This document shows positions 1 to 64,000 of a stretch of DNA of 64,000 nucleotides, in pieces; positions within the stretch are counted from its first letter, which is position 1, and each line of letters starts with the position of its first letter. The notes beneath the pieces are model-generated. The model saw only the letters and a program-made list of their open reading frames with translations. It made no database searches and was not told the DNA's origin. Origin of the DNA: an uncultured Alphaproteobacteria bacterium (GTDB taxonomy: Bacteria > Pseudomonadota > Alphaproteobacteria > Rhodobacterales > Rhodobacteraceae); contig CACNDI010000003.1 in the NCBI GenBank assembly GCA_902619165.1, positions 62,001 through 126,000 of the forward strand. The letters run 5' to 3'. The translations under genes were made by a program, and so were the position numbers.

Positions 1-1482
1 AACCTGAGGCGCGCCTATATTTGCTTCAACTTTGAACTCTCTCTTTAGCCTATCAACTAGAATATCTAGATGTAGTTCACCCATGCCTTTCATTATTGTC
101 TGCCCAGACTCTAGATCCGTTTCAACTCTAAAAGATGGATCTTCTGCAGCCAATCTCTGCAGCCCAGCTGACATTTTCTCTTGGTCATTCTTAGTTTTGG
201 GTTCAACTGCAATCTCGATTACAGGATCTGGAAACGTCATGGTTTCCAAAACAACCGGTTTAACTGTGTCGCATATAGTGTCTCCTGTTGTTGTGTCTTT
301 TAGGCCCGCTAGAGCAATTATGTCACCAGCATAGGCTTCATCAATCTCTTCTCTATTATTAGAGTGCATCATCATCATACGCCCAACACGTTCCTTTTTA
401 CCTTTTGTAGAATTTAAAAAACTATCTCCTTTTTTTATTACCCCCGAATATATGCGTGTAAAGGTTAGTGATCCAACAAATGGATCGTTCATTATCTTAA
501 ATGCTAGTCCAGAAAAAGGCTGACTATCGTCTGCTGATCTCTCTATATCTCTAACTTCGTTTTCGTCCCCTGGCTTAAATCCCATGTATGCAGGTACGTC
601 TAAAGGGCCAGGCAAATAGTCAATAACTGCATTTAGCAAAGGCTGCACTCCCTTGTTCTTAAAGGCAGATCCACAAAGGACGGGCACAAAAGCCATACTG
701 AGAGTACCTTTTCGCAAAAGATCTCGCAGGGTCAATTCACTTGGCTCTTCTCCTTCAAGATATTGTTCCATTACCGCATCATCCATCTCCACAGCTATTT
801 CAATCATCTCTCCCCTGTACTTTTCAGCAGTTTCGATCAAATCAGGTCTAATATCTTGACATGTCCAACTGGCTCCCAGATCTTCTCCAGCCCAGGTCCA
901 TTCCTTCATAGTGACAAGGTCAATTATTCCTTCTAGATTAGTTTCTGAACCAATGGGTAATTGTATCGGACATGGAGTAGCCCCTGTTCTATCTTTTATC
1001 ATTTTCACACACTGAAAGTAGTCAGCGCCTATCTTGTCCATTTTGTTCACAAACACTATTCGGGGGACTTTGTATCTATCGGCCTGTCTCCATACAGTCT
1101 CAGTCTGAGGCTCGACTCCAGCGTTGGCATCCAATACACAAACTGCTCCATCCAAAACAGCAAGGGATCTTTCAACTTCTATCGTAAAGTCAACGTGCCC
1201 CGGAGTATCAATTATATTAAACCGATGTTTTGGCGATAGTGGCTTTTCACCATCCTCTGTTCTCTCCCAAAATGTTGTTGTAGCAGCTGAGGTAATCGTT
1301 ATTCCTCTTTCTTGTTCCTGCTCCATCCAATCCATTGTTGCGGCTCCGTCGTGAACTTCTCCGATCTTATGAGACTTTCCCGTGTAGTAGAGTATTCTCT
1401 CGGTACATGTAGTCTTTCCGGCATCAATATGAGCCATGATACCGAAGTTTCTGTAAAGATTTAAAGTATATTCTCTAGACAT
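1..1482 (-). CDS. fusA: Elongation factor G, N-terminal 494 residues (cut by left edge)
   Basis: EF-G is the translocation GTPase that moves tRNAs and mRNA through the ribosome. The minus-strand frame is open from the ATG at 1482 to the window edge. It reads the G1 loop AHIDAGKTT close to the N-terminus, then a switch I ending in RGITITSAA, the G3 motif DTPGHVDF and the G4 motif NKMDK, followed by the domain II region. EF-G is about 690-700 residues, so roughly the last 200 residues lie outside the window. A GGAAGAG Shine-Dalgarno sequence precedes the start. The gene sits 16 bases after rpsG in the usual str operon order rpsL-rpsG-fusA, so tuf may follow beyond the edge. Identification is secure; the plus-strand ORFs listed here are shadows. 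Confidence 0.97.
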
Positions 1483-1498
1483 ATTTATTTCTCTTCCG

Positions 1499-2352
<854 letters not shown>

Positions 2353-2479
2353 TTTGCCCTTTACCTTCCCTAAAATGGGTCGACTAAGACCCTTTTTCAC
2401 AATGCAGAGGATTAAGTAATACGTAATCTTGCGTTTTAAATTTTTGAATGTTTAATTACATACTCAATGAATTTGCGCG

Positions 2480-2508
2480 AATTTATAAACTTAATTCGTG
2501 ACTGTCAA
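2480..2508 (-). promoter_or_regulatory. Candidate sigma-70 promoter of the rpsL-rpsG-fusA operon
   Basis: On the minus strand a perfect TTGACA (2508-2503) is followed after 17 bases by TAAATT (2485-2480). It lies in the 204-base gap between the end of rpoC and the S12 start and would give a 5' leader of roughly 120 bases. Consensus match and spacing are good, but this is motif reading only. The presence of a promoter here fits rpoBC and str being separate transcription units. Confidence 0.55.
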
Positions 2509-2556
2509 TACCAAATACGACTAAACTTGCGTTGTGTGACTTTTATATCTTCCAAT

Positions 2557-5500
2557 TCAAGTTTTTTCTACATCATCGCTAGTATCTACAACCTCTTCTC
2601 CAAGATTTTCTGCCTGAGAACGCTCATTTAGGATTTGTAAATCACGCATAGCAGCGACTTTTCTTATATCTCTTGCTGAACCTCCAGTTCCTGCTGGGAT
2701 TAGCCTCCCTACTATAACGTTCTCTTTTAGGCCTATAAGCTTGTCTTTTTTACCTTGGGTTGATGCTTCCGTTAACACTCTAGTTGTTTCTTGGAACGAT
2801 GCAGCAGATATAAAACTCCTTGTCTGCAAACTTGCTTTAGTAATCCCCAATAGGACTGGCCCGCCTTTGGCTGGCTGCAAGCCTTGTTCTATAGCTTTTT
2901 CATTCGCCTCTAAAAACTCTGATTTATCAACCTGTTCACCTTTGAGCAGTATAGTTCCCCCACTATCTGTTATTTCCCATTTTTGAAGCATTTGTCTGAC
3001 AATGACTTCTATATGCTTATCGTTTATCTTCACACCTTGTAGTCTGTATACATCCTGAACTTCATTGATCATATATTCGGCCAGAGCTTCTACACCCATT
3101 ATTGTTAAAATGTCGTGTGGAGCGGGGTTACCATCCATTATATATTCACCCTTCCTTACGAAATCTCCCTCTTGAACAGGTACGTGTTTTCCTTTTGGAA
3201 CAGTATACTCAACTGCTTCGTCATCATTTCCATCAGGCACAACAGCAATAATTCTTTTGTTTTTGTAATCTTTTCCAAAACGCACATATCCGTCTTTCTC
3301 AGCGATTATAGCATGATCTTTTGGTCTTCGAGCTTCAAACAGCTCTGCAACCCTGGGCAAACCACCAGTAATGTCTTTAGTCTTTGCTCCCTCCCTAGGG
3401 ATTCTTGCTAATACATCCCCTGGTAGGATTTCAGATCCATCTTCAACTGACATAATAGCATCAACTGACATTGGATGAACAGCAGGATTACCATTTTCAA
3501 GCTTGACCGGCTCACCAGTCTCTTTGTCCATTATTATAATTTCTGGTTGCAACGAACTACCTTTAGAAGAGGTTCTCCAATCTGAAACTATTTTTTGTGA
3601 AATTCCTGTGGCGTCGTCGACATCTTCCCTCACTGACACCCCTGGTATCAAATCAGCGAATTTTACGATTCCACCTCTTTCAGCGATTATAGGAAGCGTA
3701 TATGGATCCCACTCAAATAACTTCTCACCTGCAGATATTTTTTGCTTCTCTTTGACATAAAGCTTAGTCCCGTATGAAAGCCTATGAGAGCTAAGAGTAA
3801 CACCCTTCTCATTATTTATTAAAAGCTCCATACTACGACTAGTTACAATTTCTTCACCTTGTCCGTTAGAAAGAATATTGGCACTTTTAAACTCTACTAC
3901 CCCACTATGATTGGATTGCATAAATGACTGTGATCCTCCCTGCGCGATGCCCCCTATGTGGAAAGTTCTCATAGTAAGCTGCGTTCCCGGCTCACCGATT
4001 GATTGAGCAGCAATAATGCCAACAGCTTCTCCAGGATTTACTGGTGTTCCTCTAGCCAAGTCTCTTCCGTAGCAGGTGGCGCATATCCCGTCTTCAGCTT
4101 CACAGGTAAGAGGTGAACGTATTTGTACAGTCGTGATCTCAGCTTTTTCGATCAAATCAGCAATGCGCTCGTCTATCATCGAGCCTTTGCTGCATATCAC
4201 ACTATCATCTGATAGATTTTTTATATCCTCGGCTGCTACCCTACCTAAAATCCGCTCGGACAAAGTGGCCACTACTTCGCCATCACTGACTGCTGCCTCA
4301 CACTTGATCGATGTTTCTGTTCCGCAGTCATTTATTCTAACTATACAGTCTTGAGCAACATCGACTAAACGTCGCGTCAAATATCCTGAATTAGCGGTTT
4401 TTAAAGCTGTGTCAGCAAGGCCCTTGCGCGCTCCATGTGTCGAGTTAAAATACTCTAAAACAGATAAACCTTCCTTAAAATTTGCTATTATTGGTGTTTC
4501 GATAATAGCTCCAGATGGTTTTGCCATAAGACCACGCATACCACCCAATTGCTTCATTTGAGCGGGTGAACCTCGAGCACCTGAATGCGCCATCATGTAA
4601 ACCGAATTAGGCTCTAATTCAGATCCATCATCATTTTTCTTGGTGGACGAAATATCAGCCATCATTGCGTCGGCGACCAAATCTGAACATTTTGACCATG
4701 CATCTACTACCTTATTATACTTTTCACCTTGTGTAATCAGACCGTCCATATATTGTCTTTCAAAATCTTTAACTTGATCTCTTGTTTCGTTTACAAAATC
4801 CCATTTTGTCTCGGGAATAACCATATCATCTTTGCCAAAAGATATTCCAGCTCTGAATGCCTCATGGAACCCAAGTTGCATAATTTGATCACAAAAAATG
4901 ACAGACTCCTTTTGCCCGCAATGCCTGTAAACGGTATCGATAACTTCTCCAACCTCTTTCTTCCTCAGAAGTCGGTTTACAATCTCAAATGGTGCTTTAT
5001 GGTTCTTTGGTAGTAATGCCCCAAGTCTAAGCCTACCGGGAGTAGTCTCGAATCTTTTGAAAAATGTTTCGCCCTCACTATCTATTTGAGCGACCTTTGC
5101 TATGATCTTTGAGTGCATATTGACGACACGTGCTTCAAGAGCATGTTCAACCTCGTCCACAGACGAGAAGATCATTCCTTCACCTATTTGCCCTTCTCTC
5201 ATTAAAGAAATGTAATATAGCCCTAGAACCATATCTTGGGAGGGTACTATAATTGGCTTACCGTTGGCAGGAGACAGTACATTATTCGTTGACATCATTA
5301 AAACACGAGCCTCAAGCTGCGCCTCTAAACTTAAAGGCACGTGAACAGCCATCTGATCACCATCAAAGTCCGCGTTAAAAGCTGAACACACCAAGGGATG
5401 TAGGTTTATCGCTTTTCCTTCAATTAGTACCGGTTCAAATGCCTGTATTCCAAGTCTATGTAGAGTTGGTGCGCGATTTAAAAGCACTGGATGCTCTCGA

Positions 5501-6753
5501 ATTACTTCTTCTAATATATCCCAAACTTCTGGTCTTTCTCTTTCCACCATTTTTTTTGCTTGTTTTACTGTAGAGGAAAGGCCACGGGCTTCTAGTTTTG
5601 AGTAAATGAATGGCTTAAAAAGCTCAAGAGCCATCTTTTTTGGCAGTCCACACTGATGTAGTTTTAACCCAGGCCCAGTAACAATTACCGAACGACCCGA
5701 AAAGTCAACTCGCTTCCCTAAAAGGTTCTGCCTAAAACGACCTTGCTTTCCTTTAAGCATATCGGAAAGGGATTTCAAGGGCCTTTTGTTCCCTCCAGTA
5801 ATTACTCGCCCACGCCGTCCATTATCAAAAAGAGCATCAACTGACTCTTGAAGCATTCTTTTCTCATTTCTAATAATGATATCAGGTGCTTTCAATTCCA
5901 TTAACCTTTTTAACCTGTTGTTTCTGTTAATAACCCTCCTGTAAAGGTCATTTAGATCTGATGTCGCAAACCTTCCGCCGTCCAATGGGACCAAAGGTCT
6001 GAGCTCAGGCGGAATGACTGGGATTACTGTCATAATCATCCATTCGGGCTTGTTAGAGCTTTCTCTAAAATTTTCAACAAGCTTCAGTCTCTTTATTATC
6101 TTTTTTGGCTTAAGTTCACCTGTTGCCTCTTTAAGCTCTTCTCTAAGTTTCTCAGCCTCCGTGTCAACGTCAATTGCCATCAGCATTTCCCTGATTGCTT
6201 CGGCTCCAATACCTGCTTGAAAAGCATCCAAGCCATATTGATCTTGCGCATCTATATATTCTTCCTCTGAAAGTAATTGCCCTGCCTTCAAGTCGGTCAA
6301 CCCGGGCTCGATCACTACATATTGCTCAAAGTATAGTATCCTTTCTAAATCCCGTAGGGTCATGTCCAGCATCAACCCAATTCTAGACGGGAGAGATTTT
6401 AAGAACCAAATATGTGCAACGGGAGAAGCAAGTTCAATATGACCCATTCTCTCTCGTCTTACTTTTTGCAGAGTTACTTCAACCCCGCACTTTTCGCACG
6501 TTACGCCTCTATACTTCATTCTTTTGTACTTACCACAGAGACACTCGTAGTCTTTGACTGGCCCAAATATTCTTGAACAAAACAAGCCATCTCTTTCAGG
6601 CTTGAAAGTACGATAATTTATAGTTTCAGGTTTTTTTATTTCACCAAAAGACCAACTCAATATTCTCTCAGGTGAGGCAATAGATATTCTTATCTCATCG
6701 AAGGCCTTGAGTGATTGTGGTTTGCCAAACGGATTCGTTATTTCTTTATTCAT
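2557..6753 (-). CDS. rpoC: RNA polymerase beta' subunit
   Basis: Beta' carries the catalytic Mg site and clamp of RNA polymerase. The 1398-residue product is the normal alphaproteobacterial length. The N-terminal zinc site shows Cys71, Cys73, Cys86 and Cys89 (CLCG and CEKCG). The catalytic NADFDGD motif lies near residue 460, and the second zinc region (CEAEDG, CATC) near residue 890. The trigger-loop/bridge region includes [15 protein letters not shown]. The gene follows rpoB by 43 bases and must be cotranscribed with it. The tail is acidic and ends EKT. No insertion or deletion stands out. Many plus-strand ORFs over this gene are shadows. Confidence 0.99.
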
Positions 6754-6796
6754 TTTTACATCCTATAAAATATTCAAATTTGCATCTAGCAAACAA

Positions 6797-9700
6797 CTAA
6801 TTAATTTCATCATCTAACAGCTCTATGTTGAGGCCCAGAGATCTAATTTCTTTTACCAGAACATTAAACGATTCTGGAATACCAGCTTCAAAATTATCCT
6901 CTCCTTTAACTATACTTTCGTAGACCTTTGTTCTACCAGCCACATCATCAGATTTAACAGTTAACATCTCTTGAAGAGAGTATGCTGCCCCATACGCTTC
7001 TAAGGCCCAAACTTCCATTTCACCAAACCTTTGACCTCCAAATTGCGCCTTGCCCCCCAACGGTTGCTGTGTAACTAAACTATATGGACCGGTAGATCTC
7101 GCATGGATTTTCTCGTCTACCAAATGGTGTAGCTTAAGAATATATTTAACACCAACAGTAACTGGTCTCGCGAATTGCTCTCCTGTCCTCCCATCGAAAA
7201 GAATTGACTGAGCACTTTCGTCTAAACCAGCCCTGCTAAGCGCCTCAGTAACGTCACTTTCTTTCGCTCCATCAAATACAGGAGTGGCAATAGGAACTCC
7301 CTTTTTAACATTGCCCGCTACGGTGAGCAAATTTTCTGCGGACAACCCTTTAATTTGTTTTTTAAAGTCATCACTGCCATAAGCATTTGACAATGCATTT
7401 TCTAAAATTTTCTGATCATTGCTTTTTTTAAACTCAGAAATTGCATTGTTGATAGATTCCCCTAATGATTTTGCAGCCCATCCCATGTGAGTTTCAAGAA
7501 TTTGACCAACGTTCATTCTGCTTGGCACTCCAAGTGGATTTAACACAAGATCTACCGTTGTCCCATCTTCTAAAAAGGGCATATCCTCCTCGGGTACAAC
7601 TTTCGATATAACACCCTTATTCCCATGCCTTCCCGCCATCTTGTCACCTGGTTGAAGCTTTCGTTTGACAGCCACAAACACCTTAACCATTTTCATTACG
7701 CCGGGTGGCAAGTCATCTCCTCTTCTTACCTTTTCAACTTTGTCTTGATAAGAATCGTTTGCAATCTGTTTTTGTTTCTCAAATTGCTCTTGTAACGCTT
7801 CCATTTTTTTGGCATCACTTTCTGTCTCCAAAGAAAATTTCCACCACAGCCCCTTGGACAAACTGTCTAATATTTCTTGAGTTATCTTTGACCCCTTAAC
7901 AGCTCCTTTAGGCCCATCATTTATTTTCTTACCGACTAATAGATCGTTTAATCTCGAATATATATTCCTTTCCAATATCTCTAATCCATCGTCTCTATCT
8001 TTGCTTAATCGCTCTATTTCATGTCTCTCATTCTGCAAAGCACGCTCATCTTTTTCTATTCCATGCCTGTTGAAAACTCTTACCTCTACAATCGTCCCGT
8101 GATCTCCTGGACCCATTCTGAGAGATGTATCTCTTACATCTGAAGCTTTCTCACCGAATATAGCTCTAAGGAGTTTTTCCTCAGGTGTCATTGGGCTTTC
8201 TCCCTTTGGAGTAATCTTACCGACTAGTATGTCACCTGGTCCAACCTCTGCTCCAATGTAGACAATACCAGCTTCATCCAAATTTCTTAAAGAATCTTCG
8301 CCCACATTTGGTATGTCTCTGGTAATTTCTTCTGGACCTAGCTTTGTATCTCTAGCAGCGACTTCAAATTCTTCAATATGAACCGATGTAAACACGTCAT
8401 CTTTGACTAGCCTTTCGGAAATTAAAATTGAATCCTCATAGTTATAGCCGTTCCATGGCATAAAGGCGACTAACACATTCTTTCCCAATGCCAGCTCACC
8501 CATGTCGGTAGAGGGACCATCCGCTATAACCTCTCCTTTCAAGACATAATCACCTTTTTTCACCAATGGTCGCTGATTGATACAAGTATTTTGATTAGAT
8601 CTTTGAAACTTTCTCAACCTGTAAATATCCACTCCATGATCACCTAGATCCACTTCATCTGTAACTCTTACCACAATTCTCATTGCATCCACCTGGTCAA
8701 TCACTCCAGAGCGTTTTGCTACAATTGCAGCACCAGAGTCCTTTGCAACAATTGATTCCATTCCGGTTCCAACAAAAGGTGCCTCTGCAGTTAACAAAGG
8801 GACAGCTTGCCTTTGCATATTTGACCCCATTAATGCCCTGTTAGCATCGTCATTTTCCAAAAAAGGGATTAATGAGGCTGCCACAGATACTAACTGTTTA
8901 GGTGAAACATCAATATAATCAACTGACGCAGACGGATATAACATATAATCTCCGAACCTACGAGTTGATACTAATTCATTCTCAAACGCATCATCTTTGT
9001 TAAGTTTTGCATTAGCCTGCGCAATTGTATACTTCATCTCCTCTGTTGCCGACATGTACACCACATCGTCGGTAACCTTTCCATTCTCTACTCGCCTGTA
9101 GGGTGTTTCAATAAACCCGTATTTATTTACTTTCGCGAACGAAGCTAATGAATTGATCAATCCTATATTTGGGCCCTCTGGAGTTTCAATTGGACAAACT
9201 CTTCCATAATGAGTTGGATGAACATCCCTTACCTCAAATCCTGCCCTGTCCCGGGTTAAACCTCCAGGACCAAGGGCAGAAAGACGTCTCTTATGAGTTA
9301 CCTCAGATAATGGATTGGTTTGATCCATGAATTGTGACAATTGGCTGGATCCAAAAAATTCTTTTACAGCTGCAGCTGCAGGTTTAGCATTAATAAGATC
9401 TTGAGGCATCACAGTGTCAATCTCTACAGAAGACATTCGCTCTCTAATGGCTCTTTCCATTCTAAGCAAACCAACCCTGTACTGATTTTCCATCAGCTCT
9501 CCCACAGATCTAACTCTTCTATTTCCCAGGTGATCTATATCATCAATTTCACCCTTACCATCCTTCAATTCTACCAGAGCCCTTATTACTGCAACAATGT
9601 CTTCCTTTCTCAGTATGCGCGTTGTGTCTGGTGCATCGAGATCAAGACGCATATTTAATTTAACTCTTCCCACAGCAGAAAGGTCATATCTCTCTTCGTC

Positions 9701-10933
9701 AAAAAAGAGGGACGTAAATAAATCTGCAGCTGCTTCTATTGTCGGCGGTTCTCCAGGTCTCATCACTTTGTATATGTCTTCTAGCGCCATCTGGCGATTA
9801 AAGTTCTTGTCTGAAACCATTGTGTTTCTGAGATATGGACCAACATTTACATGATCGATGTCCAGTGTTTGTACTTCAGTCACTCCATTATCAAAGAGCG
9901 TTTTTAAATTACCGCCAGTTATGGAGCCACCTTGCCGATCAAAATCACAAGTTATCTCTTCACCGGCCTCCAACCATATCTCTCCAGTTTTCTCATTAAT
10001 GATGTCACTTGATGCAAACCTTCCAATTATGGATTCAAACGGCACTAAAATCTCTTTAACAGAGTTGGATAGTTCCATTTCCTTAACAAATCTTGGAGTT
10101 ATCTTTTTTCCTGCCTCTGCGATCACCTTACCTGTTTTAGAATCAACTAAGTCAAATGCTGGTTTAACTCCCCTAAATCGTGATGGGTAAAAGGGAGTCG
10201 ACCATTTGTTGCCTTCAACTAGGCGATACTTTACTTGCTGATAATAAGTCTCGCAGATATCTTCTTGACTTAAACCTAATGCAAAAAGCAACGTTGAGAC
10301 CGGAATTTTTCTTCTACGATCTATTCTTACATACACCAAGTCTTTGGCATCAAACTCAAAATCAAGCCAAGAACCTCTGTAAGGAATAATACGACTAGTA
10401 AAAAGTATTTTACCAGAAGAATGCGTCTTACCTTTATCATTATCAAAAAATACCCCAGGCGATCTGTGCATCTGGGAAACAACAACCCTTTCCGTACCAT
10501 TGACTAGGAATGTCCCGTTAGGAGTCATGAGGGGAATGTCACCCATGTATACATCCTGCTCTTTTATTCCTTTGACAGACTTTGCCTGACTTACTTCATC
10601 AATCTCAAACACTATTAGACGCAACTTAACCTTTAAGGGAGCACCAAAAGTGAGGTCTCTTTGATGACACTCTTCCAGATCATATTTCGGTTTTTCTAAC
10701 TCGTATGAAACAAACTCCAATACGGCGGTCTCATTGAAGTCGGTTATTGGAAATATTGACTCAAACGCACCTCTCAAGCCCTCTCCTTTTAAAGGCTCGG
10801 AGCCCTCTCCAGAGTTCAGAAATAAGTCGTATGATGACTTTTGAACTTCAATGAGGTTAGGCATCTCTGCAACCTCCCTAATCTTGCCAAAGTATTTTCT
10901 TATCCGGCTTTTTGTAAAAACATCTTTGCTCAT
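6797..10933 (-). CDS. rpoB: RNA polymerase beta subunit
   Basis: Beta forms the other half of the polymerase active-site cleft and the rifampicin pocket. The product is 1378 residues, as expected in alphaproteobacteria. It carries the rifampicin region [15 protein letters not shown], then [13 protein letters not shown], and the conserved C-terminal stretch [19 protein letters not shown]. The [17 protein letters not shown] segment is also standard. It starts with ATG and lies 154 bases downstream of rplL, across a gap with a hairpin that may be a processing site. DQTN in place of the E. coli DQNN is common among alphaproteobacteria as I recall and is not evidence of resistance. Confidence 0.99.
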
Positions 10934-11009
10934 GGAAACCTCTGATCTTTGTTTTTTTGATCTGAACGGGAAATTAGACCACTAAATGTCAAAAGCTCTT
11001 CCAATTCAT

Positions 11010-11026
11010 GTGCTCTCCCAAAGCAC
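11010..11026 (-). promoter_or_regulatory. Hairpin in the rplL-rpoB spacer, possible processing or attenuation site
   Basis: Within the 154-base gap between rplL and rpoB the bases GTGCT and AGCAC form a 5-bp stem around a 7-base loop. In E. coli the corresponding gap holds an attenuator and an RNase III site that set the ratio of L7/L12 to polymerase. The position is suggestive, but the stem is short and no U-tract follows it, so the role is inferred. Confidence 0.3.
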
Positions 11027-11087
11027 GCCCGAAAAGAGATTAAGTGTTTGTGATAGGTTACTGAAGTTTGCATCTTTGGTATCAACC

Positions 11088-11483
11088 TTAAGACAGTTCG
11101 ACTTCAGCTCCAGCCTCCTCCAGTTTCTTTTTAATTTCTTCAGCCTCATCTTTTGGCACGCCTTCTTTAACGGCTTTGCCTCCGGCTTCGACAAGGTCTT
11201 TAGCCTCCTTTAGGCCTAGTCCTGTTATTGTTCTAACTTCTTTTATAACGTTAATCTTTTTATCACCAGCTGCTTTTAGAACCACATTGAATTCACTTTT
11301 TTCATCTCCACCCGGAGCCGCATCAGCCCCACCGGGCCCACCTGCAGCTGCTCCTGCTACCATTACTGCACCACCAGCAGCAGGCTCAATCCCGTATTCA
11401 TCCTTGAGTATATTTTTCAACTCAACCGCATCCACGAGGGACAGCTTGGAAATATCTTCCGCAAGTTTTTTTAAATCAGCCAT
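11088..11483 (-). CDS. rplL: 50S ribosomal protein L7/L12
   Basis: L7/L12 forms the ribosomal stalk that recruits and activates translational GTPases. The ORF track starts at 11498, but the family starts [11 protein letters not shown], which is the ATG at 11483 with GGGTGA eight bases upstream; the product is then 131 residues. The layout is classical: an N-terminal dimerisation domain (about residues 1-35), a flexible Ala/Gly-rich hinge (about 36-60) and a C-terminal domain with [20 protein letters not shown]. It follows rplJ by 49 bases and is expected to be cotranscribed with it. Confidence 0.97.
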
Positions 11484-11532
11484 TATTTTTTCACCCATTT
11501 CAATTTATCTAAAGTTAAAGGAAAAACTATAA

Positions 11533-12039
11533 CTAGTCTCCCCCAATATTTTCTAAAACGCCTGCGATTGCTGAAGCTGGACCGGTAACGTTTGCCGCCA
11601 AACTGCCTCCCGGTGCTGTAAGAAGAGCACTGATACTGGACAAAACTTCGTCCCTTGAAGGTAGCTTTGAGACTTCATTTACACCATTCAAGTCCAATAT
11701 CTTTTTACCCATAGCTCCGCCAACAATTTTGAGATTTTCGTTGCTTTTTGCGAATTCAACAGATATCTTTGCTGCCGTCACTGGGTCTTCTGAATACAAT
11801 AACACTATCTGGTCGACCAGCAAATGCTTCATGCCCTCAGGTGGGGACTTATCTATAGCGATGCGTGCCAACCTGTTTTTTGCCACCCTAACATTTGCGC
11901 TATTTTCCCGCATTTTATTTCTAAGGACTGACATTTCAGCAACAGTAATACCAGCATACTTAGCAGCAACTATTATTCCAGAATGCTTAAAAACATCCTT
12001 TAACTCACTTACTACCTGTTCTTTTCTAGCTCTATCCAA
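11533..12039 (-). CDS. rplJ: 50S ribosomal protein L10
   Basis: L10 anchors L7/L12 dimers to 23S rRNA. The 168-residue product begins MDRARKEQVVSEL from a TTG codon with an upstream GGAGTGGAA sequence, as is typical of alphaproteobacterial L10. It has the RVAKNRLARIA region that contacts rRNA and a C-terminal helix (residues about 135-168) for stalk binding. A 236-base untranslated region precedes it. In other bacteria the L10-L7/L12 complex binds such a leader to repress rplJL, so autogenous control is likely. The weak TTG start may add to that control. Confidence 0.96.
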   Translation of the reverse strand: MDRARKEQVVSELKDVFKHSGIIVAAKYAGITVAEMSVLRNKMRENSANVRVAKNRLARIAIDKSPPEGMKHLLVDQIVLLYSEDPVTAAKISVEFAKSNENLKIVGGAMGKKILDLNGVNEVSKLPSRDEVLSSISALLTAPGGSLAANVTGPASAIAGVLENIGGD

Positions 12040-12275
12040 CTATTCCACTCCAACGTTTGCGCCTTTCACAGTATTTACTGCTTGAGGCTAAAAAAGGATT
12101 GCTCCTTTAACAAAACAGGTAGGTGAGATTCACTATATAAAAATAGTTTCAAAACATATCTACCTGTCTCAGGCAGGATTTACACTCTTAGAAACCCACC
12201 GTCTTCGACATAGCATTAGCCTTAGTTCAACTAACACTATTAAAGATGCACGTGTTTCTCAACTCATGCATATTA
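12040..12275 (-). promoter_or_regulatory. Putative L10 leader upstream of rplJ
   Basis: This 236-base gap is the largest in the ribosomal block and falls where the L10(L12)4 autoregulatory leader lies in other proteobacteria. ACAGGTAG (12115-12122) and CTACCTGT (12160-12167) form a perfect 8-bp stem enclosing a 37-base internal part. GGAGCAATCC and a T6 run follow on the minus strand. I could not confirm the conserved internal loop by eye. The call rests on position plus the long-range stem. Confidence 0.5.
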
Positions 12276-12971
12276 TCAGCTGGCAAATTGGCTGCTGTCT
12301 AAAGTAACGCTTGGCCCCATAGTCGAGCTCACTGAGATCCTTTTCAAATACGAACCTTTTGCTCCTGCCGGTTTTGCCTTATTTACTGATTCGATAAATG
12401 CTGTAATATTTTCCGAAATTTTTTGTTTGTCAAATGATACTTTGCCTAAGCCTGCTTGGACAACCCCAGATTTTTCCACTTTAAACTGCACTTCTCCAGA
12501 TTTGGCCAACCTTACAGCCTTTTCTACATCCACCGTAACGGTACCTACTTTCGGGTTTGGCATCAAATTTCTTGGTCCAAGCACTTTGCCTAATCTTCCA
12601 ACAATTGCCATCATATCAGGCGTTGCAATGCAGCGATCAAAGTCGATCGCCCCTCCCTGAATCGCCTCCATTAAATCTTCTGCACCAACTATATCTGCTC
12701 CAGCTTTTTTTGCTTCCTCAGCTTTTTCACCTTTAGCAAATACAGCTACCCGCATATTTTTTCCATTGCCATGAGGTAAAGCACATACTCCTCTAACCAT
12801 TTGATCCGCATGCTTTGGATCAACACCAAGATTAATTGCGATGTCTACTGTTTCGTCAAATTTCGCAGAAGCGTTATTTTTGACTAAATTTACAGCCTCA
12901 TCTAGACTGAGATCATGCTTGCCTTCGAATGCTTTCTTAGCGTTTGTAAAGTTTTTTCCTGTTTTCGCCAT
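12276..12971 (-). CDS. rplA: 50S ribosomal protein L1
   Basis: L1 forms the mobile stalk at the ribosomal E site and in many bacteria represses its own operon. The ORF track starts at 12992, but the family begins MAKTGKNF, giving an ATG at 12971 and 231 residues with GGGGATCTAAAG upstream. The conserved signature [14 protein letters not shown] is present around residue 130, and the alternating two-domain layout is intact. The chosen start leaves a short gap after rplK. It is translated in the order rplK-rplA, then the L10 leader and rplJ-rplL. Confidence 0.97.
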
Positions 12972-12988
12972 TTCTTTAGATCCCCTAT

Positions 12989-13417
12989 TCAATCCTTAAC
13001 TTCAATACCCATAGATCTTGCTGAGCCCATTATTATTTGCATTGCGCCGTCGATATCATTTGCGTTCAGATCCTTCATTTTTGACTGGGCAATCTCTCTG
13101 ACTTGTTTAGATGTAACAGTGCCTGCAGTTTCCTTTCCAGCTGTAGAAGAACCGGCCTTCAAACCAGATGCCTTTTTCAAAAAAAATGAAGCTGGCGGGG
13201 TTTTTATATCCATAGAGAATGACTTATCCACATAATAAGTAATGACTGTTGGGCAGGGCGCGCCTGGCTCCATGTCCTGCGTGTTAGCGTTAAATGCTTT
13301 ACAAAATTCCATAATATTAAGTCCCCGTTGCCCTAGCGCTGGGCCTACAGGGGGCGATGGATTGGCTTTTCCCGCTGGTATTTGCAGTTTTAAGTAACCT
13401 TCTATTTTTTTTGCCAT
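12989..13417 (-). CDS. rplK: 50S ribosomal protein L11
   Basis: L11 organises the GTPase-associated centre of 23S rRNA and is needed for stringent factor activation. The 142-residue product shows the N-terminal [17 protein letters not shown](R)G segment, with prolines that contact release factors and EF-G, and the C-terminal rRNA-binding domain ending SARSMGIEV. Length and start ([12 protein letters not shown]) are standard. It lies between nusG (31 bases upstream) and rplA. Confidence 0.98.
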
Positions 13418-13448
13418 CTACTATTTTCCTCTTTAATACATTTTAATA

Positions 13449-13982
13449 TCAATTTTGTTTTTGAACTTGTGTAAATTCTAACTCTACAGGTGTAGCTCTG
13501 CCAAATATTGACACTGTGAGTTTCAGCCTTGAGTTGATATCATCTACTTCTTCAACCGAGCCGGCAAAACCTTCAAACGGCCCATCAGTGACATTTACCT
13601 TTTCTCCTACCTCAAATGCTATCAAAGACCTTGGTTGATCTCCTCCCTCTTCGACCTGATTAATTATTCTAGCAACTTCCGCATCTGGTAATGGGGTTGG
13701 TTTGCCGTGTGCTCCTAGAAATCCCGACACGCGGTTTATTCCCTTAATTGCGTGATATACTTCCTCGTTCATGTCCATCTTCACGAGAACGTATCCTGGC
13801 ATAAATCTTCGTTCCCTTTGAACTTTTTTCCCTCTACGTATTTCTAGTACCTCTTCGGTTGGCACCAAAACTTCAGATACCTCGTTCTCCAGGTTCTTTT
13901 GCAAAACCATCTCTTTTATATTCTCGGCTACCTTTTTCTCAAAATTGGAAAAAACGCTTACCGAGTACCATCGCATAGCCAT
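13449..13982 (-). CDS. nusG: Transcription termination/antitermination factor NusG
   Basis: NusG binds the polymerase clamp and couples transcription to Rho or to ribosomal S10. The 177-residue product has the NGN domain (start RWYSVSVFSNFEKKVAENI) with RRGKKVQRERRFMPGYVLVKMD, then a linker and a KOW domain containing VTDGPFEGFAGSVEEVD. The alphaproteobacterial pattern of MAMRWYSV at the N-terminus is present. It follows secE by about 100 bases, an ordinary spacing, and begins the secE-nusG-rplK-rplA block. Confidence 0.98.
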   Translation of the reverse strand: MAMRWYSVSVFSNFEKKVAENIKEMVLQKNLENEVSEVLVPTEEVLEIRRGKKVQRERRFMPGYVLVKMDMNEEVYHAIKGINRVSGFLGAHGKPTPLPDAEVARIINQVEEGGDQPRSLIAFEVGEKVNVTDGPFEGFAGSVEEVDDINSRLKLTVSIFGRATPVELEFTQVQKQN

Positions 13983-14083
13983 TCTGACTTATCCACTTGT
14001 TTTCTGGAAACCTTTAATGAAAAAAATCAATTAGGTCAACTATTTCGACCTCAGTTATATTTAATTTTTGTCAAATTACAAAT

Positions 14084-14275
14084 CTAAAAATTTAAACTCA
14101 AGATAATCCTTAGTAAAAAAGATATTATCGAGTCTGTAATCAAAAAAAATGTTGCTAAAATTGCAACCATTATAAAAACCATTATGGTGGTGGTCATTGT
14201 TTCTCTACGAGTAGGCCAAACAATTTTGGATGCTTCCTGACGACTTTGTTGTATAAATTTAAAGATATTGGTCAC
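14084..14275 (-). CDS. secE: Preprotein translocase subunit SecE
   Basis: SecE stabilises the SecY channel in the inner membrane. The 63-residue short form begins MTNIFKFIQQSRQEASKIVWPTRRET, with the conserved amphipathic helix ending in the WP(T/S)R motif, followed by one transmembrane helix (about residues 30-58). It starts with GTG, preceded by GAGGG. The gene comes just before nusG and just after tRNA-Trp on the same strand, the common bacterial arrangement. Confidence 0.95.
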   Translation of the reverse strand: MTNIFKFIQQSRQEASKIVWPTRRETMTTTIMVFIMVAILATFFLITDSIISFLLRIILSLNF

Positions 14276-14296
14276 TATTGCCCTCTTTTAATTCCC

Positions 14297-14325
14297 TGTA
14301 TAGATGCTAGCAAAGAATATATCAA
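14297..14325 (-). promoter_or_regulatory. Candidate promoter for secE-nusG-rplKA
   Basis: On the minus strand TTGATA (14325-14320) and TATACA (14302-14297) are separated by exactly 17 bases. The implied start lies about 15 bases before the secE GTG and keeps its GAGGG ribosome site. It lies just downstream of tRNA-Trp, so the operon could start here or receive readthrough from the tRNA. Confidence 0.5.
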
Positions 14326-14360
14326 GTATCATTTGGTGGAGAAATAAAAAAGCTTAACTC

Positions 14361-14436
14361 TGGCAGGGGCTGAGGGACTCGAACCCACGACCCTCGGTTT
14401 TGGAGACCGATGCTCTACCAACTGAGCTAAACCCCT
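14361..14436 (-). tRNA. trpT: tRNA-Trp (CCA anticodon)
   Basis: The minus strand folds into a complete cloverleaf: acceptor AGGGGTT pairs with AGCCCCT, discriminator G, and a genomically encoded CCA (14363-14361). The D arm reads AGCTCAGTTGGTAGAGC, the anticodon loop CTCCAAA gives anticodon CCA for UGG, and the T arm contains GGTTCGAGTCC. G as discriminator is expected for tRNA-Trp. Its place next to secE is conserved in many bacteria. Confidence 0.96.
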
Positions 14437-14588
14437 GCGAATACCTAATAACCATTAACTAAAAAACTTTTAACAATCAAGATACAAGTGCTATGACTAA
14501 TTCCAGGCAATCAATAGTTAAAAGATTTTTTTTGGACATATACTTAATTGTACTTTAAAAAAATATTTAATTGTAAACAAAGTGTATC

Positions 14589-16322
14589 ATGAAAAGAATT
14601 CTCATAACATCAGCATTACCGTACATAAATGGAATAAAGCACTTAGGAAACTTAGTTGGAAGCCAACTTCCCGCTGACCTTTATGCGAGATACATGAGAG
14701 CTAAAGGTCATGAAGTTGCCTTTATTTGTGCAACCGATGAGCATGGGACTCCTGCTGAGCTAGCAGCTGTTGAAAATCAAACATCCACAGAAGAATATTG
14801 CAGGGAAATGTGGCAGGTCCAAAGAGATCTATCAGAGCGATTTTTTCTCTCGTTTGATTTTTTTGGGCGTTCGTCATCGCCTAGCAATCACAAACTTACT
14901 AAAATGTTTGCATTAAATTTAGATCAAAATGGTCTTTTAAAAACGGTAGAAGAAAGACAACTATATTCTAACGAAGACAAAAGATTTCTTCCCGATCGAT
15001 ATGTTATTGGTACGTGCCCGGAATGCTCATACGAAAGAGCTCGAGGAGACCAATGTGAAAATTGCACTAAGCAATTGGAGGCTAGTGAACTTATTAACCC
15101 ACGCTCTGCTTTATCTGGTTCAAAAAAGTTAGAATTGATAAAGACTAACCATCTTTATTTAATGCAAAGTAAATTGAAAGATAGACTCTTGGCTTGGATT
15201 GAGTCTAATAAAAATTGGCCTATTTTAACAACTTCTATAGCGAAAAAATGGCTAATGGATGGAGAGGGCTTACAAGACCGCAGCATTACTCGAGATCTGG
15301 ATTGGGGAATTCCTGTTGAAAGAGATGGTAGACCCTGGGAAGGAATGGAAAACAAAGTATTTTATGTTTGGTTTGATGCACCAATTGCTTATATCTCATC
15401 GACAATCGACTGGGCAGCTAGCAAAAAAGACCCCTCAGACTACTGGAAAAGTTGGTGGTTGAACGAACATGGAGCGAGTGACGTACATTATGTTCAATTC
15501 ATGGCTAAAGATAATATTCCATTTCATACTCTTTCTTTCCCAGCAACTCTCTTAGGCGCTGACCAATCTTGGAAACTAGTGGATTATATTAAAGGTTTTA
15601 ATTGGTTGACTTATGAAGGGGGGAAATTTTCTACTAGTCAAAAAAGAGGTGTGTTTATGAACCAAGCACTAGATCTATTTCCCTCAGACTATTGGCGATG
15701 GTGGTTACTCTCAAACGCGCCTGAGACTTCGGATTCAGATTTTACTTGGAAGAGCTTTCAGTCGTGCATAAATAAAGATTTAGCAGACGTTTTGGGAAAC
15801 TTCGTGAGCAGGCTAACTAAATTTACGTTATCAAAATTCGGCAAAGTATTACCTCAGGGCATGCAGTATTCCCAAGAAGAATTCGATACTATCTCGGAAA
15901 TTGAGAAAATTTTCAAAAACTATGATGACGCAATGACAAAAATAGAAATAAGAAAAGCCACATCACATTTGAGAAAGATTTGGTCAATAGGAAATGAATA
16001 TCTACAACGTACTCAACCATGGATGGTAATTAAAACTGATGAGGCAAAAGCCGCAAAAATTGTTAGATTTGGCTTCAATCTTATGCTCTTCTTTAGTGAG
16101 ATTTCGGAACCATTTATTCCTGAGACAACCATTAAAATAAAAAAATGCCTCGACAAGTCGCTAGATCAGGTTCAGTGGGCGTGTTTAGAAAGAAATTTCA
16201 GTTCAATTTTTGAGAGAGTAGAGATTGGGGACGGATTTAAACCAATGGAAAATCTCTTTAATAAGATAGAGAATAGCCGTACTCAAGATCTTGAGAAACA
16301 ATTCCGAGGGACTGATGATTAA
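14589..16322 (+). CDS. metG: Methionyl-tRNA synthetase
   Basis: This class I synthetase charges tRNA-Met. The 577-residue product carries the HIGH-type motif (PYINGIKHLGN, residues about 11-21). A zinc-knuckle insertion follows with GTCPEC and CENC near residues 140-160. The second signature loop reads KFSTSQKRG instead of KMSKS near residue 345, a variant I recall from other alphaproteobacterial MetG proteins. A helical anticodon-binding domain follows and there is no C-terminal tRNA-binding extension. It is transcribed away from tRNA-Trp and ends three bases before the convergent DUF2177 gene. The start is an ATG in an AT-rich leader with little Shine-Dalgarno signal. Confidence 0.96.
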   Translation: MKRILITSALPYINGIKHLGNLVGSQLPADLYARYMRAKGHEVAFICATDEHGTPAELAAVENQTSTEEYCREMWQVQRDLSERFFLSFDFFGRSSSPSNHKLTKMFALNLDQNGLLKTVEERQLYSNEDKRFLPDRYVIGTCPECSYERARGDQCENCTKQLEASELINPRSALSGSKKLELIKTNHLYLMQSKLKDRLLAWIESNKNWPILTTSIAKKWLMDGEGLQDRSITRDLDWGIPVERDGRPWEGMENKVFYVWFDAPIAYISSTIDWAASKKDPSDYWKSWWLNEHGASDVHYVQFMAKDNIPFHTLSFPATLLGADQSWKLVDYIKGFNWLTYEGGKFSTSQKRGVFMNQALDLFPSDYWRWWLLSNAPETSDSDFTWKSFQSCINKDLADVLGNFVSRLTKFTLSKFGKVLPQGMQYSQEEFDTISEIEKIFKNYDDAMTKIEIRKATSHLRKIWSIGNEYLQRTQPWMVIKTDEAKAAKIVRFGFNLMLFFSEISEPFIPETTIKIKKCLDKSLDQVQWACLERNFSSIFERVEIGDGFKPMENLFNKIENSRTQDLEKQFRGTDD

Positions 16323-16325
16323 GTT

Positions 16326-16745
16326 TTAGCTCTGGTAGAAAAAGCGTAAAAAAATTAAATAGCCACACAATGATACCGCACCTCCTAATAGTGTTCCCCA
16401 AGTGATATCTAAAACTGTTATGGATAGTGGATACCCCTTGAAAAAAATATAATTAGTCAAGCCATAGGTTCCGTAAGCCAGGAAACCTAGAAAAGCCCCT
16501 GAAAAGGTTGCTGTGAGAGCAGAGTTTGAAGCAACGCCAGCTCGCACTCCAAACCAATAAATACCTAAAACGTAGAATAGGAAGAAAATAGATCCGTAAG
16601 TTAACAGGAAGCTGGTCCCAACTGATTCTCTGAGAAGATGACCTAGGTTTGCAGTAAAGTAAGGTTGCATAAACAACGTTATCCATATGAAATCTACAAT
16701 AACATAGATGAACAGCATAGCTAGATATACGACAATGAATTCCAT
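16326..16745 (-). CDS. DUF2177 family integral membrane protein
   Basis: The 139-residue product matches the DUF2177 pattern as I recognise it: four hydrophobic helices (about residues 2-24, 48-68, 82-102, 112-134). Conserved features are DFIWI in helix 1, the YGTYGLTNY motif after helix 3, and a D-x-x-W(G/T) motif (LDITWGT) before helix 4. The function of the family is not known to me. It is a single gene converging on metG with a 3-base gap, and its neighbours give no functional hint. The Tyr/Trp-rich membrane-edge motifs suggest a small channel or carrier, but that is speculation. Confidence 0.8.
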   Translation of the reverse strand: MEFIVVYLAMLFIYVIVDFIWITLFMQPYFTANLGHLLRESVGTSFLLTYGSIFFLFYVLGIYWFGVRAGVASNSALTATFSGAFLGFLAYGTYGLTNYIFFKGYPLSITVLDITWGTLLGGAVSLCGYLIFLRFFYQS

Positions 16746-16814
16746 ATTTGGCCTCTTAATTGATCATGTTGACCCACGTTATTTATTCCATTCTATAATA
16801 AAAGCAATAACTAA

Positions 16815-16846
16815 TTGAAAGCTCTTGACGCCAAAACGTATATAAT
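16815..16846 (+). promoter_or_regulatory. Possible tRNA-Leu promoter with a perfect TATAAT
   Basis: A consensus TATAAT (16841-16846) lies 29 bases before the mature tRNA-Leu 5' end. The best -35 at usable distance is TTGAAA (16815-16820), with a long 20-base spacer; TTGACG at 16825 is too close. The -10 alone is persuasive for a stable RNA gene, but the pair is imperfect. Confidence 0.35.
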
Positions 16847-16875
16847 ACTAAGGTATGGATGTTAATCGTTACTAA

Positions 16876-16962
16876 GCCCGCTTGGTGGAATTGGTAGACA
16901 CAAGGGACTTAAAATCCCTCGACTTAAAAGTCGTGCCGGTTCAAGTCCGGCAGCGGGCACCA
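16876..16962 (+). tRNA. tRNA-Leu (UAA anticodon)
   Basis: GCCCGCT at the 5' end pairs with AGCGGGC at the 3' end, with discriminator A and an encoded CCA. The anticodon stem GGGAC/ATCCC holds the loop with anticodon TAA, which reads UUA and UUG. A long variable arm (CTCGACTTAAAAGTCGT) marks it as a class II tRNA, as expected for leucine, and the T arm contains GGTTCAAGTCC. UUA is a frequent codon in this AT-rich window, so this should be a heavily used tRNA. Confidence 0.96.
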
Positions 16963-17001
16963 ATTGACTTAAAATTTAAATTACTGAGGTTTGCACAGTT
17001 T

Positions 17002-17030
17002 TTGCATATATAGATTAACTGTACTAGAAT
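17002..17030 (+). promoter_or_regulatory. Candidate promoter for the coiled-coil orphan gene
   Basis: TTGCAT (17002-17007) and TAGAAT (17025-17030) are spaced by 17 bases and sit about 20 bases before the ATG at 17051. Readthrough from tRNA-Leu is possible, but this pair suggests an own promoter. Confidence 0.45.
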
Positions 17031-17050
17031 AGAAAGTGTTACTAGGCCAA

Positions 17051-17491
17051 ATGAATATGGAAAACAACATTATTAAAGACCGCATACAAGATGTTAGAGA
17101 ACGTTTTCTTTCAGGCAATCAGATTGAAGAAATAAGGCAGAATGTTACTTCCTTAGTGAATGAGCGTTTGGATGAATTTCAAAACGCCCAAAACAATGCA
17201 TTTAAAGAGCTAGAGGTCGCTATAGATAAGCTTGAAAATCACCAGAGAGAAATGATAGCTTACTTTAACAAGCAGTTAATTGCACTTGAAGAAGAACAGA
17301 AAGCTTCCAACAATGAAGTTTTAAAGTTGGCTTCAATGCAAAATTTTACTTTATCAAAATCTCCTAAAAATAAAGAAAATGTTCTTTCCAAAAATACCTT
17401 CTTAAATTTAAGAATGTTTTTAACTAATAATATTTTGATGTTTTTTGCGGCTGTGTCACTGTTAGGCATAATTGTACTAAACTTTTTCTAA
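17051..17491 (+). CDS. Hypothetical coiled-coil protein with C-terminal membrane anchor
   Basis: I do not recognise this 146-residue protein. From the ATG at 17051 (the ORF track starts 15 bases earlier at a TTG) it begins MNMENNIIKDRIQ. Residues about 5-100 are charged and strongly helical, with spaced Leu/Ile positions consistent with a coiled coil. A Lys/Ser/Asn-rich linker follows, then one hydrophobic helix (residues about 123-144) that ends the protein almost at its last residue. This is the layout of a tail-anchored inner-membrane protein with a cytoplasmic coiled coil. It has its own promoter candidate, follows tRNA-Leu and converges on argF with a 4-base gap. No Cys, His cluster or nucleotide motif is visible. 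Confidence 0.7.
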   Translation: MNMENNIIKDRIQDVRERFLSGNQIEEIRQNVTSLVNERLDEFQNAQNNAFKELEVAIDKLENHQREMIAYFNKQLIALEEEQKASNNEVLKLASMQNFTLSKSPKNKENVLSKNTFLNLRMFLTNNILMFFAAVSLLGIIVLNFF

Positions 17492-17495
17492 AAAT

Positions 17496-18431
17496 TCAAT
17501 ATAAACCCAAACACCATCTGAGAATTGATTTTTGTACATGCATTCTATTCTCAGCCTCTTGTAAAGTAACACATCTGTTGTCTTCAAAAATGTCCTGAGA
17601 TACCTCTTGACCTTTATCAGCGGGAAGACAATGCATAAACAGCACATCTGTTCTTGCAAAACCTAGTAGTTTTTTGGTCACCCTATAACTTGCCAAATCA
17701 TCTATATCTGATTTTGGAAGCTGATTATCATGCATGGATACCCACTTATCCGTTACAACAAGGTCTGCGCTATCAACTGCTACAACTGGATTTGGTTCAA
17801 TGGTGAGGATATCGGAGTTGTCATTTTGTATAAATTCCAACATTTTTTCACCTGGCTGAAACTTTGATGGCCCAGAGAAAACAATTTGAAACTTTAAAGC
17901 GACTGCAGCATGTAGAAAACTTTGAAATACATTGTTTGCGACCCCCAACCAAACAACTTTTTTCCCGCTGATGCTGCCTCTAAATTCTTGAAATGTAAAT
18001 ATATCTGCTAGCACTTGGCAAGGATGTGACTCATTTGTCAAGCCATTAATTATTGGAATTTTTGAATTGCGCGCAAACTCATATAATTTTTCTTCTTCGT
18101 ATAGCCTAAGAACCAGTACATCCAGAAACAAAGAAAACATCGCGCTCGTATCTTGGAGCGTTTCACCCTGACCCAAATGAATTTCATCTTTACGAATATT
18201 CGTAACCTGACCACCAAGTTTCAATACTGCAGCCTCAAAGGAAAGACGCGTTCTGGTAGATAGCTTTTCAAATAGTAATCCTGTTATCGTATTATTTAGA
18301 CAGCTACTATAATGCTCATTCAAAACAAAATCTTTCAGGGCTGCCGTCTTCACTTTACTCGCATCTTCAAGTATGGCTTCCAAATTTTTTGGAGCAATTT
18401 CATTTAGGTTCAAAAAATTATTCACTATCAT
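17496..18431 (-). CDS. argF: Ornithine carbamoyltransferase
   Basis: The enzyme makes citrulline from ornithine and carbamoyl phosphate in arginine synthesis. The 311-residue product shows the carbamoyl-phosphate motif STRTRLSFE (near residue 57), HPCQ in the polar segment ESHPCQVLADIF, and the ornithine/active-site motif HCLPA (MHCLPADKGQEV). These motifs separate it from aspartate carbamoyltransferase, which is also encoded in this window. It overlaps the end of argD by four bases (ATGA), so the two are translationally coupled in an argDF operon. Length is standard. Confidence 0.96.
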   Translation of the reverse strand: MIVNNFLNLNEIAPKNLEAILEDASKVKTAALKDFVLNEHYSSCLNNTITGLLFEKLSTRTRLSFEAAVLKLGGQVTNIRKDEIHLGQGETLQDTSAMFSLFLDVLVLRLYEEEKLYEFARNSKIPIINGLTNESHPCQVLADIFTFQEFRGSISGKKVVWLGVANNVFQSFLHAAVALKFQIVFSGPSKFQPGEKMLEFIQNDNSDILTIEPNPVVAVDSADLVVTDKWVSMHDNQLPKSDIDDLASYRVTKKLLGFARTDVLFMHCLPADKGQEVSQDIFEDNRCVTLQEAENRMHVQKSILRWCLGLY

Positions 18432-19624
18432 TCTCTCATTTTTAATAAAGCTCGTTCTAATCTTATAGTAGCCTCCTCTATTTCTTTAAACGTGATGGTT
18501 AAAGGTGGTAATATTCTTAAAGTATTAGATGCTCCTGGAACTAATAATAGCTTTTCTTGCCTACACATATCGATAAGCTTAACGTTTTTACTCGCACACT
18601 TTAAACCCAACATTAGACCCCTTCCCCTCACTTCTAAAATTTGATCGGGAAAAATGTCTATTAACTTATTTAATTTCTCTTTAAAAAAATCACCTTTTTT
18701 ACGAATTTCAGATAGAAAGCGTGGTTTTAAAATATGTTTAGTTGTCTCTAACGCAACTGCACAACCTAAAGGATTACCCCCATATGTTGAGCCATGAGTT
18801 CCAGGCACCATACAATCTGCAACTCTTTTAGTTGCTAAACAAGCACCTATAGGAAAGCCATTTCCCAAGCCTTTTGCAAGCGCCACAATGTCAGGAGTTA
18901 CCTCACAGCTTTCATGGGCTAAAAAATGACCAGATCTGCCAATGCCAGACTGAACCTCATCAAATATGAGCAGTAGGTTATATTTTTCACAAAGGTCTTT
19001 AAGTCCTTTTAAAAAAGAACAGGAAAGAGTTACTATTCCTCCCTCCCCGAGTATTGGCTCAACAAGAATTGCGCAGGTTCTTTTTGATATTTTTTTTTCA
19101 ACACTTTCAAGAGAAAATCTTTTGATTAAGTCAAAACCGGGCAACCTTGGGCCAAACCCTTCCAATAACTTTCTGCTACCGGCGGCTGATATTGTACCCG
19201 TAGTCCTTCCATGAAAAGATCCTGCAAAAGAAATTATTCTATTTCTATTTAATTGTCCCTTTGCAAAAAAAAACCTCCTAGCAATCTTAATAGCACACTC
19301 AACGCTTTCTGCTCCCGAGTTTGTAAAAAAAACTTTTTCTGCAAAAGTGTTCTTGGTAAGTACTCTTGCCAAATCCTCTTGATTTGGCACTGTGTATAAA
19401 TTTGAAGTGTGCCAGAGTTTTGATCCTTGATCTGCTAGTACTTTTACTAGCTTAGGGTGGCTGTGGCCTAACGAATTTACCGCTATTCCAGAGGCTAGAT
19501 CTAAAAACATTTTGCCCTTTTTATCAAAAAGCCATATGCCTTCTCCCCTAACAAATGCCAAATCAGATCGGCTGTAGGTACTCATCAGTGATGTCTCCGA
19601 GGATTGATTTGGTATTTTAGTCAT
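18428..19624 (-). CDS. argD: Acetylornithine aminotransferase
   Basis: This PLP enzyme transaminates N-acetylglutamate semialdehyde in arginine synthesis and may also serve in lysine synthesis. The 398-residue class III aminotransferase has FFTNSGAESVECAIK near residue 100, SFHGRTTGTISA, the PLP-contacting IFDEVQSGIGR near residue 220, and the PLP-binding Lys in ALAKGLGNGFPIGA. The C-terminus is a normal small domain. It is upstream of and overlaps argF. Assignment as ArgD over related omega-aminotransferases rests on the argF partner and the sequence pattern. Confidence 0.93.
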   Translation of the reverse strand: MTKIPNQSSETSLMSTYSRSDLAFVRGEGIWLFDKKGKMFLDLASGIAVNSLGHSHPKLVKVLADQGSKLWHTSNLYTVPNQEDLARVLTKNTFAEKVFFTNSGAESVECAIKIARRFFFAKGQLNRNRIISFAGSFHGRTTGTISAAGSRKLLEGFGPRLPGFDLIKRFSLESVEKKISKRTCAILVEPILGEGGIVTLSCSFLKGLKDLCEKYNLLLIFDEVQSGIGRSGHFLAHESCEVTPDIVALAKGLGNGFPIGACLATKRVADCMVPGTHGSTYGGNPLGCAVALETTKHILKPRFLSEIRKKGDFFKEKLNKLIDIFPDQILEVRGRGLMLGLKCASKNVKLIDMCRQEKLLLVPGASNTLRILPPLTITFKEIEEATIRLERALLKMRE

Positions 19625-19659
19625 AAATTTCTCTTTTTAGATTTTAAACTCAATTAACG

Positions 19660-20457
19660 TTAATCCTTTAAAAAATATCCAACAGAAAACCATTTCCAGA
19701 CGGTGAAAAATAATATCAAGTTAACGGACATAATTCCAAGACACCCTAAGAAAATATTTGATTCTGCTTCACCAAGTGCTCCAAATCTTACTCCATCCAT
19801 TAGCCAAAAGACAGGGTTAAAGAGGGAGATTACGTCGAATGGCTCCGGAAGATTACTTACGGAATAGAATGTACCTGAAAGAAACGATAGGGGGGCAATA
19901 AAAAAGTTATTAACTGCACTCATTTGGTCAAACTTTTTACAAAAAACTCCAACTAGGATACCCATAAGTGAGAATGTAATACTTCCCATCGTTATGTAAA
20001 AATATAGTGTAAAAAAATTAACTGGAAATAAACTCAGAAATGGGAATATTACAATCAAAACGCCGGTTGCTACGAATATCCCTCTTAAAGCTCCACCTAT
20101 CATGAAACCTAGTGACAGCTCAAAAGAAGACAACGATGGCATTAGAGTATCCACAATGTTCCCGTTAACTTTGGAAACTAGTATAGAGGTAGAGGTATTA
20201 GCAAAAGCATTTTGAATGGTGACCATCATAAGAATACCGGGTGCAAGAAACAAACTGTAATTGCTATTAGATAATGATCCCCCATTTCTATCAAAGAAAA
20301 CAAATGAGAAGACTAATATAAAAAGTGCACTCGTTACAATAGGCGCTAGAAGTGTTTGGGTCCAAATAGAAGTAAACCGTCGCTGTTCTCTTACTATAAG
20401 TGTTAATAAGCCCAAAAAATTTGAAAAACGGTAACTTTTTTCCGGTTTAAGTCTCAT
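19660..20457 (-). CDS. ABC-2 type transporter permease (no ATPase nearby)
   Basis: The 265-residue protein has about six hydrophobic helices with the pattern of ABC-2 permeases. An N-terminal amphipathic segment (FLGLLTLIVREQRRF) precedes helix 1, and the family-like segments FLAPGILMMVTIQNAFANTS and FLSGTFYSVSNLPEPF follow; the latter is the usual reentrant stretch before the last helices. Such proteins pair with a separate ATPase to export polysaccharides, lipids or drugs. No ATPase gene is adjacent, so the partner must be encoded elsewhere. It lies 35 bases upstream of argD on the same strand and is divergent from gcrA. Substrate unknown. Confidence 0.85.
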   Translation of the reverse strand: MRLKPEKSYRFSNFLGLLTLIVREQRRFTSIWTQTLLAPIVTSALFILVFSFVFFDRNGGSLSNSNYSLFLAPGILMMVTIQNAFANTSTSILVSKVNGNIVDTLMPSLSSFELSLGFMIGGALRGIFVATGVLIVIFPFLSLFPVNFFTLYFYITMGSITFSLMGILVGVFCKKFDQMSAVNNFFIAPLSFLSGTFYSVSNLPEPFDVISLFNPVFWLMDGVRFGALGEAESNIFLGCLGIMSVNLILFFTVWKWFSVGYFLKD

Positions 20458-20547
20458 AATTAATTCTAACTAATCCTTTATTTATTCAAGAAACCATTGT
20501 ATACGTTTTTTTTGTGAAATTTTACACCATAATTTTTGGAGCTAATG

Positions 20548-21147
20548 ATGGCCTGGAATGACGAACGTGTAGCTATATTAAAAAAAATGTGGCTTGAAGG
20601 AAACAGTGCCAGCGAAATCGCAAAGGAACTAGGCAACATAACAAGAAATGCGGTAATTGGAAAAGTACATAGATTGGGGTTATCAAATAGAGACACAAAC
20701 ATATCAAAAAGTGGCGCTAACCCAACCAAAGCAATTAAAAATGTAAAAAGAGGTCGCCCACCAAAAGTAAATCAAGAACCAAAAAAAAGAGGGAGACCGC
20801 AGAAACCTAAGGGACCCACGGATATCCGTGATAAAATTAATGACGATGATCAAATCACTAGCCCATCAGCTAACTCAAAGCTTTCTCGTGAAAGCACTCT
20901 CGAGGTTGTTTCGGATTTAAGCGAAGAAACCATAAAAAACCTACTTAAAGTGGAAATGAAATCAAAAAAAATTTCACTCATGGAATTGACTGAAAGAACT
21001 TGCAAGTGGCCAATAGGAGATCCAGCAACAGACACCTTTTGGTTTTGTGGGCACGAGTCTGAGCCAGGCAAACCATATTGTAAAACTCATATTTCTATCG
21101 CTTTTCAACCAATAACCCAAAGGAGAAGCAGAAAAGAAAGTCAATAG
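20548..21147 (+). CDS. gcrA: Cell-cycle regulator GcrA with two AT-hook-like motifs
   Basis: GcrA is an alphaproteobacterial sigma-70 cofactor that activates promoters carrying CcrM-methylated GANTC sites. The start is set at the ATG at 20548 because the family begins M(S/A)W-DERV and GGAG lies six bases upstream; this gives 199 residues. The N-terminal helix-turn-helix (WNDERVAILKKMWLEGNSAS to VIGKVHRLGLS) and the C-terminal RNA-polymerase-binding domain (CKWPIGDP, WFCGHES, YCKTH) are intact. The linker holds KRGRPPK and KRGRPQK, two copies of the AT-hook core flanked by basic residues. It is followed by a DUF1178 gene and lysC on the same strand. Confidence 0.95.
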   Translation: MAWNDERVAILKKMWLEGNSASEIAKELGNITRNAVIGKVHRLGLSNRDTNISKSGANPTKAIKNVKRGRPPKVNQEPKKRGRPQKPKGPTDIRDKINDDDQITSPSANSKLSRESTLEVVSDLSEETIKNLLKVEMKSKKISLMELTERTCKWPIGDPATDTFWFCGHESEPGKPYCKTHISIAFQPITQRRSRKESQ

Positions 21148-21183
21148 TTGGCATCTTAGTGTTTCAAAAAAATAGAATAATTT

Positions 21184-21603
21184 ATGATTAAATACACTCT
21201 TAATTGTAAAAATGGTCATCAGTTTGATAGCTGGTTTTCGGACTCTGAATCATTTGAAAAACTAAGAAAAAAAGGGCACCTTGAGTGTGCTATATGCTCA
21301 TCAAAAGAAGTTGAGAAGTCTTTAATGGCGCCGAGAATAACTTCCGATAGTGAACGAAAGAACAAGACATTGATTTCCGCTCAGAGCGCTCTTGAGAAAG
21401 AAATTAGAGCTTTGAAAAAAAAGATAAAGACAACTGCAATAGATGTGGGGGAAAATTTTCCCACAGAAGCAAGGGCCATGCACTATGGAGAGAAAGAAGA
21501 AAAACCGATAGTTGGAAAGACCACTATGGACGAAGCTAAAGATCTAGCAGATGAAGGTATTCCTTTCATTCCGTTGCCCTGGAGTGATGACAAAGTAAAT
21601 TAA
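21184..21603 (+). CDS. DUF1178 family protein
   Basis: The 139-residue product begins MIKYTLNCKNGHQFDSWF, with two Cys pairs (C8 with H12 nearby; CAIC around residue 35) typical of the DUF1178 zinc-ribbon-like N-terminus. A variable charged middle follows. The conserved C-terminal part contains FPTEARAMHYGE and ends GIPFIPLPW, features I recognise from proteobacterial DUF1178 proteins. No biochemical function is established to my knowledge. It lies 36 bases after gcrA and 8 bases before lysC and may be cotranscribed with them. Confidence 0.87.
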   Translation: MIKYTLNCKNGHQFDSWFSDSESFEKLRKKGHLECAICSSKEVEKSLMAPRITSDSERKNKTLISAQSALEKEIRALKKKIKTTAIDVGENFPTEARAMHYGEKEEKPIVGKTTMDEAKDLADEGIPFIPLPWSDDKVN

Positions 21604-21611
21604 AATATATA

Positions 21612-22841
21612 ATGAAAATTTTAACCATGAAATTTGGCGGAACTTCCGTCGCGGACATAGATAGAATAAAGGCTGTAAGAGATATTATTTCCGATGAAAT
21701 AGGAGATGGATGGAATGTAGTTGCTGTCGTGTCTGCAATGTCAAAAGAGACTAATAAACTAATTGATCTGGCAAAACAGATCGGAGTTGAAAACTTGGTT
21801 GATCCTGAGTATGACTCTTTAATATCTACTGGTGAGGATGTATCCTCGTCTCTATTGGCTATTGCCTTGAATAGTATAAAGATTTCTTCTAGAAGCTGGC
21901 GTGGGTGGCAGCTTCCAATTAGAACAGACAGCTTTCATTCGAACGCAAAAATTGAAGAAATCAAGACGAACCAAATTATTAGTAGTTTTAAGGAAGGGGT
22001 TAAAGTTGCAGTAGTTTCTGGGTTTCAGGGGATAGAGCAAGCAGGAAGAATAACGACTCTAGGGCGAGGTGGCTCTGATACATCAGCTGTGGCAATTGCC
22101 GCCGCAATAGATGCGGAAAGATGCGATATATATACGGACGTATCAGGTATTTATACAACAGACCCAAGAATCAAAAGAAATGCATCGAAACTAAGAAAAA
22201 TTTCATTTGAAGAAATGTTGGAAATGGCTTCGCTCGGAGCCAATGTACTGCAGACGCGGGCAGTGGAACTTGCAATGCGCCACAAAGTACCTATAAGAGT
22301 GCTAAATAGTTTTTTAAAAGAAGAGGGAACTCTCGTTTGTGATGAAGAGGAAATTATGGAGAAAAATATCGTATCTGGAATAGCTTTCCAAAAAAATGAG
22401 TCCCAATTAACGCTAACAAACATAGAAGACAAACCCGGAGTAGCAGCAAAGATTTTTGGACCGTTAGCAAGCTCCGGTGTAAATATTGACATGATAGTTC
22501 AGAGTAATACCGAAACAGGGTTAACTAACATTACTTTTTCTTGTCCTGAAGATGAGTTAGATATTGCAAAAAAAGCTATATCCAAAGCGAAGGAAAAAAA
22601 TGTTGTCTCTTATGAACGCTTAATAGAAAACAAGAATTTAGCTAAGGTTTCTATTATTGGAATAGGAATGAAAACACATGCGGGTGTAGCCCAGAAAATG
22701 TTTGAAACACTGTCAAATGAAAACATCAATATCAATGTTATTTCAACATCAGAAATAAAGCTGTCGGTTTTAATTGAAAGAAAGTATCTGGAACTAGCTG
22801 TAAGGAGTCTTCATGATGCCTTCGGACTACAAAATCTCTAG
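21612..22841 (+). CDS. lysC: Aspartate kinase
   Basis: The enzyme phosphorylates aspartate, the first step toward lysine, threonine and methionine. The 409-residue product starts MKILTMKFGGTSVAD with the KFGGTS ATP/aspartate motif. It contains GFQG and TTLGRGGSDTSAVA (residues about 137-160) and YTDVSGIYTTDPR, followed by two ACT domains (about residues 265-330 and 345-405). The ACT domains point to feedback control, probably by lysine plus threonine. The length is that of the monofunctional class. thrC lies 2.6 kb downstream on the opposite strand. Confidence 0.96.
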   Translation: MKILTMKFGGTSVADIDRIKAVRDIISDEIGDGWNVVAVVSAMSKETNKLIDLAKQIGVENLVDPEYDSLISTGEDVSSSLLAIALNSIKISSRSWRGWQLPIRTDSFHSNAKIEEIKTNQIISSFKEGVKVAVVSGFQGIEQAGRITTLGRGGSDTSAVAIAAAIDAERCDIYTDVSGIYTTDPRIKRNASKLRKISFEEMLEMASLGANVLQTRAVELAMRHKVPIRVLNSFLKEEGTLVCDEEEIMEKNIVSGIAFQKNESQLTLTNIEDKPGVAAKIFGPLASSGVNIDMIVQSNTETGLTNITFSCPEDELDIAKKAISKAKEKNVVSYERLIENKNLAKVSIIGIGMKTHAGVAQKMFETLSNENININVISTSEIKLSVLIERKYLELAVRSLHDAFGLQNL

Positions 22842-22858
22842 TTTGATATTCTGAAAAC

Positions 22859-23374
22859 CTAGTTTGCTTTAATCAATTTACCGACAGCTGCTTTGAGAAA
22901 CTCACCGTTTATATCTAGGCCTAATAGCCTTGAATTATCAAAGCCACTACCAATGGATATTCCACGAGTTGGATGTTTATTGAACCCGAATTTTGAGTAG
23001 TAGCTTAAATCTCCAACTAAGACAATCCAATTCCAGTTTTTGGAATATGCCTTTTCTATGCTATTTGAAACTAATTTTTCGCCTAAACCTTCACCTTGGT
23101 ATATTGGATGGACTGCAAGAGGGCCCAGAAGAAGACCTCTGCTACTATCACTATCTACCTGTATATTCCAAAACCTGATGGACCCAACAACTTTCTTCGA
23201 ATAATCTTTTATCACATAGGAAAGATTGTTAACTTTGTTAGCTGAATTCCTCAGCTGATATGAGCTAAGTAGTGTTCTTTTAGGCGTAAATACTAGATCC
23301 AATAACCTTTCGACCTCAATATGGTCATTCTTGGCCTCTGGTAATAATCTTAGATTATTATGACTGCTTTTCAT
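22859..23374 (-). CDS. GNAT-family N-acetyltransferase
   Basis: The 171-residue protein has GNAT architecture: an N-terminal strand-helix (DHIEVERLLDLVF), central strands, and the acetyl-CoA loop LLLGPLAVHPIYQGEGLGEKLV, which carries the Q/R-x-x-G-x-G/A pattern as YQGEGLG (near residue 95). A GDLSYYSKFGF segment follows, resembling YhbS-type acetyltransferases. The substrate cannot be read from sequence. It converges on lysC with a 17-base gap and lies 11 bases downstream of the FAD-dehydrogenase gene, probably in the same transcript. Confidence 0.88.
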   Translation of the reverse strand: MKSSHNNLRLLPEAKNDHIEVERLLDLVFTPKRTLLSSYQLRNSANKVNNLSYVIKDYSKKVVGSIRFWNIQVDSDSSRGLLLGPLAVHPIYQGEGLGEKLVSNSIEKAYSKNWNWIVLVGDLSYYSKFGFNKHPTRGISIGSGFDNSRLLGLDINGEFLKAAVGKLIKAN

Positions 23375-23385
23375 TAATCTTTAAT

Positions 23386-24816
23386 TTATATATCTTGATT
23401 ATCTTGCCTCAGAATTACTCCAGGATTTAGAATAGTGAGAGGATCGATGGCTTTCTTAATCTGACGCATTACATTAAATTTCCCAGGGTCACAATACTGT
23501 TCTAAGTCTTTAACCTTTAATCGACCAACTCCATGCTCTGCACTAAATGAGCCTCCCAAGCCTTTGCAATTATTATTTACAACCTTAGTCAATTTAGATT
23601 TAATCTTTGCATAATTAGATTTTTTTTCTTCCCGGGGAGGAAATATATTGAAGTGTAAGTTTCCATCTCCCATATGCCCAAAGCAATTTACTCTTAGAGA
23701 TTTATTTATTTCTTTTATCTCATAAAGGCTTTTATTTATAAAACTTTCCATATTTTCCAGTGGCAGAGCAATATCATGAGACGTAATTGCCCCAATTTTT
23801 CTATTAGCCTCAGGTATATCTTCTCTCATTTTCCACAACTTTCTTGCTTTAGTCTCTGTATCACCAAGAACTACATGCGAAATAATATTTTTATTACAAA
23901 GCTCGTCCAAAGCTTCATATACATCTTCCTCAACTGAACTATTGTTGTAACCAAATTCAATCAAGACATGCCAATCTGATTTACTTCTTTGGATGGTTGA
24001 TTGAACCATTTCCGTTTCTTCAAGAAATCGCAATCCTACATCACTAATTAACTCAAACGCCTGCAAATATTGCCCAAACCTTTTGGATAATTCTAAGTAA
24101 CTTTTTAAGGCTGCATCAAAATTGTTCACTCCAAAAAATGCCACAACTTTATTTTGAGGAGTAGGATAAAGCCTTAAAACGGCTCTTGTGATTACACCCA
24201 AAGATCCTTCAGAACCAATAAACAGGTTTTTTAAGTCATATCCTGTGTTATCCTTTTTGAGTGTCTTTATATCATTAATGATAGAGCCGTCAGCCAATAC
24301 GACCTCAAGTCCTAAACAAAGATCTCTTGCGTTTCCATATTTTAATACCCCAATTCCGCCTGCATTTGTTGCCAAGTTTCCACCTATACAACACGTCCCC
24401 TTTGATGCCATTGATAAAGGATATAAAAAATTTTTTTTGTCTACAAATTCATGGATCGTTTCCAAAATTACACCAGCTTCAACCTCTATAGATTGATTGA
24501 TAGAAGAAAAGTTTTTAATCTTATTCATCCTTTCCAAAGATAAAATTACGCTATATTTATCTGGGGCGATTTGTCCTCCTACCAGTCCAGTGCCACCACT
24601 CCAGGGCACAACTCCAATTTTATATTGTGTAGCAAGTTTCAAACACTCAGAAACCTCTTTAGTCGATCTAGGCTTAATCACATAACGAGATTGATTTTTA
24701 TATAAACCCCGAGGTTCTGATAGATAGGAGGAAGAAATATCAGTAATACTATTATTTGAAAGTGTGTTTCTAATATTTCTTATGAACTCAAAGTAATCTT
24801 CTTCTTTCTCTATTAT
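23386..24816 (-). CDS. GlcD-type FAD-binding dehydrogenase, apparent ATA start
   Basis: This is a flavin dehydrogenase of the D-lactate/D-2-hydroxyglutarate/glycolate oxidase GlcD family. It has an FAD_binding_4 domain with PWSGGTGLVGGQ and GGNLATNAGGIGVLKYG and a FAD-oxidase C domain with FGHMGDGNLHFN, SFSAEHGVG and LNPGVIL. The best guess is D-2-hydroxyglutarate or D-lactate dehydrogenase; the acceptor is unknown. The ORF track begins at a GTG at 24681, inside the FAD domain. The open frame continues upstream through the family-typical SEPRGLYKNQSRYV to ATA codons at 24816/24813, with AAGGAG seven bases before the first ATA. No ATG, GTG or TTG exists between. The start therefore appears to be AUA, giving 476 residues, the usual length. 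It begins just after the stop of the RimJ-like gene. Confidence 0.85.
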   Translation of the reverse strand: MIEKEEDYFEFIRNIRNTLSNNSITDISSSYLSEPRGLYKNQSRYVIKPRSTKEVSECLKLATQYKIGVVPWSGGTGLVGGQIAPDKYSVILSLERMNKIKNFSSINQSIEVEAGVILETIHEFVDKKNFLYPLSMASKGTCCIGGNLATNAGGIGVLKYGNARDLCLGLEVVLADGSIINDIKTLKKDNTGYDLKNLFIGSEGSLGVITRAVLRLYPTPQNKVVAFFGVNNFDAALKSYLELSKRFGQYLQAFELISDVGLRFLEETEMVQSTIQRSKSDWHVLIEFGYNNSSVEEDVYEALDELCNKNIISHVVLGDTETKARKLWKMREDIPEANRKIGAITSHDIALPLENMESFINKSLYEIKEINKSLRVNCFGHMGDGNLHFNIFPPREEKKSNYAKIKSKLTKVVNNNCKGLGGSFSAEHGVGRLKVKDLEQYCDPGKFNVMRQIKKAIDPLTILNPGVILRQDNQDI

Positions 24817-24817
24817 T

Positions 24818-25399
24818 TTAGCTCTCCTTCACTCGCCCTCTTCTATCATTTCTTAACAAGCCATATAAAACGTGATTTCTCCAACGACCATTTATTTGCA
24901 AATAGCTTTGCCCCACTCCTTCATATTTAAAACCAACTCTTTCCAAAAGCCCTCGAGAAGATTTATTTTCTGGGAGGGTAGCTGCCTCCAATCTTGAAAT
25001 ATTTAATTTGTTAAAAGAAAAGTCGATAATAGTCAAAACCGCTTCTCTCATAAAACCCTTACCTGTGTGCTCCTTACCTAGCCAATAACCCAAAGTTCCC
25101 GCATTAGAGGGCCCCTTCCTAATGTTTTCAATAGTGATTGACCCTAACAGATTTTGAAATTTATCGAAAATGAAAAATTGGAATGCTTGGCCTGCTTTAG
25201 AACTTTTCTTTGCCCACCTAACTCTACTATTAAATGCATTACGCTTAAAAAAATCATTGTCTCTTTTCGGCTCCCATAACTCTAAAAATGCTCTGCTATT
25301 CTCTCTTAGATTACGCCACTGGTCAAAATCACTATATTGAGGCCCTCTTAGTTCTAACTTTGTTGATTTCAATATAATTTCGGGTTTACCAAAAATCAT
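24818..25399 (-). CDS. RimJ/RimL-type GNAT acetyltransferase
   Basis: The 193-residue protein resembles the ribosomal-protein-alanine acetyltransferase RimJ. It starts with a strand-forming KLELRGPQYSDFDQW and WRNLRENSRAFLELWEP. The acetyl-CoA-binding segment GTLGYWLGKEHTGKGFMREAV has the R/Q-x-x-G-x-G position read as HTGKGFM (near residue 125), followed by ISRLEAATLPENKSSRGLLERVGF, a hallmark of this subfamily. A substrate other than S5 cannot be excluded. It lies 25 bases after thrC. In Rhodobacterales as I recall, an M16 peptidase gene separates thrC from this acetyltransferase; here it is absent. Its stop codon abuts the ATA start of the FAD-dehydrogenase. Confidence 0.87.
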   Translation of the reverse strand: MIFGKPEIILKSTKLELRGPQYSDFDQWRNLRENSRAFLELWEPKRDNDFFKRNAFNSRVRWAKKSSKAGQAFQFFIFDKFQNLLGSITIENIRKGPSNAGTLGYWLGKEHTGKGFMREAVLTIIDFSFNKLNISRLEAATLPENKSSRGLLERVGFKYEGVGQSYLQINGRWRNHVLYGLLRNDRRGRVKES

Positions 25400-25424
25400 T
25401 CCTAAGATCTAACTTCCTTAACGC

Positions 25425-26825
25425 TCAATTCTCTTCAAAAAAACTTTTTCTAATTTCTTCTGCCACTTTGTGTTTATTTGGAGGTATCACTCTTACACTC
25501 TCTTGCTTTTCCATTATGGCTTCGAGCGAGGGGGGAATTGGTATACTCACGCCTAATGCTCTCTCTACAGTTTCTTTAAATTTCGCTGGATGCGCAGTTC
25601 CAAGTGAAACAACTGTTTCTCCTGTCTCGATGAAATCTTTCGCTACTCGCACGCCAATAGCACTATGCGGACACAAAACTATTTCTCGCTCATTATAAAA
25701 GTGATTTATTGTTGCAATCGTGTCGGGATCTGTCACAGCTCCACTATCAAAGTCTTTTGATATCCTTGTTAATATTTTTTTTTCAAGATTAAAATGACCT
25801 TTATTAGATAGATTATTCATTAGCCTTCTAACCTCTTTGGTGTCATTATTCAAAAGATCAAATAGTAGCCTTTCAAAATTAGAAGCAACTTGTATATCCA
25901 TAGAAGGGGATAATGTTTTGCTCACACTATCACTTTTATAAACGCCAGTCTTAAAAACTCGATCCAAGATATCATTTTTATTTGTTGCTATAATAATCTT
26001 ATTTATTGGTAAACCCATCCTTTTTGAAATATACCCAGCATAAGCATCTCCAAAATTACCGGTAGGAACACTAAAGCTTAAATTTCCTGCAGAAAGGTCT
26101 TTCAACTGATAAAAAGCAGAGAAATAGTAGATAATTTGAACCAGGATCCGAGCCCAATTGATTGAGTTTACACCAGATAGATTAAAATCGCTTACAAGCG
26201 CTTTATCCGCAAATAATTCCTTCACTATCAATTGACAATCGTCGAAAGTTCCTTGCACAGCAAATACTTTTACATTCTTAGCATTTGAAGTAGTCATTTG
26301 CTTTCTTTGTATTTGTGAAATTCTTTCATGAGGATAAAGTACGTATAGATTAACGTTTGATATACCCTTGAACGCTTCAACAGCCGCCGACCCCGTATCG
26401 CCTGAAGTTGCTGTTATAATATTAATATTTAATTCTCTCTTCTGCAGGGTCTTTGCAAACATTCTTGCTATTACCTGCATAGCAAAATCTTTAAATGCTA
26501 ATGTAGGTCCATGGAATAACTCAAGAAAAAAATGATTGTCTTCTAATTTAATCAAGGGGCTTTTAAGCTCATTATGAAACCCAGAGTAAGACTCAATCAC
26601 AATCTCAGAAAGCTCTGCCATACTAAAACAATCGCCAGAAAATAATGATATTATCTCTAAAGCAAGCTCCTCATAACTAAGATGTCTCCATTGATTTATA
26701 ATTTCCTGATTTAACTGTGGAATGAACTTTGGGACAAATAGGCCACCATCCCCAGCTAATCCCGCATGCAAGACTTCACTAAAGTTTTTGGAATTATCTT
26801 GTCCCCTGGTCGAATGGTACAGCAT
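25425..26825 (-). CDS. thrC: Threonine synthase
   Basis: This PLP lyase converts O-phosphohomoserine to threonine. The 466-residue product begins MLYHSTRGQDNSKNFSEVL and contains LFHGPTLAFKDFAMQ with the PLP-binding Lys near residue 112. It also has the PLP phosphate site SGDTGSAA, and SVPTGNFGDAYAGY near residue 255. This is the longer type found in proteobacteria and yeast. The start overlaps the SURF1 stop in a TAATG, so translation is coupled to the cytochrome oxidase cluster, an order I recall from Rhodobacterales. Linkage to oxidase biogenesis is probably positional rather than functional. Confidence 0.96.
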   Translation of the reverse strand: MLYHSTRGQDNSKNFSEVLHAGLAGDGGLFVPKFIPQLNQEIINQWRHLSYEELALEIISLFSGDCFSMAELSEIVIESYSGFHNELKSPLIKLEDNHFFLELFHGPTLAFKDFAMQVIARMFAKTLQKRELNINIITATSGDTGSAAVEAFKGISNVNLYVLYPHERISQIQRKQMTTSNAKNVKVFAVQGTFDDCQLIVKELFADKALVSDFNLSGVNSINWARILVQIIYYFSAFYQLKDLSAGNLSFSVPTGNFGDAYAGYISKRMGLPINKIIIATNKNDILDRVFKTGVYKSDSVSKTLSPSMDIQVASNFERLLFDLLNNDTKEVRRLMNNLSNKGHFNLEKKILTRISKDFDSGAVTDPDTIATINHFYNEREIVLCPHSAIGVRVAKDFIETGETVVSLGTAHPAKFKETVERALGVSIPIPPSLEAIMEKQESVRVIPPNKHKVAEEIRKSFFEEN

Positions 26826-27505
26826 TACTCAATTTTCTTTTTTTTAATCATTTTATATACGAAGTACGCACTCATACCAAACCATAAAATAGACATCATA
26901 AACCAGGTAATTGCATATTGAAGGTGATTGTTTGGTATATCTCTAGTCGGATCTTGCATCTTTAAACTTGGGTCGAGTCTATTTTCTGTCGCAACCACCA
27001 ATATTTGTTGAGTCCCAAGAAAGTTCGCCATTTTTTCTAAATCTCGAGAAAACCATATATTACGCTTAAGGTTTGGATCCGGAGTGAAATAATCTGTCTC
27101 GTTTGGCCAAAATAGATACCCTATTACTGAATTCTGTTGTCCAAGAGTTTCTAAACGGTCCGTATCTTGTTCCTTTATAACTCCTCTATCTATTAGAATT
27201 TTACTTCCATCTTGTAATTTCAAGGGGGAAATGACTCTAAAACCTGCTCCAGATCCTTTTATTGGAGTAAGAATAAAAATTGCTCTTGGCTCTAAAATGC
27301 CTTCAACTTCTACCATTTTATAGTTATGTTCTGATTTTTTTCCCTCTATTGGTAATATTGAAGGTTTACTACTCAAATTATAACTAATATTTTCTAGTAG
27401 CGCTTCCTTCCAAGCTAGTCGTTTCAATTGCCAAAAGCCCAAGTACAACAAAAGCATTAGCCCAGGTACAGCTATAAAAACAACAAAAAGCCACTTTCTA
27501 TTCAT
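26825..27505 (-). CDS. SURF1 family cytochrome oxidase assembly protein
   Basis: SURF1 proteins help insert heme a into subunit I of aa3-type oxidase. The 226-residue protein has an N-terminal membrane helix (LFVVFIAVPGLMLLLYLGFWQLKRLAWK). A periplasmic domain follows with AIFILTPIKGSGAGFRVISPL and the conserved ILIDRGVI (near residue 107). A C-terminal helix (YAITWFMMSILWFGMSAYFVYKM) completes the two-helix topology typical of the family. It follows ctaE by 23 bases and shares a TAATG with thrC. Confidence 0.94.
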   Translation of the reverse strand: MNRKWLFVVFIAVPGLMLLLYLGFWQLKRLAWKEALLENISYNLSSKPSILPIEGKKSEHNYKMVEVEGILEPRAIFILTPIKGSGAGFRVISPLKLQDGSKILIDRGVIKEQDTDRLETLGQQNSVIGYLFWPNETDYFTPDPNLKRNIWFSRDLEKMANFLGTQQILVVATENRLDPSLKMQDPTRDIPNNHLQYAITWFMMSILWFGMSAYFVYKMIKKKKIE

Positions 27506-27528
27506 CTAAAAGCAAATTTTGAGGCCGC

Positions 27529-28317
27529 TTAAGCGCCCCAAATGTAAATTGCAGCAAATAGGAATAACCAAACAACGTCAACGAAATGCCAGTACCAGGC
27601 TGCAGCTTCAAAACCGATATGCTTTTCAGGCGAGAAATGGCCCTTTTTTGCTCTTATCAAACAAACAAGCAGGAAAATAGTCCCAATAAGAACATGAAAC
27701 CCATGAAATCCAGTGGCCATGAAGAAGCTAGCCCCATAGATGTTCCCTGAAAAGGAGAAAGAAGCATGCGTATATTCATATATTTGAAATACCGTGAAAA
27801 GAGCACCTAGCCCAATTGCCAGAATCAAGCCATTTTCCAAACCTTTCCTATCATTCTCATGCGCAATTGCGTGGTGGGCCCAAGTTGCTGCAGCACCTGA
27901 GCAAAGTAGAATTAAGGTGTTTATTAAAGGAAGATGCCAAGGATCAAACGTCTCAATTCCTGTCGGCGGCCAAACACCACCCACGGCCTCCATGGGGTAA
28001 AGGGCATGTTTAAAAAAAGTCCAGAACCAAGCGAGAAAGAACATAACTTCGGATGTAATAAACATGATCACACCATATCTCAAACCTATCTGAACAACTG
28101 GTGTATGGTCACCGTCCTTACTTTCAAAAACTACATCTGACCACCAGGCGAACATACAGTATAAAACCACTAGAAGACCCAATGCTGCGATAAAAACACT
28201 ACCTCCATGCATGAACAGCACGCTTCCAAAGAGAAGTATAAAAGCCCCAAGAGCGCTTAAAAACGGCCACAAACTCGGATTGAGAATATGGTAATCGTGA
28301 TTTTTTTCATGTGCCAT
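27529..28317 (-). CDS. ctaE: Cytochrome c oxidase subunit III
   Basis: Subunit III supports the stability of subunit I and proton uptake in aa3 oxidase. The 262-residue, seven-helix protein begins [19 protein letters not shown]. It contains [19 protein letters not shown] with the conserved buried Glu, the GVWPP(T)GIE loop, and the C-terminal [13 protein letters not shown] and [14 protein letters not shown]. All are hallmarks of canonical CoxC. It follows ctaG by 23 bases in the ctaC-ctaB-ctaG-ctaE cluster. Subunit I is not in this window. Confidence 0.97.
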
Positions 28318-28340
28318 TTTTTCCTCTCACACTTAAAATT

Positions 28341-28889
28341 TTATGATTTGGTCTCTTCTTCTAGTTTATAAAAAGTATATGACAATGTCAGCGATTTTAT
28401 ATTCCTAGTTTCAATATTCTCATCAATTTCTGGATCAATGTAGAATGTTACTGGCATCTTTACTCGCTCTCCTGGCTGCAAAGTTTGCTCGACAAAACAA
28501 AAGCAGTCGATTTTACTGAAATAGTTTCCCGCAGAGAACGGAAAAACGTTGAAGCTAGCTTGACCAGAGATAGTGTCACTAGTTGGATTGTGTGCTTCAT
28601 AAAAAACTAGTGCTGTTTCTCCAATTTTGACCTCCACCTCATTTTGCATTGGTATGAAGTTCCACCTCATATCTTTGGCCTTTGAAGCATCAAATCGAAC
28701 TTTAATTGTTTTATTTAAGATAGGGCCATCGAACGATTCCGAATAAGTTTCGGGTGTACCGCCATAGCCTGTAACCTTGCAAAACCAATCATAAAAAGGT
28801 ACCGCTGCGAACGATGCGGAGAGCATTATGCATACAAGTCCTATCAAGTATATTGGTGTACGTTTTGGTCTTTCAGAATTATTTATCAT
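28341..28889 (-). CDS. ctaG: Cytochrome c oxidase assembly protein CtaG (Cox11 type)
   Basis: CtaG delivers copper to the CuB site of subunit I. The 182-residue product has an N-terminal membrane helix (residues about 13-32) that serves as anchor. The periplasmic immunoglobulin-like domain includes the copper-binding CFCF within KIDCFCFVEQTLQPGE and a closing FYIDPEI segment. The Cys-x-Cys is intact, so it should be functional. It overlaps the 3' end of the small coxF-like ORF by 11 bases and precedes ctaE. Confidence 0.95.
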   Translation of the reverse strand: MINNSERPKRTPIYLIGLVCIMLSASFAAVPFYDWFCKVTGYGGTPETYSESFDGPILNKTIKVRFDASKAKDMRWNFIPMQNEVEVKIGETALVFYEAHNPTSDTISGQASFNVFPFSAGNYFSKIDCFCFVEQTLQPGERVKMPVTFYIDPEIDENIETRNIKSLTLSYTFYKLEEETKS

Positions 28890-29064
28890 CTTTTTCTAAC
28901 ATATTTTGTCTAATGATATGGTCGTACCCCTGCATTAGCGAACCTTGCTTTAGTTTAACTATGGTTATAGAGAAGATAAGAGCCACAACTGCAAATAGTA
29001 GTATTCCTATTTTAGTGTTGCCGGTGGACTTATTTAACTCTGATTGTTTCAACTCTCTTCTCAC
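28879..29064 (-). CDS. Small membrane protein of the cox cluster (CoxF-like)
   Basis: A 61-residue ORF lies between ctaB and ctaG. The track starts it at 29124, inside ctaB; a GTG at 29064, just after the ctaB stop, gives MRRELKQSELNK and is preferred. A single hydrophobic helix (about residues 18-38, ending in VKLKQG) follows a short charged N-terminus. Rhodobacterales and Paracoccus have a tiny single-helix ORF at exactly this place, often called CoxF or assembly-related, with a similar helix followed by a Lys-rich turn. Function is not established. The overlap with ctaG and the conserved position argue that it is real. Confidence 0.72.
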   Translation of the reverse strand: MRRELKQSELNKSTGNTKIGILLFAVVALIFSITIVKLKQGSLMQGYDHIIRQNMLEKDDK

Positions 29065-29074
29065 ACCAAATCTT

Positions 29075-30016
29075 TTACAATAGAACCGGCCAAGCTGACG
29101 ACACACCATACTCCAAAGTTTCAAAAGCTCTATTTATCACCAAAAAACCAAAAAATAAAAACAGATATAGAATCGTAAACTTAAAAAATCGTCTTTCTCG
29201 CTCATATCCATTATTTTCGTTAAACCTAACAAGATTTACAGCAGAAAGCAGCAACAAGGCGTTTAAAACGTTACTTAACAAAAAAAACACGGGGCCACCA
29301 ATCTCTGAGAAAGAAATGACTTGCGAGGAAATTATTAAAGTAACCGTATAATGAAGTATTGATCTTCTAGTCTTTTCCACCCCATATAAAACTGGAAACA
29401 TAGGAATACTAGCTTTAGCGTAGTCATCTTTAGTAATTATTGCTAGTGACCAAAAGTGCGGGGGTGTCCAGAAAAATATAAACAAAAACAATAAAAGGGG
29501 TTCGGTAGAGACTGTTCCTGTAGTTGCAACCCATCCTATCAAAGGGGGCATCGCTCCAGCAGCTCCTCCAATCACAATGTTTTGAGGCGTAGCTTTTTTT
29601 AAAAACATCGAGTAAATTACAAGATAGAAAAATATTGTTGATGCTAAAAGAAAAGCAGCTAACCAATTGGACACTAATCCTAAAAACATAACAGAAAATA
29701 TTGAAAGAGTTAATCCAAAGACGAATGCGTCATCTGAACTTATTTTTTCATTAGGAAGAGGTCGGCTACTTGTTCGATCCATCATATTGTCAAGCTCTCT
29801 ATCCCACCACATGTTTAACACCCCAGCCGCACCAGCACCTATAGAAATGCAAATCAGCACAATGAGAGATAGAAACAGGTTATTTTGAATAGGAGCAATA
29901 ATTATGCCTACCGCAGCTGTAAACACAGCAAGCCACATTACTCTAGGCTTTAAAAGCACATAGAGATCTTTAAAGGATCCTGTTCCTTTTGAATCTATGC
30001 TTTCAAACGTGCTCAA
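29075..30016 (-). CDS. ctaB: Protoheme IX farnesyltransferase (heme O synthase)
   Basis: The enzyme adds a farnesyl chain to heme b to make heme o, precursor of heme a. The 313-residue UbiA-family prenyltransferase has about nine membrane helices. The first Asp-rich motif reads NMWWDRELDNMMDRTSSRPLP (around residue 80), the second segment is KDDYAKASIPMFPVLYG, and the YSMFLKKATPQNIVIGGAAGA loop is conserved. It lies 32 bases after ctaC. Together with ctaG and SURF1 it equips an aa3-type oxidase; heme A synthase (ctaA) is not in this window. Confidence 0.96.
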   Translation of the reverse strand: MSTFESIDSKGTGSFKDLYVLLKPRVMWLAVFTAAVGIIIAPIQNNLFLSLIVLICISIGAGAAGVLNMWWDRELDNMMDRTSSRPLPNEKISSDDAFVFGLTLSIFSVMFLGLVSNWLAAFLLASTIFFYLVIYSMFLKKATPQNIVIGGAAGAMPPLIGWVATTGTVSTEPLLLFLFIFFWTPPHFWSLAIITKDDYAKASIPMFPVLYGVEKTRRSILHYTVTLIISSQVISFSEIGGPVFFLLSNVLNALLLLSAVNLVRFNENNGYERERRFFKFTILYLFLFFGFLVINRAFETLEYGVSSAWPVLL

Positions 30017-30048
30017 CTCAATGACCTATCTTAATCGAAACTTGACAA

Positions 30049-30942
30049 TTAATTCTTCTCTGCCAACGCAATAGATTTTAGCCTATCACCGTTTATACTA
30101 GCAAACTTCTCTGAAGCTCTCTTGAGCCAATCTTCATATTCTTCCTCGCTAACAACCTTAACCACTATTGGCATGTAGGAATGGTTTAATCCGCATAACT
30201 CGGAGCATTGACCAAAATATACTCCTTCCTTTTCAGGCTTAAACCAAAGTTCAGCTAATCGCCCTGGAACTCCATCTTGGTGAACACCAAACGACATGAC
30301 TTTCCATGCGTGAATAACATCCGACGCTGTTACTTGCACTGTTATGTTTTTATTAACAGGTACGACTACTGGGTTGTCGGTCGCCAAAAGATATTCATCT
30401 TGAGAGTACCCAAACTCAGCAAGTTCCTCTTTCTCAAGCATCACCGAGTCAAATGAAAAATTGTGCTGAGGGTAATCGTAAGACCAATACCACTGAGCCC
30501 CAGTTGCTTTTATTACAACATCACTCTCTGGAATTCGAAGTTGTTTGAGCAAAATAGGTAATGAAATAACTCCAATACCAATCAATATAAATACTGGAAT
30601 TACGGTCCACAATATTTCGATGGGAGTATTGTGGGTGGTAGAAGATGGTGTCGGGTTAGCCTTTCGATTGTATCGGATAAAAACCCAAACAAGAAGAGCA
30701 CTCACAAATATCGATATTAAAGTAATAATGACCAAAAGAACATTGTCTAGCCACTGTATGTCTCTAGCCAACTCTGTAACCGGAGGTTGGAAATTTATTC
30801 CGTTTGGAATTGGTTTTCCTATAACAGGTAAATTTTTATCTAAACCGTCATTAGCTAATAGTGTGGAAGCAGACGCTGTAAAAAAAACTGTGCCTAAAGC
30901 CGCCATAAACAAGTTAGAAAGACATCGCAGAAAACTATTCAT
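30049..30942 (-). CDS. ctaC: Cytochrome c oxidase subunit II
   Basis: Subunit II accepts electrons from cytochrome c at the CuA centre. The 297-residue precursor has a signal peptide (residues 1 to about 30), two membrane helices (about residues 66-88 and 108-130) and a cupredoxin domain. The aromatic electron-entry motif QWYWSYDYP and the CuA motif [14 protein letters not shown] (near residue 240) are complete. It is first in the ctaC-ctaB-coxF-ctaG-ctaE-SURF1-thrC series, with AGGGGG before the ATG. The 247-base AT-rich gap to topA holds the divergent promoters. ctaD is expected elsewhere, as in Paracoccus and Rhodobacter. Confidence 0.97.
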
Positions 30943-31137
30943 AAAACCCCCTAAGCATAGTTTTGAATTACAATTATTCGATCGATATATATATAGCTTA
31001 CATTTTGTAAAAATCTACTATAAAACAAATCAAAACAACTAATAAATGCTAAAAATTTTTTCTTGTTATTTCAAACATTATTTTCGGTTAAATCGTCGCA
31101 ACAAATTTAAAGTTCATCAAATATTTTAAAAAAAAGA

Positions 31138-31166
31138 TTGACAAGATCGACATTGGGTAAGATTTA
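31138..31166 (+). promoter_or_regulatory. Candidate topA promoter
   Basis: A perfect TTGACA (31138-31143) is followed after 17 bases by GATTTA (31161-31166). It lies 24 bases before the topA ATG, which has TTAGGA as ribosome site. It sits in a 247-base AT-rich intergenic region shared with the divergent ctaC; nothing else recognisable was seen in that region. Confidence 0.45.
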
Positions 31167-31189
31167 AAACAAAACTGTTAGGATTTTTC

Positions 31190-33664
31190 ATGACGAATGT
31201 CGTAATTGTAGAGTCACCAGCAAAGGCAAAAACAATCAACAAATATTTGGGGGACCAATATCGGGTTCTTGCATCCTATGGGCATGTTAGAAATTTACCC
31301 AAAAAAAATGGCTCCATTGATGTTGAGAATGATTTTAAACCTAAATGGGAGATCGATACAAAAAGCAAAAAGCATATAGATGAGATTGTTAAAGCGCTGA
31401 AGTCTAGCTCTAAACTTATCTTAGCAACCGACCCCGACAGGGAAGGCGAAGCCATTTCATGGCATATTCTTGAAATATTGAAAAATAAAAAAGCACTTAA
31501 AGCAGATATGGCTGTAGAGAGAGTGGTATTCAATGCAATTACAAAAAATGCCATTTTATCAGCTATTGAAAGTCCCAGAGAAATAGACACAGATTTAGTT
31601 GAGGCGTATCTAGCAAGAAATTCATTAGATTATCTTATGGGTTTTAATATTTCTCCAGTGCTTTGGCAAAGGCTCAGAGGAGCTGCAAAATCAGCTGGTC
31701 GGGTTCAATCCCCTGCGTTAAGACTCGTCGTCGACAGAGAAATTGAAATAGAAAAATTCAAAACGGAGGAATATTGGACTATTTCTGCTGATTTTAAAGA
31801 CAAAAATAATAACATAATCCGGGCTAACCTCTTTTTGTTGAACGATGAAAAAGTTGAAAAGTTTTCGTTCAAGGGCTCTGACACAACAAACATAACCGCG
31901 AATGAGCTCGAGCAGAAAGAATATCACGTAACTTCTGTTACTAGTCAAAAAAGAAATCGAAATCCCTATGCTCCATTTACCACATCCACATTACAACAAA
32001 GCGCCAGTACAAATTTAAAAGTTAGTCCTCGGGATGTGATGTCAACCGCTCAGAAACTTTATGAAGCTGGGCTGATCACTTATATGCGTACGGATGGAAT
32101 TGAAATGGCTCCTGAAGGCATAACTAGTGCAAGAAAGCAAATTTCTAATTCTTTAGGCGACCATTATTTACCTGAAAAACCACGCGTGTTCAAAAGTAAA
32201 GCAAAGAATGCACAAGAAGCACATGAGTGTATTAGGCCTACCGATTTTTCTAAAACACCCGAAAATGCAAAAAATTTAAATAAGTCTGAATTAGACTTAT
32301 ACGCATTAATATGGAAAAGAGCGTTGGCATCCCAAGCGAAAGCAGCAGAAGTATTGCAGACAACAGTTTTAATTTCCTCCTTATGCGATAGCGCTCAGTT
32401 TAGAATATCGGGACAAGTGGTGACATTCGAAGGGCATTTAAAAATATTCCAAGACACGAAAAAAGAAGATGATGACAAAAGGATCCCAGACATTAGGGAA
32501 GAATCTAAGATGAAATTGGAAAAAATTTATAAAGAACAACACTTCACTGAACCACCTCCAAGATTTAATGAAGCTTCTTTGATCAAGCGTCTTGAAGAAG
32601 AAGGTATAGGAAGGCCTTCTACATACGCATCGATTATATCAAAAATACAAGAAAGAAATTATGTGAAAAAAGATAAAAACAGGCTTGTTCCCGAAGATAC
32701 TGGTCGACTTTTAAATTTTTTCCTTGAGGCATATTTCAACAAATACATTGAGTATAACTATACAGCTAAGCTTGAAGAAAACCTCGATGATATTTCTAGT
32801 GGTGAAAAGCATTGGAAAGATGTAATTAAAGGTTTTTGGGAGGAATTATCTGAATCTGTGGAATATGCGATGAGCTTTAGTATCACTGAGGTTCTGGATA
32901 ACTTGAATATAAAATTAGCCGACTATCTGTTCGATGATGGAACTGGAAAAATACGGAAAAATTGCTCCTCATGCGATGATGGTGAGCTTGGGATAAAGTT
33001 GTCAAAGACAGGTGCATTTATCGGGTGCTCAACGTATCCCGAATGCAAATACTCAAGACCTTTAAATTCTAGCTTGAGTCAAGGTTCATCTGAGGTAATA
33101 GCTCAAGAAGAACCTTTAGGTCAAGATAGTGATGGTAACGATATATTTATAAAAAATGGACGTTATGGACCATATCTTGAAATTGCTCTTGATGGCTTGG
33201 AAAAACCAAAAAGAGCTGCAATTCCCAAGCACTATACAATCGAAGAGCTTACAATTGAGAGAGCAAGACAATTATTAGAGCTACCTAGAAAATTAGGGCT
33301 GCATCCTGAAGATCAGTCTGAAGTTATTGCAGCTATAGGCCCTTATGGTCCATATATTAAACATGGAAGAACTTACGCAAACATTAAGGATTTTGAAGAA
33401 ATCTTTTCGATTGGCATGAACAGAGCTATTGAATTATTGGTAGAGGCAGCAGAAAAGAAAAATAATAAGGGTGGAAGAGCAGGAAAGGAGCTAAAAGTGT
33501 TAGGTCCTCATCCAGAAGGCGAGGAAGTGAAAATTATGTCGGGTCGCTATGGTGATTATATAAAATGGAATAAGATTAATGTGACTATACCGAAGGAAAA
33601 GTCCGTTAAAACACTCACTCTTGAAGAGAGTATTGCTTTAATAGATGAAAAAAGAAAAAAATAA
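31190..33664 (+). CDS. topA: DNA topoisomerase I
   Basis: This type IA topoisomerase relaxes negative supercoils. The 824-residue product starts with the Toprim domain (VVIVESPAKAKTINKYLG; DPDREGEAISWH near residue 83). The catalytic Tyr lies in GLITYMRTDG (near residue 300). One clear four-Cys zinc element follows (CSSCDDG to CSTYPEC, about residues 600-625), then C-terminal repeats with GRYGPYLE and GPYGPYIKHG, typical of alphaproteobacterial TopA. The last codons (DEKRKK) run through an A6-G-A7 tract that also underlies the start of rnr. Confidence 0.97.
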   Translation: MTNVVIVESPAKAKTINKYLGDQYRVLASYGHVRNLPKKNGSIDVENDFKPKWEIDTKSKKHIDEIVKALKSSSKLILATDPDREGEAISWHILEILKNKKALKADMAVERVVFNAITKNAILSAIESPREIDTDLVEAYLARNSLDYLMGFNISPVLWQRLRGAAKSAGRVQSPALRLVVDREIEIEKFKTEEYWTISADFKDKNNNIIRANLFLLNDEKVEKFSFKGSDTTNITANELEQKEYHVTSVTSQKRNRNPYAPFTTSTLQQSASTNLKVSPRDVMSTAQKLYEAGLITYMRTDGIEMAPEGITSARKQISNSLGDHYLPEKPRVFKSKAKNAQEAHECIRPTDFSKTPENAKNLNKSELDLYALIWKRALASQAKAAEVLQTTVLISSLCDSAQFRISGQVVTFEGHLKIFQDTKKEDDDKRIPDIREESKMKLEKIYKEQHFTEPPPRFNEASLIKRLEEEGIGRPSTYASIISKIQERNYVKKDKNRLVPEDTGRLLNFFLEAYFNKYIEYNYTAKLEENLDDISSGEKHWKDVIKGFWEELSESVEYAMSFSITEVLDNLNIKLADYLFDDGTGKIRKNCSSCDDGELGIKLSKTGAFIGCSTYPECKYSRPLNSSLSQGSSEVIAQEEPLGQDSDGNDIFIKNGRYGPYLEIALDGLEKPKRAAIPKHYTIEELTIERARQLLELPRKLGLHPEDQSEVIAAIGPYGPYIKHGRTYANIKDFEEIFSIGMNRAIELLVEAAEKKNNKGGRAGKELKVLGPHPEGEEVKIMSGRYGDYIKWNKINVTIPKEKSVKTLTLEESIALIDEKRKK

Positions 33665-35571
33665 TTATCCAGCCTTTAGAACATAACTCGAAAAAGATCC
33701 TTGCAATAACAAGAATAAGCCATGACGAAATATTTACGCTAAGTGGTTCGAATGGCGGTTCACCAATCGATTTTTTTTGCAGTGCCTCAGACAAAAACAA
33801 CCTAAACATTGGTGACCTTGTAGTGACTTCGATTAAGTTTCATAAAGAACAAAGCCCTGTGGTATCGATTTTAAAGAAAATAAAATATCCAAAAAACTAT
33901 ATATTCGCTGTGTATCTCCATGATCAAACGGGCGCAAAATTAGCTCTATTATCAAATAAAAGGGATAAACCACTCAGTGTACTTCCGTTAAACAAGGGAG
34001 CACATCTTAACCAAAAATTTGGGTATTTTGCAATGGGGGCCCCATCAAAGTATCACAAGAACTTTAAAATACATGATTTTCATATTTTTGGCTCTGTCAA
34101 TTGTCCAAGAAGCTATTCAAAAATAGCTGCGATCGAATGGAGCCTGAGACAGTTCTTTCCTAGAAAGATACTAAATGAAGCAAAAAAAATATCTGATAAT
34201 TATAAAATTTCAGAAAATGAAATTCAAATAGCCAAACCTTTTATTACTGTAGACCCAGATGACGCTAAGGATTTAGATGATGCTATATATATAGAGACAG
34301 ATAATTCAAAAAATAATCCAGGAGGCATAGTTTTATTCGTCGGTATTGCAGATGTGTCACTTTTTGTCAAACCGAATTCTATTATTGATAGAGAGGCATT
34401 AAAAAGAGGGAACTCAACATATTTTCCCGATAAAGTTATTCCTATGCTCCCAGAAGATTTGAGCAATAATCTCTGTTCGTTAAAGGAAAACTCACCTAAG
34501 AAAGCAGTAGTAGTCAAAATGCGCTTAGATCATAGAGGTTACAAGATACAGCATGAATTTATCAGAGGCATTATTACTGTTGAAAAAAATTACTCTTATA
34601 AAAACTTTGAAGCCTTTTTATCGGATTGCAAAACAAAAAAAAAATATAGTGTATATAAGAAAGCATTAAATATTCTAAAGCAATCGCCACATTTAAAAAA
34701 TCGCTTAAATTTAAATTTAGCTGAGAAAAAGATTTCATTATCTTCCGAAGGTTACCCCACAAACGTTTTTGAAAAGAACAGTCTAAGAAGCAACGAACTT
34801 ATTGAAATGACGATGATACTTTCAAATCTCTGCGTGTCAGAGACCCTTAGTCAATCTATTACAAAATACCTTTCTCGATTCCACGAAATTCCCGACAAAC
34901 ATGCTTTAAAAGAATTAAACATCTTTACAAGTTTAAATGATTTAGCAACAATTAGAGGAAAACAAGTTACTTCGAATTCATTAAATGAGTTATTAGTACA
35001 ATGCAAACATCCCGAAAAAAAAGAATTGTTGAGCAACTTTATATTGCGGATATTACCAAAAGCAAAATACTCCGATGTAGAGGTTGGACATTTTGGACTT
35101 AACCTGCCGTTATATTGCCATTTTACATCTCCAATAAGAAGATATGCAGATCTTACGGTACATCGCTCATTGGCTTTTGCTCTAAAATGGGAAATTGATG
35201 GCTTCAATTTTATGGAGGATCATAAGGCAATTTGCAAAATCATTAACGAAACTGAAAAAAAATCTGTTGGCGCTGAGCGAGAGAGTTTAGATCGCTATTC
35301 AGCCCTATTCATGTCTAAGCACATTGATGATTACTTCGATGGTATAGTTTCAGGATCCTCCAGATCGTGTTTTTTTATAAAACTGCAAAAATTCCCAATT
35401 GAGGGTGTATTATTAAAAAAATATTTAGGCTCCAAGAACGAAAAAAAAAGATCTTCATTTAAGTATGGAAAAAGTAAAGAGAGAGATAAGGGGTTATCTA
35501 CTGGAGATGAAGTAAGCGTAAAGTTAGTATCAGTACTTCCGTATAATGGATCGATAACCTTCTCGCTTTAA
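33661..35571 (+). CDS. rnr: Ribonuclease R family 3'-5' exoribonuclease, start uncertain (non-canonical)
   Basis: RNase R degrades structured RNA processively. The RNB domain is intact with TVDPDDAKDLDDAIY, the four-Asp site; ELIEMTMILSNL and HFTSPIRRYADL follow, and an S1 domain ends the protein. The ORF track starts at a GTG at 33823 (582 residues, with GGTGA seven bases upstream). The frame is open for 54 more codons back to ATA/ATT at 33661/33664, overlapping the topA stop. The added segment (ILAITRISHDEIFTL, NIGDLVVTSI) aligns with the cold-shock region of alphaproteobacterial RNase R as I know it, so I favour the longer form. Even then the N-terminal helix-turn-helix domain and the basic C-terminal tail are missing. 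An A-tract slip from ATG 33645 is another possibility. zapE overlaps the stop by four bases. Confidence 0.8.
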   Translation: MIIQPLEHNSKKILAITRISHDEIFTLSGSNGGSPIDFFCSASDKNNLNIGDLVVTSIKFHKEQSPVVSILKKIKYPKNYIFAVYLHDQTGAKLALLSNKRDKPLSVLPLNKGAHLNQKFGYFAMGAPSKYHKNFKIHDFHIFGSVNCPRSYSKIAAIEWSLRQFFPRKILNEAKKISDNYKISENEIQIAKPFITVDPDDAKDLDDAIYIETDNSKNNPGGIVLFVGIADVSLFVKPNSIIDREALKRGNSTYFPDKVIPMLPEDLSNNLCSLKENSPKKAVVVKMRLDHRGYKIQHEFIRGIITVEKNYSYKNFEAFLSDCKTKKKYSVYKKALNILKQSPHLKNRLNLNLAEKKISLSSEGYPTNVFEKNSLRSNELIEMTMILSNLCVSETLSQSITKYLSRFHEIPDKHALKELNIFTSLNDLATIRGKQVTSNSLNELLVQCKHPEKKELLSNFILRILPKAKYSDVEVGHFGLNLPLYCHFTSPIRRYADLTVHRSLAFALKWEIDGFNFMEDHKAICKIINETEKKSVGAERESLDRYSALFMSKHIDDYFDGIVSGSSRSCFFIKLQKFPIEGVLLKKYLGSKNEKKRSSFKYGKSKERDKGLSTGDEVSVKLVSVLPYNGSITFSL

Positions 35572-36683
35572 CAAGTTTTCTCTCTATTGGGCCAATTGTT
35601 AGATTGCATTTCAAAAAGCCTTGAAACAGTTCTTTGAAATTCAAAGGTATTTTTTCCATTATTATATAATTTTTCTGGGGGCACCTCAGCTCTACAAAGA
35701 ATCTCTACTTCTTTATCATAAACACTGTCGATCAGATTTATAAATCTTTTTGCACTATCATCTCCACCATTCGACAAATCTGGAATTTCATCCAAAAACA
35801 ATAATCTGAGGTGGCTGACTATTTCTAAATAATCTGAAGCGCTAAGAGGAATCGAACAGATTTCGTTGAATATCAACAAGCCCACACCACTCTCGAACCT
35901 TTCTATTCTGAATTCACGGCTGTTCATTTGTATCGTTATTCCTGCACCTCGATAAAGATTAAATTGGGATATAAGGTCATTAAATTGGCTGTTATCTTGA
36001 GAAGACGTACTTAAAAAATATTTCTTCTTTCCGGCAATTTTTATCTTTCTGTAATCAACATCTGCCGACAATTTTTCTACACTCAAGCTCGACACTATTA
36101 TATCGATAAAGGGCAAAAACAACTTTCTATTTAGACCATCTTTATAAAGATCATTGGGATGTCTGTTTGATGTTGTTACAATGTTTAATTTCTTTCTTAG
36201 GAATTCCTCGAAAACCCTTCCTACTATCATTGCATCTGCTACATCAGTTATCTGCATTTCATCTAAACAAAGCACTTGAATACCTTTTATGTACTCCGAA
36301 GCTACCGACTTTATTGGATCTCTTATATTGTTTTCTCTTGCAATTTTTATGAGTTGATGCAGTTGCTTCATAAATTCATGAAAATGTATTCTCATCTTTC
36401 CCTTTATATCCAATAGGTTGAAAAAAAGATCCATTAGCATTGATTTTCCTATACCAACACCTCCATAAATATACACTCCCATTTTTTCCTCAGAGGACTT
36501 TGTTGAAAAAAACTTTGAAAACATTTTCCTAGTTTTTGTCTGTTTCAGCTGCGCACTCTTCTCCAACTTCTTTTTTAAAGCTTCAAGATAAGATACAAGT
36601 TTCTCTTGCGATTTATTTTTCTCAATTTCATCGTTTGAGATCATCTTATTATAAATATTAAGAAGAGATTGCTCGTCATTCAT
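35568..36683 (-). CDS. zapE: Cell division protein ZapE (AFG1-like ATPase)
   Basis: ZapE/AFG1 proteins are AAA+-like ATPases; in E. coli ZapE acts on FtsZ rings, and the mitochondrial homologue works in respiratory-complex quality control. The 371-residue protein has Walker A GGVGIGKSMLMD (near residue 75) and Walker B VLCLDEMQITDVADAM (near residue 140). It also has TTSNRHPNDLYKDGLNR, the family signature. The N-terminal 60 residues are charged and helical. It overlaps the upstream trhO stop by eight bases, so the two form one unit, and it converges with rnr. Confidence 0.93.
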   Translation of the reverse strand: MNDEQSLLNIYNKMISNDEIEKNKSQEKLVSYLEALKKKLEKSAQLKQTKTRKMFSKFFSTKSSEEKMGVYIYGGVGIGKSMLMDLFFNLLDIKGKMRIHFHEFMKQLHQLIKIARENNIRDPIKSVASEYIKGIQVLCLDEMQITDVADAMIVGRVFEEFLRKKLNIVTTSNRHPNDLYKDGLNRKLFLPFIDIIVSSLSVEKLSADVDYRKIKIAGKKKYFLSTSSQDNSQFNDLISQFNLYRGAGITIQMNSREFRIERFESGVGLLIFNEICSIPLSASDYLEIVSHLRLLFLDEIPDLSNGGDDSAKRFINLIDSVYDKEVEILCRAEVPPEKLYNNGKNTFEFQRTVSRLFEMQSNNWPNREKTC

Positions 36684-37578
36684 TTTTACTTCTTCTATCT
36701 TTTAGTAGATCAATTTGCTTTTTTCGTTCCTTTAGGGATAAAATTTTTTTATCTGTTTTAGTACCAAAACACTTATGGCAAGAAATTCCTTTCTCATAAT
36801 GCTCATGGTTCTTATCGGTCAATCTCAAAGGACTTCTGCATGCGTGACATAACTCAAAGTCACCTGGTTCAAGATAGCTATTAACTGTTACCCGTTGGTC
36901 AAAAACAAAGCAATCTCCTTTCCATGTTGACGTCTCCGAATTTCCGACTTTATCGAAATAGTTTAATATCCCACCCTTCAAATGATATACCTCTTCTAAT
37001 CCCTCAGTTTTAAGTAAACTAGTTGCCTTCTCACACCTTATTCCACCAGTACAAAACATCGCAATTTTTTTATTCTTAAGAGATTTACCTTTATCTTTCC
37101 ACCACTCTACAAACTCATGAAAACTGACTGTCTGAGGATTTACGCTTCCCTCAAATGTACCTAATTCGACTTCAAAGTCATTTCTAGTGTCGATAGTAAT
37201 AACCTCTTTTTTGGAAATAAAAGAATCCCACTCCTCTGGTTCGATGTAGGTTCCCACTGTCGCTGAAGGGTCAATCTCAGGAACCCCCAACGTGACAATT
37301 TCCTTTTTTACTTTAACACTTAATTTCTTAAAAACATTGGAGCTCACAAGATTTTCTTTAAAATCAGACATTGTTAATGTAAAGTTTTTATTGAGAAAGC
37401 TTTTTACCTTTTCTGTCTTGTCTTGGTCTAAAGAACACATCCCATTAATACCCTCTTTACTAAGTATTATCGTACCTACCGTTGAATTCTCTTCAAGGTA
37501 CGCTGCTAATTTTGCTTTTTCTTTCTGCGGGTTCTTTAGATGCAAAAACTTGTAAAATGCTAGTATGGTTTTATTCAT
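36676..37578 (-). CDS. trhO: tRNA uridine(34) hydroxylase, rhodanese type
   Basis: TrhO (formerly YceA) installs 5-hydroxyuridine at tRNA position 34 using oxygen. The 300-residue protein has the N-terminal acylphosphatase-like part (ILSKEGINGMCSL), the rhodanese domain with ITIDTRNDFEVELGTF and the active-site loop MFCTGGIRCEKA (Cys near residue 182), and C-terminal Cys pairs (CHACRSPL, CHKC). These features match the family. Its ATG at 37578 is divergent from ffh across 134 bases. Confidence 0.94.
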   Translation of the reverse strand: MNKTILAFYKFLHLKNPQKEKAKLAAYLEENSTVGTIILSKEGINGMCSLDQDKTEKVKSFLNKNFTLTMSDFKENLVSSNVFKKLSVKVKKEIVTLGVPEIDPSATVGTYIEPEEWDSFISKKEVITIDTRNDFEVELGTFEGSVNPQTVSFHEFVEWWKDKGKSLKNKKIAMFCTGGIRCEKATSLLKTEGLEEVYHLKGGILNYFDKVGNSETSTWKGDCFVFDQRVTVNSYLEPGDFELCHACRSPLRLTDKNHEHYEKGISCHKCFGTKTDKKILSLKERKKQIDLLKDRRSKNE

Positions 37579-37598
37579 ATTCGTCCTAATGAAGCGAA

Positions 37599-37622
37599 GC
37601 CAGCCGATTACATCTTGCTGGC
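37599..37622. promoter_or_regulatory. Hairpin in the trhO-ffh divergent region, possible ffh leader element
   Basis: GCCAGC (37599-37604) and GCTGGC (37617-37622) form a perfect 6-bp stem with a 12-base loop, followed on the plus strand by AAACAGGGG and a T-rich run. It lies about 90 bases before the ffh ATG. A structured ffh leader motif was described in alphaproteobacteria, as I recall; whether this is that motif cannot be decided by eye. It might instead be a terminator or an operator. Confidence 0.35.
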
Positions 37623-37712
37623 AAACAGGGGTTTTCTTTTATTAACATTTATTTTATTGTATCGAAACGCAAATTTCTGTTAATTACTTAATCAATCAAT
37701 AAGTGGGTACCA

Positions 37713-39167
37713 ATGTTTGAAACGTTATCACAAGGGTTCTCTAACGCCCTAGAAAAGCTAACTAAGCAGGGTGTGCTTAGAGAGGATGAGATATTAACTG
37801 CTTTGCGAGAAGTCAGGACAGCTTTATTGGAAGCCGATGTATCATTAGAGATAACAAAAAGGTTTGTAAAATCAGTAGGAGAAAAAGCAAGGGGACAAGC
37901 AGTAACTAAATCGGTTACTCCTGGTCAACAAGTAATTAAAATAGTGCATGATGAATTAATAAAGGTCTTAGAAGGCCATGGCGAAACATCAAATGCTCTT
38001 AAAATTGACAATCCACCCGCAACAATTTTAATGGTAGGGTTACAAGGTTCGGGAAAAACTACAACCTCAGCGAAACTAGCTTTAAGGTTACAAAACAAAG
38101 AAAAGAAAAAAGTTTTATTAACTAGTTTAGACACAAGACGCCCTGCAGCCATGGAGCAACTTGAGATATTGGGTAAGAGTAACTCAATTGATACCTTGCC
38201 AATTATGAAGAATCAGTCACCAGAGCAAATTACATCCAGAGCAATGCAGCAAGCATCTTTAGGAGGATATGATGTGATTATTCTTGATTCTGCGGGCAGA
38301 ATGCAGATAGACGATGAGCTAATGACAGAAATCGAAAAGATTAAGGACTTAAGTAATCCTAATGAAACGCTTCTGATAGCTGATGGATTGACCGGCCAGG
38401 AGGCCGTTAATGTAGCTAGCGCCTTTAACAAGCGATTAAATATTTCAGGGGTTGTCTTAACTAGAATGGATGGCGATGGTAGAGGGGGAGCAGCCCTCTC
38501 GATGGTTTCAACAATAGGAAAATCTATTAAATTTATAGGTACTGGTGAAAAAGTTGATGCTTTAGAAGAATTTCATCCTGATCGCATTGCTAGAAGGATA
38601 CTAGGTATGGGTGATATAGTTTCCTTAGTTGAAAAAGCCTCTGAAACACTAGAAGCAGAAAAAGCAGAGCGATCCATGCGACGATTCCAAAAAGGGTTGT
38701 TTAATATGAATGATTTAAAAAACCAGTTGGAGCAAATGGAAAAGATGGGTGGACTACAGAGCTTAATGGGAATGATGCCCGGAATGGGAAAGCTCATGAA
38801 AAATTTAGATGGCAAATCTCTTAATGACTCAGTCATAAAACAGCAAATTGCCCTAATTCAATCAATGACTAAAAAAGAACGATTGGCTCCTAACCTCCTC
38901 CAGGCAAGTAGAAAGAAAAGGATAGCACTCGGTGCAGGGCTAGAGGTACCTGAATTAAATAAGTTGATTAAGATGCATAGGCAAATGTCAGATATGATGA
39001 AAAGAATGGGTAAAATGGGCGGCAAAGGCATGTTGAAAAGCTTCATGCAGCAGATGTCAGGAAAGAACGATGGTATGGTACCTTCTTTGCCTGATGCACA
39101 ATTACTACAAAAGCAATTGGGATCGAAACTTCCAACAAACCTAACCGGATTAAACCTTAAAAAATAA
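37713..39167 (+). CDS. ffh: Signal recognition particle protein Ffh
   Basis: Ffh is the SRP54 GTPase that binds signal sequences and 4.5S RNA. The 484-residue product has the N domain (TALREVRTALLEADVSLE). The G domain carries the G1 motif GLQGSGKTTTSAKLA (near residue 113), DTRRPAA, DSAGR and TRMDGDGRGGAALS. The methionine-rich M domain (GMMPGMGKLMK, then SMTKKER) ends in GKMGGKGMLKSFMQQMSG. Length is normal. It heads an operon with a chorismate mutase, rpsP, rimM, trmD, rplS and rpmE. The SRP RNA gene is not in this window. Confidence 0.98.
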   Translation: MFETLSQGFSNALEKLTKQGVLREDEILTALREVRTALLEADVSLEITKRFVKSVGEKARGQAVTKSVTPGQQVIKIVHDELIKVLEGHGETSNALKIDNPPATILMVGLQGSGKTTTSAKLALRLQNKEKKKVLLTSLDTRRPAAMEQLEILGKSNSIDTLPIMKNQSPEQITSRAMQQASLGGYDVIILDSAGRMQIDDELMTEIEKIKDLSNPNETLLIADGLTGQEAVNVASAFNKRLNISGVVLTRMDGDGRGGAALSMVSTIGKSIKFIGTGEKVDALEEFHPDRIARRILGMGDIVSLVEKASETLEAEKAERSMRRFQKGLFNMNDLKNQLEQMEKMGGLQSLMGMMPGMGKLMKNLDGKSLNDSVIKQQIALIQSMTKKERLAPNLLQASRKKRIALGAGLEVPELNKLIKMHRQMSDMMKRMGKMGGKGMLKSFMQQMSGKNDGMVPSLPDAQLLQKQLGSKLPTNLTGLNLKK

Positions 39168-39171
39168 TCAA

Positions 39172-39480
39172 ATGAAAAAAAACAAAATTAATGTTGATTT
39201 ATTGTTAAAAAATGAGAGAAGTACTATCGATAGGCTCGATGCAATAATAATAAATGCTTTAATAGAAAGATTTTCGGTTACAAAGAGGATCGGATTAATA
39301 AAAGCTGAAAACAATATTGAGCCGCATGATGGAGAAAGGGAACAAGAACAAGTGAAGACACTTGAAAAGCTTATCGGAGATAGTGATCTCGATAAAGAAT
39401 TCATAGTAAATCTTATGAACCTGATAACAACAGAATCAAAGAAAAAACACGAGCAAATAAAGAAAGAAATAGGAGAATAA
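39172..39480 (+). CDS. Chorismate mutase, AroQ class
   Basis: Chorismate mutase makes prephenate for phenylalanine and tyrosine synthesis. The 102-residue all-helical protein has the AroQ pattern: an Arg near the N-terminus (ERSTIDRLDAIIINALIERF), KRIGLIKAENN with the active-site Lys, and a conserved (D/P)-x-x-RE-x-x-Q-like stretch (GEREQEQVKTLEKL). It sits 4 bases after ffh and 3 bases before rpsP. I recall a chorismate mutase at this position in other alphaproteobacteria; the functional link to ribosome genes is unexplained. A role in a pathway other than aromatic amino acids is not indicated. Confidence 0.88.
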   Translation: MKKNKINVDLLLKNERSTIDRLDAIIINALIERFSVTKRIGLIKAENNIEPHDGEREQEQVKTLEKLIGDSDLDKEFIVNLMNLITTESKKKHEQIKKEIGE

Positions 39481-39483
39481 TTT

Positions 39484-39903
39484 ATGAGTATTAAAATAAG
39501 GCTAGCTAGGGCCGGTTCAAAAAAGAGGCCATTTTACCGAGTCGTTGCTGCTGACAGTAGAATGCCTAGAGACGGAAGATTTATAGAAAAGTTAGGTACT
39601 TATAATCCTCTCCTAAATAAAGACGACAATAATAGGGTAAATTTGGACTTGGATAGAATAAAGGATTGGCTATCCAAGGGAGCGCAAACAACTGACAGGA
39701 TAAGCAGATTATTAGAAAACTTAGAAGTACTTCCGAAAAAAATACGAAATAATCCTATAAAGGCAAAACCTAAAAAAGAAGCTGAGGAAGCTCCTGCCGA
39801 AGAACTAAAAGCTAAAGAAGCTCCCGCCGAAGAAACAAAATCTGAGGAAGCTCCCGCCGAAGAACCAAAATCTGAGGAAGCTCCCGCTGAAGAACCAAAA
39901 TGA
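39484..39903 (+). CDS. rpsP: 30S ribosomal protein S16 with repeated acidic tail
   Basis: S16 is an assembly protein of the small-subunit body. Residues 1 to about 85 are the conserved fold, starting [19 protein letters not shown] and including [19 protein letters not shown]. The remaining tail (to residue 139) is a Lys-rich linker followed by four tandem copies of a ten-residue unit like [10 protein letters not shown]. Many alphaproteobacterial S16 proteins have Ala/Glu/Pro tails, but the near-identical DNA repeats point to recent expansion. It follows the chorismate mutase by three bases. Confidence 0.96.
39781..39900 (+). repeat. Four tandem 30-bp units in the rpsP tail
   Basis: Positions 39781-39810, 39811-39840, 39841-39870 and 39871-39900 are in-frame 30-base units that follow a (S/A)(E/K)EAPAEE(L/T/P)K pattern. 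The last two units differ at a single base (gcc/gct), and the first two are more diverged. The array ends exactly at the stop codon. Copy number is likely to vary between strains by slippage. Confidence 0.93.
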
Positions 39904-40011
39904 CAAAAAAGTTATGGATGGACGAATAATTATGGCTTTGAAGGAGAGCCTAATTTTATGCAACCCTCTTAGTGCCTTAAACTTTTTTGTTAATTAGATT
40001 GGTATTGGGAT

Positions 40012-40536
40012 CTGACCAAGGGGTTACTAAATAATTTTATTACTGTTGGCAAGGTAATTGGTGCATACGGTTTGCAGGGCCAAATAAAAGTGGATGTTTA
40101 TCTTGAAGATTTAAAACTTCTACGAACCTTTAAGGTGTTTTTTCTAGGCGACTCACTACTGAAGACCAAAATCAAATTTTTAAAGAATTCAAAAAAATCG
40201 ATATGGATTGCATCTATAGCTGAAACTAAAAACAAAGAACTGGCAGAAGGTTTGAAAGGTCAGCTTATATTTCTCGATAAAAAATTCCTACCTAAGTTAA
40301 TGGCTAACGAGTTTTATTATGAAGACCTAAAAGGACTTCAGATTAAAATTGATGGAAGTATACAAAAAGGTATCGTGAAAGATGTTTTTAATTTTGGTAG
40401 TGGAGATCTATTAGAGGTTTCACTTGACGATAAAGAGGCAACAATATACATCCCTTTTGATAGAGATAATGTAGGTAGAATAGACTTAAGTAATAGGGAA
40501 ATTTTATTGACACCAATCAAAGGCTTACTCAGCTAA
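40012..40536 (+). CDS. rimM: 16S rRNA processing protein RimM, apparent CTG start
   Basis: RimM helps mature the head of the 30S subunit by binding S19. The ORF track begins with the TTG at 40072 (154 residues), which removes the family's first strand. The frame continues upstream through NNFITVGKVIGAYGL, the conserved RimM N-terminus, to a CTG at 40012 that would read MTKGLLNNF and give 174 residues, the usual length. An ATT at 40039 is another option. The frame closes at a TAA soon above, and no ATG/GTG/TTG lies between. The PRC-barrel C-terminal domain (EFYYEDLKGLQIK, DVFNFGSGDLLEV) is intact. It lies between rpsP and trmD as usual. Confidence 0.86.
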   Translation: MTKGLLNNFITVGKVIGAYGLQGQIKVDVYLEDLKLLRTFKVFFLGDSLLKTKIKFLKNSKKSIWIASIAETKNKELAEGLKGQLIFLDKKFLPKLMANEFYYEDLKGLQIKIDGSIQKGIVKDVFNFGSGDLLEVSLDDKEATIYIPFDRDNVGRIDLSNREILLTPIKGLLS

Positions 40537-40558
40537 ACTCGAATAAATTATAAACAAA

Positions 40559-41293
40559 ATGTATAAAACTCAATTTAGCGCTAAGGTTATAACTCTTTTC
40601 CCGGAGCTTTTTCCTGGTCCATTATCAGCCTCAGTTACAGGTAGAGCATTAGAAAACAAACTTTGGTCCCTAGAAACCATCGACTTAAAAAAATATGGAA
40701 AGGGTAGACACAAAAAAGTAGATGATAAACCGATTTCGGGTGGGCCAGGAATGATTTTAATGCCTGATGTTTTAGATGAAGCCATACTAAAAGCGAATAG
40801 TTTAATCAGTGGTAAAAATAAGCTCATAGTTTGCATGAGCCCAAAGGGTGTTCCTCTGAGTCAAAACTTAGTGAAGAATATGGTTCAATATAATGAGATG
40901 ATAATTGTTTGTGGCAGGTTTGAAGGTATAGATCAGAGGGTTATTGACAAACATAAGATGAAAGAAATATCTATTGGAGATTTCATTTTAACGGGAGGTG
41001 AATTGGGAGCTATGGTTTTATTGGATACCCTAGTTAGATTGCTTCCTGGCACTTTAGGCAATGCGGAATCTATTATTTTAGAAAGTTTCACAGATGATTT
41101 GCTTGAAGCACCACAGTTCACGAAACCAATAGACTGGAACGGGATGAAAGTACCAGAAATTCTTCGAACTGGTGATCACCAAAGAATATTGGAGTGGAAA
41201 AATACAACATCGGAACAAATCACAAAAAAAAATAGACCCGATTTATTTATTAAATACGTTGAAAAAAATAAAAAAAAGATTAAAAGAAAATAG
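40559..41293 (+). CDS. trmD: tRNA (guanine-N1)-methyltransferase TrmD
   Basis: TrmD methylates G37 of tRNAs next to the anticodon, preventing frameshifting. The 244-residue SPOUT enzyme has KVITLFPELFPGPL at the N-terminus and DKPISGGPGMIL. The knotted SAM site comprises MSPKGVPLSQ, CGRFEGIDQRV and SIGDFILTGGELGA. The C-terminal domain contains PQFTKPIDWNGMKVPEIL and TGDHQRI. The C-terminus is slightly Lys-rich. Gene order rimM-trmD-rplS is standard. Confidence 0.97.
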   Translation: MYKTQFSAKVITLFPELFPGPLSASVTGRALENKLWSLETIDLKKYGKGRHKKVDDKPISGGPGMILMPDVLDEAILKANSLISGKNKLIVCMSPKGVPLSQNLVKNMVQYNEMIIVCGRFEGIDQRVIDKHKMKEISIGDFILTGGELGAMVLLDTLVRLLPGTLGNAESIILESFTDDLLEAPQFTKPIDWNGMKVPEILRTGDHQRILEWKNTTSEQITKKNRPDLFIKYVEKNKKKIKRK

Positions 41294-41318
41294 TTAATGA
41301 AATTTTGATGGCCTAAAA

Positions 41319-41714
41319 ATGAATATCATTGAGAAAATTGAAAATGAACACATAGAAAATATCGGCAAAAATATACCTGATTTTGCTTCTGGGGATACTA
41401 TAAGGGTAGGTTACAAAATAACCGAGGGCGAACGAACCAGAATACAAAACTACGAAGGTGTTGTGATTGCAAGGAAGGGCGGGACCACATTAGCTGCGTC
41501 CTTTACTGTTAGGAAAATATCTTTTGGGGAAGGAGTTGAAAGAGTATTTCCACTTTATTCCACAAACATTGACTCAATTACTGTCGTACGAAGAGGTCGG
41601 GTTAGAAGATCTAAACTGTATTACTTGAGAGGGCTAAGAGGAAGGTCTGCTAGAATAGCTGAGAAGACCAATTATAAGAACGAAATTAGCGCCTCGACTA
41701 AGGCGAAGGACTAA
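41319..41714 (+). CDS. rplS: 50S ribosomal protein L19
   Basis: L19 lies at the interface of the two subunits. The 131-residue product has [34 protein letters not shown], the [21 protein letters not shown] core, and [24 protein letters not shown] short, family-typical charged tail follows. It is 25 bases after trmD and four before rpmE. Confidence 0.97.
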
Positions 41715-41717
41715 GAA

Positions 41718-41939
41718 ATGAAAAGAGATATACACCCAGATTACCATTTTATAAATGTGAAGATGACTGATGGAACGACATATAAGACCAGATCCACATA
41801 TGGTAAAACAGATGAGAATCTGAACCTTGAAATTGATCCCTTAACTCACCCAGCATGGACAGGCGGATCACAAAAACTACTCGATACTGGCGGCAGAGTT
41901 TCGAAATTTAAGAAAAAGTATGAGGGGTTTAAGCTCTAA
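41718..41939 (+). CDS. rpmE: 50S ribosomal protein L31 (C-minus, zinc-free type)
   Basis: L31 bridges the 50S central protuberance to the 30S head. The 73-residue product begins [19 protein letters not shown] and ends [13 protein letters not shown], the form I know from alphaproteobacteria. It has no Cys, so it is the zinc-independent version. It closes the ffh-to-rpmE operon; no clear terminator hairpin follows before mipZ. Confidence 0.96.
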
Positions 41940-41995
41940 CATCTTTTTTTGTAGTGTATTCTCTAACTAGAGACCTATAAATCTTGGCAGAAAAA

Positions 41996-42793
41996 ATGGC
42001 AAAGATTATTGTTTTTGGTAATGAAAAAGGGGGGTCTGGGAAATCGACAACGGCTATACACGTGGCCATAGCTCTATGTTATCAGAATAAGAATGTAGGT
42101 ATTATCGATCTAGATATTAGACAGAAAAGTATGTTTAGATTCTTAGAAAATCGATCCGATTTTTGTAAAAAACAAAAGTCTGATTTACCAAGACCAACTT
42201 TCTATAAAATTGATCAATCTAATAAAGATAGCAAAGCTGAGTCTAATTCTGAGGAAGAGAAAAGATTTGCAGACGCCTTAACGACTTTAGAAGAAACATG
42301 TGACTATTTGATTATTGACTGTCCTGGAGGTATATCAAATTACGTAAAGATGGCTCACACCGTGGCTGATATACTAGTGACACCCATGAATGATAGTTTG
42401 ATTGATTTTGACCTGTTAGCGAAGATAGAGGCTTCAACAGGAAAAGTGGTCGGGCCTTCGATTTATTCCGAAATGGTTTGGGAATGCAGACAAATAAGAG
42501 CATCGGCAAAACATCCACCAATCGATTGGGTTATACTCAGAAACCGAATATCACACGTTTTTAGTAAAAATAAGCATCAAGTTGGTAACTCTCTTAAAAA
42601 TCTCTCAAAAAGAATTGGTTTTCGCTTAAGCACAGGATTTTCAGAGCGAGTTATATTTAAAGAATTGTTTTTATCTGGATTAACTTTACTTGATCTCGAA
42701 AGAATGGCCGATTGGCAACCCACTTTAAGCCATATATCCGCCCGACAAGAAATGAGGATGCTGTTAGCTGGGTTAAATTTAACTGGTGGTTAG
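41996..42793 (+). CDS. mipZ: Division-plane positioning ATPase MipZ
   Basis: MipZ is a ParA-like ATPase that forms a gradient from the ParB-bound poles and inhibits FtsZ polymerisation. The 265-residue product has the deviant Walker A NEKGGSGKSTTA near residue 10, DLDIRQKS, IDCPGG, the MipZ-specific VTPMNDSLIDFDLLAKI, WVILRNRIS, and RIGFRLSTGFSERVIFKELF. These match Caulobacter MipZ as I know it. I set the start at ATG 41996 because the family begins directly with the first strand; the TTG 41984 in the ORF track is an alternative. It overlaps the convergent carboxypeptidase gene by four bases. ParB is not encoded in the window. Confidence 0.93.
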   Translation: MAKIIVFGNEKGGSGKSTTAIHVAIALCYQNKNVGIIDLDIRQKSMFRFLENRSDFCKKQKSDLPRPTFYKIDQSNKDSKAESNSEEEKRFADALTTLEETCDYLIIDCPGGISNYVKMAHTVADILVTPMNDSLIDFDLLAKIEASTGKVVGPSIYSEMVWECRQIRASAKHPPIDWVILRNRISHVFSKNKHQVGNSLKNLSKRIGFRLSTGFSERVIFKELFLSGLTLLDLERMADWQPTLSHISARQEMRMLLAGLNLTGG

Positions 42794-44049
42794 TTTGCTA
42801 CGATAGAGCAGGAAGTTTCTTGGGAATGTGTTCTAACACAAAGATTTTCTGCTAATGCATATGTAATTTCATAAACAAAAATCGAGTATTTTTGTTCCTT
42901 ATTTTTTCTTATTTTTATAGATCCATTATCGATATCAGCTAGCAAATCAATATTTAATAAAAGAATGTTTGGCATATCTTTCTGAGCTGAAACAAGAGTT
43001 TTGTACATTCCGATCTGTACATTGACATTATTTCTCTTCATACTTTCATTTGAAGTTTGATTTGAGTTTTTCAATCCTTCTTTGACATTCTCTTTTCCTT
43101 GTGACTCTAGCATATCTTCAAATGATCTTGGTTTTGCCAGAGGGAGGGTGACAGCGGCTATCTTTCGAGTTGAATTAATTTTTGCCAAATTGAGTGGAGC
43201 CAACTTACTTAATTTCTTTCTTTTAGGGATAGCTTTGAAGGCGTCATCAAAAAGCCCAGTTATTTTTTTTGCTCTTTCAGAAGAAGAACTAGTTCCAATT
43301 ATAATTCCTATAAGCTGTTTTTCGTCTCTTTTAGCAGATGCTGCCAAGTTATGCCCTGCTGCGTTTGTATAACCTGTTTTAATGCCAGACGCCCCGTTAT
43401 ATTGCCTAAGAAATTTATAATTTGTATTTTTTATTGTTTTTCCTGAAGCATAAGTTTCCAATCTACTAAAAATATTAAAGTACTCTGGATAGTCTAGCAT
43501 AAGTCGCCGGGCTAATATTAGCAGATCTTTGGCAGTCGAATAGTGGCCTATCTCTGTTAAACCATGAGCATTCAAAAAATTTGTAGAATTCATACCCATT
43601 TTTTTTGCAGCTTTATTCATATCGCTGATAAATATTTTTTCTGAACCTGAAATAGCCTCTCCGAGCGCTGTTGCTGCATCGTTGGCAGACCTTATGGCAG
43701 AAGCTCTAATTAAATACCTTATTGAGACCCTCTGACCTGGCTTATACCAAAATTTTGATGGAGGTTCTGATGCAGCATTTTTACTAATAATAACTTTTTG
43801 ATCTAACTTTAGTCGTCCATAACGTATTGCATCGAAAGCTAAATACAAAGTCATCATTTTTGTAAGTGATGCGGGATGAACTATTTGTCTCGAATTATGG
43901 CTGTTTATAATCTTGCCATCTCTCGCATCAGCAACTACGTATGCATAAGTTCTAGCGGACAGCTCCGATCCAAAGATAAATACAGCAAGGATCGTTAAAA
44001 TAAAATGCATAACCGATCTAACATAAATATCCAATGCATTTCTTTTCAT
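42790..44049 (-). CDS. D-alanyl-D-alanine carboxypeptidase (DacF-like, with C-terminal SPOR-like domain)
   Basis: This low-molecular-weight penicillin-binding protein trims peptidoglycan pentapeptides. The 419-residue precursor has a signal or anchor helix (residues about 10-28). The active-site motif HPASLTKMM carries the Ser-x-x-Lys (near residue 62), followed by the SXN motif IRSANDAA (near residue 118) and KTG in GIKTGYTNAAG (near residue 220). Residues from about 335 on (NVQIGMYKTLVSAQ) resemble a SPOR domain, which would bind denuded septal glycan. This suggests a septum-linked carboxypeptidase. It lies next to mipZ, convergent, and has a 199-base gap upstream to clpS. Confidence 0.9.
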   Translation of the reverse strand: MKRNALDIYVRSVMHFILTILAVFIFGSELSARTYAYVVADARDGKIINSHNSRQIVHPASLTKMMTLYLAFDAIRYGRLKLDQKVIISKNAASEPPSKFWYKPGQRVSIRYLIRASAIRSANDAATALGEAISGSEKIFISDMNKAAKKMGMNSTNFLNAHGLTEIGHYSTAKDLLILARRLMLDYPEYFNIFSRLETYASGKTIKNTNYKFLRQYNGASGIKTGYTNAAGHNLAASAKRDEKQLIGIIIGTSSSSERAKKITGLFDDAFKAIPKRKKLSKLAPLNLAKINSTRKIAAVTLPLAKPRSFEDMLESQGKENVKEGLKNSNQTSNESMKRNNVNVQIGMYKTLVSAQKDMPNILLLNIDLLADIDNGSIKIRKNKEQKYSIFVYEITYALAENLCVRTHSQETSCSIVAN

Positions 44050-44173
44050 TTATTTATAGTTCCAAAATATATTTCTAAAGTTAGTCAATTCATATTCACT
44101 TATGATATACAATAAAAAATGCCAACAATTTTTAAAAATATAATTTATTATGGGATTCAAAAGAAATGTTAGT

Positions 44174-44203
44174 TGATACTTTTCTTTATTTTTAAATATA
44201 CTT
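44174..44203 (+). promoter_or_regulatory. Candidate clpS promoter
   Basis: TTGATA (44174-44179) and TATACT (44198-44203) are separated by 18 bases and lie about 45 bases before the clpS ATG, which has AGGAAACGG as ribosome site. The rest of the 199-base gap upstream is AT-rich with nothing recognised; it also holds the divergent carboxypeptidase promoter. Confidence 0.45.
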
Positions 44204-44248
44204 AGACTGAACTAAGAAAAAAAGTGAAATAAAAAAACAGGAAACGGA

Positions 44249-44578
44249 ATGGCTAATAAAGATGACGATATAAACAATGACTTTTCAGATACGTCAGTGC
44301 TTGTAAAAAAGCGCAGCAAGCTAAAAAAGCCGCCGCTCTACAAAGTTTTACTGCTAAATGATGACTTTACTCCCATGGAATTTGTTGTACATGTGTTGGA
44401 GAAATTTTTTGCCATTGGGCATGAAAAAGCTGTCCAGATAATGCTTACTGTGCATAAAAAGGGCATTGCTGTTGTTGGCGTGTATTCTCATGATATAGCA
44501 GAAACCAAAGTCACTCAGGTTATGGACTATTCTAGGAAAAATCAGCACCCACTACAGTGTACCATGGAGAAGGAATAG
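44249..44578 (+). CDS. clpS: ATP-dependent Clp protease adaptor ClpS
   Basis: ClpS delivers N-end-rule substrates to ClpAP. The 109-residue product has a disordered charged N-terminus (residues 1-30). The folded core has [23 protein letters not shown], with the N-degron pocket residues N-D-D and Met, and [19 protein letters not shown]. ClpA is not in this window. The gene is followed immediately by a methyltransferase gene. Confidence 0.96.
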
Positions 44579-44579
44579 A

Positions 44580-45593
44580 TTGCATAGTCTGGCAAGCCAA
44601 AGGTTTGAAACATTTTGGAGCCAAGCAGCACCATCTTATTCAGGCCAAAAAGTAGCTATTATAGGCTCTGATCGACCACAAAACTTCAACTGCTTAAAGA
44701 ATAAAGATTTGTGCCACTTTATTTCAAATGTAAAAGATACTTTGAGAGAAGCCAAAAGTTTAGGTTTTGTAATTTCAACCATTTTGCAACACTATTACGA
44801 CATTATTATTCTCGAGCTGACAAAAAGCAAAGAAAACAATTTGGGTCTTATAGCCTTGGCTGAGGAGTATATAAAGGATAAAGGAAAGGTGATTATCAAC
44901 GGTGATAATCAAATTGGTGTCAAAAGTTTTCTCAAAAATATCTCTACCCACTGGCCGGCAGAGAAAACGATTATAAAAAAAAAGGGTAGGATAGCAATAT
45001 ACCCCAAAAAAAAACAAATATTTCGCCACTGGAAAAAATATCAAGATTTTCATAAAAATAAAGATGGCTATTACACCCGATGCGATATGTTTTCTCCAAA
45101 AGAGATAGATAAAGGTTCAAAAAAATTGACCTCAGCATTCAATGCAAAATTATTTGGAGAAGTTGCTGACTTGGGAGCTGGATGGGGATATTTGAGTAAA
45201 GAAGCGCTTAGGTTAAATGATAAAATTACGAAAGTTACGTTGTTCGAAAGTAATTATTCTGCATATCTTGCATCAAAAAAGAACATAGATGATGAACGAG
45301 CAAAATTTAGATGGGCTAGTCTAGATGATATAAAAAACTTAAAAGCACGATTTAATCATGTGATTTGCAACCCTCCTTTTCACTCTGGACGACCTAAAGA
45401 TATGGGTTTACTAAGATCCTTTATCTTTCACAGCGCCAGGTTAATAACTGATCAAGGTAGTGTTTGGATGGTTTTTGTCTCAGGTGTATATTTGGAAAAA
45501 GAACTTCAAAATTACTTCGATAATATTAAGATTTTGTACAAAGATAATCACTATTTTGTTTGTCAATTACGAAAACCGAAACCCGAGAGGTAA
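44580..45593 (+). CDS. Class I SAM methyltransferase, RsmC-like (16S rRNA G1207)
   Basis: The 337-residue protein has two related halves as in RsmC/RlmG. The first is a degenerate N-terminal methyltransferase-like half. The second is the active half with the SAM motif VADLGAGWGYLSKEAL (near residue 200) and the catalytic motif CNPPFHSG (NPPF for guanine N2 methylation; near residue 258), then DMGLLRSFI. RsmC methylates G1207 of 16S rRNA; the exact target here is inferred. The start is TTG at 44580, two bases after the clpS stop, with AAGGA five bases upstream. Confidence 0.85.
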   Translation: MHSLASQRFETFWSQAAPSYSGQKVAIIGSDRPQNFNCLKNKDLCHFISNVKDTLREAKSLGFVISTILQHYYDIIILELTKSKENNLGLIALAEEYIKDKGKVIINGDNQIGVKSFLKNISTHWPAEKTIIKKKGRIAIYPKKKQIFRHWKKYQDFHKNKDGYYTRCDMFSPKEIDKGSKKLTSAFNAKLFGEVADLGAGWGYLSKEALRLNDKITKVTLFESNYSAYLASKKNIDDERAKFRWASLDDIKNLKARFNHVICNPPFHSGRPKDMGLLRSFIFHSARLITDQGSVWMVFVSGVYLEKELQNYFDNIKILYKDNHYFVCQLRKPKPER

Positions 45594-45597
45594 CAGT

Positions 45598-46404
45598 ATG
45601 CTTAACTACTTACAGAATAAAACTGCCATTATTACGGGAGCGTCAAATGGAATAGGAATGGAAATTGGAAGAAAATTTCTTTTGGCAGGAGCAAATGTTG
45701 TTTTTTCAGATTATGTTAAATTTGATCTTGAAAGCATAATCTCTGGAGTTGCCATAGACCCTGGGAGTGCCCACTCTTTTTATGGAAATATGCAAGATAA
45801 ACTGGCTATCAATAATCTAATTGCAACAACATTAAATAAATATGAAAAAGTAGATATTTTAGTCAATGCTAATAGAACCATCATCCCTTCAAACCCATTG
45901 GATGAAAAAGGGGGAGCTCTCGAAAAGTCTATCTCTCAAAATTTAATCGCGACCTTGAACGTAAGTCAACTTTTTGCAAAGTCAGTAATTAAGCAAACTA
46001 AAAATAGAAAAAATAGCGAAATTGTTGGCTCGATAATAAATTTGACCTCTATAGCTGCTAATCAAACTATACCTGACATGATGCCATACTCGGTGAGTTG
46101 TGCAGCCTTGAACCAATTGACTAGATCACTTGCCGTATCGCTTGCAAAAAATGGAATAAGAGTAAATGCTATATCTCTTGGTAGTATTATGAGTTCAAGT
46201 TTGCGATTAAACCTTCATAGCAATCCTGAATTACAAGACTCAATAATTGATGCAACTCCACTGGGGTATATTGCTGAACCCGAACAAGTAGCAGAACTTG
46301 CTCTATTTTTGTCATCTGAGGTTGCTAGCTTCCTCACAGGGCAGGTAATCACAATTGATGGGGGACGATCTATTCTGAATAAACTAGAGAAGGCAGCCTA
46401 CTAA
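45598..46404 (+). CDS. Short-chain dehydrogenase/reductase-like protein lacking the catalytic lysine
   Basis: The true start is ATG 45598 (MLNYLQNKTAIITG); the ORF track start at 45460 lies inside the methyltransferase gene. The 268-residue protein has the Rossmann TGASNGIG motif, but the NNAG position reads VNANRT. The catalytic Ser is present (INLTSIAA). The YxxxK motif is YSVSCAAL, so the Lys is Cys (TGT). C-terminal GQVITIDGG is typical of FabG-like SDRs. Without the Lys a normal SDR proton relay is not expected; it may be a non-catalytic or altered-activity member. It follows the RsmC-like gene by four bases and converges on trcR. Confidence 0.88.
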   Translation: MLNYLQNKTAIITGASNGIGMEIGRKFLLAGANVVFSDYVKFDLESIISGVAIDPGSAHSFYGNMQDKLAINNLIATTLNKYEKVDILVNANRTIIPSNPLDEKGGALEKSISQNLIATLNVSQLFAKSVIKQTKNRKNSEIVGSIINLTSIAANQTIPDMMPYSVSCAALNQLTRSLAVSLAKNGIRVNAISLGSIMSSSLRLNLHSNPELQDSIIDATPLGYIAEPEQVAELALFLSSEVASFLTGQVITIDGGRSILNKLEKAAY

Positions 46405-46424
46405 ATACTTTACCCTTATCATCT

Positions 46425-47045
46425 CTATTGTTCTTTATCAGTACTTTCGCCAAATAGAGCTTGGGAAGGTTCCACAACTCTTATCTCTGTTTCAGGAATC
46501 TCATTGACTTGGGCTTTATCAGATTGTTTTCTGGGCATTTTATCTAGTACTTTCTGAAGCTCTACTTGCTTGCAGAGTCCCAGTATCACTGGATCAGTTG
46601 GAGTAAGGTTATTTATATTCCAGTGAGTTCTTTCCCTTATAGCTTTAATGGTATTTTTTGTAGTACCGATTAGTCTGGAAATTTGTCCGTCAGTCATATC
46701 TGGATGAAATTTCACAAGCCAGGCTATGGCTGCTGGTTTATCTTGTCTTTTAGAAAGAGGCGTGTACTTGGGGCCTCTAGATCTTTTCTCTCCAACCGCA
46801 GCTGGGTTCTTGTAAAGCTGGAGATCTAAGTCTCCATTTGCTTCACACTTTTTTATCTCATCTGCTGTAAGTTGACTATTGATAATGGGGTCAATACCAC
46901 GGATACCTCCAGCCACCTCGCCGTCGGCAATTCCACTAATTTCTAATTCATGAAGCCCGCAGAAGTTTGCTATTTGCCTAAAAGTGAGAGTCGTATTGTC
47001 TAGCAGCCAAACAGCTGTCGCCTTCCTCATAAGTGGGTATTCCAT
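46425..47045 (-). CDS. trcR: DUF1013 cell-cycle regulator TrcR
   Basis: DUF1013 proteins are restricted to alphaproteobacteria and are annotated as the cell-cycle transcriptional regulator TrcR. The 206-residue product begins MEYPLMRKATAVWLLDNTTL and contains FCGLHELEISGIADGEV. Further on come RGPKYTPLSKRQDKPAAIAWLVKFHPDMTD and ISRLIGTTKNTIKAIRERTHW, the latter reading as a helix-turn-helix. The C-terminal 40 residues are variable and charged. AGAGGA lies four bases before the ATG. It converges with the SDR gene with a 20-base gap. With GcrA and MipZ it makes three cell-cycle genes in one window. Confidence 0.92.
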   Translation of the reverse strand: MEYPLMRKATAVWLLDNTTLTFRQIANFCGLHELEISGIADGEVAGGIRGIDPIINSQLTADEIKKCEANGDLDLQLYKNPAAVGEKRSRGPKYTPLSKRQDKPAAIAWLVKFHPDMTDGQISRLIGTTKNTIKAIRERTHWNINNLTPTDPVILGLCKQVELQKVLDKMPRKQSDKAQVNEIPETEIRVVEPSQALFGESTDKEQ

Positions 47046-47117
47046 CCATTCCTCTCTAACAATTTAATTTGCTGTAAGCGTTGATCCTATCTTGCTTTAT
47101 ACAAAAAAAATCCACTG

Positions 47118-48101
47118 TCAATCAAGACTTAATATGATCTTACCTAAATGATTTCCATTTTCCATCCGGATATGAGCATCTTTGAATTTTTCCAATGGAA
47201 ATATCGAGTCTACGTGAACTCTAATTTTTTGTGTATCCAATAAGGGCCAAACATTCTCTCGCAATTCTTCTGCGATTTTACTTTTAAATTCAGTCGTTCT
47301 AGGTCTAAGAGTGGAGCCGGTTAAATTAATTCTCTTCATCATTAATTTACTTAAGTCTAGTTTTACAGAATTACCTTTTAGAAAAGCAATATTCACCAGC
47401 CTTCCTTCTTGATTTAAAAGGTCAATATTTTTTTCAAAATAGTCACCTCCAATCATATCTAAAATGAGATCTATATCTCGTCCCTCTTTATTACTTTTAA
47501 AAATATTATAAAAGTCTTGTTTAGAATATTGGACAACTTTATCAGCGCCTAACGAATAACAAAAATCTGACTTTTCTCGGTTTTTTACCGTTGTCAGTAC
47601 CGTTGCTCCCAATTGCTTTGCCACTTGGATTGCAAACATTCCTATACCACTTGACCCACCATGGACAAGAAATCTTTCATTTTCTTTTAATTGACCTAAC
47701 TTCACCACATTAATCCAAACTGTGAAAAGACACTCACATAAGCCTGCTGCTTCCTCCATGGATAAACCATTAGGAACTGGAAAACAGTGCGCTTCATTTG
47801 TAAGGACATATTGTGCGTACCCACCTCCGGGTACTAATGCACACACTTGTGTTCCTATCTTTTTTTTTGTTACATTCTCGCCAGTCTCTACTATCTCTCC
47901 GGCAACCTCCAATCCCATGATTGGGCTAGCGTCGCTTGGCACTTTATATAACCCTTGTCTTTGCAAAATATCAGGGCGATTTACTCCAGCAGCTTTAACT
48001 TTAATTAATACCTCATGTTCACTTGGTCTCGGGATATCTATGCCTGTTTTTAAAGTTGACCCCTCCAAATCTCCAAACTTTTGAATAATTACTGCTTTCA
48101 T
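47118..48101 (-). CDS. NAD(P)H quinone oxidoreductase, zeta-crystallin type
   Basis: This 327-residue medium-chain reductase has the GroES-like N-terminal fold (HEVLIKVKAAGVNRPDILQRQG, GLEVAGEIVETG). The nucleotide-binding motif is HGGSSGIGMFAIQVAKQLGA (near residue 145), in the PIG3/quinone-reductase subgroup that lacks catalytic zinc. GADKVVQYSKQDF and DLILDMIGGDYF are typical of the family. Its physiological acceptor is unknown. It is monocistronic, divergent from rpsU. Confidence 0.91.
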   Translation of the reverse strand: MKAVIIQKFGDLEGSTLKTGIDIPRPSEHEVLIKVKAAGVNRPDILQRQGLYKVPSDASPIMGLEVAGEIVETGENVTKKKIGTQVCALVPGGGYAQYVLTNEAHCFPVPNGLSMEEAAGLCECLFTVWINVVKLGQLKENERFLVHGGSSGIGMFAIQVAKQLGATVLTTVKNREKSDFCYSLGADKVVQYSKQDFYNIFKSNKEGRDIDLILDMIGGDYFEKNIDLLNQEGRLVNIAFLKGNSVKLDLSKLMMKRINLTGSTLRPRTTEFKSKIAEELRENVWPLLDTQKIRVHVDSIFPLEKFKDAHIRMENGNHLGKIILSLD

Positions 48102-48193
48102 GTCTTCTTTTTCCTTATTTAGTCATTATTTTTGTAGACAAGCACTGACTGTCTTGATAAACATCAACCTCACAACTTTATAAGGATTTATGC

Positions 48194-48400
48194 GTGCAAG
48201 TAAACGTAAGAGATAACAATATAGAGCAAGCTTTAAGAGCCCTGAAAAAAAAACTACAACGAGAGGGTGTTTTCAGGGAAATGAAACTCAAACAGCATTT
48301 TGAAAAACCATCTGTTAAAAAAGCTAGAGAGAAAGCCGAAGCTGTTAGAAGGGCAAGAAAGCTAGCTAGAAAAAAAATGTTAAGAGAAGGCCTTCTGTAA
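48194..48400 (+). CDS. rpsU: 30S ribosomal protein S21
   Basis: S21 binds the 16S platform near the anti-Shine-Dalgarno and promotes initiation. The 68-residue basic protein begins [25 protein letters not shown] and ends REGLL, the alphaproteobacterial form. The start is GTG at 48194 with TAAGGA seven bases upstream. It is the only plus-strand gene in this stretch, and ends 12 bases before the convergent ctaH stop. Confidence 0.95.
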
Positions 48401-48412
48401 AACAAGGGGCAG

Positions 48413-48544
48413 TTAAGAATTGAAAACTGCTAAAAAAATCAATGCAAATGTTGAAAACACCACTATCGCAAATAAAAACCTTATGAAACCAGAGTAAATT
48501 TTCTTTTGCTCTTCTATATCCATCTCACCTTTTTTATAATTCAT
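48413..48544 (-). CDS. ctaH: aa3-type cytochrome c oxidase subunit IV (43 residues, not in ORF track)
   Basis: A minus-strand ATG at 48544 with AGGAG eight bases upstream opens a 43-codon frame ending in TAA at 48413. The product begins MNYKKGEMDIEEQKKIYSGF, has one membrane helix (about residues 22-41) and ends FNS. The GEMDI(E/S)-x-Q-x-K-x-(Y/F)-x-GFI pattern followed by a single helix is what I recognise for the bacterial aa3 oxidase subunit IV, a tiny accessory subunit around subunits I and III in Paracoccus and Rhodobacter. It lies about 18 kb from the other cox genes. Confidence 0.86.
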   Translation of the reverse strand: MNYKKGEMDIEEQKKIYSGFIRFLFAIVVFSTFALIFLAVFNS

Positions 48545-48559
48545 CTGTAGCACTCCTAG

Positions 48560-49597
48560 TTACCTTTTCAATTCAAAAATAAATGCGCCGTCCTGCCTAA
48601 TATGCCTATTAACTAATCCAGTTTTAAAAAGGTGGTTAACATGACCGACTGCTTCGTGTAATGCTAACATATATTCTCTTTTATTAATATCCCTTTTAAA
48701 TATTGTCTTGAATAGCTCCACAGCAGTTTTTGGTTCAGCTTCTAAGGCTTCCTTTATCCTTTTGAGCGCAGCTTCATGGTTTTCAATTAACTGCACTAGT
48801 CTTCGAGGTAGTCCAGAAAATGGTCTGCCGTGACCAGGTAATACTACATGCTCATCGCTAGCTAGCTTGAGAAATTTCTTACAGCTGTTGATCCAATCAC
48901 CTACAGTGTCTGCATTCGGTTCTGTAGGATAAACACCTAGGTTAGATGAAATTCCAGGTAAAACTTGATCACCCGCAAGAACCATATTTAACTCTTTTGA
49001 CCAAAAAGTTGCATGCTCAGGAGCATGCCCATTTCCCATACTTACTGTCCAGTCGACCCCATTTATGCTAATTATTTCATTTTCACTAATTCTTATGAAA
49101 CCTTTATTTAGTGGAGAAACACCATCTCCAAAATTAAAAGGTCTAGCTCTCAGTTTTTCTTCAAGCATTTGTTGAGACATACCTGCCTGCTTCCAAAAAA
49201 GCTCTGTACTTTCACTTACCTTTTCGTGTACATCTAGAGAAAGCATTTTAGCCATCAAATAGGCAGTACGAGAGCAAATCATTTCAGTATTGTACTTCTC
49301 GCATAGCCACCCAGCCAACCCGATATGGTCTGGATGATGGTGTGTTACATATACATTACTTATTTTTTTTTTAGGAAAATTTTTTTTAAGAGTATTTTCC
49401 CATATATTTTTACAATCTCCAATGTGTGCACCTGTGTCTACCAATGCTATTTCTTGCCCGTCATCTAAAATGTAGCAGTTTACATAATCGGGTCCCATCA
49501 TAGGCAGAGGCATTGGAAACCAATATACGCCTTCAGTAATCTCATATAGTTTCCCAGCTTCAGGGCTTTCCTGAAAAACGAACTTTATATTTTTCAT
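48560..49597 (-). CDS. MBL-fold metallo-hydrolase
   Basis: The 345-residue protein has the metallo-beta-lactamase fold with the metal motif VTHHHPDHIGLAG (H-x-H-x-D-H, near residue 85), the later Asp in VLAGDQVLPG, and His in VLPGHGRPF (near residue 250). The C-terminal 80 residues form the helical, winged-helix-like part found in LACTB2/BPL-type members (NHEAALKRIKEALE, HEAVGHVNHLFKTG). Substrate is unknown; thioester or lactone hydrolysis is plausible next to an acyl-CoA dehydrogenase. The start shares a TAATG with the acyl-CoA dehydrogenase stop, so the two are translationally coupled. Confidence 0.88.
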   Translation of the reverse strand: MKNIKFVFQESPEAGKLYEITEGVYWFPMPLPMMGPDYVNCYILDDGQEIALVDTGAHIGDCKNIWENTLKKNFPKKKISNVYVTHHHPDHIGLAGWLCEKYNTEMICSRTAYLMAKMLSLDVHEKVSESTELFWKQAGMSQQMLEEKLRARPFNFGDGVSPLNKGFIRISENEIISINGVDWTVSMGNGHAPEHATFWSKELNMVLAGDQVLPGISSNLGVYPTEPNADTVGDWINSCKKFLKLASDEHVVLPGHGRPFSGLPRRLVQLIENHEAALKRIKEALEAEPKTAVELFKTIFKRDINKREYMLALHEAVGHVNHLFKTGLVNRHIRQDGAFIFELKR

Positions 49598-51339
49598 TAC
49601 TGAGAAAACCCAAAAAAATTATCGGAAAAATTATAAAGCGATTTCTGTCCACTTTGACTTATCACTCCATATGCTTCCATTTCCGGAAGAATATTTACAC
49701 AATAAAAATGAGCTAGTGATTTTCTATCTAGTGCGTCAGTTTTCATTGCTGCCTTAACTAAATAATTTGCACCTAAAATCATTCCAAAAGCCAGTAAAAA
49801 GGGAGTTGCACCTGCAAGTCTATTATTAAAATCTTCTTGTTTTAGCATCCAATTTAAGGTGCTCTCCAAACATACCAAGGATTTAGATAATCTAATCCCC
49901 ATCTCCCTTATTTGCTGGTCATCATGATTACTACAGTTGCTAATTGTTAATTTCATTTCATGAATTAACCCATTGGCAGCTTTTCCACTATCAGCCAATT
50001 TTCTTCCTACAAGATCAATAGCTTGGATGCCATTGGTCCCTTCGTAAATAGCAGTTACTCTGACATCACGAAAAATCTGTGCTACACCTGTTTCTTCCAC
50101 ATACCCCATTCCGCCATGCACTTGTATGCCAATATCAGCTACTCGACATCCAATATCTGTAGAGAATGCTTTGGCTATTGGAATTAAAAATGACGCCCTT
50201 GCATTCTCTTTGCTCGCAGTTTGTTTGTCATTTGACTTAGAAAGATCCAGAGAAAGCGCAGCGTCAAGACATAAAGCCCTGACAGCCGCTGTTAGCGATT
50301 TCATTGTTATAAGCATCCTTCTCACGTCTGGATGATCCAGAATTACACCCCTCCTATTATCAATTTCTGCATGACCCTGTTTTCGGTTTCTTGCAAATTC
50401 TAAAGCTTTTTGGGTGGCTAATTCACACTGTGACAATCCTTCGATCCCAACACCCAGTCTAGCATTATTCATCATCGTAAACATAGCGTGTAGCCCAGCA
50501 TTTTCATCACCAACTAGCCAACCTCGTGATTTTCTATACTCAATTACAGCCGTCGGAGATCCATGCATGCCCATTTTCTTTTCGACCGAAATAGCCTTAA
50601 CATTATTTTCTAAAAGCCACTCATCCTGTTGATTTTGGATATACTTTGGCACAATAAAAAGGGAAACACCTTTTGATCCTTTTGGAGAGTTTGGTAATCT
50701 TGCCAAAACTAAATGACATATATTATTTGATAAATCATGTTCACCCCAACTAATATATATTTTCTGGCCAGTAATCGCATAAGACCCATCACTATTTTTT
50801 TCTGCTTTAGTTGTTAACGCTCCGACATCTGAACCAGCGTGTGGCTCTGTTAAATTCATAGTACCGGTCCATTCCCCAGAATTTAATTTTGGTAAAAAGA
50901 TATTTTTTATGTCCTCGTCAGCATGATTTTCCAGAGCATCGATCTGGCCTTGATTCATTAAAAACAGTAACGAAAATGAAAGACATGCGCTGCCAAAATA
51001 TTCATTGAAGCAACTTGTGACTATGGATGGTAAGCCCATCCCTCCGTATTTCTGATCACCGGAAATACCTGCCCAGCCACCTTGAATCAAGAGCTTATAT
51101 GCTTCAACAAAGCCAGGCGTTGTTCGACATACTCCATTTTCTAGTTTTGCAGGACTTTGGTCTGATTTCTGATTGAGAGGATAAATACTTTCTGATGTTA
51201 TTTTAGCAGCCTCGCTAAGAATTAAATTTAAATCATCTTTTTTTAACCCATTAAATTTCGAAAGAGAGAACAGCCTTTTTGCTTCCAGTATCTCATATAG
51301 CCAAAACTTTGTTTCATCTATTGGGGCGGTATAACTCAT
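49597..51339 (-). CDS. Acyl-CoA dehydrogenase (long FadE/DmdC-type)
   Basis: The 580-residue flavoprotein belongs to the long acyl-CoA dehydrogenases with an extra C-terminal domain, the class that includes DmdC of marine Rhodobacterales (3-methylmercaptopropionyl-CoA dehydrogenase). It has the FAD/substrate loops MNLTEPHAGSDVGAL and ITGQKIYISWGEHDL (near residues 160-200). The catalytic Glu lies in IYEGTNGIQAIDLVGRKL (near residue 430), with QVHGGMGYVEE nearby. The actual substrate (fatty acyl-CoA, MMPA-CoA or other) cannot be read off. It is followed in coupled fashion by the MBL hydrolase and is divergent from the sua5 gene. Confidence 0.92.
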   Translation of the reverse strand: MSYTAPIDETKFWLYEILEAKRLFSLSKFNGLKKDDLNLILSEAAKITSESIYPLNQKSDQSPAKLENGVCRTTPGFVEAYKLLIQGGWAGISGDQKYGGMGLPSIVTSCFNEYFGSACLSFSLLFLMNQGQIDALENHADEDIKNIFLPKLNSGEWTGTMNLTEPHAGSDVGALTTKAEKNSDGSYAITGQKIYISWGEHDLSNNICHLVLARLPNSPKGSKGVSLFIVPKYIQNQQDEWLLENNVKAISVEKKMGMHGSPTAVIEYRKSRGWLVGDENAGLHAMFTMMNNARLGVGIEGLSQCELATQKALEFARNRKQGHAEIDNRRGVILDHPDVRRMLITMKSLTAAVRALCLDAALSLDLSKSNDKQTASKENARASFLIPIAKAFSTDIGCRVADIGIQVHGGMGYVEETGVAQIFRDVRVTAIYEGTNGIQAIDLVGRKLADSGKAANGLIHEMKLTISNCSNHDDQQIREMGIRLSKSLVCLESTLNWMLKQEDFNNRLAGATPFLLAFGMILGANYLVKAAMKTDALDRKSLAHFYCVNILPEMEAYGVISQSGQKSLYNFSDNFFGFSQ

Positions 51340-51360
51340 TTTTTCTTACTCTTTAATGAA

Positions 51361-51389
51361 TTGATTTAATAGATGAACTCTAGTATTTA
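51361..51389 (+). promoter_or_regulatory. Candidate promoter for the Sua5-type gene
   Basis: TTGATT (51361-51366) and TATTTA (51384-51389) are spaced by 17 bases in the 83-base divergent gap between the acyl-CoA dehydrogenase and the threonylcarbamoyladenylate synthase. The implied start is about 25 bases before the ATG, which lacks a good Shine-Dalgarno sequence. Confidence 0.4.
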
Positions 51390-51422
51390 AAATTCTACAA
51401 ATCAACATGTCATATTGTCCAA

Positions 51423-52376
51423 ATGAAGATAATTGAAAATAACCTTGAAGGTATTAAGGAAGCAGCAGAGATTTTAACTGATAATGGTATTGTTGCGTTC
51501 CCTACAGAGACAGTTTATGGCCTCGGAGCAAATGCTTTCTCAAAAGAGGCTGTAACAAAACTATATGAAATAAAAAGACGACCTAGTTTCAACCCGCTAA
51601 TCATTCATGTGTCTAGCTACGACATGGCGAAGGAATATGGGATTTTTAATTACACAGCTAAAAAACTTGTGAAAAAGTATTGGCCTGGACCCTTAACCAT
51701 AATAGTAAAAAAGAAGAAATCGAAAGTCGTTGAATCAGCTACTGCGAAACTAGAAACTATAGCTTTAAGATGTCCGAGTAACATTATTGCGGCTAGATTG
51801 ATAAGGCAGTTAGAAAAACCTATAGCTGCGCCTTCAGCGAATAAATCTGGAAAACTTACTTGTACACGTCCGGAAGATGTATTTGCCAAATTAGAAAATA
51901 GTATAGATGCTCTTCTAAATGGAGGTGATGCCGAACTAGGACTTGAAAGCACAGTAGTAGACTGCTCAGTAGAAAAACCTTGCATTCTTAGACTTGGAAA
52001 TATTACGCTGGACGAAATATCTAGCTGCTTAGAATATGAAATTACCCCCAGCTTGCAATCAGAGAAACAGATAAAAAGTCCGGGACAATTGTTAAAGCAC
52101 TATTCACCAGATGCTAAATTGCTTCTAAATCAAAATAAACCTAATAGAGGGGATATATTTTTGAGCTTCGGACCTCATCCAAAAGAAATTGATGGATTAA
52201 CACTAACTGAGTCAAAGAACTTAGAGGAGGCCGCAAAAAACCTTTTCACTTTTCTTCATATTTTAGATCGAATGAGCGAAGCCAAAGGTGGAGTTCCTAT
52301 AAAAGTAGCTCCTATACCATCAATTGGTGTAGGAGCAGCAATAAACGATAGGCTATTAAGAGCTGTAGCAAAATAG
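51423..52376 (+). CDS. tsaC: L-threonylcarbamoyladenylate synthase, Sua5 type
   Basis: The enzyme makes threonylcarbamoyl-AMP from threonine, bicarbonate and ATP for the t6A37 modification of ANN-reading tRNAs. The 317-residue product has the YrdC domain (AFPTETVYGLGANAFS; KRRPSFNPLIIHV; APSANKSGKLTCTRPEDV; LESTVVDCS). A linker with PGQLLKHYSPDAKLLL leads to the C-terminal Sua5 domain, so it is the long form. Partners TsaB, TsaD and TsaE are not in this window. Confidence 0.94.
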   Translation: MKIIENNLEGIKEAAEILTDNGIVAFPTETVYGLGANAFSKEAVTKLYEIKRRPSFNPLIIHVSSYDMAKEYGIFNYTAKKLVKKYWPGPLTIIVKKKKSKVVESATAKLETIALRCPSNIIAARLIRQLEKPIAAPSANKSGKLTCTRPEDVFAKLENSIDALLNGGDAELGLESTVVDCSVEKPCILRLGNITLDEISSCLEYEITPSLQSEKQIKSPGQLLKHYSPDAKLLLNQNKPNRGDIFLSFGPHPKEIDGLTLTESKNLEEAAKNLFTFLHILDRMSEAKGGVPIKVAPIPSIGVGAAINDRLLRAVAK

Positions 52377-52382
52377 TGTAAT

Positions 52383-52949
52383 TTAGGACGATCCTGCATA
52401 CGAGGATAATTTAGAGGGATCAATTCCTATAAGTAATAAGGCATCTGTCCACTTCGTTTGATAATCAATGCTGAAAATAAGGTTTTGAAATTTCTCTGAT
52501 ACAAACCAACTATCCCTCATAATTTCATCTTCTAATTGCCCCGGTGTCCAGCCAGAATAACCAAGTAAAAAAATTGCTTTTCTAGGCCCTTGTCCTTTCT
52601 GGATGTCATCTGTAATTTCTTTGGTTCCTGTAACAGAAATTTCTTCACAAACCTTAATGGTTTTTTTGTCTATAAAGTACTCAGGTGAATGGATTACAAA
52701 CATCGCATTTGATGCCAGAGGCCCCCCGATGCATACGTCTTCATTATTAAAGTATGGAATTTTTTTCTCATAGCCTATATTAGTCCATATCGCTTCCAAG
52801 CTAACATTTTTAAGAGGCTTATTCAAAATAAAACCCATCGTGCCATTAGCATCATGTTCACAAATAAGGATAATGCTCTTATCAAAAATACCATCCGATA
52901 TTTCCGGCGACGAAATCAACAATTTCCCTTTATAGTTTTCATTGATCAT
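52383..52949 (-). CDS. YqgE/AlgH family protein
   Basis: The 188-residue product has YqgE/AlgH signatures: GKLLISSPEISDGIFDKSIILICEH, NGTMGFILNKPL, the GGP motif (VCIGGPLASNAMFVIHSPE) and LGYSGWTPGQLEDEI. The molecular role of the family is not settled; AlgH affects alginate regulation in Pseudomonas. In other alphaproteobacteria I recall it beside the gene for a DsbD-like domain protein, as here. The start ATG at 52949 is divergent from that gene with a 69-base gap. Confidence 0.92.
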   Translation of the reverse strand: MINENYKGKLLISSPEISDGIFDKSIILICEHDANGTMGFILNKPLKNVSLEAIWTNIGYEKKIPYFNNEDVCIGGPLASNAMFVIHSPEYFIDKKTIKVCEEISVTGTKEITDDIQKGQGPRKAIFLLGYSGWTPGQLEDEIMRDSWFVSEKFQNLIFSIDYQTKWTDALLLIGIDPSKLSSYAGSS

Positions 52950-53018
52950 TCTTAATTATAGATTGAAAAACAAAATATGCATAAAATTAATAGAGTTACC
53001 AATTAGAGGAACAAATCT

Positions 53019-53804
53019 TTGTTAAAAATAATCTTTGTTTTTACTGTTTTTTTCGTCAACTTAACCTTACTTAAACCAAGTTTTTCTCAGGCGAGTGTAG
53101 AGTACTATAATTTATCTAGAGATGGCTCAACCGAGGGTGCTATAAGCATAGCGTTTCCTGTGGGTTGGAGTACATATTGGAAGTTTCCGGGGCCGAATGG
53201 GTTCATGCCTAAGATAAGAGTTTTAAATGAAAAAAATGTAGAATCATTTTCTATTTCTTGGCCATATCCAAAAAAATTGGGGCCTAAAAGTTTTACGTAT
53301 CTTGGATACGATAATGACCTCTTGCTACCAATAGAATTACAAAAATTAGATGAACGAAAAAAGATATATTTACATTTAGACATCTCTTTTGGTATTTGCA
53401 AAAGCGTCTGTGTTGTTCAGAATAAAACCCTAGAGATAAGTGACGAAGGTGATCTTAATTATTTAGTTCTCGATAAGCTTCTAAAATCAGAAAACAGGAT
53501 TACGATGTTAACAAGTTTTGGCAGTTCTAACAAATGTATAATAAAGAAAAAGACGGATAAGGAATACCGAATTACCATTGAAAATAATTTTATGAGAGAT
53601 AATGCATCAGTGAGTAGCGCATTACTAGATTATGAGGGAAATTCGTGGATTATAGAAAAACAGTCATTCTCTCCGAAGAGTGGAAGAGTGGAGGCTTTAC
53701 TAAAATCAAAAGACCCTTCAAGGAAAAATAAAGATAAAGAGAATTTTTATATTTTATATTTAGATGATCAAATAGCTAAGAGAACTATTGGTTGTCCAGC
53801 TTAA
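53019..53804 (+). CDS. Secreted protein with DsbD N-terminal-like domain
   Basis: The 261-residue protein starts from TTG with GAGGAAC upstream. Residues 1 to about 24 form a signal peptide (FVFTVFFVNLTLLKPSFSQA). The rest matches the immunoglobulin-like alpha domain of DsbD-family reductases: SIAFPVGWSTYWKFPG, FSISWPYPKKLG, and the Cys pair in FGICKSVCVVQ (C-x-x-x-C). DsbD passes electrons across the inner membrane, but this protein lacks the membrane part, so it would be a periplasmic partner or a domain of unknown role. It ends eight bases before the convergent RND gene. Confidence 0.85.
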   Translation: MLKIIFVFTVFFVNLTLLKPSFSQASVEYYNLSRDGSTEGAISIAFPVGWSTYWKFPGPNGFMPKIRVLNEKNVESFSISWPYPKKLGPKSFTYLGYDNDLLLPIELQKLDERKKIYLHLDISFGICKSVCVVQNKTLEISDEGDLNYLVLDKLLKSENRITMLTSFGSSNKCIIKKKTDKEYRITIENNFMRDNASVSSALLDYEGNSWIIEKQSFSPKSGRVEALLKSKDPSRKNKDKENFYILYLDDQIAKRTIGCPA

Positions 53805-53811
53805 TGCTTTT

Positions 53812-56800
53812 TTATAATGTAGGCTTTCGGATTGAAAACACTTTATCTTGAATTTGTTTCATAAACGCAAACCAAATGTAAAACAATCCTAAGCATACGA
53901 AAGTGGTAAAAAAGATAACAAAGTAATCAAAGGGAAAAAGTAATTGGATAAAAATGAGACCCAATACTATTAAAAAGAAGGCTGAAACATAAATTAAGTT
54001 TTTCCACCCATTTTGCCTATTAAGCCTAGCTGAAAAAACAAATCTCCTAAATGACCTATAGTACCTATATAAATCGTGCTGTACTGCTATGAACACTGGT
54101 ACTATTATCAGCAAAATTAACATCCCAAAACCTAGCCCGAAAACTAAAGTGATTACAGTTGGCTTTAAAAACTGCGCATCTCTTGATTGTTCGAATAATA
54201 AGGGTGCTAATCCGAAAACTGTTGTAAGTGTTGTTAAAAGTATTGGTCTTAACCTATCGCATGTTGCTTTAATGATAGCTCCCGAATTGTCCATTTTTTT
54301 CTTATATTCATTATAAGTAGAGATAAGTACAATTGAGTCATTTATGATAATTCCTGTCATTCCAATTAATCCAATAATACTGAACATAGATAAAGCTATA
54401 CCGTAGACATAATGGCCCCATAGAGCCCCAATTAGCCCAAAAGGAATTATAAGCATAATAACCATTGGCCTGGACCAGCTCGCAAACACCCAAGCTAAAG
54501 TTAAATAAATGCCTAAAACGCATAAAAGAAAAGCGACAAGTGCATCGTCTAAAAACCTTCGTTCCTGTTCTGCTAAACCGGTTAAACTACTTATCACGCC
54601 AAACCCCTCTTCGATTGACGGCAAAATTTCGTTTTGTATTCTATCTTTTACTATTTCAGCTTGCTCTGCATCTTCCTCAGATAATTGTCCTGTAACGGTT
54701 ATTATCTTTTGCCCATCTTCCCTAGTTACTGATGAAAATCCATACTGTGCCTTGATTTCTACAATATCAGATAGACTTCCATAATGCCCTTTATTGCTTC
54801 TAACCTTCGCGTTTTGAATGAAATCACCATTTAAATTCTCTTCAGATAACTCTATTATTATTTTCCCAGTTTTATTCCCTTTCAAAAAGGTTAATGTCTC
54901 AATACCATTTAACCTATCTGATAACTGTCTACCGATACTGTCTATCGTAAAGCCTAGTTTCTTCCCACGATTAGTTAAAGTAATGATATATTCGGTCTTG
55001 TCGTACCCCTGCGAATCTTCAAGCGCAGAGATTTCCTGATAAGAAGAAAGAGAAGCTTTTAGCTGTTCTGCAGCTTTTTTTAAAGTTTCTGAGTCAGACG
55101 CCGCCAAGTTTATAGAAATACCGTCTCCGCCAGGACCAGATCCCCATCTCCTAAAACTTATGGTTTCTAAAAGGGGACTTTTGTTGACTTCATCCTGAAG
55201 CGCTGCAAGATAGGTAAAAGACGAATAAGGCCTTTGATCAGCGTCAATCAACTCTACAGTGAAAGAACCAAGTAAGTCTTTATTTTTATTTTCAGCACCT
55301 GAAATACCACGACCTTCGTTTCCACCAATTTGGCTTATTTGAAAAGTAATAGGATTTTTGCCATTTTCTTTTTCAAACCCCTCAGCTACTTTTTTATTTG
55401 CTCTTTCTAATTCTCGTATCATAGCTAAAGTATCCTTACGCTCGGCGCCAGAAACCATTGCAATATTAGCCGTTAAACGCCCTATTTCTGGTGGATTCCA
55501 AAACCTCCATTTTACATCACCGGAGACTAACAAACTTACTGAACCAAAAAGAAGTGAAAGCATAAAGACCAAGCTTAGGTATCTATATTGTAAATTGAGT
55601 TGTATAAAAGATTTAAAATATTTATTTTTAAAAATTTCAAATTTTTCATTAAATTTTAGACTTGGAACATTATACCACTTAATACCTTTGGCACTATTTT
55701 TTAGGCTGTGATACATGTGGTTTGGAAGAATGAGAAAGCACTCTACTAGGGATGCAACCAATACCAAAATAACTGTATAGGGAATATCGGCAATCAATGA
55801 TCCGAATCTGCCTCCTATAAGTACTAAGCCACTGAAAGCCAAAACAGTGGTTATGGTGGCAGTAAAAACTGGAAGTCCCATAAATGTAGCTGCGTTTTTT
55901 GCAGCGTTGTAAGGGTCTTCCTTTAGAGATGACGCGCGATAATCTGCATGTTCGGCTACCACAATTGCATCATCCACCACAATCCCCAAACAGATAATTA
56001 ACGCAAAAAGTGATATCATATTAATAGAAATACCTATTAGGTACATCAAGCCAAAGGAAGCAAAAAGTGCAACTGGAATTCCAATAGCCACCCAAAAAGC
56101 TGTTTCCGCATTCAGAAACAGAAAAAGAAAAAATAAGACCAAGATTAATCCAACTACTCCATTAGAAATCAATATATTTAATCTATTCTTAATTGCCTCC
56201 GTGCGTGTCCCTGACAATTCAATAGTTAGCGTTTCAGGCATGTTCAACTGAAATTTTTTTATTAAAGTTTCCACTTTATCCTGTATTTTTATGGCGTCTC
56301 CATCAGACCCCCTGTCAACTCTAGTAATTATCGCCGGATTTTTTCCTTTAAAGAATTCCACCGTTGGAAATTCATCGATGTTAATCGTGCTAATATCCCC
56401 AAGTTTTATGCTCTCACCATTTGAAGAAGTTTTGGCAGTAATTTCAGCCAGGTCTATTTGTTGTGTTTTATCGGAACCAGCCTTCAATCTGGCTAACCCA
56501 TCACTTGTTTCACCTGCCGGTCTACTTGAAGCACCCGAACTTACAGCATTCGATAATTCACGCAGAGTCAAGTTATTCTTAAGAAGGCTAATTTCTGGCA
56601 CCACTACTCGTACAATTGGTTCTATTTCTCCCCGAGTAGAAGTTTTGGCAATTCCTTCGTTATATAAAATTTGTAAAAATTCGTCTGAATATTTTTCTAA
56701 TTGTTCGACAGTAAAGGGACCAGAAAAAACAACGTTCGTTACTCGATCTCTCCATACTCGCCTCTTGACCTCAATATCGTCTAATTCATCAGGTAAGTTT

Positions 56801-57177
56801 TGGGCTTCTTCAATTGCAATCTTGACATCATCTAATGCCTTTTCCATATCCCAGTTAGAAACATAATCAATAGTTATTCTAGAGACCCCCTCATAGGAAC
56901 GCGATACAATTCGCTCTATTCCCTCCAATTCCAACAAACTAGGCTCGAGATAGCCTACAACTCCAGTATCTAGGTCTTCCGCACCTGCGCCTGGCCAATA
57001 TGCGCTAATATTTATTGTTTCAATAATCACATCAGGAAAAAATTGAGATCTCAGCTTATTTATTGAGAAAAAACCCAAAACCATAACTACAACTAAAACA
57101 AGATTAGCGATTGTGCTATGAGCAATAAAGTAACCAAAAAAAGATCCAAATAATGATGGGTCTTGGTCTCGATCCAT
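53812..57177 (-). CDS. RND-family efflux transporter with extra C-terminal helices
   Basis: The 1121-residue inner-membrane pump has RND architecture: helix 1 near residue 20 and a large periplasmic loop starting at about 45. Helices 2-6 (around 335-480) include the proton-relay-like IICLGIVVDDAIVVAEH (two Asp). After a second periplasmic loop come helices 8-12 (around 880-1035) with GMTGIIINDSIVLI. Beyond the usual end there are two further hydrophobic segments (about residues 1055-1100). The partner adaptor is encoded six bases upstream. An outer-membrane channel is not in this window and the substrate is unknown. Confidence 0.93.
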   Translation of the reverse strand: MDRDQDPSLFGSFFGYFIAHSTIANLVLVVVMVLGFFSINKLRSQFFPDVIIETINISAYWPGAGAEDLDTGVVGYLEPSLLELEGIERIVSRSYEGVSRITIDYVSNWDMEKALDDVKIAIEEAQNLPDELDDIEVKRRVWRDRVTNVVFSGPFTVEQLEKYSDEFLQILYNEGIAKTSTRGEIEPIVRVVVPEISLLKNNLTLRELSNAVSSGASSRPAGETSDGLARLKAGSDKTQQIDLAEITAKTSSNGESIKLGDISTINIDEFPTVEFFKGKNPAIITRVDRGSDGDAIKIQDKVETLIKKFQLNMPETLTIELSGTRTEAIKNRLNILISNGVVGLILVLFFLFLFLNAETAFWVAIGIPVALFASFGLMYLIGISINMISLFALIICLGIVVDDAIVVAEHADYRASSLKEDPYNAAKNAATFMGLPVFTATITTVLAFSGLVLIGGRFGSLIADIPYTVILVLVASLVECFLILPNHMYHSLKNSAKGIKWYNVPSLKFNEKFEIFKNKYFKSFIQLNLQYRYLSLVFMLSLLFGSVSLLVSGDVKWRFWNPPEIGRLTANIAMVSGAERKDTLAMIRELERANKKVAEGFEKENGKNPITFQISQIGGNEGRGISGAENKNKDLLGSFTVELIDADQRPYSSFTYLAALQDEVNKSPLLETISFRRWGSGPGGDGISINLAASDSETLKKAAEQLKASLSSYQEISALEDSQGYDKTEYIITLTNRGKKLGFTIDSIGRQLSDRLNGIETLTFLKGNKTGKIIIELSEENLNGDFIQNAKVRSNKGHYGSLSDIVEIKAQYGFSSVTREDGQKIITVTGQLSEEDAEQAEIVKDRIQNEILPSIEEGFGVISSLTGLAEQERRFLDDALVAFLLCVLGIYLTLAWVFASWSRPMVIMLIIPFGLIGALWGHYVYGIALSMFSIIGLIGMTGIIINDSIVLISTYNEYKKKMDNSGAIIKATCDRLRPILLTTLTTVFGLAPLLFEQSRDAQFLKPTVITLVFGLGFGMLILLIIVPVFIAVQHDLYRYYRSFRRFVFSARLNRQNGWKNLIYVSAFFLIVLGLIFIQLLFPFDYFVIFFTTFVCLGLFYIWFAFMKQIQDKVFSIRKPTL

Positions 57178-57182
57178 CTATT

Positions 57183-58649
57183 TTAACCTCCCATCCGTTT
57201 TCTTAACCTATCTACAACTTTTTTAGGAACAAGTTCCTGACTGAGCTGTTTAACAAGTCTGTTTTTCACATCTTTTGGGATCCACTTATTATTTTCAACA
57301 GCATTAATCAACTTATCTCTTTCTTCGTCAGTCAATTTTACAGTTTCGTTCTCCGCAGGCTTTACCCCCTCAGCAGCTTTAGAACTATCTATAATTTTTA
57401 CCTTTACACCAGCATCTAATTGAGGAGACCATTTAGTTACAAACTTTCTATCAAATGGAACATTTTTTACTAGGATATGGTTTTCTTGAAATCTAATAAC
57501 ATCGATATTTATTTTTTCTAATCTAAGATCATCATTAACCAGCAGGATAGTATTGTTTGACCCCAAAGACCCCAGTGGAAGCTTGGCTATGCCCTTTAGC
57601 TTCGGTTCAAATATCTTGACCTTTACAAAATCTCCTGGTTTCAAAAACAATCCATTCTGCGCTGAGATACTAGCGAATACCTGTCTTCCCGTATTACCCG
57701 TATTTACCTGACCACCTACTCTTTCTATAATTCCAGAGTAGACATTCTTTTTTCCTAGTCCTCCTGAAGAATACTCAACCTTTAGTTTGATAAAATTCCC
57801 TTCATTGTCGGTAATCCTGGGATATTGAATATCAGATAGAGGAAATACCACTTCTAAAGCTTTGGGATCGAGTATTTCACCTAGACGATCATTGGATGAA
57901 ATAAGGCGTCCTGTAACTGCATTCACTTGATCTAGCACTCCTGAAAATGGAGCAAAATATTTCGTATCCGCCAACTGCCTTTTTGCTAGCTCGTGAGCAA
58001 CCTTCTTTCGTTCTACAAGCACTTCAGCCTTAAAAATTTTATTCTTTGCTTGAACAAAAGAATTCCTCTTCATTATAAGAGATTTTTCTGAATTCATAAG
58101 AGCTAAGGATGACTGTTCAAATATAGTTTCTGATATAACTCCATTAGATTTTAGTTTCTGTTGCCTTTCAAATGAAGCCAATCGAATAGTTTTTTCCTTT
58201 TCTGCTGCCTCGAGATCTAATTTCGCAAGCTCAAAAAGTGTTTTGGCATTTACTAGATCGCTTTCAGCATCTCGTAGATCTGCTTTAGCTATTGCGAGGT
58301 TGTCCTTGTATTCTGTATCTTCAATAGAATACAAGAAATCTCCCTCAACCACTGTTGACCCATCTCTAAAGACCTTGGCTACTTCTGATATTTTTCCAAC
58401 AACTGGTGCTCTTATTTCCAAGGTACGCCAGCTTTTCACCTCTCCATAACTTTTTATGATTGGAGTCTCTTCCGATCTTTTTATTTTATCCGTAAAAACT
58501 GTATATTCTCTCTCCCCGCCTTTCCTTTTGCTTGAATATCTACGATCTTTTTCAGAGGAAGAGGTGAAAGAGGTCACTGTGTACCCAAAGAATAGAAGTA
58601 TTAGACCGAAAATTATAAAGAATATTGATGTTCTTTTAAAAAATTTCAT
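57183..58649 (-). CDS. RND efflux periplasmic adaptor (HlyD/MFP family) with C-terminal extension
   Basis: The adaptor bridges the RND pump and an outer-membrane channel. The 488-residue product has an N-terminal membrane helix (about residues 7-28) and a lipoyl/barrel-sandwich segment (EIRAPVVGKISEVAKVFRDG; YFAPFSGVLDQVNAVTGRLI). A long alpha-hairpin (about residues 115-220; heptad-like and Lys/Glu rich) and a beta-barrel domain follow. After the fold ends (about residue 425) there is a 60-residue charged, helical tail (LTDEERDKLINAVENNKWIP, then KRMGG) that I recall from similar Rhodobacterales proteins. It is first in the two-gene pump operon. Confidence 0.92.
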   Translation of the reverse strand: MKFFKRTSIFFIIFGLILLFFGYTVTSFTSSSEKDRRYSSKRKGGEREYTVFTDKIKRSEETPIIKSYGEVKSWRTLEIRAPVVGKISEVAKVFRDGSTVVEGDFLYSIEDTEYKDNLAIAKADLRDAESDLVNAKTLFELAKLDLEAAEKEKTIRLASFERQQKLKSNGVISETIFEQSSLALMNSEKSLIMKRNSFVQAKNKIFKAEVLVERKKVAHELAKRQLADTKYFAPFSGVLDQVNAVTGRLISSNDRLGEILDPKALEVVFPLSDIQYPRITDNEGNFIKLKVEYSSGGLGKKNVYSGIIERVGGQVNTGNTGRQVFASISAQNGLFLKPGDFVKVKIFEPKLKGIAKLPLGSLGSNNTILLVNDDLRLEKINIDVIRFQENHILVKNVPFDRKFVTKWSPQLDAGVKVKIIDSSKAAEGVKPAENETVKLTDEERDKLINAVENNKWIPKDVKNRLVKQLSQELVPKKVVDRLRKRMGG

Positions 58650-58669
58650 TTGCCCTAAAAATTTTCATA

Positions 58670-58682
58670 AACGTGTACCGTT
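58670..58682. promoter_or_regulatory. Small palindrome upstream of the RND efflux operon
   Basis: AACGTGTACCGTT has inverted AACG/CGTT arms around a 5-base centre and lies 20 bases before the adaptor ATG, where an operator could act. The arms are short, so chance is likely. No regulator gene adjoins the operon. Confidence 0.22.
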
Positions 58683-58762
58683 GATATATTACTTTTAAAA
58701 AATTTACAAATTATCACTGTTTCTAATGTTATAAATGCAGCTTTTTGAGTTAGCACTTCCAC

Positions 58763-59311
58763 TTAACTTTCATCCACAGCGTCCTTTACCAAGCGCGGCA
58801 TTATCTCTACAAAGTTACAAGGTAAATGTCTATAATCAAATTGTGGTCTTAGCAAACTCTCCCATGCATCTCTACAAGCTGAAGGAGATCCTGGTAAAGC
58901 AAATAAATAGGTTCCATTCCTTACTCCTGCACATGCTCGACTTTGCAGTGCTGATGTACCTATTTTTTCCATTGAAATTAATGCAAACATTGATGGAAAC
59001 GCTGTTATCTCTTTTTCATACACTTGAGAGTGGGCTTCTACGGACACGTCTCTTTTGGTAAGACCGGTCCCACCGGTGCTAATTATTACATCAACATTGG
59101 AGCTCATACTCCATGCCTCTAAAACATTTTTTATTTCAACTAACTCATCTTTAACAATGCGCTTATGAATTACATTATGACCGGCATCTTCTACAGCATT
59201 GGATAAAAAATTGCCAGATTTGTCCGTTGTCTTTGTTCTTGTATCTGAAACGGTGAGAATTGCTATATTTATAGATTTAAATTCTCGAGACATATTATAA
59301 GAAGAGTTCAT
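58763..59311 (-). CDS. moaB: Molybdenum cofactor biosynthesis protein B
   Basis: MoaB/MogA proteins act in molybdopterin adenylylation. The 182-residue protein has INIAILTVSDTRTKTTDKSG, ISTGGTGLTKRDVSVEA (near residue 80) and a C-terminal ALPGSPSACRDAW (near residue 140), the molybdopterin-binding fold. The ATG at 59311, with AAGGA nine bases upstream, is taken as start; ATG 59293 is an alternative nearer the family start. It overlaps the end of the UDG-like gene by 17 bases. The other molybdopterin genes are not in the window. Confidence 0.91.
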   Translation of the reverse strand: MNSSYNMSREFKSINIAILTVSDTRTKTTDKSGNFLSNAVEDAGHNVIHKRIVKDELVEIKNVLEAWSMSSNVDVIISTGGTGLTKRDVSVEAHSQVYEKEITAFPSMFALISMEKIGTSALQSRACAGVRNGTYLFALPGSPSACRDAWESLLRPQFDYRHLPCNFVEIMPRLVKDAVDES

Positions 59312-60068
59312 TCTTTATCGTCCTTCTTTTTTGTTTCCATTCTTCCCAAACAGTTTTTTTTACTTCCGGAACACTCATCATATACTCGAGCTCAGGAATG
59401 GAAAAATACTGATTTTCTTTCATAGCTTCATCCTCATTTGCTCCCGGGCTTGGTGATATAAGAGAGATTGCTTTGTCACCAATTAGAATAGTCAAGGAAG
59501 GTTTTATTATGTGCTTTAACCTCCGCAAGAACATTAAATGAAAAGATTGAAGATTTTTGAATTCCATCGCCTTGTTTAAGGGAATTGGTAATATAGGAAC
59601 AAAAATATTTTGCACTTCTCTTTCGCTCTCACCCGATAAAATACTGAATATAATATTATTGATTAGATTCCTCTTTTTGCCATCAAGGAAAAGAGACTGA
59701 GCAAAATCGCTTCTATTAGGGGGTTCATGAATAATCAAGATATTTAGCTTATTTATCTGTTCTAGTTTATTATATCCCCAGAATTTCTTGATATTGAAGT
59801 TATCTATCAAAGAATCTCGCCAATATGCCTCCAATGAGCCAACACTCTCAATTGCATTCATATCTTTTTTGTAAACTTCATTTAAAAAGCTTTCTCTGAC
59901 TGGATCCCCATTTTCTTCACTTTTTTTTAATAAGAGACCATCTTGATAAGCCGAATCATTGATTTCCTTCTCTAGTTGAACATTGAAATAATTTTGTGGC
60001 TTGCGGGTTGCAACATCCTCAACACCCATTGAGTATAACCATAAAAGTTGTTCAAAATCACTTCTCAT
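59295..60068 (-). CDS. Degenerate uracil-DNA glycosylase (family 4)-like protein
   Basis: Position (moaB-[this]-pyrB, an order I recall with a family-4 UDG in Rhodobacterales) and the N-terminal pattern (LLWLYSMGVEDVATRKPQNYF) suggest descent from that family. The 257-residue protein lacks its catalytic residues. The GEAPG-type motif reads IIHEPPNRSDFAQ, the later NVVPWRPP region reads VPILPIPLN, and the C-terminal HPA motif is unrecognisable. There is no cysteine at all, so the four Cys of the [4Fe-4S] cluster are gone. The fold core (LTILIGDKAISL) may persist. A catalytic UDG activity is not expected. It could be a non-catalytic DNA-binding relic or a decaying gene, although the frame is intact. 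Confidence 0.62.
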   Translation of the reverse strand: MRSDFEQLLWLYSMGVEDVATRKPQNYFNVQLEKEINDSAYQDGLLLKKSEENGDPVRESFLNEVYKKDMNAIESVGSLEAYWRDSLIDNFNIKKFWGYNKLEQINKLNILIIHEPPNRSDFAQSLFLDGKKRNLINNIIFSILSGESEREVQNIFVPILPIPLNKAMEFKNLQSFHLMFLRRLKHIIKPSLTILIGDKAISLISPSPGANEDEAMKENQYFSIPELEYMMSVPEVKKTVWEEWKQKRRTIKNELFL

Positions 60069-60144
60069 TTAGCTTTGCAATTTTATCATTGTTTTAGAAA
60101 TTTTATCTGGTACTTAAATCTTTATCTAATCATTTTATTGTTAG

Positions 60145-61077
60145 GTGGAAAGATTTTTGCAGACAAAGCATTTAATTCAAATAGATGATCTAAGCAGAAG
60201 TGACATAGAAGAGATCTTTGCTCTCGCTGAATATTACCTTCAAAAAAATAAGAATAAAGTTGAGCAAAAACATCATCTACAATCTTTTACTCAAATTAAT
60301 GTTTTTTTTGAAAACTCAACTAGGACGCTAGCGAGCTTTGAATTAGCTGGAAAAAAATTGGGTGGTATAGTTCAAGACATAAGAATTGCAACTAGTTCTA
60401 TACAAAAGGGAGAGACACTCATCGATACTGCTTTAACTTTGAATGCGATGAGACCCGATTTGCTCATTGTAAGGCATTCTTCTTCAGGTGCTGTGAATCT
60501 CTTGTCAGAAAAAGTTAATTGCTCGGTTCTGAATGCTGGAGATGGCAGTCACGAGCACCCAACACAGGCACTGCTAGATTTTTTGACTATAAAGCACAGA
60601 AAGAAAAAAAAAGAAGGATTAATAATTGCTATTTGCGGAGATATAAGCCATAGCCGCGTAGCCCGATCAAATATAGCCCTATTATGTAAATTTAATAACC
60701 AAGTGCGACTTATCGGTCCTAGCAACCTGTTACCAAACTCATTTAAGGATATGGGTCTAGAGATATATAACCGTATGGAAGATGGTGTTAGGAATGCTGA
60801 CGTAATAATGATGCTTAGATTGCAAAAAGAACGAATGAAGGGTGGTTTTATTCCTTCAAGGCGCGAGTATTTCAATCGCTTTGGTCTTGATAATCAGAAA
60901 CTTTTTCTAGCAAAAAGTGATGCAATAGTTATGCATCCTGGTCCTATGAACAGAGGAGTGGAAATTGATGGAATTATTGCTGACGATCTAAATAGAAGCG
61001 TTATCCAAGAACAGGTAGAAATTGGTGTTGCCTTGAGAATGGCCGTTCTTCACCTATTAGTGGATAGGAAAAATTAA
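60145..61077 (+). CDS. pyrB: Aspartate carbamoyltransferase, catalytic subunit
   Basis: PyrB makes carbamoyl-aspartate, the first committed step of pyrimidine synthesis. The 310-residue product starts with GTG ([21 protein letters not shown]) and has the carbamoyl-phosphate motif [19 protein letters not shown] (near residue 55), where Asn replaces the usual Pro of EPSTRT. It also has [32 protein letters not shown], and [13 protein letters not shown] (near residue 265). It is one base from the start of the PyrC-like gene. No regulatory subunit (pyrI) is present, as expected for this class. Confidence 0.95.
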
Positions 61078-61078
61078 T

Positions 61079-62362
61079 ATGGAAAAGCAAATTACATTTA
61101 TAAATGCAAGATTAATCGATCCTAAAGTAGAAATAGAAACAGCAGGGACTTTAACAATAAATGGTGGTTTAATAGACAAGAAAGATGATGGAATTAAAGG
61201 TAAGGTAATTGATTGCAAAGGAATGTGTTTAGCACCTGGTATCGTAGATATTGGGGTTAAGGTATGCGAGCCTGGCGAGAAACATAAGGAAAGCTTCAGA
61301 TCTGCTAGCAGTGCTGCTGCCGCTGGAGGTGTCACTAGTTTAGTAACCCGTCCAGATACAAAGCCTTCAATAGATAATCCAGAACTACTAGAATTTTTTA
61401 AAAATAGAGGTAAAGAAGCTAGTAAGGTTAGAATATTTCCTACTGCATCTTTAACAAAAAGAAATAATGGGAAAAAGATGACAGAAATTGGCTTCCTTCA
61501 TGATGGCGGTGCTGTTGCATTTACTGATGGCTTTAACCCGATCCCCAATACTAAAATTTTTCACCAAATTTTGAAATATGCCTCTGATTTTAACACCCTT
61601 ATCATAGGACATCCTCAAGACTATTTTTTAACAAAAAATACCTCAGCTACGAACGGAGTTTTTGCATCAATTAAAGGACTTTCATCCAGCCCTGATTTTG
61701 CAGAAAAGATTGGAATAGAACGCGATACAGCGCTGATCAGTAATTTAAACATCCGTTATCACGCAGACCAAGTTACAACAAAAATCGGCTTAGATGTGCT
61801 AAGAGATATAAAAGCGACAAACAACCGTATAACGGCTGGAACTTCTATTCACCATCTTTTATTCAATGAACTTGATATAGGAAACTATAGAACATTTTTT
61901 AAATTAAAACCACCGTTAAGAAGTAACGCTGACAGAGAGGCTTTGACGGAAGCAATACGAGAAGGACTGATTGATAATATTTGCTCCATGCATACACCTC
62001 AGGATGAGGAAAGCAAAAGGCTCCCTTTTGAGGAGGCCGCGCCGGGTGCTGTAGGTCTTGAAACAATATTACCTGCATCTCTTTCGTTATATCACAATAA
62101 GATATTAAGTCTTAATCAGCTTTTTCGATTATTAGCTTTAAACCCGGCAAATATCATTAAGAAGAGTTTGGGGTGTCTAGACGAAGGTCAGCCAGCGGAC
62201 ATTATTATTTTTGACCCAGATAAACCTGTGAAAATAGATCGATTCCGGTTTCAGTCAAAATCGCAAAATACTCCTTTTGATGGCTTTAATTTACAAGGTG
62301 AAAACTTGTTAACAATGGTTGAGGGCGAAATTATTTTTAAAAAAAATTCGTTTGAAGTATGA
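61079..62362 (+). CDS. pyrC: PyrC-like dihydroorotase homologue, probably non-catalytic
   Basis: The 427-residue protein belongs to the dihydroorotase/amidohydrolase family. Residues typical of an active enzyme are missing: the D-x-H-x-H motif after LAPGIVDIG reads GVKVCEPGEKHKE (no His pair), and the TDHAPH-type motif reads SMHTPQDEESKRLPFEEAA. Framework motifs persist (FRSASSAAAAGGVTSLVTRP; FKLKPPLRSNADREALTEAIREGLID). This is the pattern of PyrC' proteins that assemble with PyrB (known in Pseudomonas). A separate active dihydroorotase is then needed elsewhere. It is one base after pyrB. Confidence 0.85.
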   Translation: MEKQITFINARLIDPKVEIETAGTLTINGGLIDKKDDGIKGKVIDCKGMCLAPGIVDIGVKVCEPGEKHKESFRSASSAAAAGGVTSLVTRPDTKPSIDNPELLEFFKNRGKEASKVRIFPTASLTKRNNGKKMTEIGFLHDGGAVAFTDGFNPIPNTKIFHQILKYASDFNTLIIGHPQDYFLTKNTSATNGVFASIKGLSSSPDFAEKIGIERDTALISNLNIRYHADQVTTKIGLDVLRDIKATNNRITAGTSIHHLLFNELDIGNYRTFFKLKPPLRSNADREALTEAIREGLIDNICSMHTPQDEESKRLPFEEAAPGAVGLETILPASLSLYHNKILSLNQLFRLLALNPANIIKKSLGCLDEGQPADIIIFDPDKPVKIDRFRFQSKSQNTPFDGFNLQGENLLTMVEGEIIFKKNSFEV

Positions 62363-62369
62363 TATTGAA

Positions 62370-62960
62370 ATGTCGGCTTTTGTCATTATTTTTGTAACTT
62401 ATCTCATAGGATCAATACCATTTGGTTTGGTTGGAAAGTTTTTTTTTAAAATTCAAGATCCCCGAACATTTGGTTCAAAAAATATCGGTGCTACTAACAT
62501 TCTCCGGAGTGGAAACAAAAAAGCAGCAGCTTTTACGCTTTTCTTTGATATGTTTAAAGGGTTCTTTGGGGTCTTAATTGCATCATACATCGAAACAGAT
62601 CTAATCTACCTAGCTATACTGGCAGTAGTTTTTGGACATATTTTTCCTATTTATTTACTATTTAAAGGTGGAAAAGGGGTAGCAACCTTTTTGGGAGCAC
62701 TATTATCTTACAGCTCAATCGTTGGTGGCTTGACTTTATTGACATGGATAACGGTATTTTATTTAACAAGAAAGTCTTCAGTTGCAGGAATAAGCGCTAT
62801 AGTTTTATCGAACTTTTTTCTATTATTATTTTATGATAATTTACCTGTAAACTTATCAGCACTTGTTTTAACTACATTTATTTTATTCAAACACTCAGAA
62901 AATATTAAGCGTCTTTTAAAGAAAGAGGAACTTAGTTTCGAAGGCCGTGATAAAAATTAA
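62370..62960 (+). CDS. plsY: Glycerol-3-phosphate acyltransferase PlsY
   Basis: PlsY transfers an acyl group from acyl-phosphate to glycerol-3-phosphate, starting phospholipid synthesis. The ORF track start (62319) overlaps pyrC; the ATG at 62370 gives MSAFVIIFVTYLIGSIPFG and 196 residues. Features are the first motif GSIPFGLVGKFFFKI, the catalytic-site DPRTFGSKNIGATNILRSG (near residue 30) and GHIFPIYLLFKGGKGVAT (near residue 90). About five to six helices are seen. The stop overlaps the convergent gshA by 29 bases. Its acyl-phosphate partner PlsX is not in the window. Confidence 0.95.
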   Translation: MSAFVIIFVTYLIGSIPFGLVGKFFFKIQDPRTFGSKNIGATNILRSGNKKAAAFTLFFDMFKGFFGVLIASYIETDLIYLAILAVVFGHIFPIYLLFKGGKGVATFLGALLSYSSIVGGLTLLTWITVFYLTRKSSVAGISAIVLSNFFLLLFYDNLPVNLSALVLTTFILFKHSENIKRLLKKEELSFEGRDKN

Positions 62961-64000
62961 AATCATCATAAAAAGTAGAAAAATTGTTCTTCCATTTGCT
63001 GTCAAATTTATTCACTAATTGACTTGAAATAGCTTGTTTTTTAGACACTCGTTCTAATAATGGCATTAAAAATAAAGTTTCATCTTTAATATCGTAAGCT
63101 GAGCCTCGATTTTGTAATCCACTTTGTGCTATGTTAAGAACTTCTTTACCAAATTCCCATAAAGTCTTATCATTTATTTTCGCGTTCATACCATGTTTAC
63201 AAACATCAATGCTTAACTCATTGACTGACTGCCAATCAAGGGCTTTAACTAAATTAAAAACATTATCCAGTGAGTCGCTATCATATAGTAGCCCGACCCA
63301 CAATGCGGCTAATGCCGTTACATTTTGGCTCGGCCCTCCATCCGCACCTCTCATTTCAATGAAATTTTTTAAACGAACGTCTGTGAAAATTGTCGTCAGA
63401 TGATCAATCCAATCAGAATAGGTAGCTCTGTGATTTGGTAAGGATTTCAACTGACCTTGCATAAACATTCGAAAAGACTCTCCAGACAGATTCACATAAT
63501 CTCCCTCTCTCTTTATGAAATACATGGGTACGTCCAACGCATATTCAATCCAACTATCAAAACTCAGATCATCATCAAAAATAAATTTTGGAATACCTGT
63601 TCTATCGCTATCTGTATTCTTCCATATTTGTGCTCTCCAGCTCTGATAACCAGTATTTTTACCTTCAAACATGGGGGAAGACGCAAATAAAGCGGTTGCA
63701 AGGGGTTGTATGCATGCAGCGACTCTAAGCTTTTTTGCCATATCCGCTTCCGAAGAGTAATCAAGATTCACTTGTATGGTACAAGTTCTCAACATCATAT
63801 CTAGACCTTGAGTTCCAACTGTTTTCATGTAAGGCATCATTATTTTTTTGTATCTATTTTTTGGCATTATGGGCATGTCATCCCTCTCCCAATTGGGTGC
63901 AGCACCAATTGAAAACAATCCCAAGCCTAATTCTTCACAGACAACTTGCATATTTTGCATGAAAGATTTCATTTCCTGGTCAACTTCATGAATAGTTTTT
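62932..64000 (-). CDS. gshA: Glutamate-cysteine ligase, plant/alphaproteobacterial type, C-terminal part (cut by right edge)
   Basis: This ligase makes gamma-glutamylcysteine, the first step of glutathione synthesis. The frame is open to the window edge, so the first part (about 90-100 residues) is missing; the ORF track ATG at 63972 is internal, with KTIHEVDQ directly before. Visible motifs are GLFSIGAAPNW, MPKNRYKKIMMPYM, TCTIQVNLDYSSE (active site), LFASSPMFEGKNTGY, and IEMRGADGGPSQNV. This matches the EgtA/GshA2 class I know from plants and alphaproteobacteria. It is convergent with plsY, overlapping by 29 bases. Confidence 0.92.
   Translation of the reverse strand, partial: KTIHEVDQEMKSFMQNMQVVCEELGLGLFSIGAAPNWERDDMPIMPKNRYKKIMMPYMKTVGTQGLDMMLRTCTIQVNLDYSSEADMAKKLRVAACIQPLATALFASSPMFEGKNTGYQSWRAQIWKNTDSDRTGIPKFIFDDDLSFDSWIEYALDVPMYFIKREGDYVNLSGESFRMFMQGQLKSLPNHRATYSDWIDHLTTIFTDVRLKNFIEMRGADGGPSQNVTALAALWVGLLYDSDSLDNVFNLVKALDWQSVNELSIDVCKHGMNAKINDKTLWEFGKEVLNIAQSGLQNRGSAYDIKDETLFLMPLLERVSKKQAISSQLVNKFDSKWKNNFSTFYDDFNFYHGLRN

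Follow-up and report, generated by a model that had tools for sequence, protein, structure and literature searches.

An apparent AUA start codon in a GlcD-like dehydrogenase gene shared by eight congeneric species of Rhodobacteraceae

A gene for a GlcD-like, FAD-linked dehydrogenase is most plausibly translated from AUA, a very rare start codon, in one clade of at least eight congeneric marine species. We give this reading a probability of about 80%. Two ATA codons stand side by side at the head of the frame; the first (position 24816) is the most likely initiator and the second (24813) a less likely one. An AAGGAG motif would position the initiator tRNA, and re-initiation after translation of the upstream gene probably helps. 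Loss of the canonical start probably predates the divergence of the clade. Purifying selection has acted on the gene ever since, which makes initiation at AUA the best reading of the locus. The case is built on four elements, namely the missing alternative start, the constraint on the gene, the Shine-Dalgarno geometry and a parallel with infC.

Results

The start region

The window, i.e. the whole 64,000-nt stretch of DNA analyzed here, contains the dehydrogenase open reading frame on the minus strand at positions 23386-24816; counted from the first ATA, it has 476 codons and ends in TAA. The frame is bounded upstream by an in-frame TGA (24829-24831). In the direction of transcription, this TGA (24831-24829) is followed by AGG AGA GCT AAA, the first ATA (24816-24814), the second ATA (24813-24811), GAG AAA GAA and further codons up to TAT, and then by GTG (24681-24679, codon index 45), which sits 45 codons after the first ATA and is the first canonical start. 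Neither ATG, GTG nor TTG occurs in the frame from TGA 24831 to GTG 24681. The initial annotation had described a frame open to both ATA codons without a canonical start down to this GTG, as well as an AAGGAG seven bases before the first ATA, and both observations were confirmed on the minus strand. A third in-frame ATA, at 24783, was missing from it.

The Shine-Dalgarno motif AAGGAG (24829-24824, minus strand) ends 7 nt ahead of ATA 24816, inside the 3' end of the upstream gene, which encodes a GNAT acetyltransferase (RimJ/RimL-like; 24818-25399, minus strand). The TAA stop codon of this gene (24820-24818) precedes ATA 24816 by 1 nt, a geometry of the termination-reinitiation type. The spacing after GGAG is 7 nt to the first ATA and 10 nt to the second, and it ranges from 3 to 8 nt in most genes of the window and their orthologues, which supports 24816 as the start. 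The window was also scanned for frames of at least 100 codons in which a Shine-Dalgarno-spaced ATA, ATT, ATC or CTG is followed by the first canonical start only after 10 codons or more; only the dehydrogenase gene and one weak frame of 143 codons at 61488 were returned.

Conservation in related genomes and history of the start

The two ATA codons, the AAGGAG motif and the upstream TGA are identical in seven other congeneric species (G006, G019, G005, G015, G007, G016 and G002), whose dehydrogenases share 89-96% protein identity with that of the window. In seven of the eight ATA-ATA species, a canonical start is absent before codon 45; the exception is G016, the only species in which codon 8 has turned from TTT into TTG (loci L008 and L142).

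A base-call error had been offered as an explanation for the missing ATG in the initial annotation, and the genome is indeed an incomplete draft. The same bases are nevertheless present in eight separately assembled species genomes, which rules out a base-call or assembly error, and the intact, constrained dehydrogenase gene speaks against decay in a single strain. Taken together, error and single-strain decay are hardly credible.

In a tree built from codons 45 onward of the dehydrogenase gene, the eight ATA-ATA species (the genome of the window included) form one clade with 100% bootstrap support, and G011 is their sister, also with 100% support. Outside the clade, the position of the second ATA is occupied by TTG in G004, G009, G010, G012 and G014, by ATG in G001 and G018, and by TTT in G011. 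The position of the first ATA is ATA in G011, G004, G010 and G014, ACA in G012, and AAA in G009, G001 and G018. The first ATA is thus the sole near-start common to all nine species (the eight and G011), which favors 24816 as the start codon. The comparison proposed in the initial annotation, i.e. a search for ATG at 24816 in relatives, yielded no genome with ATG at that position; seven congeners have TTG or ATG one codon downstream, at 24813.

Most simply, these distributions point to an ancestral start at 24813, either ATG or TTG, followed by the appearance of ATA one codon upstream, where the distance to the Shine-Dalgarno motif is more favorable. The TTG at 24813 would then have disappeared in the common ancestor of G011 and the eight species; it may also have been lost twice independently. 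For G011, another possible start is an ATG in the same frame, 11 codons upstream. The few independent events behind the ATA start all concern one clade. The suggestion that an ATG had been lost by mutation holds in a modified form: TTG or ATG at 24813 in relatives indicates that an ancestor of the clade probably gave up a canonical start, and a loss at strain level is excluded.

The genomes outside the clade also bear on recoding, either as read-through of TGA 24831 from an ATG at 24849 or as programmed +1 slippage out of the acetyltransferase frame at AGC UAA A. The frame is open up to the position of ATG 24849 in G004, G009-G012 and G014, and the acetyltransferase stop has a Shine-Dalgarno-like AAGGAG ahead of it, both of which would suit such an event. 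Within the clade, however, ATG 24849 is not conserved (GTG in G002, GCG in G007), and in G007 the frame ahead of the TGA lacks any canonical start. An ordinary ATG start follows the acetyltransferase stop in G001 and G018, the slip site is not accompanied by a prfB-type CUU UGA, and all of the extension would coincide with acetyltransferase sequence read in a different frame. We rejected read-through and frameshifting on the unconserved ATG in the clade and on G001 and G018, and consider recoding highly improbable.

The encoded protein and the GTG at 24681

The dehydrogenase contains the FAD_binding_4 and FAD-oxidase_C domains of the GlcD/D-2-hydroxyglutarate dehydrogenase superfamily. Its score against TIGR00387, the GlcD equivalog, is 287.9 bits and falls below the curated cutoff of 567.9, so that 'GlcD-like' is the correct name and not GlcD proper. 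The best solved relatives are 3PM9, with a match that spans residues 29-468, and mitochondrial D-2-hydroxyglutarate dehydrogenase. The genes of these closest solved proteins are not known for an AUA start.

An EPRG motif (24706-24717, minus strand; residues 34-37) lies upstream of GTG 24681. Across 36 homologues, P35 and R36 are invariant and E34 and G37 nearly so. The AlphaFold2 model has a mean pLDDT of 85.7, and residues 2-18 are predicted with confidence as a helix (block pLDDT 84-92). Codons 32-42 contain six silent and no replacement changes among the eight species, which indicates that translation begins before codon 32.

Initiation at GTG 24681 would produce a protein without the first 45 residues. 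It has in its favor that this GTG is the first canonical start and that it is kept in all eight ATA-ATA species, but it has no Shine-Dalgarno sequence ahead and its position is GTA, GTC or ATA in several congeners. A start at this site would moreover drop EPRG and the predicted helix, and it would leave the silent-only pattern of codons 32-42 upstream of the coding region. On the grounds of selection, motif and structure model, GTG 24681 was rejected as the main start, and we regard it as very unlikely.

Selection along the gene

From codon 45 onward, the dehydrogenase gene shows 197 silent and 125 replacement changes, and its pairwise dN/dS is about 0.17; this part of the gene is constrained. 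Codons 2-28 (24730-24810) have a different profile, with 12 replacement changes and not a single silent one in the clade, compared to 16 silent and 31 replacement changes on the other branches. Control genes have 7-26 silent changes across their first 27 codons. Selection in the clade consequently leaves the translation of codons 2-28 unproved. Its rate of change is several-fold below that of silent sites elsewhere in the gene, so that the stretch is constrained; in the clade, there is no sign of selection on its amino acids, and this constraint looks to be mainly at the nucleotide level. Local recombination was considered as an origin of the scarcity of silent differences around the start and rejected, with a total divergence of 0.033-0.066 per 60-nt bin, which is at the low end of the range of the locus and hardly outside it. 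Folding of the RNA near the start gave no significant structure (z = 1.05 and 0.52).

The difference between codons 2-28 and the control genes is what an untranslated leader would explain: codons 1 to ~28 would have turned into a conserved leader in this clade, and translation would begin from a non-canonical start near codon 26 (AUU 24738) or codon 23 (AUU 24747). Neither AUU is preceded by a Shine-Dalgarno sequence, the frame is intact in every species with zero indels, and the leader would include both the confidently predicted helix of residues 2-18 and a stretch that changes more slowly than silent sites, without a significant RNA fold being found. We therefore find a leader of this kind very unlikely, and prefer translation of the whole frame from AUA.

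The persistence of ATA is weak evidence when taken alone. About 0.5-0.7 changes from ATA to ATG would be expected in the clade under neutrality and none was observed (P about 0.5-0.6), so that selection for keeping AUA is not demonstrated; half of the internal ATA codons of the gene are invariant too.

infC as a positive control

Loci of infC, the gene for the start-codon-checking translation factor IF3, were compared within the genus and the wider family (L150-L179 and L124-L136; the copy of the genome of the window is L136, G000:C28). At nearly all of them, a Shine-Dalgarno sequence precedes the apparent start. In the genus, no canonical start codon is available at the conserved N-terminus of infC. 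Its start region consists of AAGGAG, 6 nt, and then ATC (11 species) or ATA (two species, G018 and G011). In the wider family, the apparent start is ATA in 28 of 30 genera and ATC in the other two. AAGGA lies 8 nt upstream of the start in most genera, which is the same AAGGA-to-ATA distance as at ATA 24816. Among the internal isoleucine codons of the family infC genes, only 4 of 299 are ATA, which implies that the ATA at the infC start is no ordinary isoleucine codon. Given its place at the infC start, its rarity internally and the shared spacing, AUA is very probably a functional start codon in this family, as judged from these alignments. In the open-licence literature, we found no published AUA starts of infC in Rhodobacterales. 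Searches of the genome of the window for the initiator tRNA and the anti-Shine-Dalgarno sequence, performed with E. coli-type queries, gave no match and carry no weight either way.

Discussion

Of the explanations put forward in the initial annotation, initiation at AUA has gained the most support, as eight species share the ATA-ATA arrangement in a gene that is under purifying selection. In the mechanism that we propose, the 30S subunit would be bound by AAGGAG inside the end of the acetyltransferase gene, and the initiator tRNA would pair with the near-cognate AUA through a third-position mismatch. Ribosomes that end translation of the acetyltransferase at UAA, 1 nt away, would probably assist by re-initiating. 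The expected outcome is weak initiation that is probably sensitive to IF3. We infer each of these steps, i.e. AUA initiation, the share of re-initiation, the weak expression and the IF3 sensitivity. IF3 is known to disfavor non-canonical starts (PMC5472188), and over-expressed IF3 reduces re-initiation (PMC2268962); sensitivity of the dehydrogenase to IF3 is expected on both accounts. A more tentative extension is that an AUA start in a metabolic gene, fixed through several speciations, acts as a low-gain, IF3-sensitive switch coupled to upstream termination, in which the level of IF3, whose own gene apparently starts at AUA or AUC in this family, would set IF3 and the dehydrogenase together. 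We consider this possible but doubtful.

The closest experimental parallels come from Staphylococcus aureus. There, AUA initiation of infC was shown by footprint, and initiation-stalled ribosome profiling revealed AUA starts of ccpN and citZ, whose reporters reached about 10-30% of the level of AUG (PMC13009471). These two genes resemble the dehydrogenase gene in the AUA start and the strong Shine-Dalgarno sequence, and the AUA of ccpN is likewise conserved across species (PMC13009471). They differ in belonging to Firmicutes, in having been shown experimentally, whereas the dehydrogenase start is read from sequence, and in that they are not known to be coupled to an upstream stop. The infC genes with AUU, AUC or AUA starts also combine a near-cognate start with a good Shine-Dalgarno sequence, and the AUA infC genes of the family have the same spacing. 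In contrast to the dehydrogenase gene, which is metabolic and directly follows the stop of another gene, infC encodes the codon-sensing factor itself and is autoregulated. The sigR gene of Streptomyces is a further case of a conserved non-canonical start outside infC that was missed by gene callers; this start is repressed by IF3 and offers a model for IF3 control of the dehydrogenase (PMC5472188). It differs in its codon (GTC), in encoding a sigma factor and in having experimental evidence. A published reconstruction of 61,358 ancestral AUG starts lists one change to AUU and none to AUA (PMC5622118).

For annotation, gene callers limited to ATG, GTG and TTG would trim 45 residues off the dehydrogenase. 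The gene would extend the known class of non-canonical starts by an alphaproteobacterial AUA start that is conserved and lies outside infC. The history of this start can be reconstructed from the ATG or TTG of relatives and the ATA of a single clade. Alongside infC, which has an apparent AUA start in 28 of 30 genera of the family, it provides a comparative system for the origin and upkeep of near-cognate starts.

A change between ATG and ATA was also seen at the first codon (28887-28889) of the gene at 28341-28889, which is ctaG/cox11-like by its neighbourhood. This codon is ATG in other congeners and ATA in G009 (L148), where an ATG follows the ATA at codon 2 and the start has shifted by one codon.
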